From the NCBI RefSeq assembly GCF_000327485.1, contig NC_019943.1:2170001-2234000 (forward strand): 64,000 nucleotides of DNA, in the 5' to 3' direction. The position numbers and the translations under genes are program-made. The notes beneath the pieces were generated by a model. It ran no database searches and had not been told where the DNA came from. It saw only the letters and a program-made list of their open reading frames with translations. Origin of the DNA: Methanoregula formicica SMSP (GTDB taxonomy: Archaea; Halobacteriota; Methanomicrobia; Methanomicrobiales; Methanospirillaceae). Shown piece by piece: positions 1 to 64,000 of the stretch (positions are counted from its first letter, which is position 1; every line of letters begins with the position of its first letter).

Positions 1-107
1 TACCCTCGCTTGACCTTGCATTCCGCATTGCCCGGCACTTTGCGGTGAATATCGAAGAAGTCTTCACGTACGAGGACGAGCCCCCGGCAGCTGGGGGCCG
101 GAGCTGA
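1..107 (+). CDS. C-terminal end of a Cro/CI-type helix-turn-helix regulator (partial)
   Basis: The reading frame starting at base 3 is open from the window edge to a TGA at 105-107 and encodes 34 residues. The fragment reads like the last helix of small XRE/YozG-type regulators: Pro-Ser-Leu-x-Leu-Ala-Phe-Arg-Ile-Ala followed by Val-Asn-Ile-Glu-Glu-Val-Phe-Thr-Tyr. In that family the same stretch follows the DNA-recognition helix. The start and the DNA-binding helices lie upstream of the window, so the target genes cannot be judged. The identification rests on recalled family pattern only. Confidence 0.6.
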   Translation, partial: PSLDLAFRIARHFAVNIEEVFTYEDEPPAAGGRS

Positions 108-394
108 CCGGTTGTTCCTGTTCCATACCCATGACAGTCGGCACGGATACTTTTTTCCGGGCCGGAACAGTGCTGTTTGCTTCCCATTTTTGCTGCGCGC
201 CACAGCCCTGTTTTCTCTTCTCCCGGCCCCTGCTCCGTCGTTTGAGTAATCCCGGCCTCCTGTAAGATTGTGGAAAACAATAATATACAAAATGTTAAAC
301 ATACATTACAATCTGTTTGGATAACCATTCATTACCCCTGATTCCATCAGGGCAGGCACCAGCCAGAACCCACAATCCCAGTACAGGTGAACGT
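108..394. other. Intergenic region with TATA-type promoter
   Basis: This is about 290 bases without a gene. Its last third turns sharply AT-rich. A candidate archaeal TATA box (TAATATACAA, 281-290) is preceded by a purine-rich BRE-like stretch (GGAAAACAA). A start about 25 bases downstream would give a leader of roughly 80 bases before the ATG at 395. No RNA gene was recognised. Confidence 0.45.
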
Positions 395-1705
395 ATGAAA
401 ACATTACCCCTCATGACGGGCATCCTTTTCGTGCTCGTTGTCATCTCATCGGTAAGCGCAGCCGGAAACACCATCCAGGCAACCAGCAAGGAAGATGCCG
501 CAGCACTCGTCTACGTATCCGGCTACGATATGGAACCGGCCGTGTTTTATCCCTATGAGTCCGGGACCATCACCGTTCGGGTAACGAACGCGGCCAATGC
601 TTCGGTCGTGCTGTCGGAACCAAGCCTTAGTGAACCTCACCTGAAAATCCTGAGTGAGAGGGCATACAATACCAAGACAACAATCGGTCCCGGGCAAACG
701 GTCTCCTACACGTTCGTTGTCGAGGCCAATGCCATGGACGGGAAATATTATCCCCTGTTCAGCATCTCACCCGTGATCAATACCTATCCCATCCATGCAA
801 CACTCACGCTCAAGGTGGATTCAACGGATGTGAGGGCCAGCATCTCGAAGAAACCGGACATTTTCTCAGCATCCAAGAAGGACACCGTGAATATCAGCAT
901 CACCAATCCGCGCGATGCCGGTGTGGATAATGTCCTCATCGTCCCGGAAAACGATGGCGCCACGGTCTTCCCGCAGGAGTCCTATGTCGGAACCCTTGCA
1001 GCCGGCCAATCCGTGCAGGTCCCCTTCTCGATCACACCGGACAAGGAGACGAATGTCACGTTCCATGTCAGTTTCTTAAGCGGGGACACAAAGCACACCA
1101 CGGAGGTTGTCCTGCCGGTCACCCTGGAAAAAGACAAGACGGGGGCCGAGATTGTTGTCAACAATATCGAGAGTTCGTCTTCCGGGATGACGACCACGCT
1201 GAAAGGCGATGTAACGAACAACGGCCTTACCGATGCAAAATCCATCCTCGTCACGGTCGGCGATCCGGCCCGGCCCGTCAACCCGAACCCGGTCTATGCC
1301 GTCGGGAACCTTGAACCTGACGACTTCTCCAGCTTTGAGATCACGTACGTCTATGCCGGGAACAAGTCCGTGCCGCTGATTGTCGATTATAAGGACGGGG
1401 AAGGAAACACCTTCCGGGAGACATTCAGCATTGCCGCATCGGATGGTATGGCAATGCCGGGGGCAGGTTCCCCGGCCCAGTCCGGGAGTGGGAACTCCGT
1501 CCAGCGGAGGGGCATGTTCGGGTCCTTTGGGTCCGGCTTCGGCCAGATCCCGGTGACAGAGATTGTCATCATCCTCGTAGCAATCGCACTCCTTGCCTAT
1601 GCATGGAGAAAAGGGTACCTCACATCCCTAAGAAACCGGTTCAGGAAAGACCCCCTCCCGAAAGGAAAGGATGAAGATGATGACGAAGAGCCGGTGGAGA
1701 AATAG
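395..1705 (+). CDS. Secreted, membrane-anchored CARDB-type surface protein (exporter-associated)
   Basis: The protein has 436 residues. The ATG at 395 was chosen because it opens a clear signal peptide (MKTLPLMTGILFVLVVIS) and follows the ribosome-binding site AGGTGA at 385-390; an open frame reaching back to 317 has neither. The body is beta-rich and Ser/Thr/Asn-rich, with two or more CARDB/COG1361-like Ig-fold segments (motifs such as TVRVTNAANASVVLSEP and KGDVTNNGLTDAKSILVTV). One transmembrane helix lies near residues 390-412, followed by a short acidic cytoplasmic tail (DEDDDEEP). It sits just upstream of an ABC ATPase and a MacB-like permease. In methanogens such proteins usually accompany these exporters, so it is probably an extracytoplasmic accessory subunit. 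Substrate is unknown. Confidence 0.8.
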   Translation: MKTLPLMTGILFVLVVISSVSAAGNTIQATSKEDAAALVYVSGYDMEPAVFYPYESGTITVRVTNAANASVVLSEPSLSEPHLKILSERAYNTKTTIGPGQTVSYTFVVEANAMDGKYYPLFSISPVINTYPIHATLTLKVDSTDVRASISKKPDIFSASKKDTVNISITNPRDAGVDNVLIVPENDGATVFPQESYVGTLAAGQSVQVPFSITPDKETNVTFHVSFLSGDTKHTTEVVLPVTLEKDKTGAEIVVNNIESSSSGMTTTLKGDVTNNGLTDAKSILVTVGDPARPVNPNPVYAVGNLEPDDFSSFEITYVYAGNKSVPLIVDYKDGEGNTFRETFSIAASDGMAMPGAGSPAQSGSGNSVQRRGMFGSFGSGFGQIPVTEIVIILVAIALLAYAWRKGYLTSLRNRFRKDPLPKGKDEDDDEEPVEK

Positions 1706-1728
1706 ACCGGCTCTTCCCTGGTATCAGT

Positions 1729-2409
1729 ATGACAGCAGTACCGGTCATCGAACTCCGGGACGTCACGAAGATCTACCCCCTCCCTTCCGGTGACGTGCTG
1801 GCGCTCGACCGCCTCTCGATCCGGATCGAGCGGGGCGAGTTCGTTGCCATCATGGGCCCGTCGGGATCCGGAAAGTCCACCCTCCTCAACCAGATCGGGG
1901 GACTGGATGTCCCGACCTCCGGGATCCTGCGTATCACCGGCAGGAACATCCGGAAGATGTCGGATGACGAACTCACCGACCTCCGGCTCAATGCCATCGG
2001 CTACATCTTCCAGAAATTCAACCTGATCCCGCTCCTCACCGCGTTCGAGAACGTCGAGTACCCCTACATCCTCAGGCACCGGTGCAATGATACCACCGGC
2101 CGGGTCAGCCGGCTGCTCAATGACGTGGGGATCAACAAGCGCATGGCCAAACACAAACCGGCCGAACTCTCCGGGGGGCAGCAGCAGCGGGTCGCGATTG
2201 CCCGGGCACTGGTCAACGACCCCGATATCCTCCTCTGCGACGAACCGACCGGCAACCTGGACACAAAGACCGGCGCCCAGATCATGGAGATGCTCACTGC
2301 ACTCCACCGGCAGGGCAGGACCGTCATCATCGTCACCCACGACCCCTCTGTTGGCGATCAGGCTGAACGCATCATCCGGATTAAGGACGGGAGGGTGGAC
2401 GAAACATGA
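1729..2409 (+). CDS. ABC transporter ATP-binding protein, MacB/LolD type
   Basis: This 226-residue cytoplasmic ATPase powers the adjacent FtsX-type permease. Walker A is [11 protein letters not shown] (about residues 40-50), the signature is [15 protein letters not shown] and Walker B is [13 protein letters not shown], followed by a switch histidine in VTHDPS. The family insertion typical of LolD/MacB ([18 protein letters not shown]) is present. Its last four bases overlap the permease start (ATGA), so the two are translationally coupled. Family members drive mechanotransmission or export of peptides, lipoproteins or drugs rather than classic uptake. The substrate here is not evident. Confidence 0.93.
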
Positions 2410-3650
2410 CGAAAGATATCATCCTCCAGCTCTCCATCAGGAGTATCCGGCTGAATTTCCTCCGTTCGCTGCTTGCGGCTCTCGGGATCGTGATCGGTGT
2501 TGTGGCCATCTCCTCCATGGGCATGATGGGGGCAAACATGACCCTCTCGGTCACCGAGGAACTCTCGGCCATGGCCAATGTGTTGGTGATCAAAGCAGAT
2601 ACCGGCGGAGGCGGCGGGGGATTTGGCCCCATGGGAGGTGGCGGGGGAACAACCACTACCAGGAAGTCATCCTCATCGGCCAGCACGAAGGACTATCTCA
2701 CACGGGCAAACTTTGAGGATATCGAACGTGCCGTTGCCAGTTATGGGACGGTCTACCCGCTCTACCAGGACAGCACCAAGATCGAAGTGGGGGGCAATAC
2801 CGGGCGGGCCACCATCTACGGTATGCGCGACGATGATATGGCGGATATCCTGACCGTTGAAGAGGGGGCACTTCCCAAGACATCCAGTTCCATTGTCATC
2901 GGTCCCACCTTTGCAGAACGACAGGGGCTCACGATCGGGAGCCGGATCACCATCGGGGATGCTACCCAGAATGAGACCGTATCGAAATACCGTGTCGTGG
3001 GAATCCTCAAGGAGAAGGGGATGTCCATGGATATGAACACGGACAATGCCATCATTATGCCGGAAAAGGCCTATGTCGGGCTTTTCGGAGGCGAGGAAGA
3101 GTATGACCAGGTCAATGTAATCCTCAATGACATTAATGATGCAGATGCCACAAAGACCTCAATTGAGGACAAGCTCAACCGCAAGGACAATGTGATCACG
3201 ATCCAGGACAGCAGCAGGATGATGGAGAGCATCACCTCGACGGTCAGTACCCTGACCACGTTTGTCATGGCGATTGCCGGCATCTCGCTGCTTGTTGCCG
3301 CAACATCGATCTTCAACGTGATGATGATGTCGGTGACCGAACGGATCCGGGAGATCGGCATCCTGCGGAGCATCGGCACGCGGAAAAACGAGGTGCTCCG
3401 GATGTTCATCTATGAAGCGGTGATCCTCGGGCTTGTCGGTGCCGCCATCGGCGCCATTATGAGCCTCATTCTCGGCTGGCTCGTGGTGCTCGCCATGGTC
3501 GGGACAACGAAATATTTCTTCACCATCCAAAGCCTCATCTATGTCCCGATGGCAATGGCAATCGGGATTGCCATCTGCATCTTCTCGGGCGTCTACCCGG
3601 CCTGGCGGGCAGCGAACCTCGACCCGATCGAGGCACTCCGGAGCGACTGA
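2406..3650 (+). CDS. MacB-like ABC transporter permease (FtsX domain)
   Basis: The protein has 414 residues and the usual four-helix MacB layout. TM1 lies near residues 15-40 (LAALGIVIGVVAISS). A large extracytoplasmic MacB_PCD region (about 45-285) follows, and then three C-terminal helices of the FtsX domain. The conserved sequence MMMSVTERIREIGILRSIG lies before TM3 and the ending is PAWRAANLDPIEALR. The periplasmic region contains an unusual Gly-rich patch (residues about 65-80, GGGGGGFGPMGGGGG) followed by a Ser/Thr run, probably a flexible extracellular loop. It is coupled by a 4-base overlap to the ATPase and forms an exporter with the CARDB protein upstream. Confidence 0.9.
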   Translation: MTKDIILQLSIRSIRLNFLRSLLAALGIVIGVVAISSMGMMGANMTLSVTEELSAMANVLVIKADTGGGGGGFGPMGGGGGTTTTRKSSSSASTKDYLTRANFEDIERAVASYGTVYPLYQDSTKIEVGGNTGRATIYGMRDDDMADILTVEEGALPKTSSSIVIGPTFAERQGLTIGSRITIGDATQNETVSKYRVVGILKEKGMSMDMNTDNAIIMPEKAYVGLFGGEEEYDQVNVILNDINDADATKTSIEDKLNRKDNVITIQDSSRMMESITSTVSTLTTFVMAIAGISLLVAATSIFNVMMMSVTERIREIGILRSIGTRKNEVLRMFIYEAVILGLVGAAIGAIMSLILGWLVVLAMVGTTKYFFTIQSLIYVPMAMAIGIAICIFSGVYPAWRAANLDPIEALRSD

Positions 3651-3945
3651 AGAAGGCCTGCCCGGTTCCAGCATCCACCTGACAGGCCGGAAAAAAACCC
3701 CGTTTTTTGTCCACCCTTCCATTCTGGTGCACTATAAAGACACGTTAAGAACACGATGATGCTATTTTCTCCATACTCTCTGGAAGAACTCGATCGGTCG
3801 GGGCAAGTTGATGCACCACATTGCAATAAAATGATGATATTTTTAACAATATACACCATATTTCGTAAGGTGTGGTGCACTAATCTCAATACATTCCAGC
3901 AATCTGGTGCATTTCCGGGATTTTCCGTCATCACATGAGGGTATC
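3651..3945. promoter_or_regulatory. Regulatory region of the SatP-type transporter with repeated TGGTGCA motifs
   Basis: The region is 295 bases and contains no gene. CTGGTGCA occurs at 3724-3731 and 3904-3911, with the surrounding TCTGGTGCA identical in both. TGTGGTGCA occurs at 3871-3879, and its exact reverse complement TGCACCACA at 3812-3820. The 9-base inverted pair flanks an AT-rich stretch containing AACAATATACACC (about 3846-3858), a possible TATA box. Such spacing fits an operator for a dimeric regulator of the transporter that follows. That role is inferred. Confidence 0.4.
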
Positions 3946-4536
3946 ATGCAACATCTGGAAGAAGTAAACAGGAACAATATTTTCATGATGGACAACACCG
4001 CCAACCCGGCGCCGCTCGGGCTGTGCGCTTTCGGTATGACGACCATCCTCTTAAGCCTGCACAATGCAGGGTTCACCGGTGTCTCGAGCCCGATTGTCGC
4101 CATGGCGCTCCTGTACGGCGGCGTGGCCCAGTCCGTTGTCGGCGTCATGGAATGGAAGAAGAAGAACACCTTCGGCATGCTGACCTTTGGCAGTTTCGGG
4201 ATCTTCTGGATCACCTTTGCCGCGATCCTGATGCTGCCGGCCCTCTCGCTTGCAAAAGCCCCGTCACCGGTGGAACTGGCGGCATTCCTTGCCGTCTGGG
4301 GGATCTTCGCCCTTGGCCTGTTCATTTGCACGCTGAAGATGCACCGCCTCCTCCAGGTCACCCTCGCCTTCGTGGTGATTCTCGTTGCCCTTCTCGTGAC
4401 CGCGCACCTGACAGGCAACCCGCTCATCCTCACCCTGAGTGGCATCTCCGGCCTGATTGCCGGCGGCCTCGCCCTCTACATGGGCATGGGGCAGACCATC
4501 AACGAGATCTTCGGGAGCCGGGTCCTCCCGGTCTGA
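3946..4536 (+). CDS. GPR1/FUN34/YaaH (SatP) family acetate/succinate transporter
   Basis: The 196-residue membrane protein has six predicted helices. The family hallmark NPAPLGLCAFGMTTILLS lies at the start of TM1 (about residues 19-36). A second conserved segment reads YGGVAQSVVGVMEWKKKNTFG, which in the family lines the pore. The ATG at 3946 was chosen because GAGG lies 6 bases upstream at 3937-3940 and the family N-terminus aligns there. An open frame begins 13 codons earlier without support. Family members move acetate, succinate or ammonium-related substrates; acetate uptake would suit a methanogen that needs it for biosynthesis. Confidence 0.88.
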   Translation: MQHLEEVNRNNIFMMDNTANPAPLGLCAFGMTTILLSLHNAGFTGVSSPIVAMALLYGGVAQSVVGVMEWKKKNTFGMLTFGSFGIFWITFAAILMLPALSLAKAPSPVELAAFLAVWGIFALGLFICTLKMHRLLQVTLAFVVILVALLVTAHLTGNPLILTLSGISGLIAGGLALYMGMGQTINEIFGSRVLPV

Positions 4537-4541
4537 CCTTT

Positions 4542-5057
4542 TTACCGGAACCGGGCAAACATCACTTCATCCATCGTCACGCCGTTTTTCGTGACCGCAT
4601 CCTTGTGGACTGCCTCGCGGATAAACCCGCTTTTCTCCAGCACCCGCATGGATGCTGCATTATTCGAAAAGATTCCGGCCTGGATCCGGGCAAGGTCATA
4701 CCTGTCGAATGCCACCGGTACAATCGCCCGGACTGCATCGGTCATGATTCCCCTGCCCCAGTACGGTTCCGCAAGCCAGTACCCGATCTCCGCTGTCCTG
4801 CGGTAGATATCTTCGAGAGGATGGATGCCGATCCCGCCGCAGGCCTGCCCATCAACTTCAATGGCAAGGACAAGGTTCCGGCTGTCGGGTGCGGTTGCCA
4901 GAGCGATGAAGCGCTCCGCATCGCGAGAAGTATAGGGGGAAGGAAAACCATCCCGCAGGGTAGTGGCAATGAGGGGATTGTTCGCGAACCGCACCAGGGA
5001 GGGTACATCGGCCGCCGACCAGCCACGGAGGATTGCCGAAGGGGTGATGATCTGCAC
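4542..5057 (-). CDS. GNAT family N-acetyltransferase, RimJ/RimL type
   Basis: The protein has 171 residues and a single acetyltransferase_3 fold. The N-terminal half holds the strand ILRGWSAADVPSLVRFANN. The acetyl-CoA site is visible as IGYWLAEPYWGRGIMTDAV (about residues 88-106), and the C-terminal motif as NNAASMRVLEKSGFIREA. Relatives acetylate ribosomal proteins, amino acids or antibiotics; the substrate is unknown. The start is a GTG at 5057, with GAGGT a few bases upstream. It converges with the SatP gene, with stop codons six bases apart, and shares its upstream region with the divergent methyltransferase gene. Confidence 0.88.
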   Translation of the reverse strand: MQIITPSAILRGWSAADVPSLVRFANNPLIATTLRDGFPSPYTSRDAERFIALATAPDSRNLVLAIEVDGQACGGIGIHPLEDIYRRTAEIGYWLAEPYWGRGIMTDAVRAIVPVAFDRYDLARIQAGIFSNNAASMRVLEKSGFIREAVHKDAVTKNGVTMDEVMFARFR

Positions 5058-5182
5058 AGGGAAACCTCGTTTCTTAGCATATGGCCCGCATCAGAAATTA
5101 CCCTGATGGGCCCGGGCATGCCCATGCATCACCAGCTATTTACTATGGCAAAGAGACCGTTCTAAAAAGGACGCACACCACC

Positions 5183-6250
5183 ATGTTATTCCTCTCGGAG
5201 ACAGAGAAGACTGAATGGCGCCGGCACGCACAGGAGATCGCCCACAGCTCCGCAGCCCCGGCACAGTATGAAGGGTGGATCAGGAAAAATCTGGTCCCGG
5301 CATTTGATTACTATATCGCTGTCGACCTTGCCGGCCGGGGCGAGAGCCGTCGTGCCGTGGAATGGCTGGAGGCCGCAACGCTTGCCGAGGAAGACGGCCT
5401 CTTCTCCGCGGCATTTCTCTTAAGTTTCCTCTCGCGGCACAACGGTGCCCTCATCCCGCCTGCAACGGCATTCGAGGACCCGCGCCCGTTCCTCCATTTC
5501 GCCAGCGTCCCGGTGATGAAGGCGGCACGACAGCAACTCGCAAAGCAGTTCGCCCACAGCCTCCCTGCCTTTGACAACCCGGTGCGGTTCATCGACATCG
5601 GCTGCGGCGACGGGTCCCTGACAGCAATGGTCCTCTCCCGGCTGTTGGAGACCGGTAAGGCCGATGCCATCAGCGAAGTGCTCCTCATCGATGCCTCGCC
5701 GGCAATGATCGCCCTTGCCAAAAAGACCGTCAAAGACCAGTTCCCGGATGCACGGATCGTGACCGAGAACTCCCGGATACAGGACTGTTCTGCGTCCATC
5801 CGCACCCGGTACGACATTGCGATGAGCTCCCTTGCCTACCATCATATGCCGGTGGAGGACAAACGGCTCCATCTCCTGCGGCTCAAGCCCTGGATCGATC
5901 ATTTCCTCCTCTTCGAGATGGACGCCGACAACGACACCCCCGAACTCTCCACGCCGGAACTTGCGCTCTCGGTGTACCAGTCGTACGGCAGGATCATGGA
6001 CTTTGTCTATTCCCACGACGCGCCGGTCGACGTTGTCACGGACTGCATCGACTCATTCCTCATGACCGAGGTTGTCTCGCTCCTCACCCGGCCGCGGGGA
6101 GAGCGCACGGAGTACCACATGCTCCGGAGCCAGTGGCACGACCTGTTCCGTTCCTCCCTGTGCCCCGAGTTTGCCGTCTGTTCCGATTCCACGTGCTATG
6201 CCGATGAGTACATGACGCTCTTCACCCTGCATTACGGGAGAAGGGAGTAA
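5183..6250 (+). CDS. Class I SAM-dependent methyltransferase
   Basis: This cytosolic protein of 355 residues has a helical N-terminal part of about 120 residues followed by a methyltransferase domain. Motif I is FIDIGCGDGSL (about residues 135-145), motif II is LLIDASPAMIALA and a later motif reads YDIAMSSLAYHHMP. The ATG at 5183 was chosen because the 34 upstream codons (from 5081) look like non-coding sequence and overlap the divergent promoter region. The fold is clear, but the N-terminal part does not match a named family I recognise, so the methyl acceptor is unknown. Confidence 0.8.
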   Translation: MLFLSETEKTEWRRHAQEIAHSSAAPAQYEGWIRKNLVPAFDYYIAVDLAGRGESRRAVEWLEAATLAEEDGLFSAAFLLSFLSRHNGALIPPATAFEDPRPFLHFASVPVMKAARQQLAKQFAHSLPAFDNPVRFIDIGCGDGSLTAMVLSRLLETGKADAISEVLLIDASPAMIALAKKTVKDQFPDARIVTENSRIQDCSASIRTRYDIAMSSLAYHHMPVEDKRLHLLRLKPWIDHFLLFEMDADNDTPELSTPELALSVYQSYGRIMDFVYSHDAPVDVVTDCIDSFLMTEVVSLLTRPRGERTEYHMLRSQWHDLFRSSLCPEFAVCSDSTCYADEYMTLFTLHYGRRE

Positions 6251-6253
6251 CCG

Positions 6254-7054
6254 TCACCCCGTCTTCACCAGGTCGAAGACCCAGCGCTTGATCCCCGGTG
6301 CGACATTCCCGCACTCGTCCTGGAACGTGAGATCGAATCCCTTGCTGACTAGCACATCCACCAGCGCCGGTATCTCGTTTCTTGCCCCGAACGTGTAGAA
6401 ATGGATCATGCCGTCGCGGGCCGCAAAGGGGGCAAAGAGATCCAGGCTGTCCTTCATGCCATACGGCGTGGGGATGATGATCCGGTCAAACCGCTTCCCC
6501 TGCAGGTGCCCCGTGTCCCGGGCATCGCCAAGGATTGCCGTTACCGGACCTTCGACATGGTTCAGCACGATATTCTCCCGGAGCCAGCCATATGCCTCGG
6601 GATTCTTCTCGATTGCGGTGACCCTTCCGCCTCGGGCGGCGGCCGGTATAACATACGGGCCCACACCGCAGAACGGCACGAGCACCGTCTCGCCGGGCTC
6701 CACCTGTTCCGTGACCCGTCTCCGCTCATAGGCCATACGGCTGGTGAAGAAGACCTTCGTGACATCGAACCGGTACTGGAAGCCGAACTCGCGGTACCGG
6801 GTGATAGTGGTATCCCCGGCAAGCACCTCAAACGATGCAGTCCGCGAATCCGATGCAGCCTTCTGCACCTTGTTGAGAACAGTGTATACATTCTTCCGGG
6901 TGGAAAGGATGGTTCCGGCCACAACATGCTTGTATGCTTCCATCTCCATGGGGACCGAAACAATGGCAACGTCCCCCACCACATCGAAGCGGCCGGAAAA
7001 CCGGCGGAGTGCTTCATCGGGTACCCGGCCTTTGAGGAGGTCCTTGAGCCGCAT
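6254..7054 (-). CDS. Trm5/TYW2-family tRNA methyltransferase-like protein
   Basis: The protein has 266 residues. It shows the Trm5 family pattern: FDVVGDVAIVSV near residue 22, the substrate segment FQYRFDVTKVFFTSRMAYER (about 106-125) and the SAM motif VLVPFCGVGPYVIPAA (about 140-155). Most Trm5 proteins have Phe-Ala-Gly-Val-Gly-Pro at the SAM motif and Asn-Leu-Pro at motif IV. Here these read FCGVGP and IIIPTPYG, so the acceptor may differ. It also lacks the N-terminal D1 domain of Trm5b enzymes. Expected roles are N1-methylation of G37 or a wyosine-pathway step. The start at 7054 follows a possible TATA element (TTTATAGGG on this strand). Converges with the methyltransferase gene. Confidence 0.68.
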   Translation of the reverse strand: MRLKDLLKGRVPDEALRRFSGRFDVVGDVAIVSVPMEMEAYKHVVAGTILSTRKNVYTVLNKVQKAASDSRTASFEVLAGDTTITRYREFGFQYRFDVTKVFFTSRMAYERRRVTEQVEPGETVLVPFCGVGPYVIPAAARGGRVTAIEKNPEAYGWLRENIVLNHVEGPVTAILGDARDTGHLQGKRFDRIIIPTPYGMKDSLDLFAPFAARDGMIHFYTFGARNEIPALVDVLVSKGFDLTFQDECGNVAPGIKRWVFDLVKTG

Positions 7055-7176
7055 CGTCAGGAGGTATTCAGCATGAATCCCTATAAATCCGTTCCCGAAC
7101 AGGAGGGAGTATCGCGTGGGCACTATTCGATTGCCCGCTATCGGAGACCGCCATGCAGCCGGTGGACCAAAAAGGA

Positions 7177-7401
7177 TCAGGGGAATGCCGGGGCTGGCGG
7201 CTGCAGGGCAAACCAGGTGAGAAGCGCGATATACACGAGCGCAAAGAAGAGGACGAGGGCAAGGTTGACGCGCTTGTCCTCTGCCGTCATTGCCGACCAG
7301 GCCGGCTTCTGCCGCTTCGCCGCATAACCGATTATGAGGCCGGTAATAGTGCCGGCAAGCGTGCCAAGGGCGACAATATTCAGGATCACGAACGTCTCCA
7401 T
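7177..7401 (-). CDS. Small two-helix membrane protein
   Basis: The protein has 74 residues. Two hydrophobic helices (about 4-27, including GTLAGTITGLIIGYA, and 46-66) are joined by a short basic loop (KRQKPAW), and it ends in a Pro/Ala-rich tail. It lies between the Trm5-like gene downstream and the PEGA protein gene upstream, on the same strand as both, but 100 bases or more separate it from each. No family was recognised; the hydrophobic pattern and codon use are the main evidence that it is real. Confidence 0.6.
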   Translation of the reverse strand: METFVILNIVALGTLAGTITGLIIGYAAKRQKPAWSAMTAEDKRVNLALVLFFALVYIALLTWFALQPPAPAFP

Positions 7402-7467
7402 GGTCTCTCCTTACCGGTTGCCTGTTGACGGATATTAATCCTGTTGCAGCCATGCGCGGGCGGGATA

Positions 7468-7489
7468 CCCTTTGCCACACGACAAAGGG
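7468..7489 (-). terminator. Hairpin downstream of the PEGA/DUF3821 gene
   Basis: A perfect 7-bp stem (CCCTTTG at 7468-7474 with CAAAGGG at 7483-7489) and an 8-base loop lie 18 bases past the stop of the gene ending at 7507. Placement suggests an RNA 3'-end structure; there is no T-run after it on this strand. Confidence 0.35.
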
Positions 7490-7506
7490 GAAAAAGGGGG
7501 ATGTAT

Positions 7507-8493
7507 TCAGGTGTTCCTTGACCGGAGACGGACAACCGCAAGGGCTGCACACGAGAGACCTGCAAGAGTTGCTACCACAAGCCCCGGTGTCTTGATCGGA
7601 AGGGCCTGCAGCGGGGAGACCGGTGACAGGGTGAGGGAAACCGGAGTGGTCAGCCCCGCTTCAACAGAGACCTGCTGCTGCACGGGGACATATCCTTCTT
7701 TTATGACCGTCAGGTTATGCCCGCCCGGCAGCACGTTGATGAGCGTGACCGGTGCAATCCCGGCAACCGCACCGTCCAGCAGGACCTGTGCTCCTTCCGG
7801 GGTCGTGTTGACCGTAAGCGTTCCCCGTTCAGGCGGGAGGTATGCCGTCACAGTAGCCTCCGCGCCAGTGGTGAGCTCGACCGCGACGGAGTACGGCATG
7901 TACCCGAACTTCGTGACATTGATGGTGTAGGTCCCCGGGTAGAGGTTCCCGACGGTAAGCGGTGTTTTCCCCTTATACTCGCCGTTCACGACAACGGAAC
8001 ACTCAGCGGGATCGGACACGATGACAAGCGAGCAGGACGGGGATGCAGTTCCGGCCGTTATGCCGCCGGAGATGCCGGCCGAGAGTCCCGGCTTTCCCAG
8101 CGTGACCGAGATGGTGCCGTACTCGGCATTCCGGAGATTGGAGCGGTCGTTTGGCCCGTTCACGACCCAGATCGTATACGTGCCGTCATCAAGGCGCCCG
8201 TTGACACGGCCCGTGTTCCACTTGTAACTCCAGCTGTCGTCCCCCATCACCGGGACGACCGTGAAGTGACCTTCATCGGCACGTTGCGTGATGTCGTTGA
8301 GCGCAACCCCGTTGGCCGGAAGGTTGGGGCCGGTCAGGAAAAGGTACACCTGGTTGCTCGTGGGCGAATATCCCGAGAGCGGGATGGTCTCCCCGGATAC
8401 GGCCTGGATACCCATGCCGGATACAACGGCAGTGAGGAGAAGGAGAGCGGGCAGGAGCAAAAAATACCGGGTGTTGCGGGGTGAGGGCGACAT
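7507..8493 (-). CDS. Surface protein with DUF3821-like domain and two PEGA domains
   Basis: The protein has 328 residues. The ATG at 8493 opens a signal peptide (FLLLPALLLLTAVVSG) and has AAGGAT 8 bases upstream; the open frame further upstream runs into the SMR gene and is not coding. A DUF3821-like beta domain (about 40-135; motifs YLFLTGPNLPANG and DGTYTIWVVNGPND) is followed by two PEGA domains (about 155-225 and 226-295; SDPAECSVVVNGEYKGKTPL and TTPEGAQVLLDGAVAGIAPV). The C-terminus has TPGLVVATLAGLSCAALAV plus an Arg-rich end, resembling an archaeosortase PGF-CTERM-type anchor. Probably an S-layer-associated adhesive or structural protein. A homologous DUF3821 region recurs in the gene at 30934-32091. 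Confidence 0.82.
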   Translation of the reverse strand: MSPSPRNTRYFLLLPALLLLTAVVSGMGIQAVSGETIPLSGYSPTSNQVYLFLTGPNLPANGVALNDITQRADEGHFTVVPVMGDDSWSYKWNTGRVNGRLDDGTYTIWVVNGPNDRSNLRNAEYGTISVTLGKPGLSAGISGGITAGTASPSCSLVIVSDPAECSVVVNGEYKGKTPLTVGNLYPGTYTINVTKFGYMPYSVAVELTTGAEATVTAYLPPERGTLTVNTTPEGAQVLLDGAVAGIAPVTLINVLPGGHNLTVIKEGYVPVQQQVSVEAGLTTPVSLTLSPVSPLQALPIKTPGLVVATLAGLSCAALAVVRLRSRNT

Positions 8494-8531
8494 AATATTA
8501 TCCTTTTTATCCGCACCACTGAATAACCTTT

Positions 8532-8858
8532 TTAGTCCGGGGTCAGGATTTTGAGACCTACGATCCCGGCAACGATCAAAAGAAGGCAGAGCACCCTCGC
8601 GACATCCCGCGATTCCCCAAGCACGAGGATGCCGATGATAATCGTCCCTACTGCACCGATCCCGGTCCAGATCGCATATGCTGTTCCGACAGGCAGATCC
8701 TCCAGCGATTTTGAGAGAAGATAAAAACTTCCCGCCATCAGGGCAAGCGTGGCGAGGGAGGGATAAAGCTTCGTCCAGCCCTCCGTGTACTTGAGGCCGA
8801 TAGCCCAGCCGGTCTCCATCAGGCCGGCAAGAATAAGAGTGATCCATGCAGTTGCCAT
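8532..8858 (-). CDS. Small multidrug resistance (SMR) exporter, Gdx/SugE-like
   Basis: The protein has 108 residues and four transmembrane helices. The catalytic Glu lies in TM1 ([20 protein letters not shown]). The TM2-TM3 signature [22 protein letters not shown] is typical of the SugE/Gdx branch, which exports guanidinium with proton exchange as a dual-topology dimer. Specificity is inferred from the GWAIGLKYT motif rather than shown. I saw no guanidine riboswitch in the short upstream region, which is shared with the divergent STAS gene. Confidence 0.88.
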
Positions 8859-8956
8859 AACTATTGCCTGGCTACGGATTCTCTCTGCTTGCGTTTATGA
8901 GTTCCGTCCCGGCGGAATTATATGGTTCCTGCATCCACATTCAAACGTTGATACCC

Positions 8957-9292
8957 ATGGCCCTGGAAGTCTCCCGTGACAATGAAACCATCATTATCGT
9001 GATACCTTCTCGGTTTGATGCAAACAATGCACCGGATAGTGAAAAGGAGATCAAGACCCTGCTGGCGGGAAAACCCGCAAAGGTCGTGCTGGACTTCTCT
9101 GCAACGGACTATATCGCCAGCGCCGGCCTCCGCGTCCTCCTCGTCGTCACCCGCGACCAGATGAAAGCAGGGGGAAAAGTTGCCCTTGCCGGGATCCGTC
9201 CTCAGGTCCTTAAAGTCTTTGAGATGGCAGGGTTCACCAGCATCTTCACGATCTGTGCGAACCGTGATGAAGCGATACGGAAGATCTCCTGA
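8957..9292 (+). CDS. STAS-domain anti-sigma factor antagonist-like protein
   Basis: The protein has 111 residues and is a single STAS domain. The core VVLDFSATDYIASAGLRVLL (about residues 46-65) contains the Ser that is phosphorylated in partner-switching systems (IASAGLR), and the ending FEMAGFTSIFTI is also typical. The ATG at 8957 was chosen because the STAS fold begins within a few residues; an open frame back to 8864 adds an unconvincing leader. The RsbW-like kinase and SpoIIE-type phosphatase of the window lie far away (52 kb), and it may be one of several antagonists feeding them. Confidence 0.88.
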   Translation: MALEVSRDNETIIIVIPSRFDANNAPDSEKEIKTLLAGKPAKVVLDFSATDYIASAGLRVLLVVTRDQMKAGGKVALAGIRPQVLKVFEMAGFTSIFTICANRDEAIRKIS

Positions 9293-9366
9293 TATCCCGG
9301 AGTATTCCGCCATAAGGAATAACAACTATTTGGCAACGGATCCGGGGGAGAGGCCCGGATTTCCGC

Positions 9367-9699
9367 TCACTTTTTCTCGTCCGGTGCGGTTTCGCCCCTG
9401 AAATAATCCACCCATGCCTGGCGCGTCTCTTTCTGCATGAGGGTGCTCTTGAGGTTGAGCCAGAGGGCCACGATCACCAGCACGTAGGCAAGCGTCCGGA
9501 TGACGATCAGGGGAAGTTCCAGCGATGCTGCAAGACCAGCGATCGTTGCTGCATGCGAGATCCCAAAAAGCCCGAATGCTGCGCCGATGAAGGCAGGAAG
9601 CCGCTCACCGCTCTTTTTGAAACAGAGGAAACCCAGGATAACGATGACAATGCACAGGACAAGGTTAACAAACGGGATGGACAACAGTTGCAGGACCAT
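9367..9699 (-). CDS. Membrane protein of unknown function
   Basis: The protein has 110 residues with about three helices: residues 8-26 (VNLVLCIVIVILGFLCF), about 36-60 (FIGAAFGLFGISHAATIAG) and about 65-85 (VIRTLAYVLVIVALWLN). A polar C-terminal tail ends in acidic and Lys residues. The ATG at 9699 was chosen because it begins directly before TM1; the in-frame extension to 9831 overlaps the small zinc-ribbon gene. The pattern resembles helical membrane proteins seen beside methanogen sensory genes, but I cannot name a family. Confidence 0.6.
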   Translation of the reverse strand: MVLQLLSIPFVNLVLCIVIVILGFLCFKKSGERLPAFIGAAFGLFGISHAATIAGLAASLELPLIVIRTLAYVLVIVALWLNLKSTLMQKETRQAWVDYFRGETAPDEKK

Positions 9700-9766
9700 G
9701 ATTCTGACCCGTATTGAGATGGGAACGGGAGAGGTATAAAAAATTGCGATTTTACCCCAGTAGGGA

Positions 9767-9892
9767 TCAGAGCGGCTGCTCCCAAGTATGGCCGCAGTCT
9801 GAGCAGACGCAGACGACAATGGTCTTGTCATTGACCGTCTTGCAGTCAGTCCATTCCGTATTCTTGGAACCGCACTTCGGGCAGTTTGACAT
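9767..9892 (-). CDS. Small zinc-ribbon protein (41 residues)
   Basis: A complete frame from ATG (9890-9892) to TGA (9767-9769) encodes 41 residues with two CxxC knuckles: CPKCG near the start and CSDCG near the end, separated by about 24 residues. This is the classic TFIIS/RPB9-like zinc-ribbon layout, ending GHTWEQPL. GGTGAGAG immediately precedes the start. It may be an RNA- or DNA-binding accessory protein. No partner gene is obvious; the surrounding genes on the same strand are a hydrolase and a membrane protein. Confidence 0.7.
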   Translation of the reverse strand: MSNCPKCGSKNTEWTDCKTVNDKTIVVCVCSDCGHTWEQPL

Positions 9893-10002
9893 CTCTCACC
9901 CGGCCCGGGAAATATAGGTCATAGTATGTATGGGTATTATTAATAGCTCCGCTTCTGCCACACACAGGGTACGGTGCGGGGGCACCCGTTTTTAAAAAGG
10001 AA

Positions 10003-10668
10003 TTATTCAGGAGTGATCTCAATGCTCTCGCTCGGGGCCAGAATCCTGACAGCGAGGTCTGTTGTCCGTTCGATGCCATTCTTCAGGACCACCGGATCAG
10101 CCTTGATCCGGTCCCAGGTATTGTAATGGATGGGGATGACAGTCTTTGCACCGATGAAGTTTGCCGCCATCATGGCCTCGGCAACGCCCATCGTGTACCG
10201 TCCCCCGATCGGGAGGAGTGCAACATCGGGATGGTACAACTCCCCGATCAGTTTCATGTCTGAGAAGAGGCCGGTGTCCCCGGCATGGTAGACCTTCACA
10301 CCATCCATGCCGATCACAAAACCCGCCGGTGCACCACCCGAGAAACCCTCGCCGGCCTCCGCGATAAAGGTCGAGTGGAGTGCCGGGGTCATCGTGAACG
10401 ATACCCCGTCAACAACCTGGGTGCCGCCGATGTTCATGCCCTCGACCGGGACCCCCTTCCCCTTCAGGTACTTTGCAATCTCCGTGATCGCGACCGTCTT
10501 TTTCCCCATCGCCACCGCTTCCCCCATGTGGTCGTCATGCCCGTGGGTGACGGCCACGAGGTCGGGGCTGGTGCCGGCAACACTGCCCCCTTCGATAAAC
10601 GGATCAATGAGGACTTTTTTGGAGCCGGTGAGGAGGACGCAGGAATGGCCAAGCCAGGTGATTTGCAT
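10003..10668 (-). CDS. UPF0173 family metal-dependent hydrolase
   Basis: The protein has 221 residues and is a single metallo-beta-lactamase fold. It opens MQITWLGHSCVLLTGSKKVL. The metal motif is VTHGHDDHMG (HxHxDH, about residues 38-47), with later ligands in HAGDTGLFSDM and a His in IPIHYNTWD. Length and motifs fit UPF0173/YtkL-like hydrolases, whose substrate is not established. The start was chosen because the strand-1 motif begins at the first residues. It is followed on the same strand by the zinc-ribbon gene about 110 bases away, so it is probably monocistronic. Confidence 0.9.
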   Translation of the reverse strand: MQITWLGHSCVLLTGSKKVLIDPFIEGGSVAGTSPDLVAVTHGHDDHMGEAVAMGKKTVAITEIAKYLKGKGVPVEGMNIGGTQVVDGVSFTMTPALHSTFIAEAGEGFSGGAPAGFVIGMDGVKVYHAGDTGLFSDMKLIGELYHPDVALLPIGGRYTMGVAEAMMAANFIGAKTVIPIHYNTWDRIKADPVVLKNGIERTTDLAVRILAPSESIEITPE

Positions 10669-10773
10669 ATATGCAGATCGGACTCCTCACGAATGAACCT
10701 TGCTCTTAAAAATCCTGAAAAGAGTGCGTGCGAACCGTCAGTACAAAAAAGGTTTTTACCGGGGATCCGGTCG

Positions 10774-11382
10774 TTATGTAACGTCTATCAGTTCCGCTTC
10801 CGTGATATCGATGGACTCGCCGAGGCTGTCGGCCGTGGCGCTCCGGGTCATCTGCTCGGAGAGGTCGCGGTCTTCCATGACATCCCGGATCCGGTCGATG
10901 TAAGGATCGATGGTCGGGTCTTCCTGCTCCTCGATTACGTGCCGGTACTCGCGGAGGGTCGAGGGGCTGACGCCGAGTTCCTCGGAGACCTCCTTCATGG
11001 TCTTGCCGGACTCGATGAGCACCTCCATCTGCTCCTTGTCAAAGGGCATCCGGAAGTCGAGGTCCCGGAAGAGCTTGAGCCGGACCCGGGCCCGGGCAAC
11101 CGTCTTACTGAGCTTCTCGTCGCCGAGCTCGCGGGCGATCTCGGTGTCGTTCTTGCCTGCATAGAACGATGTGACAAGCTTTGCGAGCTGGATCGGCTTT
11201 AAGGAGGTCTTGAAGATCCCCTGCTCGATGATCTCCCTCATCACGAGAGCGACCTCGCGTTCGATCGCATCGCTGTCCCTCAGCGTGCCATGGATATTCT
11301 TCATGGGCTCGACAATCTTGGTCTTGCCCGACATGGAACTGAAGAGTTTCAACAAGTGTGCCTTTCGTTTGTCTTCGGTCAT
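10774..11382 (-). CDS. Conserved archaeal HTH protein, possibly Cmi4-like
   Basis: The protein has 202 residues and is hydrophilic, with at least two helix-turn-helix-like segments: TEIARELGDEKLSKTVARAR (about residues 79-98) and MKEVSEELGVSPSTLREYR (about 127-145). The second is a good canonical HTH. The domain order resembles halophile proteins annotated as conditioned medium-induced protein 4, as far as I can recall; that comparison is tentative. It is probably a DNA-binding regulator. GGGG lies about 6 bases before the ATG, and an AT-rich element (GTATTGTATATCC on this strand) just upstream is a candidate promoter. It is divergent from glyS. Confidence 0.62.
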   Translation of the reverse strand: MTEDKRKAHLLKLFSSMSGKTKIVEPMKNIHGTLRDSDAIEREVALVMREIIEQGIFKTSLKPIQLAKLVTSFYAGKNDTEIARELGDEKLSKTVARARVRLKLFRDLDFRMPFDKEQMEVLIESGKTMKEVSEELGVSPSTLREYRHVIEEQEDPTIDPYIDRIRDVMEDRDLSEQMTRSATADSLGESIDITEAELIDVT

Positions 11383-11649
11383 TGCATACCCCGTATTGGG
11401 ATTAGGATATACAATACTTCGTCAACTATTTAATGCTATCTTTACGGCCCGTTTGACCAAAAGACGTATAAATCAGACTCGGTTTGGTCTGGTGCAGTAG
11501 TGCTGTTTGTGCCACAATTTCCCGGATCCGTGCAGGTTTTTCTCCTTCCGTCCCATGGATTGCGGTACGTTATCCTCCCGTACGAGAGTATCAGAGTCTT
11601 TTTGTCGCCGCCCGGTCAACATAAAGGGAGACAAGTATTCGTGATCATT

Positions 11650-13371
11650 ATGAGCGACGTTTTCGAGAACGTGATGGAACTTGCCAAGCGCCGGGGTTTC
11701 ATCTGGCCGACCTCCGAGTGTTACGGCGCCGTGGCAGGTTTTATCGACTACGGCCCGCTTGGGGCGATGATGAAACGGCGCATCGAGAATATCTGGCGGG
11801 ATTTTTACGTGATCCGCGAGGGCTACTACGAGATCGAGTGCCCGACGATTGCGCAGGAAGCGGTCTTCATCGCCTCGGGCCACGTGGCCGGCTTTGCCGA
11901 CAAGATGTGCCAATGCCCGCACTGCAAGGAGTACCTCCGGGCAGACCATGTTGCCGAAGGCGGCGGGGTCCAGAACGCATCCACGATGAAGAACGAGGAG
12001 CTCGCGGCGGCCCTTGCCACCTGTAAGTGCCTTGCCTGCGAGGAAGTGCTCGGAAAGGTCGAGGTCTTCGGGTTCAACCTGATGTTCAGGACCTCTATTG
12101 GCCCCGGCTCCCAGCGGGTCGGCTACCTCCGGCCCGAGACGGCGCAGGGGATGTTCGTGGACTTTACCCGGCTCCTCCGGTTCTACCGCGACAAGCTCCC
12201 GTTTGGGGCAGTCCAGATCGGCAAGTCCTACCGGAACGAGATCTCCCCCCGGCAGGGCATGATCCGGCTCCGCGAATTCACGCAGGCCGAGGCCGAGATT
12301 TTCGTCCACCCCGACGAGAAGAACAAGCACCCCCGGTTTTCACGGTACGCGGACTACAGCATGCCGCTCCTCACGTACGTGCAGCAGCAGAAGGGAGAAG
12401 AGGCAGTGACCATGACCATGCAGGAGGCAGTGGACAAGGGCGTGATCGCGAACCAGTACCTCGCCTACTACGTGGCCTTAACGCACGAGATGCTCACCAC
12501 GATCGGAATCAAACCCGAGCGGCTCCGCTTCCGCCAGCACCTCCCCGAAGAGCGGGCGCACTATGCAACCGACTGCTGGGATGCCGAGATCCGCTCCGAC
12601 CGCTTCGGCTGGGTCGAGACCGTGGGCCTCGCGGACCGGACCAACTACGACCTGAACGCCCACGCCAAGGAGAGCGGCACCCCGATGACAGTCTTCATCC
12701 AGTATGCCGAGCCGAGGAAAGTCCCGCGCCGGCGGATCGTCCCGAACATGGGGGTGCTCGGGAAGCAGTACCGGGACAAGGCAAAGAAGATCTTCGCAGC
12801 GCTTGCAGAGTCGATACCCGAAAAGGACGGCGTCGATGTGGACGTGGACGGCGAGATCATCCACATCCCGCCCGACCTGTACGAAGTGAAGGATGAGATC
12901 GTGGACATCCGGGGCGAGGACATCGTCCCGCACGTGGTCGAGCCCAGTTACGGCATCGACCGGATGTGCTATGCCGTGCTCGAACAGGCGTACGACGAGG
13001 ACACCGCGGACGGCGAGACCCGGACGGTCATGCGCTTTGCCCCCTGCGTGGCACCGGTGCAGGTCGCGGTCTTCCCGCTGATGACCCGCGACGGCCTTGA
13101 CACCATCGCCCTGGACATCACGCACGCGTTCCACCGGAAAGGGATCCAGGCGGAGTACGACGACAGCGGCGCAATCGGCCGGCGCTACCGGCGGCAGGAC
13201 GAGATCGGCACGCCGTTTGCGGTCACGGTCGATTATGATACGAAAGAGAACAACACCGTCACCCTCAGGGACCGGGATTCGATGAAGCAGGTCCGGGTGG
13301 CTATCGATAAACTCCCCGAGACGCTGTCACTGCTGATCGATGGCAGCGTGAAGTTTGAGGACGCGAACTAA
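11650..13371 (+). CDS. glyS: Glycyl-tRNA synthetase, archaeal/eukaryotic alpha2 type
   Basis: The 573-residue class II synthetase charges tRNA-Gly. It opens like archaeal homologues (ELAKRRGFIWPTSECYG and then AGFIDYGPLGAMMK). A Cys-rich zinc-binding insertion (CQCPHCKEYL and CKCLACEEVLG) lies near residues 90-140. Class II motif 2 is YRNEISPRQGMIRLREFTQ (about 195-213), motif 3 lies near SYGIDRMCYAVLE, and a C-terminal anticodon-binding domain starts near VQVAVFPLM. The ATG at 11650 fits the family N-terminus. A GTG at 11641, three codons upstream and better spaced from GGGAG at about 11624, is an alternative. An open frame reaching 11500 is probably leader. Confidence 0.95.
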   Translation: MSDVFENVMELAKRRGFIWPTSECYGAVAGFIDYGPLGAMMKRRIENIWRDFYVIREGYYEIECPTIAQEAVFIASGHVAGFADKMCQCPHCKEYLRADHVAEGGGVQNASTMKNEELAAALATCKCLACEEVLGKVEVFGFNLMFRTSIGPGSQRVGYLRPETAQGMFVDFTRLLRFYRDKLPFGAVQIGKSYRNEISPRQGMIRLREFTQAEAEIFVHPDEKNKHPRFSRYADYSMPLLTYVQQQKGEEAVTMTMQEAVDKGVIANQYLAYYVALTHEMLTTIGIKPERLRFRQHLPEERAHYATDCWDAEIRSDRFGWVETVGLADRTNYDLNAHAKESGTPMTVFIQYAEPRKVPRRRIVPNMGVLGKQYRDKAKKIFAALAESIPEKDGVDVDVDGEIIHIPPDLYEVKDEIVDIRGEDIVPHVVEPSYGIDRMCYAVLEQAYDEDTADGETRTVMRFAPCVAPVQVAVFPLMTRDGLDTIALDITHAFHRKGIQAEYDDSGAIGRRYRRQDEIGTPFAVTVDYDTKENNTVTLRDRDSMKQVRVAIDKLPETLSLLIDGSVKFEDAN

Positions 13372-13388
13372 TTTTTTAGCCGGGTTGT

Positions 13389-14069
13389 TCAAAGGATGAT
13401 GCCCGGCGGCACTCTGGCAGCGGCAAGCACGCAGAGTCTCATATCGTTCTGGCCGATCTTCCCCTTGTAATAATGCCCGCGCTCGTTGGCCGTGAGGATG
13501 GCTGTATATAATTCCCGGTAATCGGCGCGCGAAACCTTACCAGCGGTATCGTACCCTGAATCGACGAGTACCCGCGCAAAGTTCGCTCCAACCCATTTAA
13601 TCCGGCACACATCGGCAAGCTTTGCCAGTTCAAGGATCCGGCCGGGCGGGATTCCGGTTGTTTTAGCAAGTTCGGTGCGCAAGGCACCCGTTGCTGCTGC
13701 ATTGAACACCTGCATGGTATCGGATATTCCAATGCTTCTGAGTCTTTCAATATCCTGTTTTCCAAGCGATGGGATTGTATCAAGCTTGACCGGCTTTGGC
13801 AGGATGCTGCCGAGCTCGCGCCTGAAATTGGCCAGATATTCTTCCGGCAGGCCGGTCTTTTCTGCAAAAGCCGCAAGTTTTTTCGGTGTTTTCAGTTCGG
13901 TAAGCAAAACATCCAGGGTTCTGATACCGTGATCCCTGAGGCACTTGAGCCTGCCGGGGACGTCTTCGCCAAGGTTTTTCCGGCTCGGGATCATCGATGC
14001 AAGTTTCAGGTCCTCCGTGAAATCATCAATAGCGATATCCTTCAGGTTGCGGTGGTACTGCGGTTTCAT
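13389..14069 (-). CDS. DUF4332-like helix-hairpin-helix-rich protein
   Basis: The protein has 226 residues and no membrane segment. Its repeated short helical pairs resemble DUF4332 and related HhH folds: LRDHGIRTLDVLLTELKTP, SLGKQDIERLRSIGISDTMQ and KWVGANFARVLVDSGYDTA. The wording L..xGI.tv..l and G...A.ll...Gi is typical of proteins that measure or bind nucleic acid ends, but the function here is unknown. It converges with glyS with only a short gap and is divergent from hef, which may put it in a repair context. Confidence 0.65.
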   Translation of the reverse strand: MKPQYHRNLKDIAIDDFTEDLKLASMIPSRKNLGEDVPGRLKCLRDHGIRTLDVLLTELKTPKKLAAFAEKTGLPEEYLANFRRELGSILPKPVKLDTIPSLGKQDIERLRSIGISDTMQVFNAAATGALRTELAKTTGIPPGRILELAKLADVCRIKWVGANFARVLVDSGYDTAGKVSRADYRELYTAILTANERGHYYKGKIGQNDMRLCVLAAARVPPGIIL

Positions 14070-14246
14070 GAGTGTGCCCGTTTTATTTTTCTGATTATTT
14101 CAGTAGAAGGGAATATAAGAGTTTTCAGAATGCCCCCGTTACCGGCACTTAGACGGTAAAGACGGGAGCGGCTGCTTTCAGCTGTCCAACTTTCCCTCTC
14201 TCCACAATCCCCTTATTACCCAGGCCCACCAACTCTCTCACAACCA

Positions 14247-16496
14247 ATGGCATTCATCAGCCATCCGTTAATCAAGCCGGAATCGATCGAGTCGCGGGAG
14301 TACCAGCTCTCCATCGCGATGCGGGCGCTGGACGGGAACACGATGGTGATCCTCCCCACGGGCCTCGGGAAGACCGCGGTCGCGCTGCTCGTGGCGGCAT
14401 CCCGGATCCACAACGAAGGCGGGAGAGTGCTGATGCTCGCCCCGACAAAGCCGCTCGTGGAGCAGCACCTCCGCTACTTCGAACGCTACCTGCTGGCCAA
14501 GAGCCCGGCCGGAGACGATGCCTCCGCCTCCCCGTTTGCGATGTTCACGGGCGAGGCGCCTCCCGATGAGCGCACTGCCGACTGGAACCGGGCATCGGTT
14601 ATCCTCGCCACCCCGCAGGTGATAAAAAACGACATTATCGCCGGGCGCTACACGCTCTCCGATGTCACGCTGCTCGTGGTGGACGAATGCCACCGTGCTG
14701 TGGGGAACTATGCCTACGTCTTCCTTGCACAGCGCTATATGGCAACGGCCGATAAGCCCCTCATCCTCGCCATGACCGCTTCACCCGGCGGGGCGCAGGA
14801 GAAGGTACAGGAAGTCTGCGCCAACCTCGGGATCGCCCACGTCGAGACAAGGACAGAGAACGATCCGGATGTCCGGCCCTATGTCTTCGAGCGCGAGCTC
14901 GAGTATGTCACAATCGACCTTCCTCCTGATCTGAAGGCTGCGATCCAGACCATCAACGCCCTCATCGAAGACCGTCTCGGGGTCCTTGCTTCGCTCCACT
15001 TCTCCGTACCGAAGCGGGAGAAACTCTCCATGCGGGAACTCTCGGCCATCAACGCCCAGATCCAGCAGAGGATCGCAAACCGCGACTCTGCCGCCTTTTC
15101 CGCAGCCTCGGTGTACGCGGAACTGATGAAGCTTAAGCACGCCGTCGTGCTCGCGGAATCGCAAGGGAGCGAGGTGCTCAAAGGATACCTCGCAAAACTC
15201 TACGCAGAGGGAACAGGGGCAGGAGGGAGCAAGGCCAGCCAGCGGCTCGTGCAGGATCGCTCGTTCCGCGAACTCTTCGAGCGCTCGGTTGAGTGGCCCC
15301 GCGAGCTTCACCCGAAGCCTGAGGTTGCCCTCGGCCTTGTCCGGCAGCAGCTTACAGATTCCCCCAACAGCCGGATCATCATCTTTGCAACCTACCGCGA
15401 TACCGTGCAGCTCCTCGTTGACTACCTGGCAAAGCACGGGATCGATAGCGAACGGTTCGTGGGGCAGGCAACAAAAGATGCTGAGAAGGGCCTCTCGCAG
15501 AAGATGCAGATCGCGGCCCTGACCCGGTTCCGGGAAGGAGTGTTCAAGGTGCTGGTCGCCACTTCGGTTGGTGAGGAGGGGCTCGATGTCCCCTCAACCG
15601 ACCTCGTCATATTCTACGAGGCAGTCCCGTCCGAGATCCGGTCCATCCAGCGCAAAGGGAGGACCGGCCGCTCGGGAGCAGGGCGAGTCGTCGTCCTGGT
15701 CACTAAAGGTACATCCGACGAAGTCTTCCGGCACGTCAGCACGGCAAAAGAGAAGATGATGCACAAGAGCATGCGGTCCCTCAATCGAGCGCTCTCCCCG
15801 CCACGGAAGATCCCGCTTGCCGTGGAACAGGCAAGCATCGAAGAGTTTACCCCGCAGGGGATAAAGATCGTCATCGACGATCGCGAGACCTCCTCGAAAG
15901 TTGTCGAGGTGCTCTCCACCATGGGAGCCGCGATCCGGCTCGAACGGCTCCCGCAGGGAGACTATGCCATCGGTGACCGGATCCTTGTTGAGCGCAAGAC
16001 TGCAAAGGACTTTGCCGACACGCTCATCAACCGTGACCTCCTCGGCCAGCTCAAGGCCATGGCCGACACCGTGCCCCGCCCAATCCTGATTGTCGAGGGC
16101 GGCGATATCTTCACCCAGCGCGATATCAACCCGAATGCCATCCGGGGCGTCCTCTCCGCAATCACCATCGACCTCGGGATCACCCTGCTCTTCACGAAGG
16201 ACGAACAGGACACCGCCCAGATGCTGTACGTTATCGCAAAGCGCGAAGAGGGGGAGCGGGGCGAACGCAAGCTGCACCCGCACAAATCCCACCGCTCGGT
16301 GAGAGAGGAACAGGAGTATGTTGTCTCGGCATTCCCGGAGATCGGGCTGAAGAATGCCCGGCTCCTACTTGCGCATTTTGGTTCGGTGCAGGGTATTGTG
16401 AATGCTTCTTTAGAAGAACTGATGGCGGTGCAGGGAATTGGGGAGAAGACGGCGGGCCGGATCTATGAGGTGTGCCGGAGGGAATACCGGAAGTGA
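14247..16496 (+). CDS. hef: Hef: archaeal FANCM/XPF-type helicase-nuclease
   Basis: The 749-residue protein processes stalled and branched replication forks. The N-terminal SF2 helicase has Walker A ILPTGLGKTAVALLV (about 35-49), the DECH box in LLVVDECHRAVG and motif VI in QRKGRTGRSGAG. The C-terminal XPF-type nuclease (from about 545) shows IVIDDRETSSKVV, GDYAIGDRILVERKTAKDF with the ERKxxxDF active site, and a tandem helix-hairpin-helix end (VQGIGEKTAGRIYEVCRR). Length matches archaeal Hef. The ATG at 14247 has no obvious ribosome-binding site, so the mRNA may be leaderless. All catalytic motifs look intact. Confidence 0.95.
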   Translation: MAFISHPLIKPESIESREYQLSIAMRALDGNTMVILPTGLGKTAVALLVAASRIHNEGGRVLMLAPTKPLVEQHLRYFERYLLAKSPAGDDASASPFAMFTGEAPPDERTADWNRASVILATPQVIKNDIIAGRYTLSDVTLLVVDECHRAVGNYAYVFLAQRYMATADKPLILAMTASPGGAQEKVQEVCANLGIAHVETRTENDPDVRPYVFERELEYVTIDLPPDLKAAIQTINALIEDRLGVLASLHFSVPKREKLSMRELSAINAQIQQRIANRDSAAFSAASVYAELMKLKHAVVLAESQGSEVLKGYLAKLYAEGTGAGGSKASQRLVQDRSFRELFERSVEWPRELHPKPEVALGLVRQQLTDSPNSRIIIFATYRDTVQLLVDYLAKHGIDSERFVGQATKDAEKGLSQKMQIAALTRFREGVFKVLVATSVGEEGLDVPSTDLVIFYEAVPSEIRSIQRKGRTGRSGAGRVVVLVTKGTSDEVFRHVSTAKEKMMHKSMRSLNRALSPPRKIPLAVEQASIEEFTPQGIKIVIDDRETSSKVVEVLSTMGAAIRLERLPQGDYAIGDRILVERKTAKDFADTLINRDLLGQLKAMADTVPRPILIVEGGDIFTQRDINPNAIRGVLSAITIDLGITLLFTKDEQDTAQMLYVIAKREEGERGERKLHPHKSHRSVREEQEYVVSAFPEIGLKNARLLLAHFGSVQGIVNASLEELMAVQGIGEKTAGRIYEVCRREYRK

Positions 16497-17203
16497 GGGG
16501 CCGCCCACATTTTCTTCATGGAAATTGCGATGCCTGCCACCGGTTCGAAGGCCACAGAAGTTTTTCTTGAACCATCTCTGATGTGGAGAAACCTCATCAG
16601 GTAACAATGGGGGGGTCTCCGGCAGACCCCCCACCGTTTCCGGAAAAACCTGTGGAGACCCCCCGGTCCGGGGACGGGGGAGGTATCCGTGAGACCCCTC
16701 CCCCCCTTTGGCCGGATCAGACCCCCCCTGATCATTTTTGAGTAGGTGTTCCCACTTCCTTTTCCGTCAGCAATATATCAGAAACAGCCTCCCGGATATC
16801 TGTGCAATAGTACGTACATCCCATTTTTGGGGAGGGGGGTGTCCGGCATACCCCCCTCCCACTTTGCAGGCTAAATCGATCATACCCCCCACCCATGGAT
16901 CAGGGGGGTATACCATAATCCCCCTGCTGATACCGGATTTTTTCCTGATATACCTGTGCCCATCGTTCAACGAAAGAGAATCTTACGGAGAACAACAGAG
17001 AGTAAGGGAAAAATTTGGCATCTGCTAAGGAAGAGGGGGGTATGCAGCTGACCCCCCCGCCATTTTTTTGGAGAAGGTCCCCCGGGATTTCCCGACAGCG
17101 CTGCCATTCTGGTATCAGCAGGAGTATTCACCGGACATTATCAGAAAATGGAGGGAATGTGCAGGAAACGTTCTGAAAAAGAGAGATTGGGTATCTTAAA
17201 AAA
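16497..17203. repeat. Gene-free region with a cluster of GGGGGGT/ACCCCCC stem-loops
   Basis: This is about 700 bases with no convincing gene. At least four inverted repeats share a G6-T / A-C6 core. GGGGGGTCT (16610-16618) pairs with AGACCCCCC (16624-16632) around loop CCGGC. GGGAGGGGGGT (16830-16840) pairs with ACCCCCCTCCC (16850-16860), with CCGGC again at the tip. ATACCCCCC (16882-16890) pairs with GGGGGGTAT (16903-16911). GGGGGGT (17035-17041) pairs with ACCCCCC (17051-17057). A GATCAG/CTGATC hairpin near 16716-16734 also encloses a C-run. Similar cores and a repeated loop imply a common origin. Short open frames here run through the hairpins and do not look coding. Confidence 0.7.
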
Positions 17204-17620
17204 TTACAGCCGGCACAAAATCTCGAGCGCCTCGGTCCCTGCCTTCACGGCCTGCATCAGGGAGAGGACGTTTTCAGGATCCTTCTCGTTGTGGATCCGC
17301 TCGCAGAGCGCGTGGATGGTCATCGCCAGCTCCTCGAAAAGCAGACCGCCCTCCTCGTCCCCGCAGGTGCAGGGTTCGGCATCGTGATCCACACCGCACC
17401 CGCAGGTAGTGGAATGGACATGCCCGGCAGCAGGAGGGGCAGCAGCAGCGGGCTTCTTTTCTGCGCCCTTCTCTGTCTCATTCTCCGCGCAGACCACACA
17501 GAGCGTCTTTCCCTTCACCTCGAAGAGCGGGCACCCGCAGGTTTTGCAGGTCTTCTCGAGCATCTTACCCCCTTTGAGGAGGTATCCGGCCATAATCTCG
17601 TCTTCCTTTCGTGGAGCCAT
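17204..17620 (-). CDS. Sjogren/scleroderma autoantigen p27 (ZNRD2-like) family protein
   Basis: The protein has 138 residues. The N-terminal half carries the family hallmark: YLLKGGKMLEKTCKTCGCPL followed by a second CxxC in GKTLCVVCAE, together a four-Cys zinc site (about residues 13-45). A Pro/Ala linker with an extra Cys/His cluster (HVHSTTCGCGVDHD and CTCGDEE) follows, then a helical C-terminus. The extra Cys/His cluster is an addition to the usual short form and could bind a second metal. Function is unknown in archaea. GGTGATC sits 3 bases before the ATG. It shares an AT-rich upstream region with the divergent UPF0147 gene. Confidence 0.85.
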   Translation of the reverse strand: MAPRKEDEIMAGYLLKGGKMLEKTCKTCGCPLFEVKGKTLCVVCAENETEKGAEKKPAAAAPPAAGHVHSTTCGCGVDHDAEPCTCGDEEGGLLFEELAMTIHALCERIHNEKDPENVLSLMQAVKAGTEALEILCRL

Positions 17621-17640
17621 AGGATCACCGTCTGGTCGTT

Positions 17641-17660
17641 ATTTAAACTATATATGCCGG
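17641..17660 (+). promoter_or_regulatory. TATA element between the divergent p27-type and UPF0147 genes
   Basis: TTTAAACTATATATGCC (17643-17659) is a good archaeal TATA candidate. It lies about 50 bases before the UPF0147 start and about 25 bases beyond the p27-type gene, so it could serve either direction. Confidence 0.45.
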
Positions 17661-17703
17661 TTCCGCATATTAACTACAGGTACACAGGTAAGCAGGCGAT
17701 ACT

Positions 17704-17967
17704 ATGGCAAATGCTGACAAGACAATGGAAAACTGTATCCTGATGCTGCAGCACATCCAGGAAGACAGTTCAATACCGAGAAATATCCGGCGGGTCGCTG
17801 ACGAGACCCGCGCCATGCTCTTAAACAACAACAAGGCAATGGGGCTGCGCGCAGCAGAAGCCATTTCCAAGATTGACGAGATCTCCAACGACCCCAATAT
17901 GCCCATTCACGCGCGGACCCGCATCTGGGAACTCGTCTCCCAGCTCGAGACCATCCCGCTGGACTGA
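17704..17967 (+). CDS. UPF0147 family protein
   Basis: The protein has 87 residues, is all helical and soluble. It matches the UPF0147 pattern closely: dipeptide Ile-Pro-Arg-Asn-Ile-Arg-Arg in the middle, [19 protein letters not shown] and the end [17 protein letters not shown]. The family is nearly universal in euryarchaea and short, as here. Its role is not established. It stands alone, with its own TATA-like element upstream. Confidence 0.92.
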
Positions 17968-18033
17968 CACCCCATCACTGTTTTTCCCGCGTCCTTTCAG
18001 GGGAGCGGAGGCTTTACCAAAACAACGGAACGC

Positions 18034-18375
18034 TCAGGTCTCTTTCCTGAGCTGATCCTTGATCTCGCGGATATCCCGCCGCATCTCGTCAGAGTAGGGC
18101 GAGAACCGGTAACTCAGGTTGTTCTCCACTTGCCAGAACCCTATCTTCTCGTCGTAATGCCCGATGAGGTAACAGATGATGACATACCCGGGAATCGAGA
18201 GTGCGATGACCTCCGGCATGGTCAGCCCAAGGTGGATCCAGAAGAAGTCCTCGAAGAGCTTGGCGTTCGCCGTGATGATACCGAAGTTAAGCACGATCTG
18301 GGTCCACGATGTTCCCCGCACGTACCGCTGCTTGAAGAGTGCCAGGTTGTACAGGAGCCCGTGATTCTCTGTCAT
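18034..18375 (-). CDS. Membrane protein of unknown function
   Basis: The protein has 113 residues. A hydrophilic N-terminus (LLYNLALFKQRYVRGTSW) precedes one or two hydrophobic helices (about 20-36 and 52-78, including MPEVIALSIPGYVIICYLIGH). A charged, helical C-terminal tail (EMRRDIREIKDQLRKE) looks like a short coiled coil. The ATG at 18375 was taken because the protein is compact from there; an upstream extension to 18417 has no support. Similar proteins occur in methanogens, but I do not recognise the family. Confidence 0.6.
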   Translation of the reverse strand: MTENHGLLYNLALFKQRYVRGTSWTQIVLNFGIITANAKLFEDFFWIHLGLTMPEVIALSIPGYVIICYLIGHYDEKIGFWQVENNLSYRFSPYSDEMRRDIREIKDQLRKET

Positions 18376-18495
18376 GGATACTTCTTTTTGGCAGGATAAG
18401 AAATCCTTTCTTGTCAAGGTAACATGGTGCCCCTACGCAGCCGGCAATCCGTGGGAAAGCGGAATGCTGTACGGGACCCCCGCGCATGAACCACA

Positions 18496-19119
18496 TTACC
18501 GCTCCACGACGGACTCCTCAGCCTGCCGGGCCGGGCAGAAGTTGCAGATAGAGTAAAAGACATCCTTTTCCTTGTCCCGGATCAGGCAGTAATAGTCGCT
18601 TCCCCGCTGTTCCACCGTAAAACCGCCGGGGAAGGGCATGCCCACCGGGTGCCCCGGCTCCTCAAGGACGAACATCGTGAACGCGGCAACCAGGTAATAG
18701 AAGAACCGGTTCTTGGGATTCTGGAAATAAGGGTTCCGTTCGCCCGCATCGTTCCACGCATAAAGGCCCGAAGGGAGCATGGTGCAGAACGCCTCGAACC
18801 GCTCCCGGTCCCGGATCGGGCCGGTGAGCCGGCAGAATGCCCCGCTCCGGTACATGGAGAGGAGGCGGTGATGGGCACTGAAGAGCTGGTCCCGGAAATA
18901 CGGGGCAACGGCCTCGCGGTACGGCGACGGGAGCTTCTCGATCTCGGCATTCAGCCGGCCGCCGATGATCTGGAGGTCGAAGAGGGAGTACTTCCCTGCT
19001 TCGGATGCCAGGATTTCCCCGAGTTCCCCCCTGGTGCGGGCGGAGCGGAGTCGTTCTGCGATCACCCGTACATGATCCGGAGTGTTGTATTCTTCTTCCT
19101 CGGAGATGAATGAGGTCAT
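18496..19119 (-). CDS. UPF0305 / DUF2115 family protein
   Basis: The protein has 207 residues and is soluble. The pattern FRDQLFSAHHRLLSMYRSGA in the middle, followed later by GDFxVE-like and YYCLIRDKEKDV segments and a C-terminal CNFCPARQ pair of cysteines, matches the methanogen-specific UPF0305 family (formerly DUF2115). The paired Cys near the end, with others in the middle, could bind a metal or cluster. Function is unknown; the family is largely confined to methanogens, which supports the assignment of the organism. The start fits the short acidic leader typical of the family. Confidence 0.85.
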   Translation of the reverse strand: MTSFISEEEEYNTPDHVRVIAERLRSARTRGELGEILASEAGKYSLFDLQIIGGRLNAEIEKLPSPYREAVAPYFRDQLFSAHHRLLSMYRSGAFCRLTGPIRDRERFEAFCTMLPSGLYAWNDAGERNPYFQNPKNRFFYYLVAAFTMFVLEEPGHPVGMPFPGGFTVEQRGSDYYCLIRDKEKDVFYSICNFCPARQAEESVVER

Positions 19120-19262
19120 TGCTGTCTCTTCTGTACAGTCATTGACACCGCAACCGCATAAAAAAACCGGTCTCCCCAGTCCAACTCCCGCCCGATAGAC
19201 GTATCAGGTACGGGGCCAATTGCTCATCAGCGGTTCAGCGAACCTTTTCTGAGGCCTTGTCT

Positions 19263-19963
19263 ATGGGAGAATACCAAAAGTATCTGGCAGAACTCCTGGG
19301 AACGTTTATCCTTGTTTTCATCGGCACCGGTGCGGCAGTTATCACCGGAAAAACCCTTGGTGTCCGGGGCATTGCATTCGCATTGGGGTTGCAGTACTTG
19401 TAATGATGGACTATGCAATCGGTCCGATATCGGGATGCCATATCAATCCCGCTGTGACAATTGCGATGCTCGCCAACGGGAAGACCCCCCCAAAGGATGC
19501 CGTCATCTATATTGTAGTACAGTGTATTGGTGCAGTGATTGCATCGGCCCTGCTGCTCCTGATCCTGACCGGGAACCCCGCGTACAATATTGCCGCCAAC
19601 GGCCTCGGGCAGAGCGGGTATGGGAGCGCCTCGCTGGGCGGGTATTCGGTTGTATCCTGTTTCATTGCCGAACTGGTCCTTACCTTCATCTTCCTGATGG
19701 TCATATTCTCCGCCACCAGCAAGGCCGCACCAGCGGGCTTTGCCGGCATTGCCATCGGTCTTGGCCTCTTCATCATCCATCTCTTCGGTATCATGGTCAG
19801 CGGGGCATCGGCCAACCCTGCACGGAGCCTTGGTCCCGCCCTCCTTGTCGGGGGCACTGCCCTTGGCCAGCTCTGGTTGTATATCGTCGCGCCGGTCATC
19901 GGGGCCATCATCGCGGCACTGGTGTGGAAACACCTGTTCAGAAACGGTGCAGCGCTCGGATAA
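19263..19963 (+). pseudogene. Aquaporin/MIP channel, frameshifted
   Basis: The frame from ATG 19263 encodes LAELLGTFILVFIGTGAAV (TM1 of a MIP channel) and stops at 19401-19403 after 46 residues. A second frame, beginning at ATG 19403, carries the rest: first pore motif SGCHINPAVT, second pore motif SGASANPARSLGP and the last helices. Adding one base near 19388-19391 gives continuous FALGxAVLVMMDYAIG, exactly as expected between TM1 and the first NPA. The whole would be about 233 residues, normal for the family. It is either a recent one-base deletion or a sequencing error. If functional it would conduct water or small uncharged solutes. The ending at 19963 looks complete. Confidence 0.85.
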
Positions 19964-20051
19964 TCCCCCTTTTCCGGACAAGGCCGGTCCTCCGCATTAC
20001 GATATTCCGGCATCCTTTTTTACCTCCCGCTCACCATATGATCCTTGATCC

Positions 20052-20969
20052 ATGGATCTCCTTTCCATCGTCCTCATCGTGGCAGGTCTCTGTCTCTTCG
20101 AGACCATAACGAGCATTGACAACGCCATCATCAATGCCGAGGTCCTCTCGACCATGAGCGAGCGGGCGAAGCGCTGGTTCCTCCTCTGGGGCCTCATCAT
20201 CGCCGTCTTTGCCGTGCGCGGCCTCCTGCCCTGGCTGATCGTCTGGCTCTCGTCACCGGCGCTCGGGCCCGTCGGGGCGTTCATGGCCACCTTCTCAAGC
20301 GACCCGGCCGTGATCGCGGCCATTGAGGAATCCGCCCCCATGCTCCTGATATTCGGCGGGACATTCCTCATATTCCTCTTCTTCCACTGGCTCTTTTTAG
20401 AGCACAAGAACTTCGGCCTCCGGGGTGAGCGGTTCTTTGTCCGGCAGGGCGTCTGGTTCTTTGCGGTCGTCTCGTTACTCCTGACCGGGCTCGTCTGGTT
20501 CGCCCTCGGGAAGAGCACGATGCTGGCGTTTGGTGCGGTGGTCGGGTCGACTGCATTCTTTATTGTCCACGGGTTCCGGCAGAACGCCGAGCAGGCCGAG
20601 CAAAAGATGCTGCATGGAGACATGTCGGATCTGTCCAAGATCTTCTACCTTGAAGTGATCGATGCGACCTTCTCGATCGACGGCGTCATCGGGGCGTTCG
20701 CCTTCACGATGGCAGTCCCCCTCATCCTTCTCGGCAACGGCCTCGGGGCCTTCGTGGTCCGGGAACTGACCGTCAGGAACGTCGAGAATATCAGGAAGTA
20801 CCTGTATCTCAAGAACGGGGCGATGTACTCGATCTTCTTCCTCGGCATCATCATGATCCTGGACAGTTTCGGCGTTCACATCCCGTTCTGGATCTCCCCG
20901 GCCATAACCTTCGGTATCGTCGGATTCTTCTATGTAAAATCGGTTAAGGCGATCGCAAAGACTGCATGA
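20052..20969 (+). CDS. TerC-family (DUF475) integral membrane protein
   Basis: The protein has 305 residues and about eight helices. TM1 carries the family signature LFETITSIDNAIINAEVL (acidic residues with Asn, about residues 16-33). The mirrored second half has YLEVIDATFSIDGVIGAFAF (about 198-217). These two Glu/Asp-rich helices are the hallmark of the TerC/DUF475 family, some members of which export or handle metals such as manganese. It has no Ter-operon neighbours here. Start ATG at 20052; it follows the frameshifted aquaporin by 88 bases on the same strand. Confidence 0.88.
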   Translation: MDLLSIVLIVAGLCLFETITSIDNAIINAEVLSTMSERAKRWFLLWGLIIAVFAVRGLLPWLIVWLSSPALGPVGAFMATFSSDPAVIAAIEESAPMLLIFGGTFLIFLFFHWLFLEHKNFGLRGERFFVRQGVWFFAVVSLLLTGLVWFALGKSTMLAFGAVVGSTAFFIVHGFRQNAEQAEQKMLHGDMSDLSKIFYLEVIDATFSIDGVIGAFAFTMAVPLILLGNGLGAFVVRELTVRNVENIRKYLYLKNGAMYSIFFLGIIMILDSFGVHIPFWISPAITFGIVGFFYVKSVKAIAKTA

Positions 20970-21101
20970 GGGGATCCACCCGGATGAAGGGGGCCATGTC
21001 ATTGCTCTCTGCCTGCGACAGGCTCACGCATGGGAGAGAGAAGATATCAGGCAGGGGGTAAGGGGATGGTGCCGTTCACGGGCCGGGGCGGGATCCGAAG
21101 A

Positions 21102-22205
21102 TTATTTTTTAACCCACCCGTTGACAACGATCCCGTCGATGACCGGGTTCCCGTACAGGTTGCTGATGATCCCCTCCAGGATCCGGGGGGACCCGTCCTC
21201 GCACTTCACGGGAAGGTTCACGGCGCGGACCATGCCCGGGGTCGTTAAGACCTCCTCAAGCACCTGCCGGAAGACCGGCAGGCTTTCTTCTGTGAGGATG
21301 ACGGAGAACGGCTTTCCTACGATGCATTCCGGGTCATAGCCGAGATACCGCGTGATCGAGGGGCTCTCGTGCCGGAGGGTCCCGTCGCGGTCCAGGACCG
21401 CAATCACATCGGAGGTGTCCTCGATGAGCGAGCGAAAGAACTCCTCGTTCTGCCGGGATTGCTCTTCCAGCGTCTTCTGGGCCGTAATGTCCCGGATCGA
21501 TATCGCAAAGAGGACGACATCTCCCTCGGGGGATGTAACCGGGTAGATCGCTGCATCGAACCAGCGGTTGTGGAACTCCTCCTGGAACCGGACCGGCTCC
21601 TTCTGGTTCGTGTTGAGGTTCCATGCAGCCATGCGGGACGAGAGGATCCCCTGCGTGACCAGCCGGGCGATATCGGTCCCGATGAAGTCGCGGACATCCC
21701 TGCCGGCTTTTTTTGCAAGGGCCTGGTTGACGGCAAGGAATTTCCCGCGGGGATCGATCAGGAAGAGGAAGTCATCGGTTGCATCGAGGATCACGCGGGT
21801 GGTCTCCTCGCTGATCCTGAGGGCATGTTCCATGGCGTACTTGTACAGGGCCATCTCAATGGTTGTCTTGAGCTCCAGCTCCCGGAACGGTTTTAAAATA
21901 TACCCAAACGGCTCGGTCAGCTTGGCTTTGGCGAGGAACGAGTCGTCGCTGTACGCTGTCAGGTACACGACCGGAATGTGACAGTGCCGGCGGATCTTGT
22001 CGGCAGCTTCGATGCCGTTCATCCTGCCGGCCAGCATGATGTCCATCAGGATAAGGTCAGGGTGCAGCTCCGCAGCCTTGCGTACGGCAAGCTCTCCGGT
22101 TGTGGCAACGGCAACAACGGAATACCCCATCTCCACAAGGCTCTTTCTGATATCCATCCCGGTAACGGCCTCGTCTTCGACAATCAGGATCTTGGCTTCA
22201 CTCAT
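21102..22205 (-). CDS. Response regulator with two PAS domains
   Basis: The protein has 367 residues. The receiver domain (about 5-118) has ILIVEDEAVTGMDI, the phosphoacceptor Asp in LILMDIMLAGRMNG, a Thr in VVYLTAYSDD and Lys-Pro-Phe in YILKPFRELE. Two PAS domains follow (about 130-245 and 252-360; LDATDDFLFLIDPRGKFLAV and EDTSDVIAVLDRDGTLRHES). No kinase or DNA-binding domain is present, so output may go through the PAS domains or a partner. It lies 3 bases downstream of the hybrid kinase gene at 22209-24572 and is surely cotranscribed and its likely phosphorylation partner. Confidence 0.9.
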   Translation of the reverse strand: MSEAKILIVEDEAVTGMDIRKSLVEMGYSVVAVATTGELAVRKAAELHPDLILMDIMLAGRMNGIEAADKIRRHCHIPVVYLTAYSDDSFLAKAKLTEPFGYILKPFRELELKTTIEMALYKYAMEHALRISEETTRVILDATDDFLFLIDPRGKFLAVNQALAKKAGRDVRDFIGTDIARLVTQGILSSRMAAWNLNTNQKEPVRFQEEFHNRWFDAAIYPVTSPEGDVVLFAISIRDITAQKTLEEQSRQNEEFFRSLIEDTSDVIAVLDRDGTLRHESPSITRYLGYDPECIVGKPFSVILTEESLPVFRQVLEEVLTTPGMVRAVNLPVKCEDGSPRILEGIISNLYGNPVIDGIVVNGWVKK

Positions 22206-22208
22206 TCT

Positions 22209-24572
22209 CTATTCCCCCGCTATCTCTTTTGTGAACTCGATTCGGAACTCCGTTCCCCCGATTCGGTCCAGTGCTATCGTCCCGACCAGCTGCCCGACAA
22301 GCGAGATAACCAGCTGGAGGCCCAGCGTCTCGATATTGTCAAGGCCGATGGTCTCCGGAAGGCCGATCCCGTCATCCCTGACGATAAGCGTGTACCGGTC
22401 GCCGTCCTGCCCGAGGCTCACGAGGATGGTCCCGGTCCGGTCCCCGGGATAGGCATACTTGAATGCATTGGAGAGGAGCTCGTTGATGATCAGGCTGACA
22501 GGGATGGCTTTCTCCAGAGGCAGGATGACATTCTGGCCTTGGATATCCACCCTGATCTTGCCTCTCGGCACTCCGTATGACTGCAACAGGTTTTCGGAGA
22601 TCTTTTTCAGGTAATCATGGAAATCGATCTCGGCAAAACTTTTTGACTGGTACAGTTTCTCGTGGACGAGGGCAATGGACATGACCCGGTTCTGGCTCTC
22701 CAGGAGCGCCTCCCTGCTCTTTTCGTCCTTGAGCAGTTTGATCTGGAGGTTTAAGAGGCTTGAAATCACCTGCATGTTGTTCTTGACACGGTGGTGGATC
22801 TCTTTTAAAAGCGTCTCCTTCTCCTTTAAGGATGCCGCTACGGCGTTCTGCAGGTTCTTTCTCTCCGTGATGTTCCGGGCAATCCCGGAATAACCGGTGT
22901 ACGCGTTCTCCTTATCAAAGGTCGGTGTTGCATTGATCTCATAGAGGACGGTTTTGCTATTTCCCGGTGAAAGGAGCGGGAACTCAAATCCTGCAATCAG
23001 GTCATGGGTGGGGGCAGATGGATCCAGGAGCCTGCGGATCTGGTCGCGGTACTCCGCGGGTGCTACATCAATAATATTGATGGTATCCTGCAACCTGCCA
23101 CTCTCCTCAAGCGCGTGGGGACTGATGTACGTGATCAGGCCGGACGGATCAACATGGAAGACGATATCGCCGATCTGCTCGACCAGGGTACGGTACTTCT
23201 CCTCGCTTGCAAGAAGCGCTTCCATGACACGGTTCTTCTCGGCAATCTCCTTCTGAAGGCTCTCGGTAAGCTCACTCAGCTCGCGTGTCCGTTCCTTCAC
23301 CTTATGCTCAAGGCCGGAGTATGCCTCTTTTAAGGCAGATTCCTGCTTTTTCTGTTCTGTCAGGTCGATAACAACACCGCGGATCCCGGTGATGCTCTGG
23401 CTCTTCCAGTCATGGATGGCAGCCGAGCGGATTATGGCAGGGAATCGTGAACCGTCTTTTTTCATCAGGGTATATTCATGGGGGCTGCGTTCCCTGCCGC
23501 GGAAGAGTTCCACGACACCCTGCTTTGCAGCCTCACGCTCCTCGGGAACGATATAGTCCAGAATATTGATGCCGTTCACGATATCGGCAGCTGTAATCCC
23601 GAATGTCGGGTAGGTGAGGCGGTTGGCAAAGGTGGCCCGGCCCTCGCGGTCGGTCTCGAATACCATGATGGGAAGGAAATCCGCAAGGGTCCGGTACTTC
23701 TCCTCACTTGCAAGAAGCGCAGACTCCATCTGCTTCCGGTCCGTCACATCATGGAGCACCCCCTCGATGGCAACGGGGTTTCCCCCGGTGTCCCGCAGGA
23801 TATGGCTTGTGACCGACACATCCCGGGGAACACCGTCCTTGTTCTGCAGGATGATCTCGTAATCGTGGACCGAGCCGTTCAGCAGGAGCTCTTCGACAAG
23901 CTGCTGCCTCTGTTCCGGGTCCGGGTAGAGATCCAGGACGGAATGGCCGATGAGCTCAGCAGGGTCATACCCGGTCAGTTTCAGGCAGGATGGAGAGAGT
24001 GCCTGGATAATCCCCTGCATGTCGGTCTTGTAATACAGGTCATCGAACGTCTCGAAGATGGCGCGGTACTTCTCCTCACTTTTCCTCAGGGCTTCTTCGG
24101 TCCGGCGGCGGTTCACGACCTGCTCGATCTTGTGCGTGAGGTCGAGGAACATTGCCTTTGGGTTGCCGCCCTTGGCAAGGTAAAAGTCAGCGCCGGAATT
24201 GTAGGCCTCGATGACGGCATCCTCACGGCCTTTCCCGGTGAAGATGATGAAGGGGACCGTGTTGCCTTCCGTTCTCAGCTGTCGCAGGAATTCGATGCCA
24301 TCGGTACCGGGCATCTGGTAATCGGAGACGATGACATCATAGTTGTTCTTCTCCATCATCTCCCGTGCAGAGCGGACATTCGTTGTCGTATCCACAGAAA
24401 GCCGACCCTGCTTCTCAAGAGAGAGTTTTGTCGGTTCAAGGAGGGCAGGCTCATCGTCAACGTACAGGACAGAGATAGGCAGGCCGGTGCCGGGCTCATC
24501 GTTCTCCGGCATGAGATGGGTGCCATGCGCGGGATCTGCAAGGCGCTTCTGCCTCCTGCTGTGGGACTCCAT
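22209..24572 (-). CDS. Receiver-PAS-PAS-PAS hybrid sensor histidine kinase (HisKA_2 type)
   Basis: The protein has 787 residues and no membrane helix. A receiver (about 33-150; VLYVDDEPALLEPTK, VIVSDYQMPGTDG) leads into three PAS domains (about 165-280, 285-410 and 455-580) separated by a coiled coil. It ends in a HisKA_2 dimerization domain (LLKEIHHRVKNNMQVISSLL, His about 597) and HATPase (NELLSNAFKYAYPG, RDDGIGLPE). ATG 24572 was taken because AGGAAGG lies 7 bases upstream and a TATA box is suitably placed; ATG 24512 is an alternative. It is paired with the downstream response regulator. The receiver-plus-PAS layout matches the kinase at 35934-38228, with which it shares the wording FIIFTGKGRED. 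Confidence 0.92.
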   Translation of the reverse strand: MESHSRRQKRLADPAHGTHLMPENDEPGTGLPISVLYVDDEPALLEPTKLSLEKQGRLSVDTTTNVRSAREMMEKNNYDVIVSDYQMPGTDGIEFLRQLRTEGNTVPFIIFTGKGREDAVIEAYNSGADFYLAKGGNPKAMFLDLTHKIEQVVNRRRTEEALRKSEEKYRAIFETFDDLYYKTDMQGIIQALSPSCLKLTGYDPAELIGHSVLDLYPDPEQRQQLVEELLLNGSVHDYEIILQNKDGVPRDVSVTSHILRDTGGNPVAIEGVLHDVTDRKQMESALLASEEKYRTLADFLPIMVFETDREGRATFANRLTYPTFGITAADIVNGINILDYIVPEEREAAKQGVVELFRGRERSPHEYTLMKKDGSRFPAIIRSAAIHDWKSQSITGIRGVVIDLTEQKKQESALKEAYSGLEHKVKERTRELSELTESLQKEIAEKNRVMEALLASEEKYRTLVEQIGDIVFHVDPSGLITYISPHALEESGRLQDTINIIDVAPAEYRDQIRRLLDPSAPTHDLIAGFEFPLLSPGNSKTVLYEINATPTFDKENAYTGYSGIARNITERKNLQNAVAASLKEKETLLKEIHHRVKNNMQVISSLLNLQIKLLKDEKSREALLESQNRVMSIALVHEKLYQSKSFAEIDFHDYLKKISENLLQSYGVPRGKIRVDIQGQNVILPLEKAIPVSLIINELLSNAFKYAYPGDRTGTILVSLGQDGDRYTLIVRDDGIGLPETIGLDNIETLGLQLVISLVGQLVGTIALDRIGGTEFRIEFTKEIAGE

Positions 24573-24607
24573 CTGCCGGCCTTCCTGATACGTGAATACA
24601 CTAGTAA

Positions 24608-24624
24608 GTACGTATATAAAATTT
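24608..24624 (-). promoter_or_regulatory. TATA box of the hybrid kinase operon
   Basis: On the minus strand, AATTTTATATACGTAC is a clear archaeal TATA element about 37-50 bases upstream of the start at 24572, implying a short leader that contains the ribosome-binding site AGGAAGG. Confidence 0.55.
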
Positions 24625-24762
24625 GTTGTCGTACCCCTGAACCGATTCCCTCAATTGAGGGACACCGAAGTAGGAATTGAACGTTCTTAAATATAAAAAC
24701 AGGGGATTAGATCCCAGAGGAAAGGGGAGAGCCGCAAGGGATCGTCCGGTATTTCTGGCAAC

Positions 24763-25572
24763 CTACCGGCTCCCGTATGACCGCACGTGTTTCCAGGACC
24801 GCTGGAGACTGGCCGCATCCGGGTTCTCCTCATCGTACATCGCACAATCCTGCCGCTGGTACAGGATCCGGTCGCGGCCAACCGGGCAGACCCTGATGCA
24901 GATCCCGCAGGGAGAGAGAGCCCGTTTGTTCAACGCTTCCGAACGGGCCGTGCAGATCAGTTTATCGGTAAGGCCGTCAGGGTATTCCTGCCCGGGAAGG
25001 GCATTTACCGGGCAGGCATCAACACACCGCATGCACCGGGTGCAGAGGGGCTCTTCCCTGACCGTATCAGGAGGGATCTCTGCTGCGGTGAATACGGAGG
25101 CAAACCGGACCCGGGGGCCGAACTCCGGTGTGAGAAGGACATTATTTACCCCGAAATTGCCGAGACCTGCAAGGAATGCGGCATGGCGGTGGGAGAAGAA
25201 GGCAACCGGTTTCTCTTTTACAATCTCAAGCGAGCCATACCCATCCCGCGGGATCCAGACCGAGGGGAACCCCCGCGATGCAAGGAACGATGCAATCCGG
25301 TACCCGTCCTGGTCCAGCAGGCTGTTGACCGTCTTATATAATTCGTGATACCAGATTGACGGGGCGGAATCAACGATGGGCAGGCTGACCGGCAGGCCGA
25401 ACACAATCACGGTCTTTGTTTCCGGGTAGATCGACAGCGGGCGGAATGCTTCAGGCACCCAAGGGTCGAGAAGCGGCTGATCCCAGCGATCGGCCGGGGC
25501 AAACCCGACGAGGGGGATATCGAGCGCTGCGCATTTCTGCCGGATCTCCTGCTTCAGGTCATCAACGGCCAT
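24763..25572 (-). CDS. QueG-like 4Fe-4S protein (epoxyqueuosine reductase family)
   Basis: The protein has 269 residues. A substrate/cofactor-type N-terminal part (DIPLVGFAPADRW, AGLGNFGVNNVLLTPEFGPR) precedes a two-cluster ferredoxin region: CTRCMRCVDACPVNAL (about 176-191) and CGICIRVCPVG (about 226-236). This is the QueG/reductive-dehalogenase-like arrangement. True QueG acts in bacterial queuosine synthesis, which archaea do not use in the same way, so the substrate is uncertain. ATG 25572 is preferred (GGGTGA 8 bases upstream, 4 bases after the upstream stop); a GTG at 25584 overlapping the upstream gene is an alternative. Cotranscribed with the YjbQ-family gene. Confidence 0.8.
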   Translation of the reverse strand: MAVDDLKQEIRQKCAALDIPLVGFAPADRWDQPLLDPWVPEAFRPLSIYPETKTVIVFGLPVSLPIVDSAPSIWYHELYKTVNSLLDQDGYRIASFLASRGFPSVWIPRDGYGSLEIVKEKPVAFFSHRHAAFLAGLGNFGVNNVLLTPEFGPRVRFASVFTAAEIPPDTVREEPLCTRCMRCVDACPVNALPGQEYPDGLTDKLICTARSEALNKRALSPCGICIRVCPVGRDRILYQRQDCAMYDEENPDAASLQRSWKHVRSYGSR

Positions 25573-25576
25573 ACGC

Positions 25577-25993
25577 TTATTCACCCGTTATGGTGCAGGT
25601 GACCGAGCGTGTTCTCCCTGCATTCACGTCCAGTTCAAGGAGGACAACCTGCTGCCAGGTCCCGCAGAGCAGTTCGCCGTTCCCGACCGGCAGCGTCAGG
25701 GTGGGGCCGACCAGTGCAGCCTTGACATGGGACCGGCCGTTCCCGTCACCCCACCGGGTATTGTGGGCATAGGGAATGGTGTCGGGGGCGAGGACGGACA
25801 ATGCCCGTTTCAGGTCTGCGAGCACCCCCGGCTCGTATTCAATGGTCGTGAGTGCGGCAGTCGAGTGCCGGGCAAACAGGTGGACAAGTCCTTCCTTTAT
25901 CCTGCTCTCTTTTACTGCCCGCCTCACCTCTTCGGTAATATCAATGATGTCACCTTCGCTCCGCGAAGTGACGTTCAGTTCTTTCCGGTACAT
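25577..25993 (-). CDS. YjbQ / UPF0047 family protein
   Basis: The protein has 138 residues and is a single compact domain. Family hallmarks are HSTAALTTIEYEPGVLADL (about residues 43-61), HNTRWGDGNGRSHVKAALVG and LCGTWQQVVLLELD. Family proteins form trimers and some have thiamin phosphate synthase side activity; the true role is unknown. The start at 25993 matches the family N-terminus (YRKELNVTSRSEGDIIDIT). It is upstream of, and nearly touching, the QueG-like gene, so the two form an operon. Confidence 0.92.
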   Translation of the reverse strand: MYRKELNVTSRSEGDIIDITEEVRRAVKESRIKEGLVHLFARHSTAALTTIEYEPGVLADLKRALSVLAPDTIPYAHNTRWGDGNGRSHVKAALVGPTLTLPVGNGELLCGTWQQVVLLELDVNAGRTRSVTCTITGE

Positions 25994-26085
25994 GAACGAT
26001 CCTAATCAGGGATGTCGGGGGCAGGAGAGATAAAGGATGCTCTCCCGCCATGAATACCCAAAAAAACAGGGAACGGGTAAAACGG

Positions 26086-30670
<4,585 letters not shown>

Positions 30671-30933
30671 TTAAAAAAACCATCAAAATTGCGCAGAATT
30701 TCCACATATACTATTAGTGCCGTGAGCATATAAGCGCTGTGCTCGATTTTCAGGCGGTAAAAGAGGAATTTCCCGGCAGGAAAAAACGGGGATATTTGAA
30801 GAGATTGACAGAAAAATATATTTTAGGATTTTTTTTCATGGAGGCTACCCGCCGGTGCGATTTTCTGTACGGTCCAGCAGGTACCCCGAGCCTTCCGGCC
30901 CGTGCCGGGACATTTCTTCGTTCTTTCTCCAAG

Positions 30934-32091
30934 TCAGTGCCGGCGGTTCATGAAGAGGGCAACTGCCCCCAGGCCGGCCAGAGCAGCAGGGAGCACGAAG
31001 CCCGGGGACGGCGCCGTTGTTGTTGCCGTTTCTGACGGGACGTGGGTCGTGGGAACCGGAGATACCGGTGCTGCTTTTGATCCTGCCGGTTTTTTCAGCG
31101 TGATGGAAACGGTGCCGTGAGGAATTTTTTCTAGATGTCCCGCATCCCTTGGCCCGCCAACAGCCCAGATCGTGTACGTCCCGGGATCCAGTTTTGTACT
31201 AGCAGTTCCCCACCTCCAGGACCACGTGTGATCGCCCTGCACATCCATCTGCTTGAAGGTGACGGGATTATCGTTCACGACCGGCGCGTTTTTGGGATCG
31301 GTACTCTGGATCTGCGAGCCGTTTTCGGCAAGGCCGGGACCGGTGATGAAGATGTAAGTCTTCCATCCGGGAGCCGTGTTGGTGCCAGTAAAATTAATCT
31401 CGTCACCCAGTATGCAGTCCTGGCTGCCACGCACGAGGATGGTTACTTCGCCCGGCATTGCAGTCTCTGTAACAACGGGTTTGGTTATTGTCGTGGGTGC
31501 AGAGGTCGCAGCCGTTGTTGAAGCTGTTGATGTACCGGTCGTTCTTAAGGAATTTTTGAACTTGATTTTATAATATCCCCTGGCCGTTACTGCCTGGCCG
31601 GTATCAAGACCATTGGGGTGGGAAGATGCAATAACCTCATATGTCCCGTCTTTCAGTAACGAACCTGTCATATCCCATGCCCAAGACCAGGCATGGTCGT
31701 TCCTGACAGCGGATTTTGCAAACGTGGCGGAATTACCACTTTCGACCGGTGAATTTGCAGGATCCGTGTTCTGGATCTGTGCCCCATTTTCATCGAGCCC
31801 GGGTCCGATGATAAACAGGTAGGTTGTGTCGGATGCGGTATTCTGACCCTTAAGCTCGAACGTATCACCGGGGGAAAATGTCATGATGAGGGGCGGGCAT
31901 TCGCCATAGCAGGGGGTGTCCCAGCCGGGAGGGAGGTGCGCCGGGTCGAGTAGTGGCTCGATAGAAACAAACCCTCCCGGAGGGGTGGGCCCTTCGGGTC
32001 CCGACCAGCCGGAGTCTGCCGATGCGGGTATGCCTGCAATAAGGACTACCAGCGCGATCGCAATGAGTGTGAGCATTAATTGTTTTGTCAT
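30934..32091 (-). CDS. Secreted protein with two DUF3821-like domains and PGF-CTERM-like anchor
   Basis: The protein has 385 residues. A signal peptide (MTKQLMLTLIAIALVVLIAG) precedes two similar beta domains, at about 70-185 and 215-325. Both contain the same wording: a TYLFIIGPGLDENGAQIQ-like strand, a HAWSWAW / HTWSWRW segment and a DGTY / PGTYTIWAV strand. A Thr/Pro-rich linker then leads to SPGFVLPAALAGLGAVALF and a basic tail, an archaeosortase-type C-terminal signal. The repeated domain also occurs in the PEGA protein at 7507-8493. Likely a cell-surface protein. An AT-rich promoter region (32092-32160) lies upstream. Confidence 0.8.
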   Translation of the reverse strand: MTKQLMLTLIAIALVVLIAGIPASADSGWSGPEGPTPPGGFVSIEPLLDPAHLPPGWDTPCYGECPPLIMTFSPGDTFELKGQNTASDTTYLFIIGPGLDENGAQIQNTDPANSPVESGNSATFAKSAVRNDHAWSWAWDMTGSLLKDGTYEVIASSHPNGLDTGQAVTARGYYKIKFKNSLRTTGTSTASTTAATSAPTTITKPVVTETAMPGEVTILVRGSQDCILGDEINFTGTNTAPGWKTYIFITGPGLAENGSQIQSTDPKNAPVVNDNPVTFKQMDVQGDHTWSWRWGTASTKLDPGTYTIWAVGGPRDAGHLEKIPHGTVSITLKKPAGSKAAPVSPVPTTHVPSETATTTAPSPGFVLPAALAGLGAVALFMNRRH

Positions 32092-32233
32092 CAGTTCGTC
32101 ATCTCAAATGAATTTTTTATTATATTGTAAATTTTTGTCACTTGACTAATTAAATGATACTAATTATATCTCACGCAAATGAAAATACAAGATTACTCAA
32201 AACCGACGGACAAATGTCTGTTTTTCCCCATTC

Positions 32234-32542
32234 CTATCGGAATTCCCCGATCTCCGCGTCCGCGATCCCGAGTTCCTTATCGATTGCAACCACGAGCCGG
32301 TTCAGCGTGAAGATGACATCCCGGGCATCCTCACGATCCATATTCCCCGGCTGGTGCCAGACCACCTTCTTGCGCAGCAGGGTCGTGAGTTCCTCGACTT
32401 CCGTACCCCGGAACTCCTCCGGGAGGACGAGCCCTGCAACATGGTCCCCTGCCCCCGGCCATGCCTGCTCCGGGGGGAGGGCAAAGTGCATGGCGATCAG
32501 CATGATGCTCGTGACAAAACCGTGGCCGAACTGGTGCTCCAT
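32234..32542 (-). CDS. Conserved hypothetical soluble protein
   Basis: The protein has 102 residues. It shows HFALPPEQAWPGAGDHVAGL, VLPEEFRGTEVEELTTLLRK and a helical end, DVIFTLNRLVVAIDKEL. It is hydrophilic, has no membrane helix, and its codon use matches the neighbours. It lies 47 bases downstream of cbiQ on the same strand and may be cotranscribed with the metal-uptake operon, but nothing in it suggests metal binding. I do not recognise the family. Confidence 0.6.
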   Translation of the reverse strand: MEHQFGHGFVTSIMLIAMHFALPPEQAWPGAGDHVAGLVLPEEFRGTEVEELTTLLRKKVVWHQPGNMDREDARDVIFTLNRLVVAIDKELGIADAEIGEFR

Positions 32543-32589
32543 AGGGAGATGATGGGGGCGGGACGGCTAAAAGATTCCGGTCGGGGCGG

Positions 32590-33417
32590 TCAGAAGAGGC
32601 TGAAACGGCCCAGCCAGACGACGAACGGAACCGCGATGATGAACACAAGCGACAGCGAAAGGACGGCCCATTCCGGCCGTTTTAATGGTTTCCTTTCAAC
32701 AAAAAGGTAACTCTCCCTGCCGTATCCCCTGCAGAGCATGCTCGTGTACACCCGCTCGCCCTGTTCGTACGAGCGGATGAACATCGTCCCCATGGTGTAC
32801 CCCAGCTGGCGGAGCCGGTACCGGTAGGAGAGTCTCCGGTCAAAGGCATCGAAGCACTTGGTCTTCAAGGTCTCGTTCATCTTCCGGAACATGTAGCCGA
32901 AGACAAACAGGTACCGGATCATCATCCCGAGGGCAAGGGCGAACTCCGCGGGGAGGCCCATCCGGGCCCCGCCTTCAAGCATATCGGGCATCTTCGTGGT
33001 GGAGGAAAGCAGGATGATGAAGGAGATGCAGACCACGAACTTGACGAGCAGGATGAACGCGAACTCGATGGACTGGGCATAGATGTTAATCCCGAAGGGA
33101 AGGCTCATGACCACGTCGTAGGTGGTATAGTACTTGTTCTTTAGGAAGATCTGGAAGATGATGATGACACCCCAGAGCGGGATGATGGCAAGCGCCCGGC
33201 GGGCATAGATGATCGGGGAGAGCCCGGTGAAACACCAGAGCAGGGAAAAGAAGAGGAAGAAGACAGCGCCCACCGTGTAGATCATGGGGGAATAGGGTAC
33301 GGCAACAAGGGCGATGATCGCGGCAAAGGCGATAACGATCTTCACGCGTGCGTCCAGGCGGTGGATCGGGCTGTCCTTGTACGCGTCCCGCTCGATCTGG
33401 AAGAGTTCTTCGATCAT
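32590..33417 (-). CDS. cbiQ: Energy-coupling factor transporter transmembrane protein CbiQ
   Basis: The protein has 275 residues. It has N-terminal SPIHRLDARVKIVIAF and about five helices, including AIIALVAVPYSPMIYTVG. The coupling motifs characteristic of T components lie after the membrane core: MRIRxxx-type ARMGLPAEFALALGMMIRYL and SYEQGERVYTSMLCRGYGRE with the AxxxRG-like pattern. It overlaps cbiO by 4 bases (33414-33417). It carries energy coupling from the CbiO ATPase to CbiM. Confidence 0.92.
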   Translation of the reverse strand: MIEELFQIERDAYKDSPIHRLDARVKIVIAFAAIIALVAVPYSPMIYTVGAVFFLFFSLLWCFTGLSPIIYARRALAIIPLWGVIIIFQIFLKNKYYTTYDVVMSLPFGINIYAQSIEFAFILLVKFVVCISFIILLSSTTKMPDMLEGGARMGLPAEFALALGMMIRYLFVFGYMFRKMNETLKTKCFDAFDRRLSYRYRLRQLGYTMGTMFIRSYEQGERVYTSMLCRGYGRESYLFVERKPLKRPEWAVLSLSLVFIIAVPFVVWLGRFSLF

Positions 33418-34247
33418 GATCGCTTGCCAAAGGCCTTCAGGAGTGACTCTTCCGCATCCGCGTACGTGTATGCCATGGAAACATCAACACCATGCTCTTT
33501 GAGCGACTTGAGCAGCCGGGGGATGATGGGAACGTCCAGCCGCACGGACCTGAGCATGTCCGGCTGGACGAAGATCTCGTCCGTTGTCCCCTGCGCCACG
33601 ATCCTTCCCTTATCCATCACGTAGATATAATCGGCAACCTCAGGCACGAGCCCGACATCGTGAGTGGAGAAGATGACGGTCATCCCGTACTTCTTCGGGA
33701 GCGAGTTGATGAACGCGTTGAGATCGGTTACTCCCCGGGGATCGAGCCCCGCGTTCGGCTCGTCCAGCACCAGGACCTCCGGTTCCATGGCGATGACCCC
33801 GGCAATGGCCACCCGCTTCTTCTCGCCCCCGCTCAGGTGGTGGGGGACCCGGTGGGCAAGGTGCTCGATCCCCACGACACGGAGCGCCTCGTGAACCCGG
33901 TGGTGGATGGTCTCGGGGTCGAGTCCAAGGTTCGTTGGACCGAACGCAACGTCCTGCTCGACCGTTGGTGAGAAGATCTGGTCATCGGGGTTCTGGAATA
34001 CGATACCCACGAACTTCCGGATCTCCTTGATGTTCTGTTTTGTTATGGGCTCGCCCCGGATGAGGACCGAACCCGAGGTGGCTTTGAAAATACCGTTGAA
34101 ATGCTTGAAGAGCGTACTCTTTCCTGCACCGTTTGACCCAATCACTGCGATGCGGGAGTTCCGCGGAGCGATGAAATTAATGTTGTTCAGCGCGGTGACT
34201 TTGCCAGGATAGGTGTAACAGAGATCGCGGGTCTCGATCAGGTGCAT
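33414..34247 (-). CDS. cbiO: Energy-coupling factor ATPase CbiO
   Basis: The protein has 277 residues. Walker A is GSNGAGKSTLFKHFNG (about 37-52), the Q-loop lies in GIVFQNPDDQIFSPTVEQDV, the signature is LSGGEKKRVAIAGVIA, Walker B is VLVLDEPNAGLDPRG, and the switch His lies in FSTHDVGLVPEVADYIYVM. These are textbook CbiO/EcfA motifs. It powers cobalt/nickel uptake with CbiM and CbiQ. It starts 34 bases after the PDGLE gene and overlaps cbiQ. Confidence 0.95.
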   Translation of the reverse strand: MHLIETRDLCYTYPGKVTALNNINFIAPRNSRIAVIGSNGAGKSTLFKHFNGIFKATSGSVLIRGEPITKQNIKEIRKFVGIVFQNPDDQIFSPTVEQDVAFGPTNLGLDPETIHHRVHEALRVVGIEHLAHRVPHHLSGGEKKRVAIAGVIAMEPEVLVLDEPNAGLDPRGVTDLNAFINSLPKKYGMTVIFSTHDVGLVPEVADYIYVMDKGRIVAQGTTDEIFVQPDMLRSVRLDVPIIPRLLKSLKEHGVDVSMAYTYADAEESLLKAFGKRS

Positions 34248-34281
34248 AAGTACAGGAGATGGGGTGAAAAAAGGTAAAGTT

Positions 34282-34635
34282 CTATTGGTTCTGTTTTGAC
34301 GGTTTGTTGATCATCTTTAGGCCGTAGGCAAGGCCAAGCACAACGAGAAATGCAAGGATCGTACCGACAGCGATTGCCACAATCCCTCCCGTTGATCCCA
34401 TTGCCTCCCCCAGCGAGTAATCGGGCATGGGTGATTCATAGGAGAACTTACCATTCAGGTCTTCGTGGATTTCGGCACCTTCCGGTGTTGATCCGGTCAG
34501 TTCCTTCTGCCCCTGTACAACCAGCGCCGTGCTCTCGAGACCGTCCGGGTCCCCGGATGCGAAGAAGACTGCCACACCCCCGATGAGAAGGGCGATAACA
34601 ATCCCGGCAATAATGAACGTCTTATTGTCCATCAT
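34282..34635 (-). CDS. PDGLE-domain membrane protein (CbiN-like component)
   Basis: The protein has 117 residues and two helices. The first is at about 9-28, just before the family motif ASGDPDGLESTA (about 27-38). The second (GGIVAIAVGTILAFLVVLGLAYG) lies near the C-terminus. The extracytoplasmic loop between them matches PDGLE proteins, which substitute for CbiN beside CbiM. The start was set at ATG 34635, with AGGAG 10 bases upstream; GTG 34644 overlapping the cbiM stop and ATG 34632 are alternatives. It follows cbiM directly. Confidence 0.85.
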   Translation of the reverse strand: MMDNKTFIIAGIVIALLIGGVAVFFASGDPDGLESTALVVQGQKELTGSTPEGAEIHEDLNGKFSYESPMPDYSLGEAMGSTGGIVAIAVGTILAFLVVLGLAYGLKMINKPSKQNQ

Positions 34636-34640
34636 GCTGC

Positions 34641-35285
34641 TCACGCTCCTGCCGGGGCCTTAACCCCGGTGTCTACCAGATCAGGCCTAGCGGTGGTGAT
34701 GAGGTAGATGACGGCGATGGTGACGAATCCTTCAATAACACCGATGATAGCGTGGTAGATACCCATCGCAACAAGACCCTCGGTCAGCGGGAACGTACCG
34801 GCAAACGCCATCTCGACTGCACAGGCAAGGGCCGGAATGAGGCAGGCAAGCCATGCCGCGAAAAAGACGGAGACCGGCATGCTCTTTGTCACGCCCATCA
34901 GCCCCCTGAAGGTATAGAACCCGACAAAGCCTCCGATGACGCCCATGTTGATGATGTTTGCGCCAAGAACAGTAATACCGCCATCGCCAAAGAGGATCGC
35001 CTGGACGATCAAAACCAGTGTGAGGATGAAGATTGCTGCAAACGGCGAGCCGAGGATGATTGCTGCGAGCGCCCCGCCCACGAGATGACCACTCGTCCCC
35101 ATGGAGACAGGGAGGTTGAAGGACTGGAGGGCAAAGATACCTGCGGCGAGGACGGCCACAAGCGGGAGTTTTTCCTCGCTCATCTCGTTTCTGGCCCATC
35201 TCAGAGCCAGCGCTACGAAAACCAGGGCAATGATCCAGTAGATCGCTCCCTGCCAGATGGGGATAAACGCATCAGGAATGTGCAT
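34641..35285 (-). CDS. cbiM: Cobalt (or nickel) transport substrate-binding membrane protein CbiM
   Basis: The protein has 214 residues and about seven helices. The N-terminal Met-His-Ile-Pro-Asp motif is diagnostic, since the free N-terminus and His2 coordinate the metal, and it fixes the start at 35285; a frame extending to 35306 would abolish it. Other family motifs are MGTSGHLVGGALAAIILG and FGDGGITVLGANIINMGVIG. It is the first gene of cbiM-PDGLE-cbiO-cbiQ on the minus strand. Co2+ for cobamide synthesis or Ni2+ for hydrogenases and methyl-coenzyme M reductase are both possible substrates. Confidence 0.95.
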   Translation of the reverse strand: MHIPDAFIPIWQGAIYWIIALVFVALALRWARNEMSEEKLPLVAVLAAGIFALQSFNLPVSMGTSGHLVGGALAAIILGSPFAAIFILTLVLIVQAILFGDGGITVLGANIINMGVIGGFVGFYTFRGLMGVTKSMPVSVFFAAWLACLIPALACAVEMAFAGTFPLTEGLVAMGIYHAIIGVIEGFVTIAVIYLITTARPDLVDTGVKAPAGA

Positions 35286-35297
35286 GGGTTCACCAGG

Positions 35298-35325
35298 GTA
35301 ACACAATTGTAATTTTTAGTAACAT
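35298..35325 (-). promoter_or_regulatory. TGTTAC direct repeat upstream of cbiM
   Basis: On the minus strand TGTTAC occurs at 35325-35320 and again as GTGTTAC at 35304-35298, 21 bases apart and immediately before the cbiM start. The surroundings are AT-rich. Two helical turns of spacing suggests a dimeric regulator such as a NikR-type metal sensor, but this is only inferred. No cobalamin riboswitch was recognised in 35286-35556. Confidence 0.3.
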
Positions 35326-35556
35326 TTGAGATATTAAGAATGTGTCGATTTGATTACCAATTTTTACCTTTTTTGTAATTACGGCGAATGGTGGATGATG
35401 TTGGTGCATGATATGTAACCAGATTGAGGGTCCCACCCACATGGCTGCAATTACAGGAGATATGCCTCATATCTCTTTTGGCAATACGTATTTTTCCATC
35501 ATTGTTCCCATCCTTTATCTGCCATCCCGGTCTACACCGGAGGAGGGGTACAAAAC

Positions 35557-35850
35557 ATGGTTCATTTCAGCGGGATCCAGGGACTGATCGCCGGTTACAT
35601 CGCATCCCCACAGGGGAGGGAGATGGTCAGAAGCTTCCTTTCATCTCCCGAAGGGCAGGAGGCCATCAATGCATACCTGGCAACACCGGAAGGCCAGGGC
35701 ATGGCAAAACTCCTTCTCATAAAAGCACTTGACAACCTCAACCTGCCCGGACCGCTCAAGAATGAGATCCGCGCAGCTCTTGAGGCGGAGGGGCACGAGC
35801 CCCGATGTACGGATTATCCTGATACTCCCCTGCACCCGGAAAAAGAATAA
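35557..35850 (+). CDS. Small protein with three 13-residue PEGQEA-type repeats
   Basis: The protein has 97 residues. Near residues 15-53 three consecutive 13-residue units read IASPQGREMVRSF, LSSPEGQEAINAY and LATPEGQGMAKLL: a Ser/Thr-Pro-Glu-Gly turn followed by a short amphipathic helix. The C-terminus is helical and then disordered (TDYPDTPLHPEKE). GGAGGAGGGG precedes the ATG by about 8 bases. A clear paralogue lies at 57212-57451. I do not know a named family; the repeats suggest a helical solenoid or membrane-surface peptide. Confidence 0.75.
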   Translation: MVHFSGIQGLIAGYIASPQGREMVRSFLSSPEGQEAINAYLATPEGQGMAKLLLIKALDNLNLPGPLKNEIRAALEAEGHEPRCTDYPDTPLHPEKE

Positions 35851-35876
35851 ATAGCATTTTTCATTAAAATAGACCT

Positions 35877-35906
35877 TACAACAGTACACTATACAACAGT
35901 ACACTA
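35877..35906. repeat. Perfect 2 x 15-bp tandem repeat upstream of a sensor kinase
   Basis: TACAACAGTACACTA is present at 35877-35891 and repeated exactly at 35892-35906. It ends 27 bases before the ATG at 35934. The repeat contains ACTATAC, so it may double as promoter and operator. Confidence 0.8.
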
Positions 35907-35933
35907 TACCTGCACTAAGAGAGTTTGGCCCTG

Positions 35934-38228
35934 ATGATCTCCCTTCTCTATGTTGACGATGAGCCTGAACTGCTTACCCTTGGCAAGCTGTTTCTCGAAC
36001 GGGAGGGAGAATTCATGGTAACAACCACCACATCCTCACCGGAAGTCCTGAACCTTCTTTCTACCAATACCTTCGATGCCATCATCTCGGATTACCAGAT
36101 GCCCGTAATGGACGGGATAGAACTGCTCAAGCAGGTCAGGGAGAGGGACATCACCATCCCCTTCATCCTCTTCACCGGGAAAGGGCGCGAGGATGTTGTC
36201 ATCGAGGCGATCAACAATGGGGCCGATTTCTACCTCCAGAAAGGGGGAGACGCCCGCCCCCAGTTTGCAGAACTCCGGCACAAGATCCTGACGGCACTCG
36301 AGCGGCGCCGGGCCCTTGCCGCACTGAAGGACTCCGAGCAGAAACTCGCAAGCATCATCGATTTTCTTCCCGATGCTACCTTTGCCATCAACACCGATGG
36401 CAGGGTGATTGCCTGGAACAAGGCCATCGAGACAATGACCGGGGTCAAGGCAGCGGAGATGCTGGGCAGGGACCAGTACGAATATGCAATCCCCTTTTAT
36501 TCCGATCGCCGGCCCATGCTCATCGACCTGGTCCTTTCCCCGAACGACTCCTTTGAGACAAAGCACTACCTTGACCCCTGCCACAGCGGCATAACCCTCA
36601 CTGCCGAGAGTGTCCTGGAACACCCAAAAAACGGCAGGACGCACATCTGGGGTAAAGCCAGTCGCCTGTACGACAAGGACGGCAACATCTCGGGCGCTAT
36701 TGAGTCCATCCGTGACATCACAGAACAGAGAAAGGTAGACCAGACCCTCCGGGAGAGCGAGGCAAAATACCGCGAACTTGTCGAGAACGCAAGCACCATC
36801 ATCCTGAAACTGGACAGGACGGGCACCATCACCTTCTTCAATGAATATGCACAGCGGTTCTTCGGTTTCACCAGCGACGAGATCCTGGGCCGGTGCGTTG
36901 TGGGCACCATTGTCCCGGAGCATGAATCCGGGACCGACCGCAATCTCCCCTCCTTGCTGGAGAACATTGTCCGCGATCCCGAGCGGTATGCGAGTAATGA
37001 GAATGAGAATGTAACAAAAGAGGGCAACCGGGTCTGGATCCATTGGTGGAACAAGCCGATTTTCGACAAGGACGGCACATTGCAGGGGGTACTGTGCGTG
37101 GGTTCAGACATCACCGCCCGTCGCAGGATGGAAGACGAACTCCGTGCAGAGAACGAGAAGAACCGGGGGCTGATGAGCCACGCCATCGATGCCATCTTCA
37201 TCATCGATGCGGATTCGGGCCGGTTCACCGATGCCAACAGGAGGGCGCTGGACCTGCTCGGCAGGTCGCCGGATGATCTGAAGGAGATGCGCTACACGGA
37301 CATCTGCCCTGAGGAATTCCACAACCTCTTCATGCAGCATTTCGCTCTGGTGGCAAAGACCGGGACCGGATCGTTTCCCCTGACGATCATCGACCGTGAG
37401 GGCAGGCACGTTTCCGTGATCTCCAGTACTACCCGCATCGACCTGGGAGGTCGGCCGCACATGCTCGCCATCCTCCACGATATTTCTGAGATCCAGATGG
37501 CCCATGACGCGCTCCAGCTGGCCAACAAAAAGCTCAACCTGCTCTCGGACATCACCCGCCACGACATCAGGAGCCAGCTGACCATCCTGGGCGGGTACCT
37601 GCAACTGCTCCGGGACAAGCCACGGGAACCCGACTACACGATGTACATGAAGAAGGTCAATGACATCGTCAATACCATCAGCGAGAACATCGAGTTCACA
37701 AAACTCTACCAGAACCTTGGCATGATTGCCCCCTCATGGCAGAATGTCCACGATGTCTTTTTCCATGCCTGTACCCGGCTGGATATCCGCAAGATCTGTG
37801 TCCAGTCGGATACCGGGGACCTGGAAATTTTTGCAGATCCTCTCCTGGAACGGGCGTTCTTCAACCTTGCTGAAAATACCATTACACATGGGGGCAGCGT
37901 GACCACCATCCGGATCTCCGCAAAGAAAGCCCACGTAGGCGGCATCCTCCTTATTGTTGAGGACAACGGCACCGGGATACCGTCATCCGACAAGGAGAAG
38001 ATCTTCTCCAAGGGATTCGGGAGGAACACCGGCCTTGGGCTCTTTTTAGTGAGGGAGATCCTCTCCATCAGCGGGATCACTATCTGCGAGAACGGCGAGT
38101 ACCGCAAGGGAGCGCACTTCGAGCTCTTCGTCCCGCGGGGAGTCTTCCGGTATCCTGAAAACAAGGCAAGCGACCGTTGCCACATCCAGATCACGGGATT
38201 GGACCGGTGCAATCCTCATGCAGGTTAG
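35934..38228 (+). CDS. Receiver-PAS-PAS-PAS hybrid sensor histidine kinase
   Basis: The protein has 764 residues and is soluble. A receiver (about 1-118; SLLYVDDEPELLTLG, AIISDYQMPVMDG, FTGKGRED) precedes three PAS domains (about 130-250, 262-390 and 395-515) and a kinase core. The core has H-box LLSDITRHDIRSQLTILGG, N-box FFNLAENTITHGG and G-boxes VEDNGTGIPSSDKEKIF and GRNTGLGLFLVREIL. ATG 35934 was preferred because related proteins begin Met-Ile-Ser-Leu-Leu-Tyr-Val-Asp-Asp; the frame opens at a TTG nine bases earlier. No cognate response regulator is adjacent. The stop overlaps the end of the convergent flavoprotein gene. Confidence 0.9.
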   Translation: MISLLYVDDEPELLTLGKLFLEREGEFMVTTTTSSPEVLNLLSTNTFDAIISDYQMPVMDGIELLKQVRERDITIPFILFTGKGREDVVIEAINNGADFYLQKGGDARPQFAELRHKILTALERRRALAALKDSEQKLASIIDFLPDATFAINTDGRVIAWNKAIETMTGVKAAEMLGRDQYEYAIPFYSDRRPMLIDLVLSPNDSFETKHYLDPCHSGITLTAESVLEHPKNGRTHIWGKASRLYDKDGNISGAIESIRDITEQRKVDQTLRESEAKYRELVENASTIILKLDRTGTITFFNEYAQRFFGFTSDEILGRCVVGTIVPEHESGTDRNLPSLLENIVRDPERYASNENENVTKEGNRVWIHWWNKPIFDKDGTLQGVLCVGSDITARRRMEDELRAENEKNRGLMSHAIDAIFIIDADSGRFTDANRRALDLLGRSPDDLKEMRYTDICPEEFHNLFMQHFALVAKTGTGSFPLTIIDREGRHVSVISSTTRIDLGGRPHMLAILHDISEIQMAHDALQLANKKLNLLSDITRHDIRSQLTILGGYLQLLRDKPREPDYTMYMKKVNDIVNTISENIEFTKLYQNLGMIAPSWQNVHDVFFHACTRLDIRKICVQSDTGDLEIFADPLLERAFFNLAENTITHGGSVTTIRISAKKAHVGGILLIVEDNGTGIPSSDKEKIFSKGFGRNTGLGLFLVREILSISGITICENGEYRKGAHFELFVPRGVFRYPENKASDRCHIQITGLDRCNPHAG

Positions 38229-39388
38229 AAGAGGGCTTTCAGACCGGTGCGGGCGAGTGGCTTGAGAAGCCGGAGTGTCGCGGGATTCAGGAGCAGCCGC
38301 TTTACCAGTTCCGATGGCCGGTCCATATCGCCGTACTCCTCGATGGTTTGTATCAGTCCCGGATCGTCAAGGGCACGCACGAGCTCGTCCATGTCATCCG
38401 GGGACAGCCGCTCCCGCATCCCAAAGAGCCGGAAACCGAGGGAAAGCTCGTTCCCGAAATCCTCTTTCCACAAGCGCTCGTAGCGGGAGAGGAACTCGTC
38501 ATCATACCGGTCTTTTTCGCAGGCTTCGATCGCGACAGCGGCAGCATGACGGGCCGAGCGGATGCCGGTGTACACCCCCCCGCCCGACGTGGGTTTGGCA
38601 AAGCCGGCAGCATCACCGGTAAAGAGCGTGCGGTGCCCGTAGGTCCGTGGCATGACGCCAAGCGGGATGGTGCCGGTCACGAGATGGACTGCGGAGGGGG
38701 AAAACCTCTTCCGGAACTCTGCAAACAGCGACGGGACATTTGTGCGGGAGCAGAGGCCGATCCGCGTCCTGCCAGGCCCCGCGGGAATTACCCAGCCGAA
38801 AAAATCCGGAGATGCATCCGGGTATACCTCTACAAACCGGGGATCGATCTCGTGGGGAACATCCGCCTGGATGCCGGCAAGGAAGACCGGGGCTCGCTCC
38901 ATCCCCAGCATCCGGGCAATCGTGCTCCGGGGACCGTCTGCCGCGATCAGGACCTTGTACCCGATCTCCGCGCTCCCGCCAGGCCCCCGTGTCGTGACCG
39001 TATTGATCCCAAGGCCGCAGACGCCTGCGTGGAGCAGGTATTCTGCCCCGGCATCGGCCGCATGCTCCGCCATCTCACGGTCAAGCGTCCCGCGGTCCAC
39101 GACAACCGCCATGGTCTTCTTTGCATCAATGAGGATCCGGGAACCCTTTCCGGAGATCACTCTTGCCCCGGAGACCTTGTTGTGGACCGAATGCTCCGAG
39201 ACCCGGCACTCGGTAAACGCTGCATTCGAGAGAAGACCGGCGCACTGGACCGGGTACCCGATAGTTCCATGCTCTTCGATACAGAGGGTCGAGAGGCCCG
39301 CTGCCGCACAGGCACCGGCTGCCGCACTGCCGGCAGGTCCGGCACCGACAACGACAACATCGTACCTCGCGGACTGCAGCGGAATCAT
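38225..39388 (-). CDS. Geranylgeranyl reductase family FAD-dependent oxidoreductase
   Basis: The protein has 387 residues. The FAD-binding dinucleotide motif VVVVGAGPAGSAAAGACAAA lies at residues 10-29. The family signature IGYPVQCAGLLS (about 43-54) places the Cys near the flavin, and the second flavin motif is FTGDAAGFAKPTSGGGVYTG (about 258-277). Archaeal members hydrogenate the geranylgeranyl chains of membrane lipids; others act on related isoprenoids, so the exact substrate is uncertain. It lies alone, converging with the hybrid kinase. Confidence 0.85.
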   Translation of the reverse strand: MIPLQSARYDVVVVGAGPAGSAAAGACAAAGLSTLCIEEHGTIGYPVQCAGLLSNAAFTECRVSEHSVHNKVSGARVISGKGSRILIDAKKTMAVVVDRGTLDREMAEHAADAGAEYLLHAGVCGLGINTVTTRGPGGSAEIGYKVLIAADGPRSTIARMLGMERAPVFLAGIQADVPHEIDPRFVEVYPDASPDFFGWVIPAGPGRTRIGLCSRTNVPSLFAEFRKRFSPSAVHLVTGTIPLGVMPRTYGHRTLFTGDAAGFAKPTSGGGVYTGIRSARHAAAVAIEACEKDRYDDEFLSRYERLWKEDFGNELSLGFRLFGMRERLSPDDMDELVRALDDPGLIQTIEEYGDMDRPSELVKRLLLNPATLRLLKPLARTGLKALF

Positions 39389-39417
39389 GGCGGGAATTCG
39401 TTAAAAAATTGAGAGAA

Positions 39418-39987
39418 TTATGACCTGCGGCCGGGCTTGTGGGTAGTGCTGGCGGTGACCGGGACTGCCTCGTCACCCGGTTCACCGGGACGGTAGAGCC
39501 CGAGCAGGATCGAGAAGAGACCGAATGCAAAGGCCAGCGTTCCGACAATGGACAGGTACAGGTTGTTCGCGAATCCCGGGTAGTAGTAAAACAGCACCGC
39601 GAGAAGCGCAAACCCGAAGAGGACCATGGCAGGGATGAAGATGTATTTGGTCCGCGGGTGCTCAAGGGCAAGCGTGATATCGGTGAACCCGTTGTAGAAA
39701 GCCACCCCTGCAATGATCAGGAGGAAGAGGATCGCGACAAAGTCCGCGTAGATGATGGAGATTACACCCGCGATCAGCAGGGCCGCGGCAAGGCCGAACC
39801 AGATGCCGGACTCGTCGCCTTTCCCCGTGATTGCAAGGAATCCCAGTATGGCGATCCCCAGGATGATCAACAGCCAGAACAGCACTTTGAAGGTATTAAG
39901 CGTTGGATCCGGCAGCAGGAGAGCGAGGATACCGAAGATGATCCCTACAAATCCCCGCAGAAGGCACGAAGTTTTTTTATCAACCAT
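39418..39987 (-). CDS. HdeD/DUF308 family membrane protein
   Basis: The protein has 189 residues and about six helices in three similar pairs (LRGFVGIIFGILALLLP; FGLAAALLIAGVISIIYA; LSIVGTLAFAFGLFSILLG), typical of DUF308. The ATG at 39987 has GGTGA seven bases upstream and begins directly before TM1. The C-terminal tail is polar and ends in basic residues. Function is unknown; HdeD is linked to acid stress in bacteria. A second DUF308 protein is encoded at 41372-41944. Confidence 0.82.
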   Translation of the reverse strand: MVDKKTSCLLRGFVGIIFGILALLLPDPTLNTFKVLFWLLIILGIAILGFLAITGKGDESGIWFGLAAALLIAGVISIIYADFVAILFLLIIAGVAFYNGFTDITLALEHPRTKYIFIPAMVLFGFALLAVLFYYYPGFANNLYLSIVGTLAFAFGLFSILLGLYRPGEPGDEAVPVTASTTHKPGRRS

Positions 39988-40196
39988 GGTTTCACCGGGC
40001 AGTACCGCTGTCCGCTCTTTCGTGTACAGTATTTGTCGATTCAACTACAAAATGCATACTGTCGGGAATATACCGCAGGGGGAATGGGCGGAGCAGGTTG
40101 TGGAGATCCGTCACCTTTCATGAGAAATGATTGCAGGGCGATGTGTACTTATGGCCGGAAACGATAACCGGTAGAACACATAAGCGGAACTTCCCT

Positions 40197-41318
40197 ATGA
40201 CAACCCATCCCGCACACCCCCATGATTCCTCCCTGCTTTCCGGCGTCATTGCCGGTGAACGGGCAGCCGCCGAACGGGAGTGCCGCACGTTCCAGGAACA
40301 AAAGGAGCCTCAAAGCCTGCAACACATCGTCCTTGCTCTCTGTTTTCTGACCAATATCGTCCTCTTTCTCGCCCGCCCTGACTACATCGTTCTCTTCATC
40401 GCCGCGAGTTTCTACCTCAACATGTTCTACTTCCTGACATTCCTTGTCCCGACGAGCCCGGGTGCGGTCTCCCTGCAGAAGCCGGAGATCATCCGGTTCC
40501 ATACCTGGCTCTGGGAGAACGGCATCCGGTCCGGTACGCGGCAGTTCACCCGGATCTTCATCAACGCATTCTTCATGAACTGCCGTACCCTGACCTTCCC
40601 GCTGGGATTGCTCTTCTCCATCGACATCGTCTTTACGCTGGTCGTCTGGTACGCCGGCCTCGTTCCCGGGAGCACGGCCCTCTTTGTCATTGCCCAGTCC
40701 CTCATCATCATCACGTTTTACGGGCTTGTCTGGAAAGTGGAACCCTTCACGGCGGGCTTTGCCAAGAACCTCGACAGGTTCAAAAGCCGGCTCTCCCGCG
40801 ACCTGCCCCCGGCAATCATCTCGCTCCTGTTCCTCACCGGTTTCCTTGCAGTAATCTTTCTCTTCCTCACGTCGATTATTCTCCTGCCGGGGATTACCCT
40901 GAACACCTTCCTTACTGAGTCTGGCTTAAAGGAACTTGCGCACCGGGTTTCACTACTGGCAGTCCTTGCAGTCAGCCAGTACTTCATCGTCCGCACCCTG
41001 CACGGCCAGCGGAGCCGGGTCATGGCCGGCCGCCTGATGGATTACCGGCTGCTGCTCCTGAAGAATCTTGCACGGGACATTGCGGAAGGAAGAGATGACA
41101 CCGGTGACATCGAGAGCCGGTACGAGATGACGTCCCGGCTTCTTGAATCCCGCATCTACCGTATCACGCGCAACACTCTTGCCGGCGCATTCCCGGTCTG
41201 TATTGTGGACCCGGACTTTTCCGTTATGATGGACACGACCACGCTCACGGCGATCAAAGGGTACATCCGGGAAGACCGGGACGGGGGAGGGGCGCTGCCA
41301 CCTCTCCCGCCCCGGTGA
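40197..41318 (+). CDS. Multi-helix membrane protein of unknown function
   Basis: The protein has 373 residues. Hydrophobic helices lie near 42-60, 63-82, 140-165 (LTFPLGLLFSIDIVFTLVVW), 172-192, 222-250 and 270-285. A cytoplasmic C-terminal region is helical and charged (LLLLKNLARDIAEGRDDTGD). ATG 40197 was chosen because the frame upstream to 40131 overlaps the promoter area. It is divergent from one DUF308 gene and 53 bases upstream of the other. No family recognised. Confidence 0.65.
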   Translation: MTTHPAHPHDSSLLSGVIAGERAAAERECRTFQEQKEPQSLQHIVLALCFLTNIVLFLARPDYIVLFIAASFYLNMFYFLTFLVPTSPGAVSLQKPEIIRFHTWLWENGIRSGTRQFTRIFINAFFMNCRTLTFPLGLLFSIDIVFTLVVWYAGLVPGSTALFVIAQSLIIITFYGLVWKVEPFTAGFAKNLDRFKSRLSRDLPPAIISLLFLTGFLAVIFLFLTSIILLPGITLNTFLTESGLKELAHRVSLLAVLAVSQYFIVRTLHGQRSRVMAGRLMDYRLLLLKNLARDIAEGRDDTGDIESRYEMTSRLLESRIYRITRNTLAGAFPVCIVDPDFSVMMDTTTLTAIKGYIREDRDGGGALPPLPPR

Positions 41319-41371
41319 AAAGAGAATAGCGTAAATACTTGCCTCGTTTATGCTAAACCGGTAATACAACT

Positions 41372-41944
41372 ATGGCTGACGATGTAACGCTTTCCGCCCA
41401 GGACATGGTCGAGCTCCATCTCTTCCCCTGGTGGCTCCTCCTTCTCTGGGGGATCCTTGCACTGCTCCTCGGTGTCGCTCTCCTCATGACTCCCGGGATG
41501 ACCACGGTCCTCCTCATCACGTTCATGGGAGCCTACTGGCTCGTGGGCGGGATCTTCGCGCTCGCCAGCCTTGCTGTCGACAGGACCAGCATGGGCTGGA
41601 AGATCTTCCTTTCAGTCATCAACATCATCGCCGGCATCCTGATCCTCATCTACCCGTTCTATGCCACGCTGTTCACCCTGGAACTCGTGATCATCTTCAT
41701 CGGGTTCTGGGCCTGTTTTGTCGGGGCAGCCCACATCTTCCAGGCATTCACGAAGAAGGACTGGGGCAACGGCGTGATCGGGATCATCAGCCTGATCTTC
41801 GGTCTCCTGCTGCTCGTCAACTCCCTTGTCGCAGCGATCCTCCTGCCCTTTGTTGCCGGCGGCTTTGCCATCGTCATGGGGCTCTGCTCCATCTTTGTCT
41901 CGTTCATGGCAAAGAAGTGTGCAGACTCCGTGAAGGCTGCGTAA
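41372..41944 (+). CDS. HdeD/DUF308 family membrane protein
   Basis: The protein has 190 residues and six helices. Its segments are LLLWGILALLLGVALLMTPG, FMGAYWLVGGIFALASL, VINIIAGILILIYPFYATL, IIFIGFWACFVGAAHIFQAF and GIISLIFGLLLLVNSLVAAI, repeating the DUF308 paired-helix unit three times. It is paralogous to the protein at 39418-39987. It may be cotranscribed with the upstream membrane protein gene. The region after its stop holds copy 1 of the dispersed hairpin element. Confidence 0.85.
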   Translation: MADDVTLSAQDMVELHLFPWWLLLLWGILALLLGVALLMTPGMTTVLLITFMGAYWLVGGIFALASLAVDRTSMGWKIFLSVINIIAGILILIYPFYATLFTLELVIIFIGFWACFVGAAHIFQAFTKKDWGNGVIGIISLIFGLLLLVNSLVAAILLPFVAGGFAIVMGLCSIFVSFMAKKCADSVKAA

Positions 41945-42092
41945 CTTTTTTCTTTTTCATTTTTTCTGCTCTGGAGAAATCCTCTGTTATTGATATGAAC
42001 CCCCCTCTTGCGCCACCAGTCCCCCCAAGGGGACGGGGCGCATGGCGATGTTCCCCAATTACCTGTTCAAGATAGTGTGAACTTTTCTTACG

Positions 42093-42230
42093 GGTAATAC
42101 AGACGCATCACCTGCGCTCCCGAGTCGAAGAACGCATCCGCGTTCTTCTCATCCTCCTGGTTTTTCAAACCAGCCGGAGGCGCAAGGGGGGGAGCCCACA
42201 GCCGGGAGATTGGCATTCTACAGAGCACCA
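42093..42230. repeat. Dispersed hairpin element, copy 1
   Basis: The copy shares conserved ends with the one at 56986-57192: GGTAATACAGA then GCATCACCTGC at the left, and GGCGCAAGGGGGG then ATTCTACAGAGCACCA at the right. The middle is different and made of hairpins: GAAGAACGC with GCGTTCTTC, and CTGGTTT with AAACCAG inside a CCTC/GAGG clamp. A minus-strand frame of 47 codons (42231 to 42088) runs through it, starting Met-Val-Leu-Cys-Arg-Met-Pro. It ends 8 bases from the polB stop, so it may have been inserted at or near the end of that gene. Confidence 0.75.
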
Positions 42231-42237
42231 TTTCCCA

Positions 42238-44039
42238 TCACGAAACACACAGGCCTACAGGTAGTTTTTCCCGGCAATCTTCCGGTTTTTCCTGCCGGAA
42301 TGCGAATGCTACCTCCTCCCATGCCCTATCGAGGAGGACTCGGTAATACTGCTGGTCAACATAGTTCCGGTATATCATGCGGACCACCTCCTGCGCAGCT
42401 CGCAGTTCCGCCACGGTCTCTGCAGAACTCATTACTGTCAGCATCTCCCGCTGCATGGAGCGGGCGAACTCCGGCGTGTCGTGACGGCGCGGGCTGCGAT
42501 CCCCCGTACCTTCACGCTGCCATCCGGATGCCTGCCGAAATACCGGTTGTGCGCCCCGAACCCGTCCGCAAGAGGGTCAAACACAATCCAGTCAAAGTGT
42601 TCGACTTCGAGAGGCAAGCCGATCTCCTGCTCAACCCGAGCCTTCAGGAGGCCGATCCCGGAGCCCTGCACCCAGAGACAATCGACGATCCCGTGCAGGA
42701 CGGTAAAGCCCATCTTCTCGGAGATATCCTTTGTTTTGATGAGGATCTCCCATGACTGCTTTGTTATCCCCTTGTGCACCTCAATCCTCCCGAACTTCGC
42801 GTTCTTGTAGCCCGTGTAGCCAAAACAGGTGACCAGCATCCACTTCAGGATAGAATCGATCCCGTCGAACGCTGGATCGGTTTTCTTCAGCTGCTTTGTC
42901 CTGATCCGGAGGTCGAGAAGGGGGTTGAGGACCGCGGGAAGAAAACCCGGTTGTTCCGGGTACCCGATGGTCTCCGGGGAGAGATTCCCTTGGACAATGA
43001 TGGAAGGATACATGGACGTGAAATCGATCTCCTCGACATTCTCAAAGACCCCTGGCCGGGGCTGGAACATCATCCCGCCCCGGTCAGCCGACTGGAGCGT
43101 GCTGATCCGCCGGATTGTCTCGCTATCACTCTTCCGGAACGGGACCGCGATGCCCCGCCGGACGGCCTCGTACGTCTCGTAACTGCTGATGAGAGTCCCC
43201 GGGGTAAAGCGCGACGCAAGATTGGGGGAGAGTCCCGAGAGCCGGGCTGACATCAGGACTCCTTCGAGGCCGCCCTCGCGGTACACGAACGACCGTTCGG
43301 TATCGATCAGCACCCTCCCGCCCGGGACAAGAGCCGCATCCTTATGCTCCATCTTCCCGTAACTCCAGTACGAGCGGGAGTCCATTGACCGGTACTTCCC
43401 GTTCCGGGAAAACGGCATGACAAGGCCATGCCTCTGCGCCAGACGACGGAGCCGGGGCATCCATGCATCCGCATCTGGCATCAGGATCACATCCGGATCG
43501 AGGGATGAGACACGCGAGAAGAGATCTGAAAGGACCGTTCCTTCGGGCCCGGCAAAGCGTTCAGTGCGCTCGTGGACCAGCTCGATCTCCGGGAGGGCCG
43601 CTGAGCGCTCAGGTTCACCGTGGATCCGGATTGTGATCGAGTCAAGATCATGGGAACCTTCCTGAGAGAATCGGTCAGTGCCGTTTCCGCTGCACGGGAA
43701 GAACTCATACTCCGCCATGAACCGCTGGTCCCGGTGCACATCCACGTTGAAGAGCTGCACATCGTACTGCGCCTGTCCCTCAATGGCCTCGGCCACCCTG
43801 CGGTCTGCAAAGACACGGTACCCCAAAAGGCTGTCAAAGACCGTGCGGATCGTGCACTCTTCTGCCCCGTACCGCTCCTCCAGCGTACCGATCATCTCGT
43901 GGCTGGCATGCGGGTCGGCGAAATGGACAAAGAACAGCGGGTCATAGGGGTGGTGGACCCGGGTAACGGCCCCGTCCTCATTTGTCCAGAGGTCGATACC
44001 CCCATTGCGGTACGCGGAGTCAATGATCCACATCGCCAT
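42238..44039 (-). pseudogene. Family B DNA polymerase with degenerate motifs, frameshifted near the 3' end
   Basis: The start is taken as ATG 44039 (Met-Ala-Met-Trp-Ile-Ile-Asp). Motif A is intact (EEIDFTSMYPSIIVQGNL, Asp339). Motif B is recognisable (ILKWMLVTCFGYTGYKNAKF, Lys399). Motif C reads LHGIVDCLWV in place of the usual Tyr-Gly-Asp-Thr-Asp-Ser, so one of its two Asp is lost while Asp453 remains. Exonuclease motifs are hard to find. After KVRGIAAR the frame is lost near 42484-42495; one base added or two removed gives RRHDTPEFARSMQREM and continues to 42238. Even then the thumb region is about 100 residues shorter than usual. It overlaps the upstream partner gene by 20 bases. Role: probably repair or translesion synthesis, if functional. 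Confidence 0.78.
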
Positions 44040-44696
44040 TCCTCTCAGCATCGAGATGCTCCTGGCGTTTGAGGATCTCAACCAGAACAGAGAAAGTCGC
44101 CGCCTCCAGCGGGTCGTTGCAGGCAACGAACGCCTCGCTGGAGTGCTCCTTTGCCAGGTCCGCAAGTTTCCTGCCGTATTTCTGGTCCTCCTTTTTGAGC
44201 GCACGGGCCGACCGGTCCGCTGCAACCGGATCGCACGGAGGAACACCCGCGGGGACAGGACTTCAGCAGCCGCTATCTCGATGATCCGGTCTGCCTGGCG
44301 CATCAGCGCGGCAAACGTCCGGTCAATGGCCGGGGCATAGAGGATAACCAGCGACTCGCGACCGGTATCTTTCAGCGCCCTGGCAACCGGTGCAAGCATC
44401 TTCTCCGCGCCCTCGAAGAGCGTGGGGTCGTGCTCGACAAGGACGATAGTGTGCGATGCCTCACGGAGCACCGAGAGGGGCTGGTGGGCCGTGAATGCAT
44501 GGCGGATCTCGAAGTTCGTGCTGTCCCGGGGGATCCCCGAAAGGACCCGGGTGTAGTTCCCGCCGATGTAGAGAAAGAGGAAACGCTGGAGATCCGCATT
44601 GCTGTTGATGGCCGAGACCATCACGTGTACCGGTGCAACCACCGCGTTGCAGCTGCCCGGGTAGAGGCTCATTCCCATACGGATCTCGATCTGCAT
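44020..44696 (-). pseudogene. polB partner protein of unknown function, frameshifted
   Basis: The frame from ATG 44696 gives about 158 sensible residues (FLFLYIGGNYTRVLSG, HTIVLVEHDPTLFEGAEKM, LVILYAPAIDRTFAALM, ADRIIEIAAAEVLSPRVFL). It then turns into Arg/Ser-rich non-coding-like sequence and runs on into polB. Adding one base near 44223-44231 switches to a frame reading VAADRSARALKKEDQKYGRK, HSSEAFVACNDPLEAA and EILKRQEHLDAERNGD, ending at TGA 44020-44022. This restored protein (about 225 residues) overlaps the polB start by 20 bases, a normal coupled arrangement. The alternating beta-alpha pattern resembles a nucleotide-binding fold without a Walker A. I do not recognise the family. Confidence 0.7.
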
Positions 44697-44807
44697 AGCA
44701 CCGGATCGCTGCTGTGCATCATGTGATAAGGCTCAGGCTGGCGGGAGGCAAAAGTGCCCGGTGCGTTCCGCAAGATTGATGTGACACGGGGCGCGATGAG
44801 AGGGATG

Positions 44808-45488
44808 ATGTGCAGCCGCTACGCTCTCTGGGCCGTGGACGATCTGGGGGGACGGTTCCTCAGCGTGGACCCGACCATCGGGTTCCGGTCCCACTTCAAC
44901 ATAGCGCCGCGTTCTGAAAACCCGGTGGTTGTTTCAGCGGACGGCAGGAACCGGATCCGGCTGATGCAGTGGGGGCTCGTGCCGCACTGGTCAGCGGATG
45001 ATCAGACGCTGCCCCGCCCGGTCAATGCACGGGCCGAGACCCTGTCAGAAAAGCCGATGTTCCGGCAGCTGCTGGAGGAGAAACGCTGCCTTGTCGCGGC
45101 AAACGGGTTTTACGAGTGGAAGAAAGAGGGAACGCGGAAGATCCCGTTCTTTTTCCACCGGCCGGACAATGCACTCTTCTCGTTTGCCGGCCTGTATGAT
45201 ACCTGGCTGTCCCCCGCGGGCGAGACGCTGGCGAGTTACACGATCATTACCACCAGCGCAAACGAGCTCATGGCACAAGTCCATGACCGTATGCCGGTGG
45301 TCCTGACGCGGGAAGGGGAAGAGCAGTGGCTGTCTCAGGGTCCATGTTCCCCGGATGAGCTGAAGAAAGTTCTCGTGCCCTGTGCAGACGATGTGCTGGA
45401 GGTGCATGCCGTGTCGCAGCGGGTGAACCGGCCCGGGAAGGATGACGGGGGGATGATTCTTCCGGTGAATGGGCCTGGACTGATTTGA
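44808..45488 (+). CDS. SRAP-domain protein (HMCES/YedK family)
   Basis: The protein has 226 residues. The catalytic Cys must become residue 1 after Met removal, which fixes the start at ATG 44808 directly before TGC (Met-Cys-Ser-Arg-Tyr-Ala). Other active-site features are visible: NARAET (Asn/Arg), ANGFYEWKKEG (Glu) and AQVHDRMPVVL (His). SRAP proteins crosslink to abasic sites in single-stranded DNA and shield them during replication. It is divergent from the polB partner/polB pair, giving a small DNA-damage-tolerance neighbourhood. Confidence 0.93.
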   Translation: MCSRYALWAVDDLGGRFLSVDPTIGFRSHFNIAPRSENPVVVSADGRNRIRLMQWGLVPHWSADDQTLPRPVNARAETLSEKPMFRQLLEEKRCLVAANGFYEWKKEGTRKIPFFFHRPDNALFSFAGLYDTWLSPAGETLASYTIITTSANELMAQVHDRMPVVLTREGEEQWLSQGPCSPDELKKVLVPCADDVLEVHAVSQRVNRPGKDDGGMILPVNGPGLI

Positions 45489-46373
45489 AGGAGGAATGTC
45501 CGCGCTTGCATTCGCGGAGAGGTGATCTGATCCGGGGACGTATCGGCCCCGGATTCCCCTCTTTTCCGGCACCAGAGGGAACAATTCGAAGACTTCGTCT
45601 TCTCGTGTCTCATGCTTTCAGCATTCGACATTTCTGAAAATGAGGGAATAATTGACGTTTCATTGACCATTTTCACGTCTGAAAACCAGAGGTAAATTTT
45701 AGCCACATTCTTTTGGCCGATTTCCTGACGGATCGGGCTGTGGGGTGGGGCAATGGGGGGAAAGACCTGTTTTCAGATATCGATCTACGACGGGGATATC
45801 TCGTTCACCGACGGTGTGCCCCGGATCACCGGCGCCTTCCGGTTCATTTCACGTGCTCCCGCCCAGAAATAATGGCGATCATTCAACCAAAAGGCACCAA
45901 TTAGGTGATTTTTCTGGACTATAATGCCCTTGGATGGGGATACTATCAACGCAATGGGCGTTTTTTCAAAATGGTGTGCTGTAATTCGCGAAAAAGTGCG
46001 ACTCTCCAAAAATCGGTTTTCCAAAATGCGCTCCGATTCGAAAAAGGAGCGATTTACGGGGAGATTAATTTTGTGGGGATTTACACTGAGAAAGAGGGGG
46101 CTGTAGAGCCTGTTGCCTAATCCAAAGTTCTGGCCAAACATGGATAAGCATCCGCGTTAACAAAGCAAACCGTCAGATTTCCCGTGTTCAGCACGGTGAG
46201 ACCATCTCTGATTCTTCGGTGAGTTGTACTACATGTTCACAAGTACAAGACAATTGACTGATTTTACTGCATCAAACTGTGATGCGCAGCGGGTATTTTG
46301 GAAAATAAAAAGCCTATGCTTAATATTGTGGTTGAAAGTTTTGGAGGGGGGATGCGCCGCAAAAATGTTTCAA
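45489..46373. other. Gene-poor stretch at the edge of the accessory island
   Basis: This is about 885 bases without a convincing gene. Small hairpins with three-base loops lie at 45588-45602 (GAAGAC TTC GTCTTC) and 45612-45624 (ATGCT TTC AGCAT), similar in style to those in the dispersed element. A 39-codon frame lies at 45753-45872 (listed separately). A Phe/Lys-rich 71-codon plus-strand frame at 45905-46120 has no start signal or recognisable motif. Base composition shifts from GC-rich to AT-richer here, marking the island boundary. Confidence 0.5.
45753..45872 (+). CDS. Possible 39-residue peptide or gene remnant
   Basis: ATG 45753 to TAA 45870-45872 encodes 39 residues with a protein-like pattern (ISIYDGDISFTDGVPRITG, then AFRFISRAP). 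Third-position GC bias resembles genuine genes of this genome. It has no family match I know and no strong ribosome-binding site. It could equally be the remnant of a longer gene. Confidence 0.25.
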   Translation: MGGKTCFQISIYDGDISFTDGVPRITGAFRFISRAPAQK

Positions 46374-46968
46374 TCATGTGGAGGCCAATGAGGATTTAAC
46401 CATTTCAAGAATTCTCAATGCTTCTTCATCTTCCGGATCAATCCTCAACGCTTCATCGATGACATTCTTTGCCAATGTAAAATCCCCTTGTGTTAAGAGA
46501 GGCTCCGGCTTTCATCGTTAATGCAGGCAGATTTTCATTATCAATTCGCAGGGCCGCATCGAAATTGCTGATTGCATCATCAGGTTTGTCGAGATTGAGG
46601 TACGATATCCCCATTCCGATATGTGCAACCATCTGATTATCGGATCCCAAGCCAGATCTAAAAGCCTTCTCAAATTTCTTTACTGCCTGTTCGTTTTTTT
46701 CCTGCCCAATTAGGATCAAACCTTGTTGTATGTTGATCTCGCCATTCCCCGGATCGAGAGATTCTGCGGTATTGAACACCTTGAGCGCATCATCCAACTT
46801 TCCAAGGAACCGAAGAGCCAATCCCAGATTATGCCATGCGTGAACATTGTACCTGTCGAGTTTCACAACATGACGATATGCGGCAACTGCTTTCTGATAT
46901 TCTTCATTTTCATGATATTTCTGCCCGAGGTCGAACCACTCTTCTTTTGATTTCTCTGAATGCTCCAT
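46374..46968 (-). pseudogene. TPR-repeat protein, frameshifted in the last repeat
   Basis: From ATG 46968 the frame encodes four tetratricopeptide units (for example YHENEEYQKAVAAYRHVVKL, HNLGLALRFLGKLDDALKVF and IGMGISYLNLDKPDDAISNF). It then hits a stop at 46453 after an unconvincing tail. Removing one base near 46497-46500 continues in another frame as LTQGDFTLAKNVIDEALRID to TGA 46374-46376. The last unit is then exactly 34 residues, in register with the unit before it. The restored protein has about 197 residues. A GTG at 46992 is an alternative start. It follows the Cys-cluster gene closely and is the last gene of the cassette; TPR domains commonly scaffold partners. Confidence 0.8.
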
Positions 46969-46992
46969 GAACGATCTCGTTTTGTGCAACAC

Positions 46993-47838
46993 TCATTTAC
47001 TGTTGGATTGTTTTTCGTCAGTGGGTTTTTCTGTCGGCAAATAGAAGCATTTGTCCAAGACCAAACTGATCTGCCCTTTGGCAGGCAGGTAGTTCTTCCC
47101 ATAATCCTGCGCTGGTTGTCGCAACGAGATCAGGCGCGGATCGAACGGGAGATCCTTGCCCGGGGAATCCAAAGCTCGTATTACCGGTAACCTGATACCC
47201 TGTTTTTTGAAGGCACTCAGGAAGTTCACTCGGACCTCAGAGAGGAATTCAAAATAATTCGCATTACGGGGGATTTTGAGATGACTTGTCATTTTGTCCC
47301 GGGATTTGGTGTCGTACGGCGCGCAGATATCGGGAAGAAGAATACAAAACTGCTTGGCGAAATACACACTTTCCTTAATTTTGAAACTTTCGAATTTTTC
47401 TTTGAAATAGCTGTCAAACCAGCCATCGCAGAAAAGTGTCTTGTTGTAATTGGCAGATTTTTCGGACAGGGTTTTCCATTCTCCCTTTAAATTTCGTAAG
47501 ACGGTGTAAGCATCCCTGACCCGGGGTCTCAGGTTCGAAGGATCTCCCGCATCAACAGCGGTAATAACATTGAGATGATCACAACGATCGACGAACATTC
47601 TGAGGAATCCGAACATGAAGTCATCGAACTGAACATTCTTTTTCAGCTTCCAGTGACCCGTGCATCCCAGATCTTTTTTACAGGTACAGGATTCATCGCA
47701 GGTACAGTCTACATATTCCCAAAGTTCCGTCCGAGTAGCGTGTTCCTGGATCGGATACTTATTACGATTTTTCGCTGCCTGTTTGTTGGATTCGCCAATC
47801 CTTTCTGTCATCCACTGTTGGGTAATTTCATCGTCCAT
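46993..47838 (-). CDS. Cys-cluster protein of the island cassette, unknown function
   Basis: The protein has 281 residues. A tight metal-site candidate lies at residues 45-62: CTCDESCTCKKDLGCTGHW, with five Cys and one His in 18 residues. The remainder is alpha/beta. A segment KQFCILLPDICAPYDTKSRD (about 162-181) resembles the Leu-x-Pro-x-x-x-Pro-x-Asp signature seen in several horizontally moving accessory proteins, by analogy only. ATG 47838 was chosen because GGTGA lies 5 bases upstream and it follows the nuclease/nitrilase-like gene stop by 17 bases; the frame opens earlier at 47886. AT-richer than flanking genes. Confidence 0.7.
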   Translation of the reverse strand: MDDEITQQWMTERIGESNKQAAKNRNKYPIQEHATRTELWEYVDCTCDESCTCKKDLGCTGHWKLKKNVQFDDFMFGFLRMFVDRCDHLNVITAVDAGDPSNLRPRVRDAYTVLRNLKGEWKTLSEKSANYNKTLFCDGWFDSYFKEKFESFKIKESVYFAKQFCILLPDICAPYDTKSRDKMTSHLKIPRNANYFEFLSEVRVNFLSAFKKQGIRLPVIRALDSPGKDLPFDPRLISLRQPAQDYGKNYLPAKGQISLVLDKCFYLPTEKPTDEKQSNSK

Positions 47839-47855
47839 TCGGATCACCGTTATCT

Positions 47856-49814
47856 CTACTTCATCCTGTTCCCGAACACGATCCACTTCACGAATTCTTC
47901 GATTTCCCCCTCGCTGGAAAAATTGCCGTCAATAAAAATATCGCCAGGGTGCGGATTCTCCCGTTCCTGTTTTATCATCGAACCTTCAGGAAGGATCTTG
48001 ATGATTTCAGCTGCGTTTTGTATTCCCATATTACTTGCAAGAATGTGGGGATAGACACGGAACCGCACCTGGTTGGATCCGGATATTGTTGGCTTGAAAA
48101 GCGAGATCATATCAAGCTCTTTCTTGTTCGGATACCCGATCTCATTTTCTGCCCGGTATGTGAACTTGGTCTTCTGATCAATGACGGATTTCCCGAAAAA
48201 AGAGTCCAATTCTTTTCGTAGTTTTGCATAAATCCCATTCGGATTGATACTGCTGATGTTCGTCCTTTCAACTGCGAGGGAACGATTCTGTGACCGGGCA
48301 TTATTTTTTGTAATGATCTCTGAAGGATTCCTTTTCATCGATTGAATTTTCCCCGCAATGTTGGTGAAAATTCGTACTTCAGCAGATCCCTCGGTCAGCG
48401 GGATCGTAATTGCCGGTGTATCGCAGGGCAGGGTTATATCAGGATATCGCGGTTTTTTCCAGACATCTCCTCCGGTCCAGACAATCCCCGTTGGCCAGTC
48501 GGACGGGATTGACCGTCGGAAAAAGATAGAAGTTCCAAAAAGGGGAATCTTCCATTGGCATGATGCCTCGGACCAGCCATTTAATGGGAAGTAATTTTCC
48601 TGACACAGAAATTCTCCTTTGGGACGGAACCGGTGAATCAGATTTACTCCAATGTCGGCGTCAGGTTTCGGATATTTCCGGGGCTCGTGCCATGGGCCAT
48701 AAACATCATAGCAGACGAAGGGGAAAAACCTGACCCCATTTAGCTCAAAGATACGGGGTTTGCCGAGTTCGCCGTCATGGTGATTTTTAGCAAGTATGAT
48801 ACTGTTCCTTTCGGTATCATCAGACGGGTAAAACTTTCTGCAGATGGAAATTATTCCGGTCCTGTCGATGGTGATTGCTATCTGATCCTGATCGTATGCA
48901 TCTTCAGCGACAGGTCGGTCGAAGAATCCATCAACCCCGATGCAGACTTTGATATTTCGGCTTGTTCCGGAGAGGACTTCCTTCACGCATCGTTCAATCT
49001 CCGGATACATTGTATCTGCCCTCTCGTGTTGTGTATGAACCCAACCACCGGGAAAGAGGACCACTCCGTCCCCCGATGTTTTATCGATCGTTGAACGGAG
49101 AATTTGGTCCAGCTCAGCTATTCGTATCGGGTTATTGCCGGGATCTTTTTCATCAGCAATTTTCAAATTTGATTTCAGAATAACCGTCGCAATCCAGTCT
49201 TGTCTCGGCATTTTGAGAGATATGCCATTCATACTCGTATCTCCGGCCGTGTTTTGGGCTTCAATCAGATTCTGAAATTTTTGAATGTCATTTGCATTAT
49301 TTACGTCAAGACTGCACCATGCCATATCCCTCGCGAATAACCGGACCGTTGGACAGAACCCGTTCGCTTCCGGAATAAAATCCCTCAAAGTATCATACCA
49401 TGCGCGCTGCTCATCACGAAAGGGAGGATCGTTGTCGCATGCACGGATTTCATCGCAATGCCTCACCCAGGTGCTGCGCGAGAATCCGAGATTAATATCG
49501 GAGGGATACTGAGAGAGAGCAATCTTCCGCGGTTCGGTGAAATGCTGCGATTCGTCGAACTCAACAATCATTTTCTGTTCAGGCAGGAAAAAATCAACAT
49601 CGACATATGCCGCCCTGACAAACTTGGAAAAACCGCGATGGTTCTGCAGGGCAGAGTAGATGTCGTTCAGAACAGAATACCTCGGATGTTCCCGCAACTC
49701 TTCTGGTCGCGTCCCGAGTTGTATCCGGTAATTGGGAATGACCGTCCCATAGATTTTTTCAAGAAGTTGCCGGACCCTTACCTTGCATTCCCTGCATCGC
49801 TCATTGTGGGACAT
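47856..49814 (-). CDS. PD-(D/E)XK-like nuclease fused to a nitrilase-like domain
   Basis: The protein has 652 residues. The N-terminus has CRECK and then VDVDFFLPEQKMIVEFDESQ followed by HF (about residues 71-92). The Asp-(10)-Glu-x-Asp pattern with Gln-His is that of DUF559/Vsr-like endonuclease folds. Residues about 205-420 match the carbon-nitrogen hydrolase layout: VVLFPGGWVH (254; Gly256 where nitrilases have the catalytic Glu), ICRKFYP (Lys327) and FFPFVCYDVYG (Cys368). The spacings of about 71 and 41 residues are family-like. A further C-terminal part (about 490-652) is unassigned. ATG 49814 has GGAAG upstream and overlaps the preceding stop by 14 bases. Cassette context suggests defence, as an inference. 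Confidence 0.72.
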   Translation of the reverse strand: MSHNERCRECKVRVRQLLEKIYGTVIPNYRIQLGTRPEELREHPRYSVLNDIYSALQNHRGFSKFVRAAYVDVDFFLPEQKMIVEFDESQHFTEPRKIALSQYPSDINLGFSRSTWVRHCDEIRACDNDPPFRDEQRAWYDTLRDFIPEANGFCPTVRLFARDMAWCSLDVNNANDIQKFQNLIEAQNTAGDTSMNGISLKMPRQDWIATVILKSNLKIADEKDPGNNPIRIAELDQILRSTIDKTSGDGVVLFPGGWVHTQHERADTMYPEIERCVKEVLSGTSRNIKVCIGVDGFFDRPVAEDAYDQDQIAITIDRTGIISICRKFYPSDDTERNSIILAKNHHDGELGKPRIFELNGVRFFPFVCYDVYGPWHEPRKYPKPDADIGVNLIHRFRPKGEFLCQENYFPLNGWSEASCQWKIPLFGTSIFFRRSIPSDWPTGIVWTGGDVWKKPRYPDITLPCDTPAITIPLTEGSAEVRIFTNIAGKIQSMKRNPSEIITKNNARSQNRSLAVERTNISSINPNGIYAKLRKELDSFFGKSVIDQKTKFTYRAENEIGYPNKKELDMISLFKPTISGSNQVRFRVYPHILASNMGIQNAAEIIKILPEGSMIKQERENPHPGDIFIDGNFSSEGEIEEFVKWIVFGNRMK

Positions 49815-50229
49815 CAGGCACTTCCGCAATATTGTTCATCCAACGTATAAACGAAAAATTTTCCATTTTCAACAAATCCCGAGGAAAATTTTTTTTACGA
49901 ATGTTCAGTTCTTGCATTAGGAAGGCATTAACTTCCTTTTTTCGATATGACCGGCTTGAAATGCAGGTAAGATCCCGGACATCATGAAATCCATAATCGA
50001 TGCACCACGGGCGGGCAAGTTTGAGATCAATGTTTTCCCCGGAATAGCCTTTCACATACGAATAGACAATCGCTGATAACTGAAGGACTTCACTCTGACA
50101 AAATCCCTCAAAGACTCTAACATCTGATAGTTCTGAAAGTGAAATGTGCTGAGCGATATAACGGCCTTGAATGTCCTTTACGTTTTTCAGCAGGATCTTC
50201 TTTTGAAGACCCCATTTGGTTTTGAACAC
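49801..50229 (-). CDS. Small beta-rich protein opening the island cassette (start uncertain)
   Basis: From GTG 50229 the frame encodes 142 residues. Coding-like sequence begins earlier, at about 50265 (ATFTGTFIRFG), but no ATG, GTG or TTG lies there in frame, although GGAAGGAG sits just upstream. A non-standard start or an indel is therefore likely. The pattern TFTGTFIRFG, QKKILLKNVKDIQGRYIAQH and IVYSYVKGYSGENIDLKLAR resembles a small OB-like domain common in mobile accessory genes, from memory only. It overlaps the nuclease/nitrilase gene by 14 bases, so it is coupled to it. The longer open frame to 51267 beyond 50270 is antisense noise. Confidence 0.6.
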   Translation of the reverse strand: MFKTKWGLQKKILLKNVKDIQGRYIAQHISLSELSDVRVFEGFCQSEVLQLSAIVYSYVKGYSGENIDLKLARPWCIDYGFHDVRDLTCISSRSYRKKEVNAFLMQELNIRKKNFPRDLLKMENFSFIRWMNNIAEVPDVPQ

Positions 50230-50272
50230 ACCGAATCGAATGAATGTTCCGGTAAATGTTGCTCTCCTTCCC

Positions 50273-50497
50273 TCACCTCCCCCCAAACCGGAAGATCGTG
50301 ATCCCGAAGAACCGCTCGAAGAAGTATAAAACCCCGAAAAAGAAGACCGCATAAATAACAAAGCCGACGATGAACCCGAAGATCCCGGAAAGGCCAAGAG
50401 CGGCGAGCAGAATATTCGAAAGGGTATTGGAAACAAGGATGGCGCAGAGAAGGACGAGCACGAAGGTGACGATGCGCCGGGCTGAGGAGAGATCCAT
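50273..50497 (-). CDS. Small two- or three-helix membrane protein
   Basis: The protein has 74 residues. Helices lie at about 8-28 (VTFVLVLLCAILVSNTL) and 33-62 (LGLSGIFGFIVGFVIYAVFFFG), and the protein ends in an amphipathic stretch (ERFFGITIFRFGG). GC-rich codon use matches the core genome rather than the island. Its stop lies just upstream of the first cassette gene, so transcription could read through. No family recognised. Confidence 0.6.
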   Translation of the reverse strand: MDLSSARRIVTFVLVLLCAILVSNTLSNILLAALGLSGIFGFIVGFVIYAVFFFGVLYFFERFFGITIFRFGGR

Positions 50498-50628
50498 AGA
50501 AGTACTCCGGTGCGCGGAAATATAAACGCTTCAGGAGTGATGCTGGAATATTTCCCTCCGGTTTTTTCCCGGTACCTCACCATTATAAGTGGCTTTACGT
50601 AATAACTCCATAAACGGAAGCGAATCTC

Positions 50629-51936
50629 ATGGAAGCCAGAAGCGAACGAAGGGACGGGATCCTTGTTTTTTTTGTCAACGGGAGACTCGATGCTCACGGG
50701 GCCCGGCAGCTCGATGAGTGGGCGCGGGAAGAACTCAATGACGATGACAAGGAACTGGTGATCGATCTCTCGGGATCGGCCTACCTGAGCAGCGGCGGCA
50801 TACGGACATTCAACGGGCTGAAACGCGAGCTGAAGCGGAGGAACGGCCAGTTCGCGCTTGCAGCGGTCGGAGAGTATCCTTACAAGGTGCTGGAGATGGC
50901 CGGCTTCACCACGGTCTTTACCCTGTACCCGACAACCGAAGAGGCAGTCAATGACATCCGCAAAAAACGGAAAAACCCGTCGCTCTTCAACGAGATCTTC
51001 TACAAGAAGATCATCGAGGGCAATGTCAGCCTGACCATCGAACCCGGGTGGATGACCAAGAACCCGGTCCTCCGCGTCACAGGCGATCTCGACAAGGTGC
51101 TCCATGCAACCATCACCGAGCCGGACGTGAAGGTGAAGAAGTTCTCGGAGGTGACGTACTCGCTGGGCCTTGGTGCGCTCGGCGCCGATGTCAAAGACGC
51201 GATCCCGCTTCTGGGCGAGATGATCACGCTCTATGGCTCGATGGTCTGGCTCCCCACCGATGGCCACAGCACGCCCGATTTCCTGACGCCGGGGACGGCA
51301 ACCGGGGGAGACCTGCCGGTCTACACCGGGTACAATATCACGCTGGACGGCCCGTTCAACGAATACCTCACCCTTGACGCTGCTGATCCCAGGGGCGTTT
51401 CGGTTGCCGACACCTACCGCGTCATCTTCTCATCGGCAAAAGAGCGGGTGAAGACCTACCGGGGCGTTGTTGCCGTGACCATGTGGGGCGTCCTCTCGGG
51501 ATTCGCCAGTTCCGGGCTGAAAAAGGCGCCGGTTGCCGGGTCGCTCCCGAAGGGCGAGTCTATCCTCTCTCCTTCGCGGGCCCATGAATGGATGGCATCG
51601 GACGCCGGGACCTCGTACCAGGGCGACACGCTCGTCAGTTTCGGCGTGGGGATCGATCTCACCGCCGATCTCTCGTCGTTCCGCCCGGAGGCGCTCGACG
51701 CACTCTATTATGCAAACCCCCTGAACACGGGTGCAGGAAAAGAGATGTACCTCCACAACCACGGCGTGGTCTTCCGGAACATCCCCTATGACGCGACCCT
51801 TGACCTGAATACGCAGGTAAAAAAGATTGTAACCGATGGCGAGTTCGTGGATATGCGCCACCTTCTCGATACGACGCGGCTCCGGAAGGCGAAGATCGGG
51901 ATCGCCTACATCCAGGACATTGCCCGGGAGCCCTGA
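50629..51936 (+). CDS. STAS domain fused to a large uncharacterised C-terminal domain
   Basis: The protein has 435 residues. The N-terminal STAS domain (about 1-105) contains LVIDLSGSAYLSSGGIRTFN with the phosphorylatable Ser and LEMAGFTTVFTLYP. The C-terminal 320 residues are beta-rich with conserved-looking motifs (YSLGLGALGADVKDAIPLLG, TGYNITLDGPFNEYLTLD, YLHNHGVVFRNIPYDA). The size and a His-rich turn hint at an enzyme or sensor, but I recognise no family. It is convergent with the RsbW-like kinase/phosphatase pair at 51953-53760, so it is plausibly a target of that switch. Confidence 0.8.
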   Translation: MEARSERRDGILVFFVNGRLDAHGARQLDEWAREELNDDDKELVIDLSGSAYLSSGGIRTFNGLKRELKRRNGQFALAAVGEYPYKVLEMAGFTTVFTLYPTTEEAVNDIRKKRKNPSLFNEIFYKKIIEGNVSLTIEPGWMTKNPVLRVTGDLDKVLHATITEPDVKVKKFSEVTYSLGLGALGADVKDAIPLLGEMITLYGSMVWLPTDGHSTPDFLTPGTATGGDLPVYTGYNITLDGPFNEYLTLDAADPRGVSVADTYRVIFSSAKERVKTYRGVVAVTMWGVLSGFASSGLKKAPVAGSLPKGESILSPSRAHEWMASDAGTSYQGDTLVSFGVGIDLTADLSSFRPEALDALYYANPLNTGAGKEMYLHNHGVVFRNIPYDATLDLNTQVKKIVTDGEFVDMRHLLDTTRLRKAKIGIAYIQDIAREP

Positions 51937-51952
51937 AAGCGCAGGAAGCGGC

Positions 51953-52378
51953 TTATCCCGATCTCTTTTTCTTCAGGATGAGGACGTTTTTGTTGTCTTC
52001 ATACCGGTACCGGATATCGTCCATGACCTGGCGGGTCAGGAAGATCCCAAGACCGCCGATCTTCCGGTCGTCGATACTGGCAGAGATATCCGGTTCGGGA
52101 AGGGAGAGCGGGTCGAAGGGTTCAGCGCTGTCCTCGACCCGGATCTCCATGGCAGACTCGTCCGCATGGTAGGACAGGGATACAAGGATCTCCCCCCCGG
52201 CCTCCCCGTACCCGTGCATGATGACATTGGTCACCACTTCCTCTACGGCAAGCTGCGTATCGAGGATGTCCTCGTCCGGAAACTGATGGCCCTGCATGAC
52301 CGATTCGATCAGGTCCGAGACCCGGGGTATCTCGTTGATGTCGGATCTGATTGACAGTGCAGCCGGCCGTTCACTCAT
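51953..52378 (-). CDS. Anti-sigma-factor-type serine kinase (RsbW-like HATPase)
   Basis: The protein has 141 residues and is a single GHKL ATPase. The N-box is QLAVEEVVTNVIMHGYGEAG (about 43-62), the G1 region lies in MEIRVEDSAEPFDPLSLP and the G2-like motif is IGGLGIFLTRQVMDDIRYRY. Such kinases phosphorylate STAS antagonists and bind partners. Archaea lack classic sigma factors, so the output must differ. It lies two bases downstream of the phosphatase stop-start junction (52378/52381) and is cotranscribed with it. Confidence 0.9.
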   Translation of the reverse strand: MSERPAALSIRSDINEIPRVSDLIESVMQGHQFPDEDILDTQLAVEEVVTNVIMHGYGEAGGEILVSLSYHADESAMEIRVEDSAEPFDPLSLPEPDISASIDDRKIGGLGIFLTRQVMDDIRYRYEDNKNVLILKKKRSG

Positions 52379-52380
52379 GG

Positions 52381-53760
52381 TTATTCCGTCCTGATAATCA
52401 TCAGCGTGATGTCGTCTGACTGGGGATGGTCTCCGCAGAATGCCTTGACCTCACCAAGGATCTTGGCCATCATCGTTTTTGAATCCATCCCCTGAGACCG
52501 GGCAATAACGTCGCGCAGCCGCGTTTCCCCGAACATCTCCTGCCGGTTGTTCTCTGCTTCGGTGATGCCATCGGTGTACATGACAAGGATATCCCCCTTC
52601 TCAAGGGTCTTTTTTCCCGCAAAGTACTCCGCTTCCTTCAGGGCCCCTATTGCCATGCCCGTCGCTTCGAGTTCTTCAAACGAGCCATCGGCATGGTACA
52701 GGAGTGGGGGATTGTGACCGGCGTTCACGTAGGTCAGGACCCGGTTCTCTGCATTGAGCGTTGCGTAAAAGAGGGTGACGAACATGCCGGATTTGGAGTC
52801 CGCAGAGATGATCGAGTTCGCCGTGTTGATGGCCTCGGCCGGCTGATCCGGGTACCACGAGGCATTGACCCGGACAACGATCCGTGACAGGGCCATGAAG
52901 AGCGCGGCCGGGATCCCTTTTCCGGACACATCGGCAATCATCAGTCCGAGCCGGTGCTGCGAGATCGGGATCACCTCCAGCGGGATGACATCGAAAAAGT
53001 CCCCCCCCACTTCCTTTGCCATTACGTTCCGCCCCGCAATGTCGAATCCTTCGAGCGGGATCATCGTTTCGGGAAGGAAACTCTGCTGGATCTCGGCTGC
53101 GATCGATAGCTCGGTGTCCTTTCTCTGGATCTCCTTGATCAGGGTGTCGCGCTCTCTTTGCATCCGCCGCTCGTTCTGGAGGTTCCCGATGATGAAGGCA
53201 AAGACAAACATCCCCGCGGCATTGGCCGCGATCATGGGGATCGAGACCAGTTCCACGACAGACAAGGCCTTTTCAAAGGGACTGCAGATGGCAAGCGTCA
53301 TGAGCATGTGGAGCGTTTCCATGGCAATGGCAAAGATGACGGCGATCGTGATCCCGGCAAACTTCCGCTTCCGGGCAAGCCAGATAAGACCCCCGAAGAG
53401 ACCGGCAAGGACGGTGGCAAGGGAGCAGGAATAGACGGTAAATCCCCCGACTGACAGGCGGTGGATTGCTCCGATCAGGCCGGCACCGAGCCCGATCACG
53501 GGGCCTCCCAGCAGGCCGGCGAGCATCGGGCCGAGATCGCGGACATTGATGAATGCCCCGTTCACTTCGAACCCTGCCACCGTGCCATAGACCGAGAGCG
53601 CCCCAAAGAAAATGATGAGGATTGCCTGTACTTTGACAGAGGGCCTGCCCTCAAGAACCTCGGGAAAGAACCGGCTCCTGGTAAGCAGGTAGGCGGCAAC
53701 GATGATGACGCACATCAGCTGAAGAAGGACGATGAGGGATGAGAGGATGGTTGTTGCCAT
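52381..53760 (-). CDS. SpoIIE-type PP2C phosphatase with 5TM LytS-like membrane domain
   Basis: The protein has 459 residues. The N-terminal part (about 1-200) has five or six helices with the 5TMR-LYT signature NVRDLGPMLAGLLGGPVIGL and GLIGAIHRLSVGG. A short coiled coil (LQNERRMQRERDTLIKEIQ) leads to the phosphatase (about 235-455) with metal-binding Asp in VGGDFFDVIPL, MIADVSGKGIPAALFMAL and DDITLMIIRTE. It should dephosphorylate the STAS antagonists in response to a membrane signal. Its gene is upstream of the kinase and divergent from the STAS gene at 53885, across 124 bases. Confidence 0.92.
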   Translation of the reverse strand: MATTILSSLIVLLQLMCVIIVAAYLLTRSRFFPEVLEGRPSVKVQAILIIFFGALSVYGTVAGFEVNGAFINVRDLGPMLAGLLGGPVIGLGAGLIGAIHRLSVGGFTVYSCSLATVLAGLFGGLIWLARKRKFAGITIAVIFAIAMETLHMLMTLAICSPFEKALSVVELVSIPMIAANAAGMFVFAFIIGNLQNERRMQRERDTLIKEIQRKDTELSIAAEIQQSFLPETMIPLEGFDIAGRNVMAKEVGGDFFDVIPLEVIPISQHRLGLMIADVSGKGIPAALFMALSRIVVRVNASWYPDQPAEAINTANSIISADSKSGMFVTLFYATLNAENRVLTYVNAGHNPPLLYHADGSFEELEATGMAIGALKEAEYFAGKKTLEKGDILVMYTDGITEAENNRQEMFGETRLRDVIARSQGMDSKTMMAKILGEVKAFCGDHPQSDDITLMIIRTE

Positions 53761-53884
53761 GAATTATCATTACCCATGTGCCCCGGTTCTTCATAAGCCT
53801 GCTTGCACATTGCAAAGGAGATAGGATTATCATTTTCCAGCGCCGACATAACAAAAGAATTCAGGATACTTTTGGGGAACAAAT

Positions 53885-54217
53885 ATGGAAATAAAAACTA
53901 CCAGTAAGGACAATGCAACCACCCTTTCCCTTAACGGCAGGATAGACACTGCCACTGCACCGGAACTGGAACAGGCAATCAACAAGGTTATCGATGGCGG
54001 CCAGCGGAAGGTCCTGCTGGACTTTGCCGGTGTCACCTATATCAGCAGCGGCGGCCTCCGTGTGCTCCTTGCCACAGCAAAGAAACTGAAAAACCCCGGG
54101 GACAAATTCGGGATCTGCGCCCTCACTCCCGAGGTCCTGAAGATCCTCAAGCTTGCAGGGTTCACCTCAATCTTTTCTATCTACGCATCTGAGGGAGAGA
54201 CCCTTGCCGGCTGGTAA
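53885..54217 (+). CDS. STAS-domain anti-sigma factor antagonist-like protein
   Basis: The protein has 110 residues and is a single STAS domain: LSLNGRIDTATAPELEQAIN, then VLLDFAGVTYISSGGLRVLL with the phosphorylatable Ser (about residue 57), then LKLAGFTSIFSIY. It belongs with the divergent phosphatase/kinase pair, and the following MBL/kinase-like fusion gene overlaps its end. The last residues read ASEGETLAGW before TAA-type stop at 54215-54217. Confidence 0.93.
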   Translation: MEIKTTSKDNATTLSLNGRIDTATAPELEQAINKVIDGGQRKVLLDFAGVTYISSGGLRVLLATAKKLKNPGDKFGICALTPEVLKILKLAGFTSIFSIYASEGETLAGW

Positions 54218-55952
54218 CGACCAGCTGGTTTCTCTTGAATGGCAGCCCCTGCCCGGAGCAGGCGGGGCAACAATTTTTCCACTTATCCGGAAGATCGACA
54301 CTGTATCCTCCAACTCGTATCTCATCCAGACACCGGATGCCATCATCCTGATCGATCCCGGCGGCCTTCCCGTGCAGGCAGAACAGCTCATGCAGGTGGT
54401 GACGGAGTGCCGGGCCGAAAAGGAGCGCCCGTTTTTCATCCTTCTGACGCATGCCCATGTCGATCACTTCATCGCGATCCAGAACACGCCGGCACTCGCA
54501 GTTGCCGGGGCAGCGGTGCTCATGGTGCAGGAGGAAGGCGCCGCCTGCCTCGAACGCGGTGATGCGGCGATGACGCAGGCCGCGATGTTCAATACAACAA
54601 TAGTCCCGATAAAGGCCGGGTTCCAGCTCGTCACCAGCGACCGCAGGGAACATCCCGGGGAGCCCGTTGAGCTCTGTTTCTCGAATGGCGCGCTGGCTAC
54701 GGTGACGGCATTCCCTGCAGGTGCAACGTCCATGAGCCTCAACCGGGAAACCATCGTGTTCGGGCCTGACAGCCCCCCGCTTGAGGTCTTCCATACTCCC
54801 GGCCACAGCAGGGACAGCATCTGTATCCACATGGGCGAACTGCTCTTCATTGGCGACCTTCTCTTTGCGGCAAACCCGGGGATTGCCGGTCTGGTCGGGT
54901 GGTCGCAGGAGGACCTCATCCGGTCTCTTGACGGGATTGGCCCCCTGCTGGAAACCAAGGAGATCTCGCTCCTCTGTCCGGGCCACGGGCGCCTTATCCC
55001 CGTTGCCGATGCACAAAAGATGCTCGCGCTCGTGAAGCGGGACGCCGCCACCCTTGCCGATATTGCTGAATTCAACCCGGACCGCGCCGCAGAGATTGCC
55101 ACCTATGCCGAAGACATCATGGAGCAGGTGAACCAGCTCTTCACGGTCATGGCAGGCCGGCTCTATTATGTCTCGTATGTGCTCGATGAGCTGGAGGAGT
55201 CAGGAACGGCAGAGGAACTCGGCACCCTTATCAACGGCGATGACATCGATGAACTCCTTGATGCGTTCCGGACATTCTCCGAAGAGCACCATAAGAAAAA
55301 AGGTGTCTCGGTCCACCTGGCCCTCAAAGCCGGGCAGGTGATCGGCAAGCTGCAGCGGACGTTCAGGACTGACGAACTGGCACATATCATCGACCCTGGC
55401 ATTGTCCGCCGCACGGAACGACTCCTCGCGGACTATATCACCATCTTCCGCGGGTTCACGCCCCCGCGCGAGGTCACTGTCGTGGACCTGTCATCACTCA
55501 TCGGGGCCCTTGTCGGGGGCCTGACCATTCCCCCCCTTTCCAGCGATGCGGTGTTCTCCTCCGCAGATGATGAGAAGGCATTTGCCCGTGTCCTGCTCTC
55601 GAACATCGGGACCCGGCCCCTTCTTGAGGAAGTGAACGTGGGGATTGACAACGCCCCGGATCCGCTGTTCGTTACCATTGACCGCGAAAATTTTACCGAT
55701 CTCCTGACCTATATTCTCGAAGACCTCGTGGGAAAAGGGTCCCCTGCCATCCGGATAGCGATATGCGACAGCGGGAGTTATGCAACAGTCGCTATCTCCG
55801 GCACCACCCCGTCATCTTCAGCGGGGTGCGAGTCACGGAAAACGGACCGGTTCCTCGCCGGGCTCTGTGAACGGGCCGGTGCCTCACTCGCGGTAAGTCA
55901 CGGGGAGGACACGCGGAACACCTACACGATCCAGGCAAACAGGGTTGTATAA
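54204..55952 (+). CDS. Metallo-beta-lactamase domain fused to a histidine-kinase-like region
   Basis: The protein has 582 residues. The MBL domain (about 30-275) has FILLTHAHVDHFIAIQN (HxHxDH), VFHTPGHSRDSI, LLFIGDLLFAANPG and LLCPGHGRLIP, all ligands present. After a helical linker (about 290-430; EDIMEQVNQLFTVMAG, TERLLADYITIFRGF) comes a degenerate HATPase-like end (DRENFTDLLTYILEDLVGKG, then IRIAICDSGSYATVAISG). This lacks clear G-boxes and so may not bind ATP. The start is uncertain: TTG 54204, with GAGGGAGAG just upstream, overlaps the STAS gene by 14 bases. Context ties it to the partner-switch cluster. Confidence 0.75.
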   Translation: MPAGNDQLVSLEWQPLPGAGGATIFPLIRKIDTVSSNSYLIQTPDAIILIDPGGLPVQAEQLMQVVTECRAEKERPFFILLTHAHVDHFIAIQNTPALAVAGAAVLMVQEEGAACLERGDAAMTQAAMFNTTIVPIKAGFQLVTSDRREHPGEPVELCFSNGALATVTAFPAGATSMSLNRETIVFGPDSPPLEVFHTPGHSRDSICIHMGELLFIGDLLFAANPGIAGLVGWSQEDLIRSLDGIGPLLETKEISLLCPGHGRLIPVADAQKMLALVKRDAATLADIAEFNPDRAAEIATYAEDIMEQVNQLFTVMAGRLYYVSYVLDELEESGTAEELGTLINGDDIDELLDAFRTFSEEHHKKKGVSVHLALKAGQVIGKLQRTFRTDELAHIIDPGIVRRTERLLADYITIFRGFTPPREVTVVDLSSLIGALVGGLTIPPLSSDAVFSSADDEKAFARVLLSNIGTRPLLEEVNVGIDNAPDPLFVTIDRENFTDLLTYILEDLVGKGSPAIRIAICDSGSYATVAISGTTPSSSAGCESRKTDRFLAGLCERAGASLAVSHGEDTRNTYTIQANRVV

Positions 55953-55998
55953 TCCGGAAGACCGGCTCACGGGAAAAACCAAGGGAACCTGCCTGAAC

Positions 55999-56793
55999 AT
56001 GAACGCACACGATCCCCCCTTCCTGGAGTTCGAAAATGTCACTGTCTTTCACGGAGAGAAGATGGTCCTTGATTCCCTTTCGCTCGCAATCCGGCGGGGC
56101 GAGAGCGTGGCGATTCTCGGGCCCAACGGTGCAGGGAAATCCACGTTCATCCGGACGATCATGCGGGAGTTCTACCCGGTGCTCGACCGTGGCCCGGTCA
56201 CCTTCCGGATCTGCGGGAGGGATACCTGGGATGTCTTCGCGTTGCGATCGGCGTTTGGGATCGTCTCGAATGATCTCCAGTATGCCTTCACGCGGGAGAT
56301 CACCGGGAGGGAGGTTATCCTCTCGGGATTCTTCTCCAGCATCGGGCTCTTCAACCGTGAGATCACACCGGAGATGGAGAGGCGGGCAGACAAGATCAGC
56401 GCATTTCTTGAAGTGGGTCATATCTGCAACCGGCCGATGACCGAACTGTCATCAGGAGAGGCTCGCCGGTTCCTGATCGGGAGGGCAATGGTCCACGACC
56501 CGGAAGTCCTTATCCTTGACGAGCCTACGAACAGTCTCGACCTCCATGCACTTCATGCGTTCCGCCAGACGATACGGAAGATCGCCTCCAATGGAACGGC
56601 AATTATTCTTGTCACCCACAACCTGCAGGACATCATACCGGAGATCGTGCGGGTCATCCTGATGAAGAACGGGAGTATCGTGGGCGACGGCCCCAAGGAG
56701 CAACTGCTGGCGGACGGCCCGGTCAGCCGGCTCTTTGATGTCCCGGTTAGTATCCGGAAGGATGACGGGTATTACTACGCGACCGGGTATTGA
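55999..56793 (+). CDS. Orphan ABC transporter ATP-binding protein
   Basis: The protein has 264 residues. Walker A is AILGPNGAGKSTFIRTIM, the Q-loop region is FGIVSNDLQYAFTREITG, the signature is variant (LSSGEARRFLIGRAM), Walker B is VLILDEPTNSLDLHAL, and the switch His lies in LVTHNLQDIIPEI. No permease is adjacent. The pattern resembles small ModF/YlmA-type ATPases of unclear partner. ATG 55999 starts just before the first strand; a TTG at 55945 overlapping the previous stop is a possible earlier start. Confidence 0.85.
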   Translation: MNAHDPPFLEFENVTVFHGEKMVLDSLSLAIRRGESVAILGPNGAGKSTFIRTIMREFYPVLDRGPVTFRICGRDTWDVFALRSAFGIVSNDLQYAFTREITGREVILSGFFSSIGLFNREITPEMERRADKISAFLEVGHICNRPMTELSSGEARRFLIGRAMVHDPEVLILDEPTNSLDLHALHAFRQTIRKIASNGTAIILVTHNLQDIIPEIVRVILMKNGSIVGDGPKEQLLADGPVSRLFDVPVSIRKDDGYYYATGY

Positions 56794-56866
56794 GAGACGG
56801 GTGTGATCGCAAGAACTGCCAATGGGAAAAAAAGATTTCTCATGAAAAACGCGAAGGGTATAATGA

Positions 56867-56884
56867 TGGGGGCTGATGCCCCCA
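56867..56884 (+). terminator. Strong hairpin after the orphan ABC ATPase gene
   Basis: A perfect 7-bp GC-rich stem (TGGGGGC, 56867-56873; GCCCCCA, 56878-56884) encloses the loop TGAT and is followed by CTTTTATG. It lies 74 bases past the stop at 56793. A second stem (GCCGCCGC 56906-56913 with GCGGCGGC 56929-56936) follows. Confidence 0.45.
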
Positions 56885-56985
56885 TACCCCCTTTTATGAT
56901 GAACGGCCGCCGCCCCGAAGGACGCCCCGCGGCGGCATCAATATCCTTTTGATAAAAACAATTCTTTATTGGAGTATCCCTTTCT

Positions 56986-57192
56986 GGTAATACAGAGGCA
57001 TCACCTGCACCCCCGGGTCGAAGAACGCAAGGCGTTCTTCTCCTGCTTCGAGTCGTAAGACCCTCAGCACCCCCTTGGGGGTGTCGAACCTCTTCAGAGG
57101 TGAGACATGAGAAGAACCTGAAAGGTTCTTCGAGTCAGGGCTGGCGCAAGGGGGGCAATCCAAATTGGAATAAGGTATTCTACAGAGCACCA
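56986..57192. repeat. Dispersed hairpin element, copy 2
   Basis: Its ends match copy 1 at 42093-42230 (GGTAATACAGA / GCATCACCTGC on the left; GGCGCAAGGGGGG / ATTCTACAGAGCACCA on the right). The centre is longer, with a row of near-perfect small hairpins: GAAGAACGC with GCGTTCTTC, CACCCCC with GGGGGTG, ACCTCT with AGAGGT, and GAAGAACCT with AGGTTCTTC. A minus-strand frame (57190 to 56966) stays open through all of them and starts Leu-Cys-Arg-Ile-Pro like copy 1. The whole of 56794-57211 otherwise contains no gene. Confidence 0.75.
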
Positions 57193-57211
57193 GTAAGAAA
57201 AAAGAGGATTC

Positions 57212-57451
57212 CTACCGGTTCAGGGCAGCAATAATCATCTCCGGGGCTCCTGCCGGCAGGTTGAGGCCGGTGAGGATGCCGGGGAGTGCCCCCGAAAGTG
57301 CCTTCTTTCCTTCCGCAGATGCAAAAAAATCCTGCATCAGCGAGATGCCCTCGGGCGATGCGAGGAATTTCTTGACCGCTTCCTGTCCTTCGGGGGTCTG
57401 GAGATATGCCACTGCAGCCCCGCCGATTCCACTGATGGTTCCAAAGTTCAT
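57212..57451 (-). CDS. Small protein with three 13-residue PEGQEA-type repeats
   Basis: The protein has 79 residues. Repeats near residues 17-55 read LQTPEGQEAVKKF, LASPEGISLMQDF and FASAEGKKALSGA, the same 13-residue unit as in the protein at 35557-35850. The N-terminus is Gly-rich (ISGIGGAAVAYL). The C-terminal part, GLNLPAGAPEMIIAALNR, also parallels the paralogue's NLNLPGPLKNEIRAALEAE, which makes common ancestry convincing. Function unknown. It lies just downstream of dispersed element copy 2, pointing toward it. Confidence 0.75.
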   Translation of the reverse strand: MNFGTISGIGGAAVAYLQTPEGQEAVKKFLASPEGISLMQDFFASAEGKKALSGALPGILTGLNLPAGAPEMIIAALNR

Positions 57452-57532
57452 GAGTATACCACGTTCCGTGCCTTTACCCGTTGACGGTACTACCTGAAAA
57501 AGGATAGGGAATAACCGGCTGCCAAAGGAGAA

Positions 57533-58492
57533 CTAGTGAAGGTCATCCTGGGGGATCGCGGCAAGCGACCGGATCAGCCGCTGGGTCTCTGCCGGTGTTC
57601 CGGTGGTATTCACCTCGTACACTGTTGTACGGTCGAGGAGATCCCTCAGGTACTGTGTCCGGATTGCCGTTTTATAGGGAGAGCAGTCCAGGTGATGGGG
57701 GTTGAAAAAACTGTTAGCCGTGAAAAGAGCAAGCGCGGTATCGGGATTCAGGGACTGTACGGTATTCCGGTCGTCCGGGTCGCGCTTGAGAACGATCACG
57801 GTCCTCAGCGTTGTCATGGGAAGGAGACGCCCCTTGCCAATCACCCAGCGGATGTCGGCAACCGCACGCCCGTTCCGGTCATATTCATCTGCCCGGACAA
57901 GCCCGCCGTACTCCTTCCAGACCGTCTCCAGGTCCTGCCGGATATAGAAGTTCTTCTCGGACCCGTAGGAGAGGATCTCGGGGCCGAAAACCCGGGAGAA
58001 GAACCAGTCGTCCGATACGATGCGCGTCGTGGGATCCTTCAGCAGGCCATAGGTCTGCGTTGTCTTGCCGGCCCCGGAGGTTCCCGTGAGACAGAGCCCG
58101 CTTCCGCGGATATCAACAAGCGCCCCATGCATCGAGAAGATGGCATGTTGTTCTTCGAGAATATCCCCTGCCAGGCTGAGGGCAAGCGACTTCACCCACC
58201 CGTAATACCCGACATTGAAGAGGAACACGGTCCGGGTCTTGGAATCATAGAAGACCGAATCGGGAGGAGATTCCGGGTCGCGGAATACGAACATCCTCCC
58301 GTGCGACCGGATATTCTGGGACATGGAGTAAAAGTTCTCCTGCCACGTGTCTTTCAGTACGGGATCGTCGGAAAGGAGCTTGATGCAGCAGCCGTAGATC
58401 TCGGACTTGATCTCGTACCGTACAGTGGGCATGAACCGGGCAGCCAGCCGGTCTTTCTCTTCGGGAGTTATGAGCGTTACCTGATAAGCCAA
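57533..58492 (-). CDS. HPr-kinase/PEPCK-like P-loop protein
   Basis: The protein has 319 residues. A Walker A loop in LCLTGTSGAGKTTQTYGLL (about 140-158) sits in a fold pattern like HPr kinase: HAIFSMHGALVDIRGSG before it and TTRIVSDDWFFSRVFG after it, where the Asp pair would bind metal. HPr and the phosphotransferase system are not expected in this organism, so the substrate is unknown. The start is uncertain: TTG 58492 follows GGAGG by about 12 bases, and ATG 58433 is an alternative. The frame reaching 58945 is antisense to nudC and non-coding. Divergent from nudC. Confidence 0.65.
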   Translation of the reverse strand: MAYQVTLITPEEKDRLAARFMPTVRYEIKSEIYGCCIKLLSDDPVLKDTWQENFYSMSQNIRSHGRMFVFRDPESPPDSVFYDSKTRTVFLFNVGYYGWVKSLALSLAGDILEEQHAIFSMHGALVDIRGSGLCLTGTSGAGKTTQTYGLLKDPTTRIVSDDWFFSRVFGPEILSYGSEKNFYIRQDLETVWKEYGGLVRADEYDRNGRAVADIRWVIGKGRLLPMTTLRTVIVLKRDPDDRNTVQSLNPDTALALFTANSFFNPHHLDCSPYKTAIRTQYLRDLLDRTTVYEVNTTGTPAETQRLIRSLAAIPQDDLH

Positions 58493-58623
58493 AAGTATCC
58501 TGCCTCCGGGGATCGCGGTGATAAGGTATCCGCGGATGACGGTTAATAACCTCTCAGTGGAACAGGGGAGATCGGTGCGATCGTTTTTGTGGTTCCGGGG
58601 CAAATCTTCCGGAAGGTCTGGCA

Positions 58624-59517
58624 ATGGCAACAGGATTCTTTCAACAATCGTTTCCCCATACCGCAGTCTTCTCGTCGGCATTTCTCGAACCGCTTTACCC
58701 GGAACCGGCAGAGCCTCCAGAGAATGCGGAATGGGTGATTGTCCGGGAGAATGGTGTTTACCTGCAATCCGGAGAACCTCCCGTCCTGTTATACACCCAC
58801 GACAAAAAAGAGGCGATCCCGGATGTCCTGCACAGACAGTACTTAGGACACCAAAACGGCGTTGCCTGGTATGCCATGGAAGTGGCTGCGGATACGGCAG
58901 TCCCCGGCTCTGTATTTTACCCGGATATCCGCGGTCTCCATGCAATCCTTCCCGATAACGAACTCGCGGTCGCTGCCCTTGCCGTGCGTATCATCGCGTT
59001 TGACCGGACAACCCGGTTCTGCGGGCTGTGCGGCAGCGAGACGCGGCAGTCAAAGGAAGAGCGCGCAAAAGTCTGCGCTGCCTGCGGCCAGGTCACGTAC
59101 CCCCGCATGTCGCCTGCAATTATCGTCCTGATCCGGAAGGATGACCAGATTCTTCTTGCCCGGTCTCCCCGGTTCCCTCCCAAATTCCACAGCGTCATCG
59201 CCGGTTTTGTCGCGCCGGGCGAGACCCTTGAAGAGGCCGTACGAAGAGAAGTCCGCGAGGAGGTCGGCATCGAAATTGCGAACATCCGCTACCTGGGCAG
59301 CGAGCCCTGGCCGTTCCCGGACTCCCTGATGATCGGGTTTGTTGCGGATTATGCCGGCGGGGAGATCGTGATCGACAACAACGAGATCGTTTCAGCGGGA
59401 TGGTTTGACCGGGCCAGCCTGCCGGAACTCCCCCGGAAGATGAGTATCGCCCGGGCACTCATCGACTGGTGGCTTGCAGGGGAGAACGAGGATTCCGGAC
59501 AGCAAAAAAACCGGTGA
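58624..59517 (+). CDS. nudC: NADH pyrophosphatase NudC (Nudix hydrolase)
   Basis: The protein has 297 residues. An N-terminal domain is followed by a zinc ribbon CGLCGSETRQSKEERAKVCA plus ACG (about 136-157) and the Nudix box GFVAPGETLEEAVRREVREE followed by Val-Gly (about 197-218). The NudC marker after the box reads SEPWPFPDSLMIGF, matching the SQPWPFPxS signature. It cleaves NAD(H) to NMN and AMP and may act on NAD-capped RNA. GGAAGGTC lies just upstream of the ATG. Motifs are complete. Confidence 0.94.
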   Translation: MATGFFQQSFPHTAVFSSAFLEPLYPEPAEPPENAEWVIVRENGVYLQSGEPPVLLYTHDKKEAIPDVLHRQYLGHQNGVAWYAMEVAADTAVPGSVFYPDIRGLHAILPDNELAVAALAVRIIAFDRTTRFCGLCGSETRQSKEERAKVCAACGQVTYPRMSPAIIVLIRKDDQILLARSPRFPPKFHSVIAGFVAPGETLEEAVRREVREEVGIEIANIRYLGSEPWPFPDSLMIGFVADYAGGEIVIDNNEIVSAGWFDRASLPELPRKMSIARALIDWWLAGENEDSGQQKNR

Positions 59518-59639
59518 CAGAACAGTTCCGGAAAAGGAATCTGGCCCCGTCCCTCACGTACCCGCCCATGCGCCTGCATTTTTGCACGGATTTTTCATTT
59601 TCGTGACAGTTGCAGGGCCCAATCGACCAGAAATGCTAT

Positions 59640-59662
59640 AATACAGTATATATTATTATTAA
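59640..59662 (+). promoter_or_regulatory. TATA region upstream of the coiled-coil signalling gene
   Basis: CAGTATATATTATTATTAAT (59644-59663) is strongly AT-rich in a GC-rich setting and lies about 50-70 bases before the ATG at 59713, a good archaeal promoter position. Confidence 0.5.
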
Positions 59663-59712
59663 TCAGGCATCCTGATTGGATGTGATACCAGTCACACGTG
59701 TGAGAGATTGTA

Positions 59713-62700
59713 ATGAACGGCTCCCTGTCAGATGGGAACGAGAATACGATTGATATTTTCGTTCTGAGTACCAGTACAACCGGTTCACCCCTGCAGGCCC
59801 GCGACCTGGAAAACCTGGGTTACCGGGCAACCTTCTTTTCCGACGCGCAACAATTGTTCGAATCGCTGCGGTCAGGAAAACCCAACCTCCTGATCTGCGA
59901 TTCGGTAACGTTCCAGCAGGAGTCCTACGAGCTCTGCCGGGCCTTAAAGGCCGATTACGACCTCTGGGTTGTCCCGGTCCTTATTGTGACCAGTGCATCG
60001 AACCTCTCCGATCTCCTCCACGTTCTCGACTGTAATGCAGACAATTTCATCTCTTCTCCTTTTGATCCATCCTATTTCGCTGCGCTGGTCGGGGGAATGC
60101 TTTCTACTCCCGTAGAGCGCCCAACCCCCGATCAGATCAAGACCCAGTTCAAGATCCAGCATGACGACCACCAGTTTGTTGTGACCGCAGACCGGCGCAG
60201 GCTGCTGGAGTTCCTCCTTTCCTCGTTCGAGATTGCGGTGAACCGTTCCGGCGACATCATCCGCATCACCGGTGAGAGGGAGAACCTCTCGGCATCGCTC
60301 GCGAGACTGGAGGAGCGGGTCCGTGATCAATCCCGATCCATCGAGGCGCTGAACGCGACACTCCGCCAGAAAGAGCAGGCCATTGGTACGCTCACGACAG
60401 AGGGAGAGGAGAAAGACCAGAGGAACCAGGAGAGCCGTGATGAGATCCGGCGACTGGAAGCGGAGATCGAGGCCGGGAAGTCCCATATCGCAGACGCCGA
60501 GGGCGAGATAAACCGGCTCACCAGTGAAGCGGCCGAGCTTGCACAGCGCTATACCGAGGAGACCGGTGACCTGGGCCGGCAGATTGCCATGATCTCGGAG
60601 CATCTCGCGGCAACGAGCGCCGATCTCAAAGCCGCAGAAGAGTCGCTTGCCCTCGAAACCGCAAAGAAGACCGATGCAGAGACGCTCCTCTCTGAAACAA
60701 CTGCCAGAAAAGAGGAGGCAGAGAAGATGGCCCATGAACTCGCCCTTGAGGGAGAGCAGTTGCGGGCCGATCTCCTTTCCGAGAGAGAGCGGGTGCAGAA
60801 CCTGGTCATTGAGATAGCCGAACTCACCGATGTGAACAGGAAGAGCGGTGAGGAGCTGACAGGGAAAATCCGGGAGCAGGAGGAGGCCATCCGGAATCTC
60901 GAAGAATGCATTACCACAAGAGAGAATGAACTGGAGGCGGAGAAAGGCCGTGCCAGTGCCCTTGAACAGCAGGTATCAGATCTCGGCACCAGGAAGCAGA
61001 AGGCCGAAGAGGAGCTGCAAACCAGCAGGGAAACCTCCGCAGCAGAGATCGTTGCTCTCAAGGAGAGGCTTGCCCGGGTCACCTCGACGCTGGAGGCACG
61101 GGAGCTGGACATTGCAGGGTTAAAGACCGAACTCGACGCGGCGACCAGCGCACGCGACACGGCAGTCGCTGAAAGCACAGCACTCACGCAGGAACTGGCC
61201 GGGCAAAAGGAGACATTGTCGCAGGCCGGCGAAGCACTCCGTGCTGCAGAAGACCAGATAGCAGAAGGGGCACAGGAGCGGGATGCAGCCGTTAAGGAGG
61301 CGCAGGGCCGGTATGAGGCGTTGCGGGTGGAGATGGACAACCTCAAAAGAGAACTGGACCGGATCCTTGCTGACCGCGACGCCGCCCTTGCAACACGATC
61401 CGCAGCAGAGCACTCCCTTGAGGAGGCCTCCCTGCGCATACGGGACCTTGAGGCGGAGCTCGACCAGGCCGGTTCCCTCCGTGCAGAAACTTCACGGCAG
61501 ATGGAATCCCTCAGGGCGGCTCTCGAACAGGCTGAAACCGGGACAAAGGGGATGGAGGCGGGACTTGCCGCGGCACGTGCTGAACATGCCAGTTCCCGGA
61601 CAGAGGTCGCCACACTTTCGGATGAACTTGTGCAGGTGAGAGCGGAGCGGGAATCCCTCCTGAGGGAACGTGACAGCCTGGAAACGTCCCTTAAGGGAGA
61701 GAGAGAAGAGAAGCAACGGATCGCGGCCGAACGGGAACAGGCAGCAGCCGAACGCGAATCCCTTACTTCTGCCCTGGCAAACGAGGAGCAGGAGCATCGC
61801 ACAGCCGAATCTGAACGGGAGCGTCTTCTCGGGCTGCTTTCGTCGGCAGAGGCAACCGGGAAGAGCCGTGAGTCCGCTCTCTCCGACACCATCCGGGAGC
61901 TGAAGGCGGAGCTTGACCAGACGCAGGCAACGGTGCGGGAACTAAAAAGCCAGGTGACAGCGCTGTCGCGGGAAAAAGAGGTGGCTGAGGAGAAGGTGGT
62001 CAGTCTTGAAAGCGAGATCGACCATGCCCGGACGGCACTTGCCGATGAATGGGAAAGCCACATGGACGCACAGGAGCGTCTCGTTGCCAGCTCGGCGGCA
62101 GGCTCCTCCCGATCCGGTTCCCGGCAGGAGGGAGAACTGGAGTCCGAGAAGGCAAAGAAGAGGGAACTGATTGTAAAAGGTCCTGACCTGCCGATCAGCA
62201 TCGGAAAACAGCCGCAGTCCCTGAGCGCAGTAAAAATCCCGGGCACTGCCACCCCCCCCGGGCCGCAGATCAAAAATGTCGAGGACCTCTTTGAAGACGA
62301 GCCAGAAGAAAAGGGAGAGGAAGAGGAGCTGCCCAAAGTCTCCATCATCCAGGAAGTTGCGGGGGAGACTGAGGAGGACGAAGACGAGAGTCCTGCCTTG
62401 CCCCTGCCCGGTGACGATACAGCGTACGATGACGATGAAGAGGAGGGGGCCATGGAGCAGACACCGGACGATGAGGATCTGCCCGATGACGATGAGATGA
62501 CAGCCGCCTCCACGGGCCGCCACGGAGGGAGTATCCCGTTTTCGGGAATCGCCTTCAACCGCGCCCAGTGGTTTGACCTTTTGAAGTGGGCCCACCACTC
62601 GGGAACGCTCACGCAGGAGCAGCGGATGCAGATCGTGAAGATGGGCCGGCTCGTCCAGAAAGGCAGGAGACTCACCCGGAAACAGGAAGAGCAGGTAACA

Positions 62701-62745
62701 GAGATGCTTGCTCTTGTCCAGGCACAGGGCTACCGGTTTTCCTGA
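59713..62745 (+). CDS. Receiver-like domain with very long coiled coil
   Basis: The protein has 1010 residues. Residues about 12-130 form a receiver-like domain (DIFVLSTSTTGSPLQARDLE, PNLLICDSVTFQQ with Asp, VPVLIVTSASNLSDLL). Residues about 190-800 are a nearly unbroken coiled coil rich in Glu, Arg, Ala and Leu. An acidic disordered stretch (about 830-930, EDEDESPALPLPGDDTAYDD) precedes a conserved-looking helical end (RAQWFDLLKWAHHSGTLTQE then QRMQIVKMGRLVQKG). It looks like a structural or scaffolding signalling protein, perhaps linked to the chemotaxis genes just downstream. No known family covers the whole length. Confidence 0.82.
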   Translation: MNGSLSDGNENTIDIFVLSTSTTGSPLQARDLENLGYRATFFSDAQQLFESLRSGKPNLLICDSVTFQQESYELCRALKADYDLWVVPVLIVTSASNLSDLLHVLDCNADNFISSPFDPSYFAALVGGMLSTPVERPTPDQIKTQFKIQHDDHQFVVTADRRRLLEFLLSSFEIAVNRSGDIIRITGERENLSASLARLEERVRDQSRSIEALNATLRQKEQAIGTLTTEGEEKDQRNQESRDEIRRLEAEIEAGKSHIADAEGEINRLTSEAAELAQRYTEETGDLGRQIAMISEHLAATSADLKAAEESLALETAKKTDAETLLSETTARKEEAEKMAHELALEGEQLRADLLSERERVQNLVIEIAELTDVNRKSGEELTGKIREQEEAIRNLEECITTRENELEAEKGRASALEQQVSDLGTRKQKAEEELQTSRETSAAEIVALKERLARVTSTLEARELDIAGLKTELDAATSARDTAVAESTALTQELAGQKETLSQAGEALRAAEDQIAEGAQERDAAVKEAQGRYEALRVEMDNLKRELDRILADRDAALATRSAAEHSLEEASLRIRDLEAELDQAGSLRAETSRQMESLRAALEQAETGTKGMEAGLAAARAEHASSRTEVATLSDELVQVRAERESLLRERDSLETSLKGEREEKQRIAAEREQAAAERESLTSALANEEQEHRTAESERERLLGLLSSAEATGKSRESALSDTIRELKAELDQTQATVRELKSQVTALSREKEVAEEKVVSLESEIDHARTALADEWESHMDAQERLVASSAAGSSRSGSRQEGELESEKAKKRELIVKGPDLPISIGKQPQSLSAVKIPGTATPPGPQIKNVEDLFEDEPEEKGEEEELPKVSIIQEVAGETEEDEDESPALPLPGDDTAYDDDEEEGAMEQTPDDEDLPDDDEMTAASTGRHGGSIPFSGIAFNRAQWFDLLKWAHHSGTLTQEQRMQIVKMGRLVQKGRRLTRKQEEQVTEMLALVQAQGYRFS

Positions 62746-62869
62746 ACCGGACCCGGATTTTAAAGAACGGGGGCGGTCTCCGCCCTTCACGCGTGCAGCA
62801 GGTCGCGACCGGGTATGTTTATGGCGATGAATCGCTTACCCTGATCACGCAATTCATTCAGGAGCGGCA

Positions 62870-63022
62870 ATGGCCATACATAAGAAACGACCGAAAACAT
62901 TTGAAAAGAACAAAAAAGCAGGGGAAAAGAATTCGGATTACAAGCTCATCATCGTCCTTGCCGGGGCAGTGATCCTCGCGTTCCTGATGATCTATGTCCT
63001 CATCCTGACATCCCCGGCCTGA
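62870..63022 (+). CDS. 50-residue single-pass membrane protein
   Basis: ATG 62870 with AGGAG 6 bases upstream, ending at TGA 63020-63022. A highly basic N-terminus (HKKRPKTFEKNKKAGEKN) is followed by one hydrophobic helix (LIIVLAGAVILAFLMIYVLI). This is the topology of small archaeal tail-anchored or SecE-like proteins, but no specific match is recognised. It lies between the coiled-coil gene and the convergent cheW gene. Confidence 0.65.
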   Translation: MAIHKKRPKTFEKNKKAGEKNSDYKLIIVLAGAVILAFLMIYVLILTSPA

Positions 63023-63038
63023 AACCGGAAAAAAAGAT

Positions 63039-63060
63039 CTCTCCTGGATTGCCAGGAGAG
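63039..63060. terminator. Bidirectional hairpin between convergent genes
   Basis: A perfect 9-bp stem (CTCTCCTGG 63039-63047; CCAGGAGAG 63052-63060) with loop ATTG lies between the 50-residue membrane protein gene and the convergent cheW gene. An A-run precedes it, giving a T-run after the hairpin on the minus strand. Confidence 0.6.
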
Positions 63061-63082
63061 CATACCCGGATTTTTCTGCGCA

Positions 63083-63616
63083 TTACAGCGTTGCGTCGAT
63101 ATCCCCGAGCAGCTGTTTGATGTCGATCCAGATGATCAACTCGTTGATCTCCTTTTCCTTGACCTTGACCTTCCGTTTGATGATCCCGATGATGGAGGTT
63201 TCCTCCTTGCTCACGGAGGCCGACGTATGATCCACCTGGTTACCCTCGAACGTCGAGACCGAGGTCACGTCATCGACAAGGATACCAATCTTCGATTTGG
63301 CCACTTTGTCGTCGAGCACGATAATCCGTGAGGATTCCAGGGACTGGGCATTCTCATCGGTGATATTCAGCCGGTGCTTCAGGTCGATGATCATCGTGAT
63401 CTCGCCCCGCAGGTCGATGATCCCCTTCACATAGGAGGGGACATTGGGAAGCTTTGTTATGGTCGTGTATTCCACGACCTCTTTTACATCGAACAGATCG
63501 ATGGCGAAATGCTCGTTCCCGAGCACGAACTCCACCACCTGGATCGAGTCATACCTCTTCTCAGGGGAAACGGGATTTTTTGCCGCTGCAACAGGTTCGC
63601 TTGCCTTTGCTGACAT
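63083..63616 (-). CDS. cheW: Chemotaxis coupling protein CheW
   Basis: The protein has 177 residues and links chemoreceptors to CheA. A short Ala/Pro-rich leader is followed by the CheW fold: VVEFVLGNEHFAIDLFDVKE, then YTTITKLPNVPSYVKGIIDL followed by Arg-Gly-Glu, MIIDLKHRLNI and DDVTSVSTF. ATG 63616 has GGGGGA 7 bases upstream; ATG 63631, overlapping the receptor gene stop, is an alternative. It directly follows the chemoreceptor gene, forming a coupled pair. CheA and the other chemotaxis genes are not in the window. Confidence 0.93.
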   Translation of the reverse strand: MSAKASEPVAAAKNPVSPEKRYDSIQVVEFVLGNEHFAIDLFDVKEVVEYTTITKLPNVPSYVKGIIDLRGEITMIIDLKHRLNITDENAQSLESSRIIVLDDKVAKSKIGILVDDVTSVSTFEGNQVDHTSASVSKEETSIIGIIKRKVKVKEKEINELIIWIDIKQLLGDIDATL

Positions 63617-63632
63617 GGGCAATTCCCCCATT

Positions 63633-64000
63633 TCACACCTTGAATTTCTTGTTGGCGTCCATTGCCTGGACGGCAACTTCGTTCACGGTATGGACCATCC
63701 TGGTGATCTCGTCGATAGCCGCAGCTGATTCCTCCGTGGCGGCAGCAGTATCGCCTGCTTCCTTGGCCGTCCGCTCGATGAGGCCTGCCACCTCGTGAAC
63801 GCTTGCCGTGATCTCCTCTGTGGTTGCCGCCTGCTCTTCGGTGGCAGCGGCAACTTCGGAGGCACTGTTGGCAACGGTCTCGGCTGCTTTCTGGATCGTC
63901 CTGAATGCTTCAAGCGCCTGCTGCGCCCCGGCGGCCCCCTTCTTGACCAGATTCTGGGCACTTTCCATGCCATCTGCGGCCTTTTTGGTCACAATGTTGA
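63633..64000 (-). CDS. C-terminal signalling part of a methyl-accepting chemotaxis protein (partial)
   Basis: The frame is open to the window edge and gives 121 residues of coiled coil. It shows typical receptor heptads: SEVAAATEEQAATTEEITAS (a methylation-type Glu/Gln region), TAAATEESAAAIDEITRMVH and an end AMDANKKFKV. The protein-interaction tip lies outside the window. It sits immediately upstream of cheW on the same strand. Confidence 0.88.
   Translation of the reverse strand, partial: NIVTKKAADGMESAQNLVKKGAAGAQQALEAFRTIQKAAETVANSASEVAAATEEQAATTEEITASVHEVAGLIERTAKEAGDTAAATEESAAAIDEITRMVHTVNEVAVQAMDANKKFKV

Follow-up and report, generated by a model that had tools for sequence, protein, structure and literature searches.

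The cassette and its four genes

Four open reading frames on the minus strand, here termed genes A to D, make up the region from 46374 to 50270 of the window, a 64-kb stretch of the Methanoregula formicica SMSP genome (Table 1). The genes were found to be closely packed, as the original prediction had stated, with a 14-nt overlap between A and B (A stop at 49801, B ATG at 49814), a 17-nt gap between B and C (B stop at 47856, C ATG at 47838) and a 24-nt gap between C and D (C stop at 46993, D ATG at 46968). The proposed AT-richer island was likewise borne out, with a G+C content of 45.4% for the cassette compared to 57.4% for the chromosome. At the right junction, the point where homology to the cassette-free species is lost coincides with the end of a core gene (50273-50497). 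No direct repeats of 11 or more bases that could mark an insertion were found to flank the cassette.

Table 1. Features of the cassette, with positions in the window and the basis of each assignment
Feature	Position	Strand	Basis
Gene A, small protein, 5'-truncated relative to its family	49801..50268	-	stop 49801-49803; homologues
Gene B, nuclease and nitrilase-like fusion, 652 aa	47856..49814	-	ORF and homologues
B residues 1-197, CxxC knuckle and PD-(D/E)XK-like nuclease domain, DUF7255/DUF559-related	49224..49814	-	13-sequence alignment, profiles
B residues 203-490, nitrilase-like domain, CN-hydrolase fold	48345..49208	-	15-sequence alignment, hhalign, Foldseek
B residues 513-652, variable C-terminal domain	47859..48278	-	homologue comparison
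Gene C, putative Zn-binding protein, CTCDxxCTCxKxxGCxxH	46993..47838	-	281 aa from ATG; GTG at 47886 possible
Gene D, TPR protein, frameshifted	46374..46968	-	Pfam TPR_2 2e-24; stop 46453, rest in another frame
Right junction	50269..50292		homology to G025 (species without cassette) stops at 50292

Inspection by eye revealed no other recognisable defence gene in the window within about 18 kb of the cassette, and PADLOC models gave no match to the window proteins except TPR-type matches to D. A functional tie to the adjoining PP2C/RsbW genes was rejected, since this locus is cassette-free in five other Methanoregula genomes and its adjacency is thus probably due to chance.

The product of gene A is probably an OB-like beta barrel, as judged by eye. 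The conserved N-terminus of its relatives (MRTxLQxLxG) is missing, and as the gene begins right where the cassette joins the core sequence, the assignment of its start codon is uncertain. Homologues of A were found upstream of B in genomes G112 and G146 and elsewhere beside CARF regulator or OGG-like genes. For C, the predicted five cysteines and one histidine within 18 residues were confirmed (C61, C63, C67, C69, C75 and H78), and the motif was retained in 3 of 3 homologues. Homologues of C were detected in G031, in G003 beside AbiE and in G123 within an R-M/YaaA operon. Gene D was correctly described as encoding a TPR protein, but its frame stops at 46453, and the proposed end at 46374 lies in another frame. 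Relatives of D in G031 and G003 are intact at 197 aa.

Domains of the gene B product

The original prediction assigned to B a PD-(D/E)XK-like pattern (Asp74, Glu85, Asp87 and Gln90-His91). By alignment, these residues were found to be present and invariant in 13 of 13 relatives, as were R133-D134-E135. The nuclease domains of two relatives, L065 and the bacterial protein P0005, scored above the DUF7255 cut-off, and P0005 fell just under the cut-off for DUF559 (5.8e-4); B of the window, by contrast, was below both cut-offs. Comparison by hhalign to DUF559-type domains returned an E-value of 0.003 with the motif in register. The AF2 model of this domain (pLDDT 41) was uninformative on fold, and PDB sequence profiles gave nothing meaningful for either the nuclease or the nitrilase-like domain. 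Assignment to Vsr was rejected, as hhalign placed the wrong region in register and gave no valid match. The PD-(D/E)XK assignment of the N-terminal domain of B is a tentative one, based on the motif and on weak or sub-threshold profile matches.

The second domain belongs to the nitrilase (CN-hydrolase) superfamily by fold and sequence similarity. Alignment to real nitrilases by hhalign gave an E-value of 3e-6, compared to values of at least 0.13 for five negative controls. When its structural model, in which only parts of residues ~230-395 reached a pLDDT of ~65-87, was searched against the PDB by Foldseek, the top 28 matches were all of the nitrilase superfamily (best 8e-6), in agreement with the CN-hydrolase fold anticipated for B. 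The predicted nitrilase-like layout thus held for the fold but not for the catalytic Glu. While Lys327, Cys368 and His394 were invariant in 15 of 15 archaeal sequences, the position of this Glu was occupied by Gly or Ala in all 15 (Gly256 in the window), leaving a Glu-Lys-Cys triad in which Lys and Cys are kept and Glu is absent. In known nitrilases this Glu is the general base, and its loss throughout the aligned archaeal members argues against ordinary hydrolysis in this branch.

Matches to the RT_UG5-nitrilase profile were weak (best E 0.004), and B matched no reverse transcriptase family in Pfam, NCBIfam or PADLOC. The variable C-terminal domain occurs as a stand-alone protein in G092 and as the C-terminal part of proteins in G042 and G056.

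Distribution, transfer and neighbourhoods

Homologues of B are present in many genomes, which places the family beyond chance. The predicted fusion was upheld as a nuclease joined to a nitrilase-like domain in a single reading frame, recurring in nine genomes, which span five archaeal families, besides interrupted copies. P0005, from a bacterial mobile element, is a separate nuclease-nitrilase fusion of 760 aa (CN_hydrolase 7.1e-8, DUF7255 1.2e-6), and its nitrilase is canonical, with the whole Glu-Lys-Cys layout kept.

Genes A to D were found all together in only one other genome, G031, as a near-identical cassette, and their arrangement as A-X-B in G112 and G146 and as C-D with AbiE in G003 indicates that A-B and C-D also occur apart. 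The four-gene operon was therefore rejected as a conserved unit: the co-occurrence expected of a four-gene system was seen in no unrelated genome, and in G031 by recent transfer. Mobility, by contrast, was well predicted, as identity to G031 was mostly 98-100% across the cassette compared to 85-93% at the flanks; at the protein level it was 99.1% for B and 96.6% for C. These identities indicate that the cassette is one recently transferred composite, A-B plus C-D, moved between Methanoregula species. Differences between the window and G031 are too few for synonymous and non-synonymous counts. Plasmid and phage searches returned no match. Gene X of G112 and G146 scored below the cut-off against PF21790, an OGG-like HhH glycosylase family (E 0.004-0.007), and C of the window gave no PF21790 match. 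Kinship of C with X was rejected, as hhalign was not significant and similarity was limited to a short stretch around P..DT.

Proximity to defence genes, which the original prediction had raised, was evident for the homologues. One bacterial homologue is adjoined by a C5-MTase, a type II REase and Vsr; a type IV PLD-helicase and BrxD-like/DpdA-like genes lie near L018; and EVE, PDC-S18 and a type I MTase lie near A in L081. AbiE adjoins C-D, a IIG-like R-M enzyme is upstream of C, and a phage contig carries head and nitrilase-like domains. Of the eight CARF regulator copies that five genomes carry, six adjoin A or B modules, and at six loci CARF-wHTH regulator genes are divergent from A-X or B modules. 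B homologues in several genomes of other families sit among housekeeping or metabolic genes. In G032, the nitrilase-like gene overlaps a queC gene beside a DpdA-like gene, a thin lead for the modified-base variant discussed below.

The head domain of ScoMcrA (5zmm residues 4-93), of unknown function (PMC6224610), was matched at the N-terminal end of some B homologues (E 1e-4), namely those of G329, G219, G209, G170 and G174 and of viral contigs L123 and L124; it is absent from B of the window. The B family shares with ScoMcrA-type modification-dependent (type IV) enzymes this head domain on some members and a modular DNA-cutting architecture, but has no SBD, SRA or HNH match and carries a PD-(D/E)XK-like nuclease and nitrilase-like domain instead. 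The divergent neighbours of the A-X and B modules resemble CARF3/HFX_2341 regulators; in Haloferax mediterranei, HFX_2341 is a repressor of cas genes (PMC11434293). No CARF gene was found in the genome of the window.

Possible function of the fusion

We lean towards B being a restriction-type anti-virus defence effector in which a nitrilase-like domain with an altered catalytic site gates the nuclease. In favour are the invariant nuclease residues, the nitrilase fold, the recurrent fusion, the head domain and defence-gene neighbours of some homologues and the recent transfer; the lack of PADLOC matches beyond those to D, of other defence genes nearby and of a CARF gene in this genome, the weak basis for the nuclease fold and the homologues among housekeeping genes speak against it. 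The nitrilase-like domain would mainly oligomerise and hold or gate the nuclease, and its Lys/Cys pocket may bind a ligand or modified base. The trigger that frees the nuclease to cut invader DNA would then be foreign DNA or a ligand produced during infection. The product of A could be an accessory that binds nucleic acid, and in several relatives expression may be set by the divergent CARF-wHTH regulator. With A truncated and D frameshifted, the cassette of this genome may retain only part of its function. A speculative and very unlikely variant is that the pocket accommodates a ligand or base with a nitrile or amide group, such as one of the 7-cyano-7-deazaguanine type, which the archaeal domain, with Cys and Lys but no Glu, could hold instead of hydrolysing; bacteria would use the full nitrilase, and recognition or conversion of the modification would license cutting.

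Abortive infection by two effectors is an unlikely alternative, in which the nuclease would sense or nick DNA while an active nitrilase-like domain attacks a small molecule, for instance a nucleotide, with a base other than Glu in archaea. The invariant Lys, Cys and His and the complete triad of P0005 are consistent with such activity, and attack of this kind has been proposed for DRT1, in which the nitrilase domain is the effector and its substrate is unknown (PMC13275509). Against this stands the absence of the general base from every archaeal copy aligned.

It is quite unlikely that B serves outside defence, travelling as a passenger that acts in DNA repair or in the maintenance of mobile elements. 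Homologues among metabolic genes, the base excision suggested by OGG-like X and the fact that Vsr-like neighbours can be repair enzymes would fit this role, whereas the patchy distribution, recent transfer, type IV restriction enzyme head domain and recurrent R-M, AbiE and CARF neighbours argue against it. We also hold it improbable that the window contains a relic in decay, a formerly functional defence cassette that is now inactive. The damage to A and D would be expected of a relic, but B and C are intact and nearly identical to their G031 counterparts, G031 and G003 carry an uninterrupted D, and the frameshift seen here could be an assembly error.

If B is a gated defence nuclease as favoured here, a close parallel in design is the validated UG5 RT-nitrilase phage defence system (PMC9122126) together with DRT1, which likewise place a nitrilase-superfamily domain inside a multidomain defence-type protein. 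B differs in having a nuclease in place of the reverse transcriptase and, in its archaeal members, in lacking the catalytic Glu; no RT gene was recognised in the neighbourhoods read. In the literature searched, nitrilase domains in phage defence were known only in reverse-transcriptase proteins and no published nuclease-nitrilase fusion was found. The pairing would thus offer a second, RT-free system in which point mutants can test what the nitrilase does in immunity. It exists in two versions, Glu-less in archaea and canonical in the bacterial element, of which the archaeal one provides a natural experiment on the function of the domain without its catalytic Glu.

Cassette layout and mobility

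The window (G000:C1:2170001-2234000), from a single-contig genome of 2.82 Mb with Methanoregula sp. STB_131 as its nearest named relative, was found to carry four adjacent minus-strand genes, as predicted from the sequence, in the order A (small beta-rich protein), B (nuclease and nitrilase-like fusion), C (putative Zn-binding protein) and D (TPR protein). A and B overlap by 14 nt, whereas B is separated from C by 17 nt and C from D by 24 nt. The predicted AT-richer island was likewise confirmed (45.4% G+C vs 57.4% in the remaining window). All four genes are present, but the original prediction overlooked defects in two of them. Gene D is frameshifted, with counterparts in genomes G031 and G003 open over 197 codons, and A is missing MRTxLQxLxG, the N-terminal motif characteristic of its relatives. 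As homology to a cassette-free species stops at 50292, A is cut at the cassette border. This copy of the cassette may be partly defective.

Coordinates of cassette genes and associated features (window positions unless a locus is named)
Feature	Position	Strand
Gene A	49801-50268	minus
Gene B	47856-49814	minus
Gene C	46993-47838	minus
Gene D	46968-46453, rest of frame to 46374	minus
DNA-polymerase-B-like ORF	42238-44696 (42438-44696 + 42238-42456)	
SRAP gene	44754-45488	
PP2C/RsbW pairs near B genes	51953-53760; L059:10767-12560; L062:2352-4145	
Head + DUF7255-type proteins	L065:6645-9295; L066:4782-7149; L067	
Double GIY-YIG-like proteins	L060:6939-7820; L021:7595-8470	
queC/DpdA-like surroundings (G032)	L018:8148-13162	
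A homologue region	L081:4506-8802	
Putative integrative elements	L082:3610-12042; L140:2001-11233	

Compared to G031 in 300-base bins, the cassette (about 45.9-50.6 kb) was 95-100% identical (mostly 98-100%), vs 85-94% for the left flank and 86-93% for the wider flanks. The neighbouring PP2C-RsbW-STAS genes occur without the cassette in five genomes (G025, G036, G030, G001 and G034). Together, the elevated identity and the cassette-free locus indicate that the cassette was exchanged between species recently. No direct repeat of 11 bases or more flanks it. A homologous PP2C/RsbW pair lies near B genes of two distant lineages (PP2C 54% identical); since it also occurs without the cassette in other Methanoregula, this closeness is probably coincidence. 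Elsewhere in the window, a DNA-polymerase-B-like ORF, apparently split near its 3' end, adjoins an SRAP gene.

Domains of protein B

Distribution of B was patchy: matches to any part of the protein, single domains included, occurred in 12 of 149 relatives and, across the phylum, in 30 of 394 genomes. The fusion is recurrent: both domains share one frame in the window, G031, G112, G146, G086, G329, G219, G209 and G325, spanning families f1, f4, f5, f10 and f18, and G293 has an interrupted copy.

The predicted PD-(D/E)XK-like pattern held as a motif, with D74, E85, D87, Q90 and H91 invariant in 13 aligned sequences, as were further positions including R133-D134-E135. DUF7255 scored above cut-off in two relatives (L065, 7e-10; bacterial P0005, 1e-6), DUF559 fell just under cut-off in P0005, and hhalign against two DUF559-type domains gave E 0.003 with the motif in register. 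With a pLDDT of only 41 for the model of this domain, a PD-(D/E)XK fold is likely rather than proven. A third arrangement of this nuclease domain is found at L065-L067, where a head domain and DUF7255-type nuclease are joined to another C-terminal region, preceded by a conserved 206-aa gene. In some B homologues, the head domain matched ScoMcrA (5zmm, E 1e-4), in a part with no ascribed function (PMC6224610).

For the second domain, although the model of B was of low confidence, averaging pLDDT 41 and reaching about 65-87 only in parts of residues 230-395, its top 28 Foldseek matches were solely of the nitrilase superfamily (best 8e-6), and profile-profile comparison to real archaeal CN-hydrolases gave E 3e-6, vs 0.13 or worse for five unrelated profiles. 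In alignment to nitrilases, FP-G lies opposite FP-E, K opposite K and CYD opposite CYD. The predicted nitrilase-like layout stood for the fold, Lys and CYD but not for Glu: Lys327, Cys368 and His394 are kept in 15 of 15 domains, and Gly or Ala replaces the Glu in all 15. In the main rival explanation, the domain would still be catalytic. Nitrilases act as oligomers. The DRT1 tetramer is built by its nitrilase domain (PMC13275509). On this basis, we propose instead that the domain would be an oligomerising gate of the nuclease, binding a ligand or base.

The nitrilase-like domain also stands alone (G032, G016, G072 and G423) or is combined with a head domain (G174 and phage contig L124). A GIY-YIG gene adjoins it in G174 and G072; double GIY-YIG-like proteins (46% mutual identity) lie beside it in two genera. 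In G032 the nitrilase-like gene and queC overlap, opposite a DpdA-like TGT gene that is accompanied by a BrxD-like ATPase; this hints at a possible link to 7-deazaguanine DNA modification.

P0005 (760 aa), recovered by viral-contig search on a contig with serine recombinases, combines a head domain, the nuclease motif of B and a nitrilase of canonical type, in which FPE and CYD are both present (CN_hydrolase, 7.1e-8). As this nitrilase is nearer ordinary nitrilases (1.9e-8) than the archaeal domain (0.02), it was either captured separately or split off early. A homologue (55%) of the C-terminal half of P0005 adjoins a C5-methyltransferase, type II REase and Vsr.

Neighbourhoods and classification

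Beyond G031, the four genes did not hold together as one unit. C-D occurs without A-B in G003, beside AbiEi/AbiEii and an integrase, and the order in G112 and G146 is A-X-B, X being weakly OGG-like. In G123, C is the last gene of an operon that also encodes a IIG-like R-M enzyme and a YaaA-like protein. A divergently oriented CARF-wHTH (HFX_2341) gene lies beside A-X or B modules at six loci, and six of eight family copies in five genomes adjoin such modules. In Haloferax mediterranei, HFX_2341 is a repressor of cas genes (PMC11434293).

PADLOC models gave no match to window B, and literature searches turned up no nuclease-nitrilase fusion; in the literature searched, nitrilases in defence were found solely in RT proteins (PMC13275509, PMC9122126). 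We infer a defence function for the cassette, in which A would bind nucleic acid. B is best filed as a candidate new form of modular restriction-type defence effector, not assigned to any named system.

At L081, a homologue of A is surrounded by genes for an EVE-domain protein and a NucS/DUF5655 PDC-S18 protein and by a type I R-M operon. In methanogens, L082 and L140 differ in cargo (CARF-A-X'-YaaA-like vs AbiE-C-TPR), but around it both have an integrase (Phage_integrase) and large primase/ATPase-like genes that resemble each other. The two apparently belong to a single family of integrative elements with a hotspot for defence cargo.
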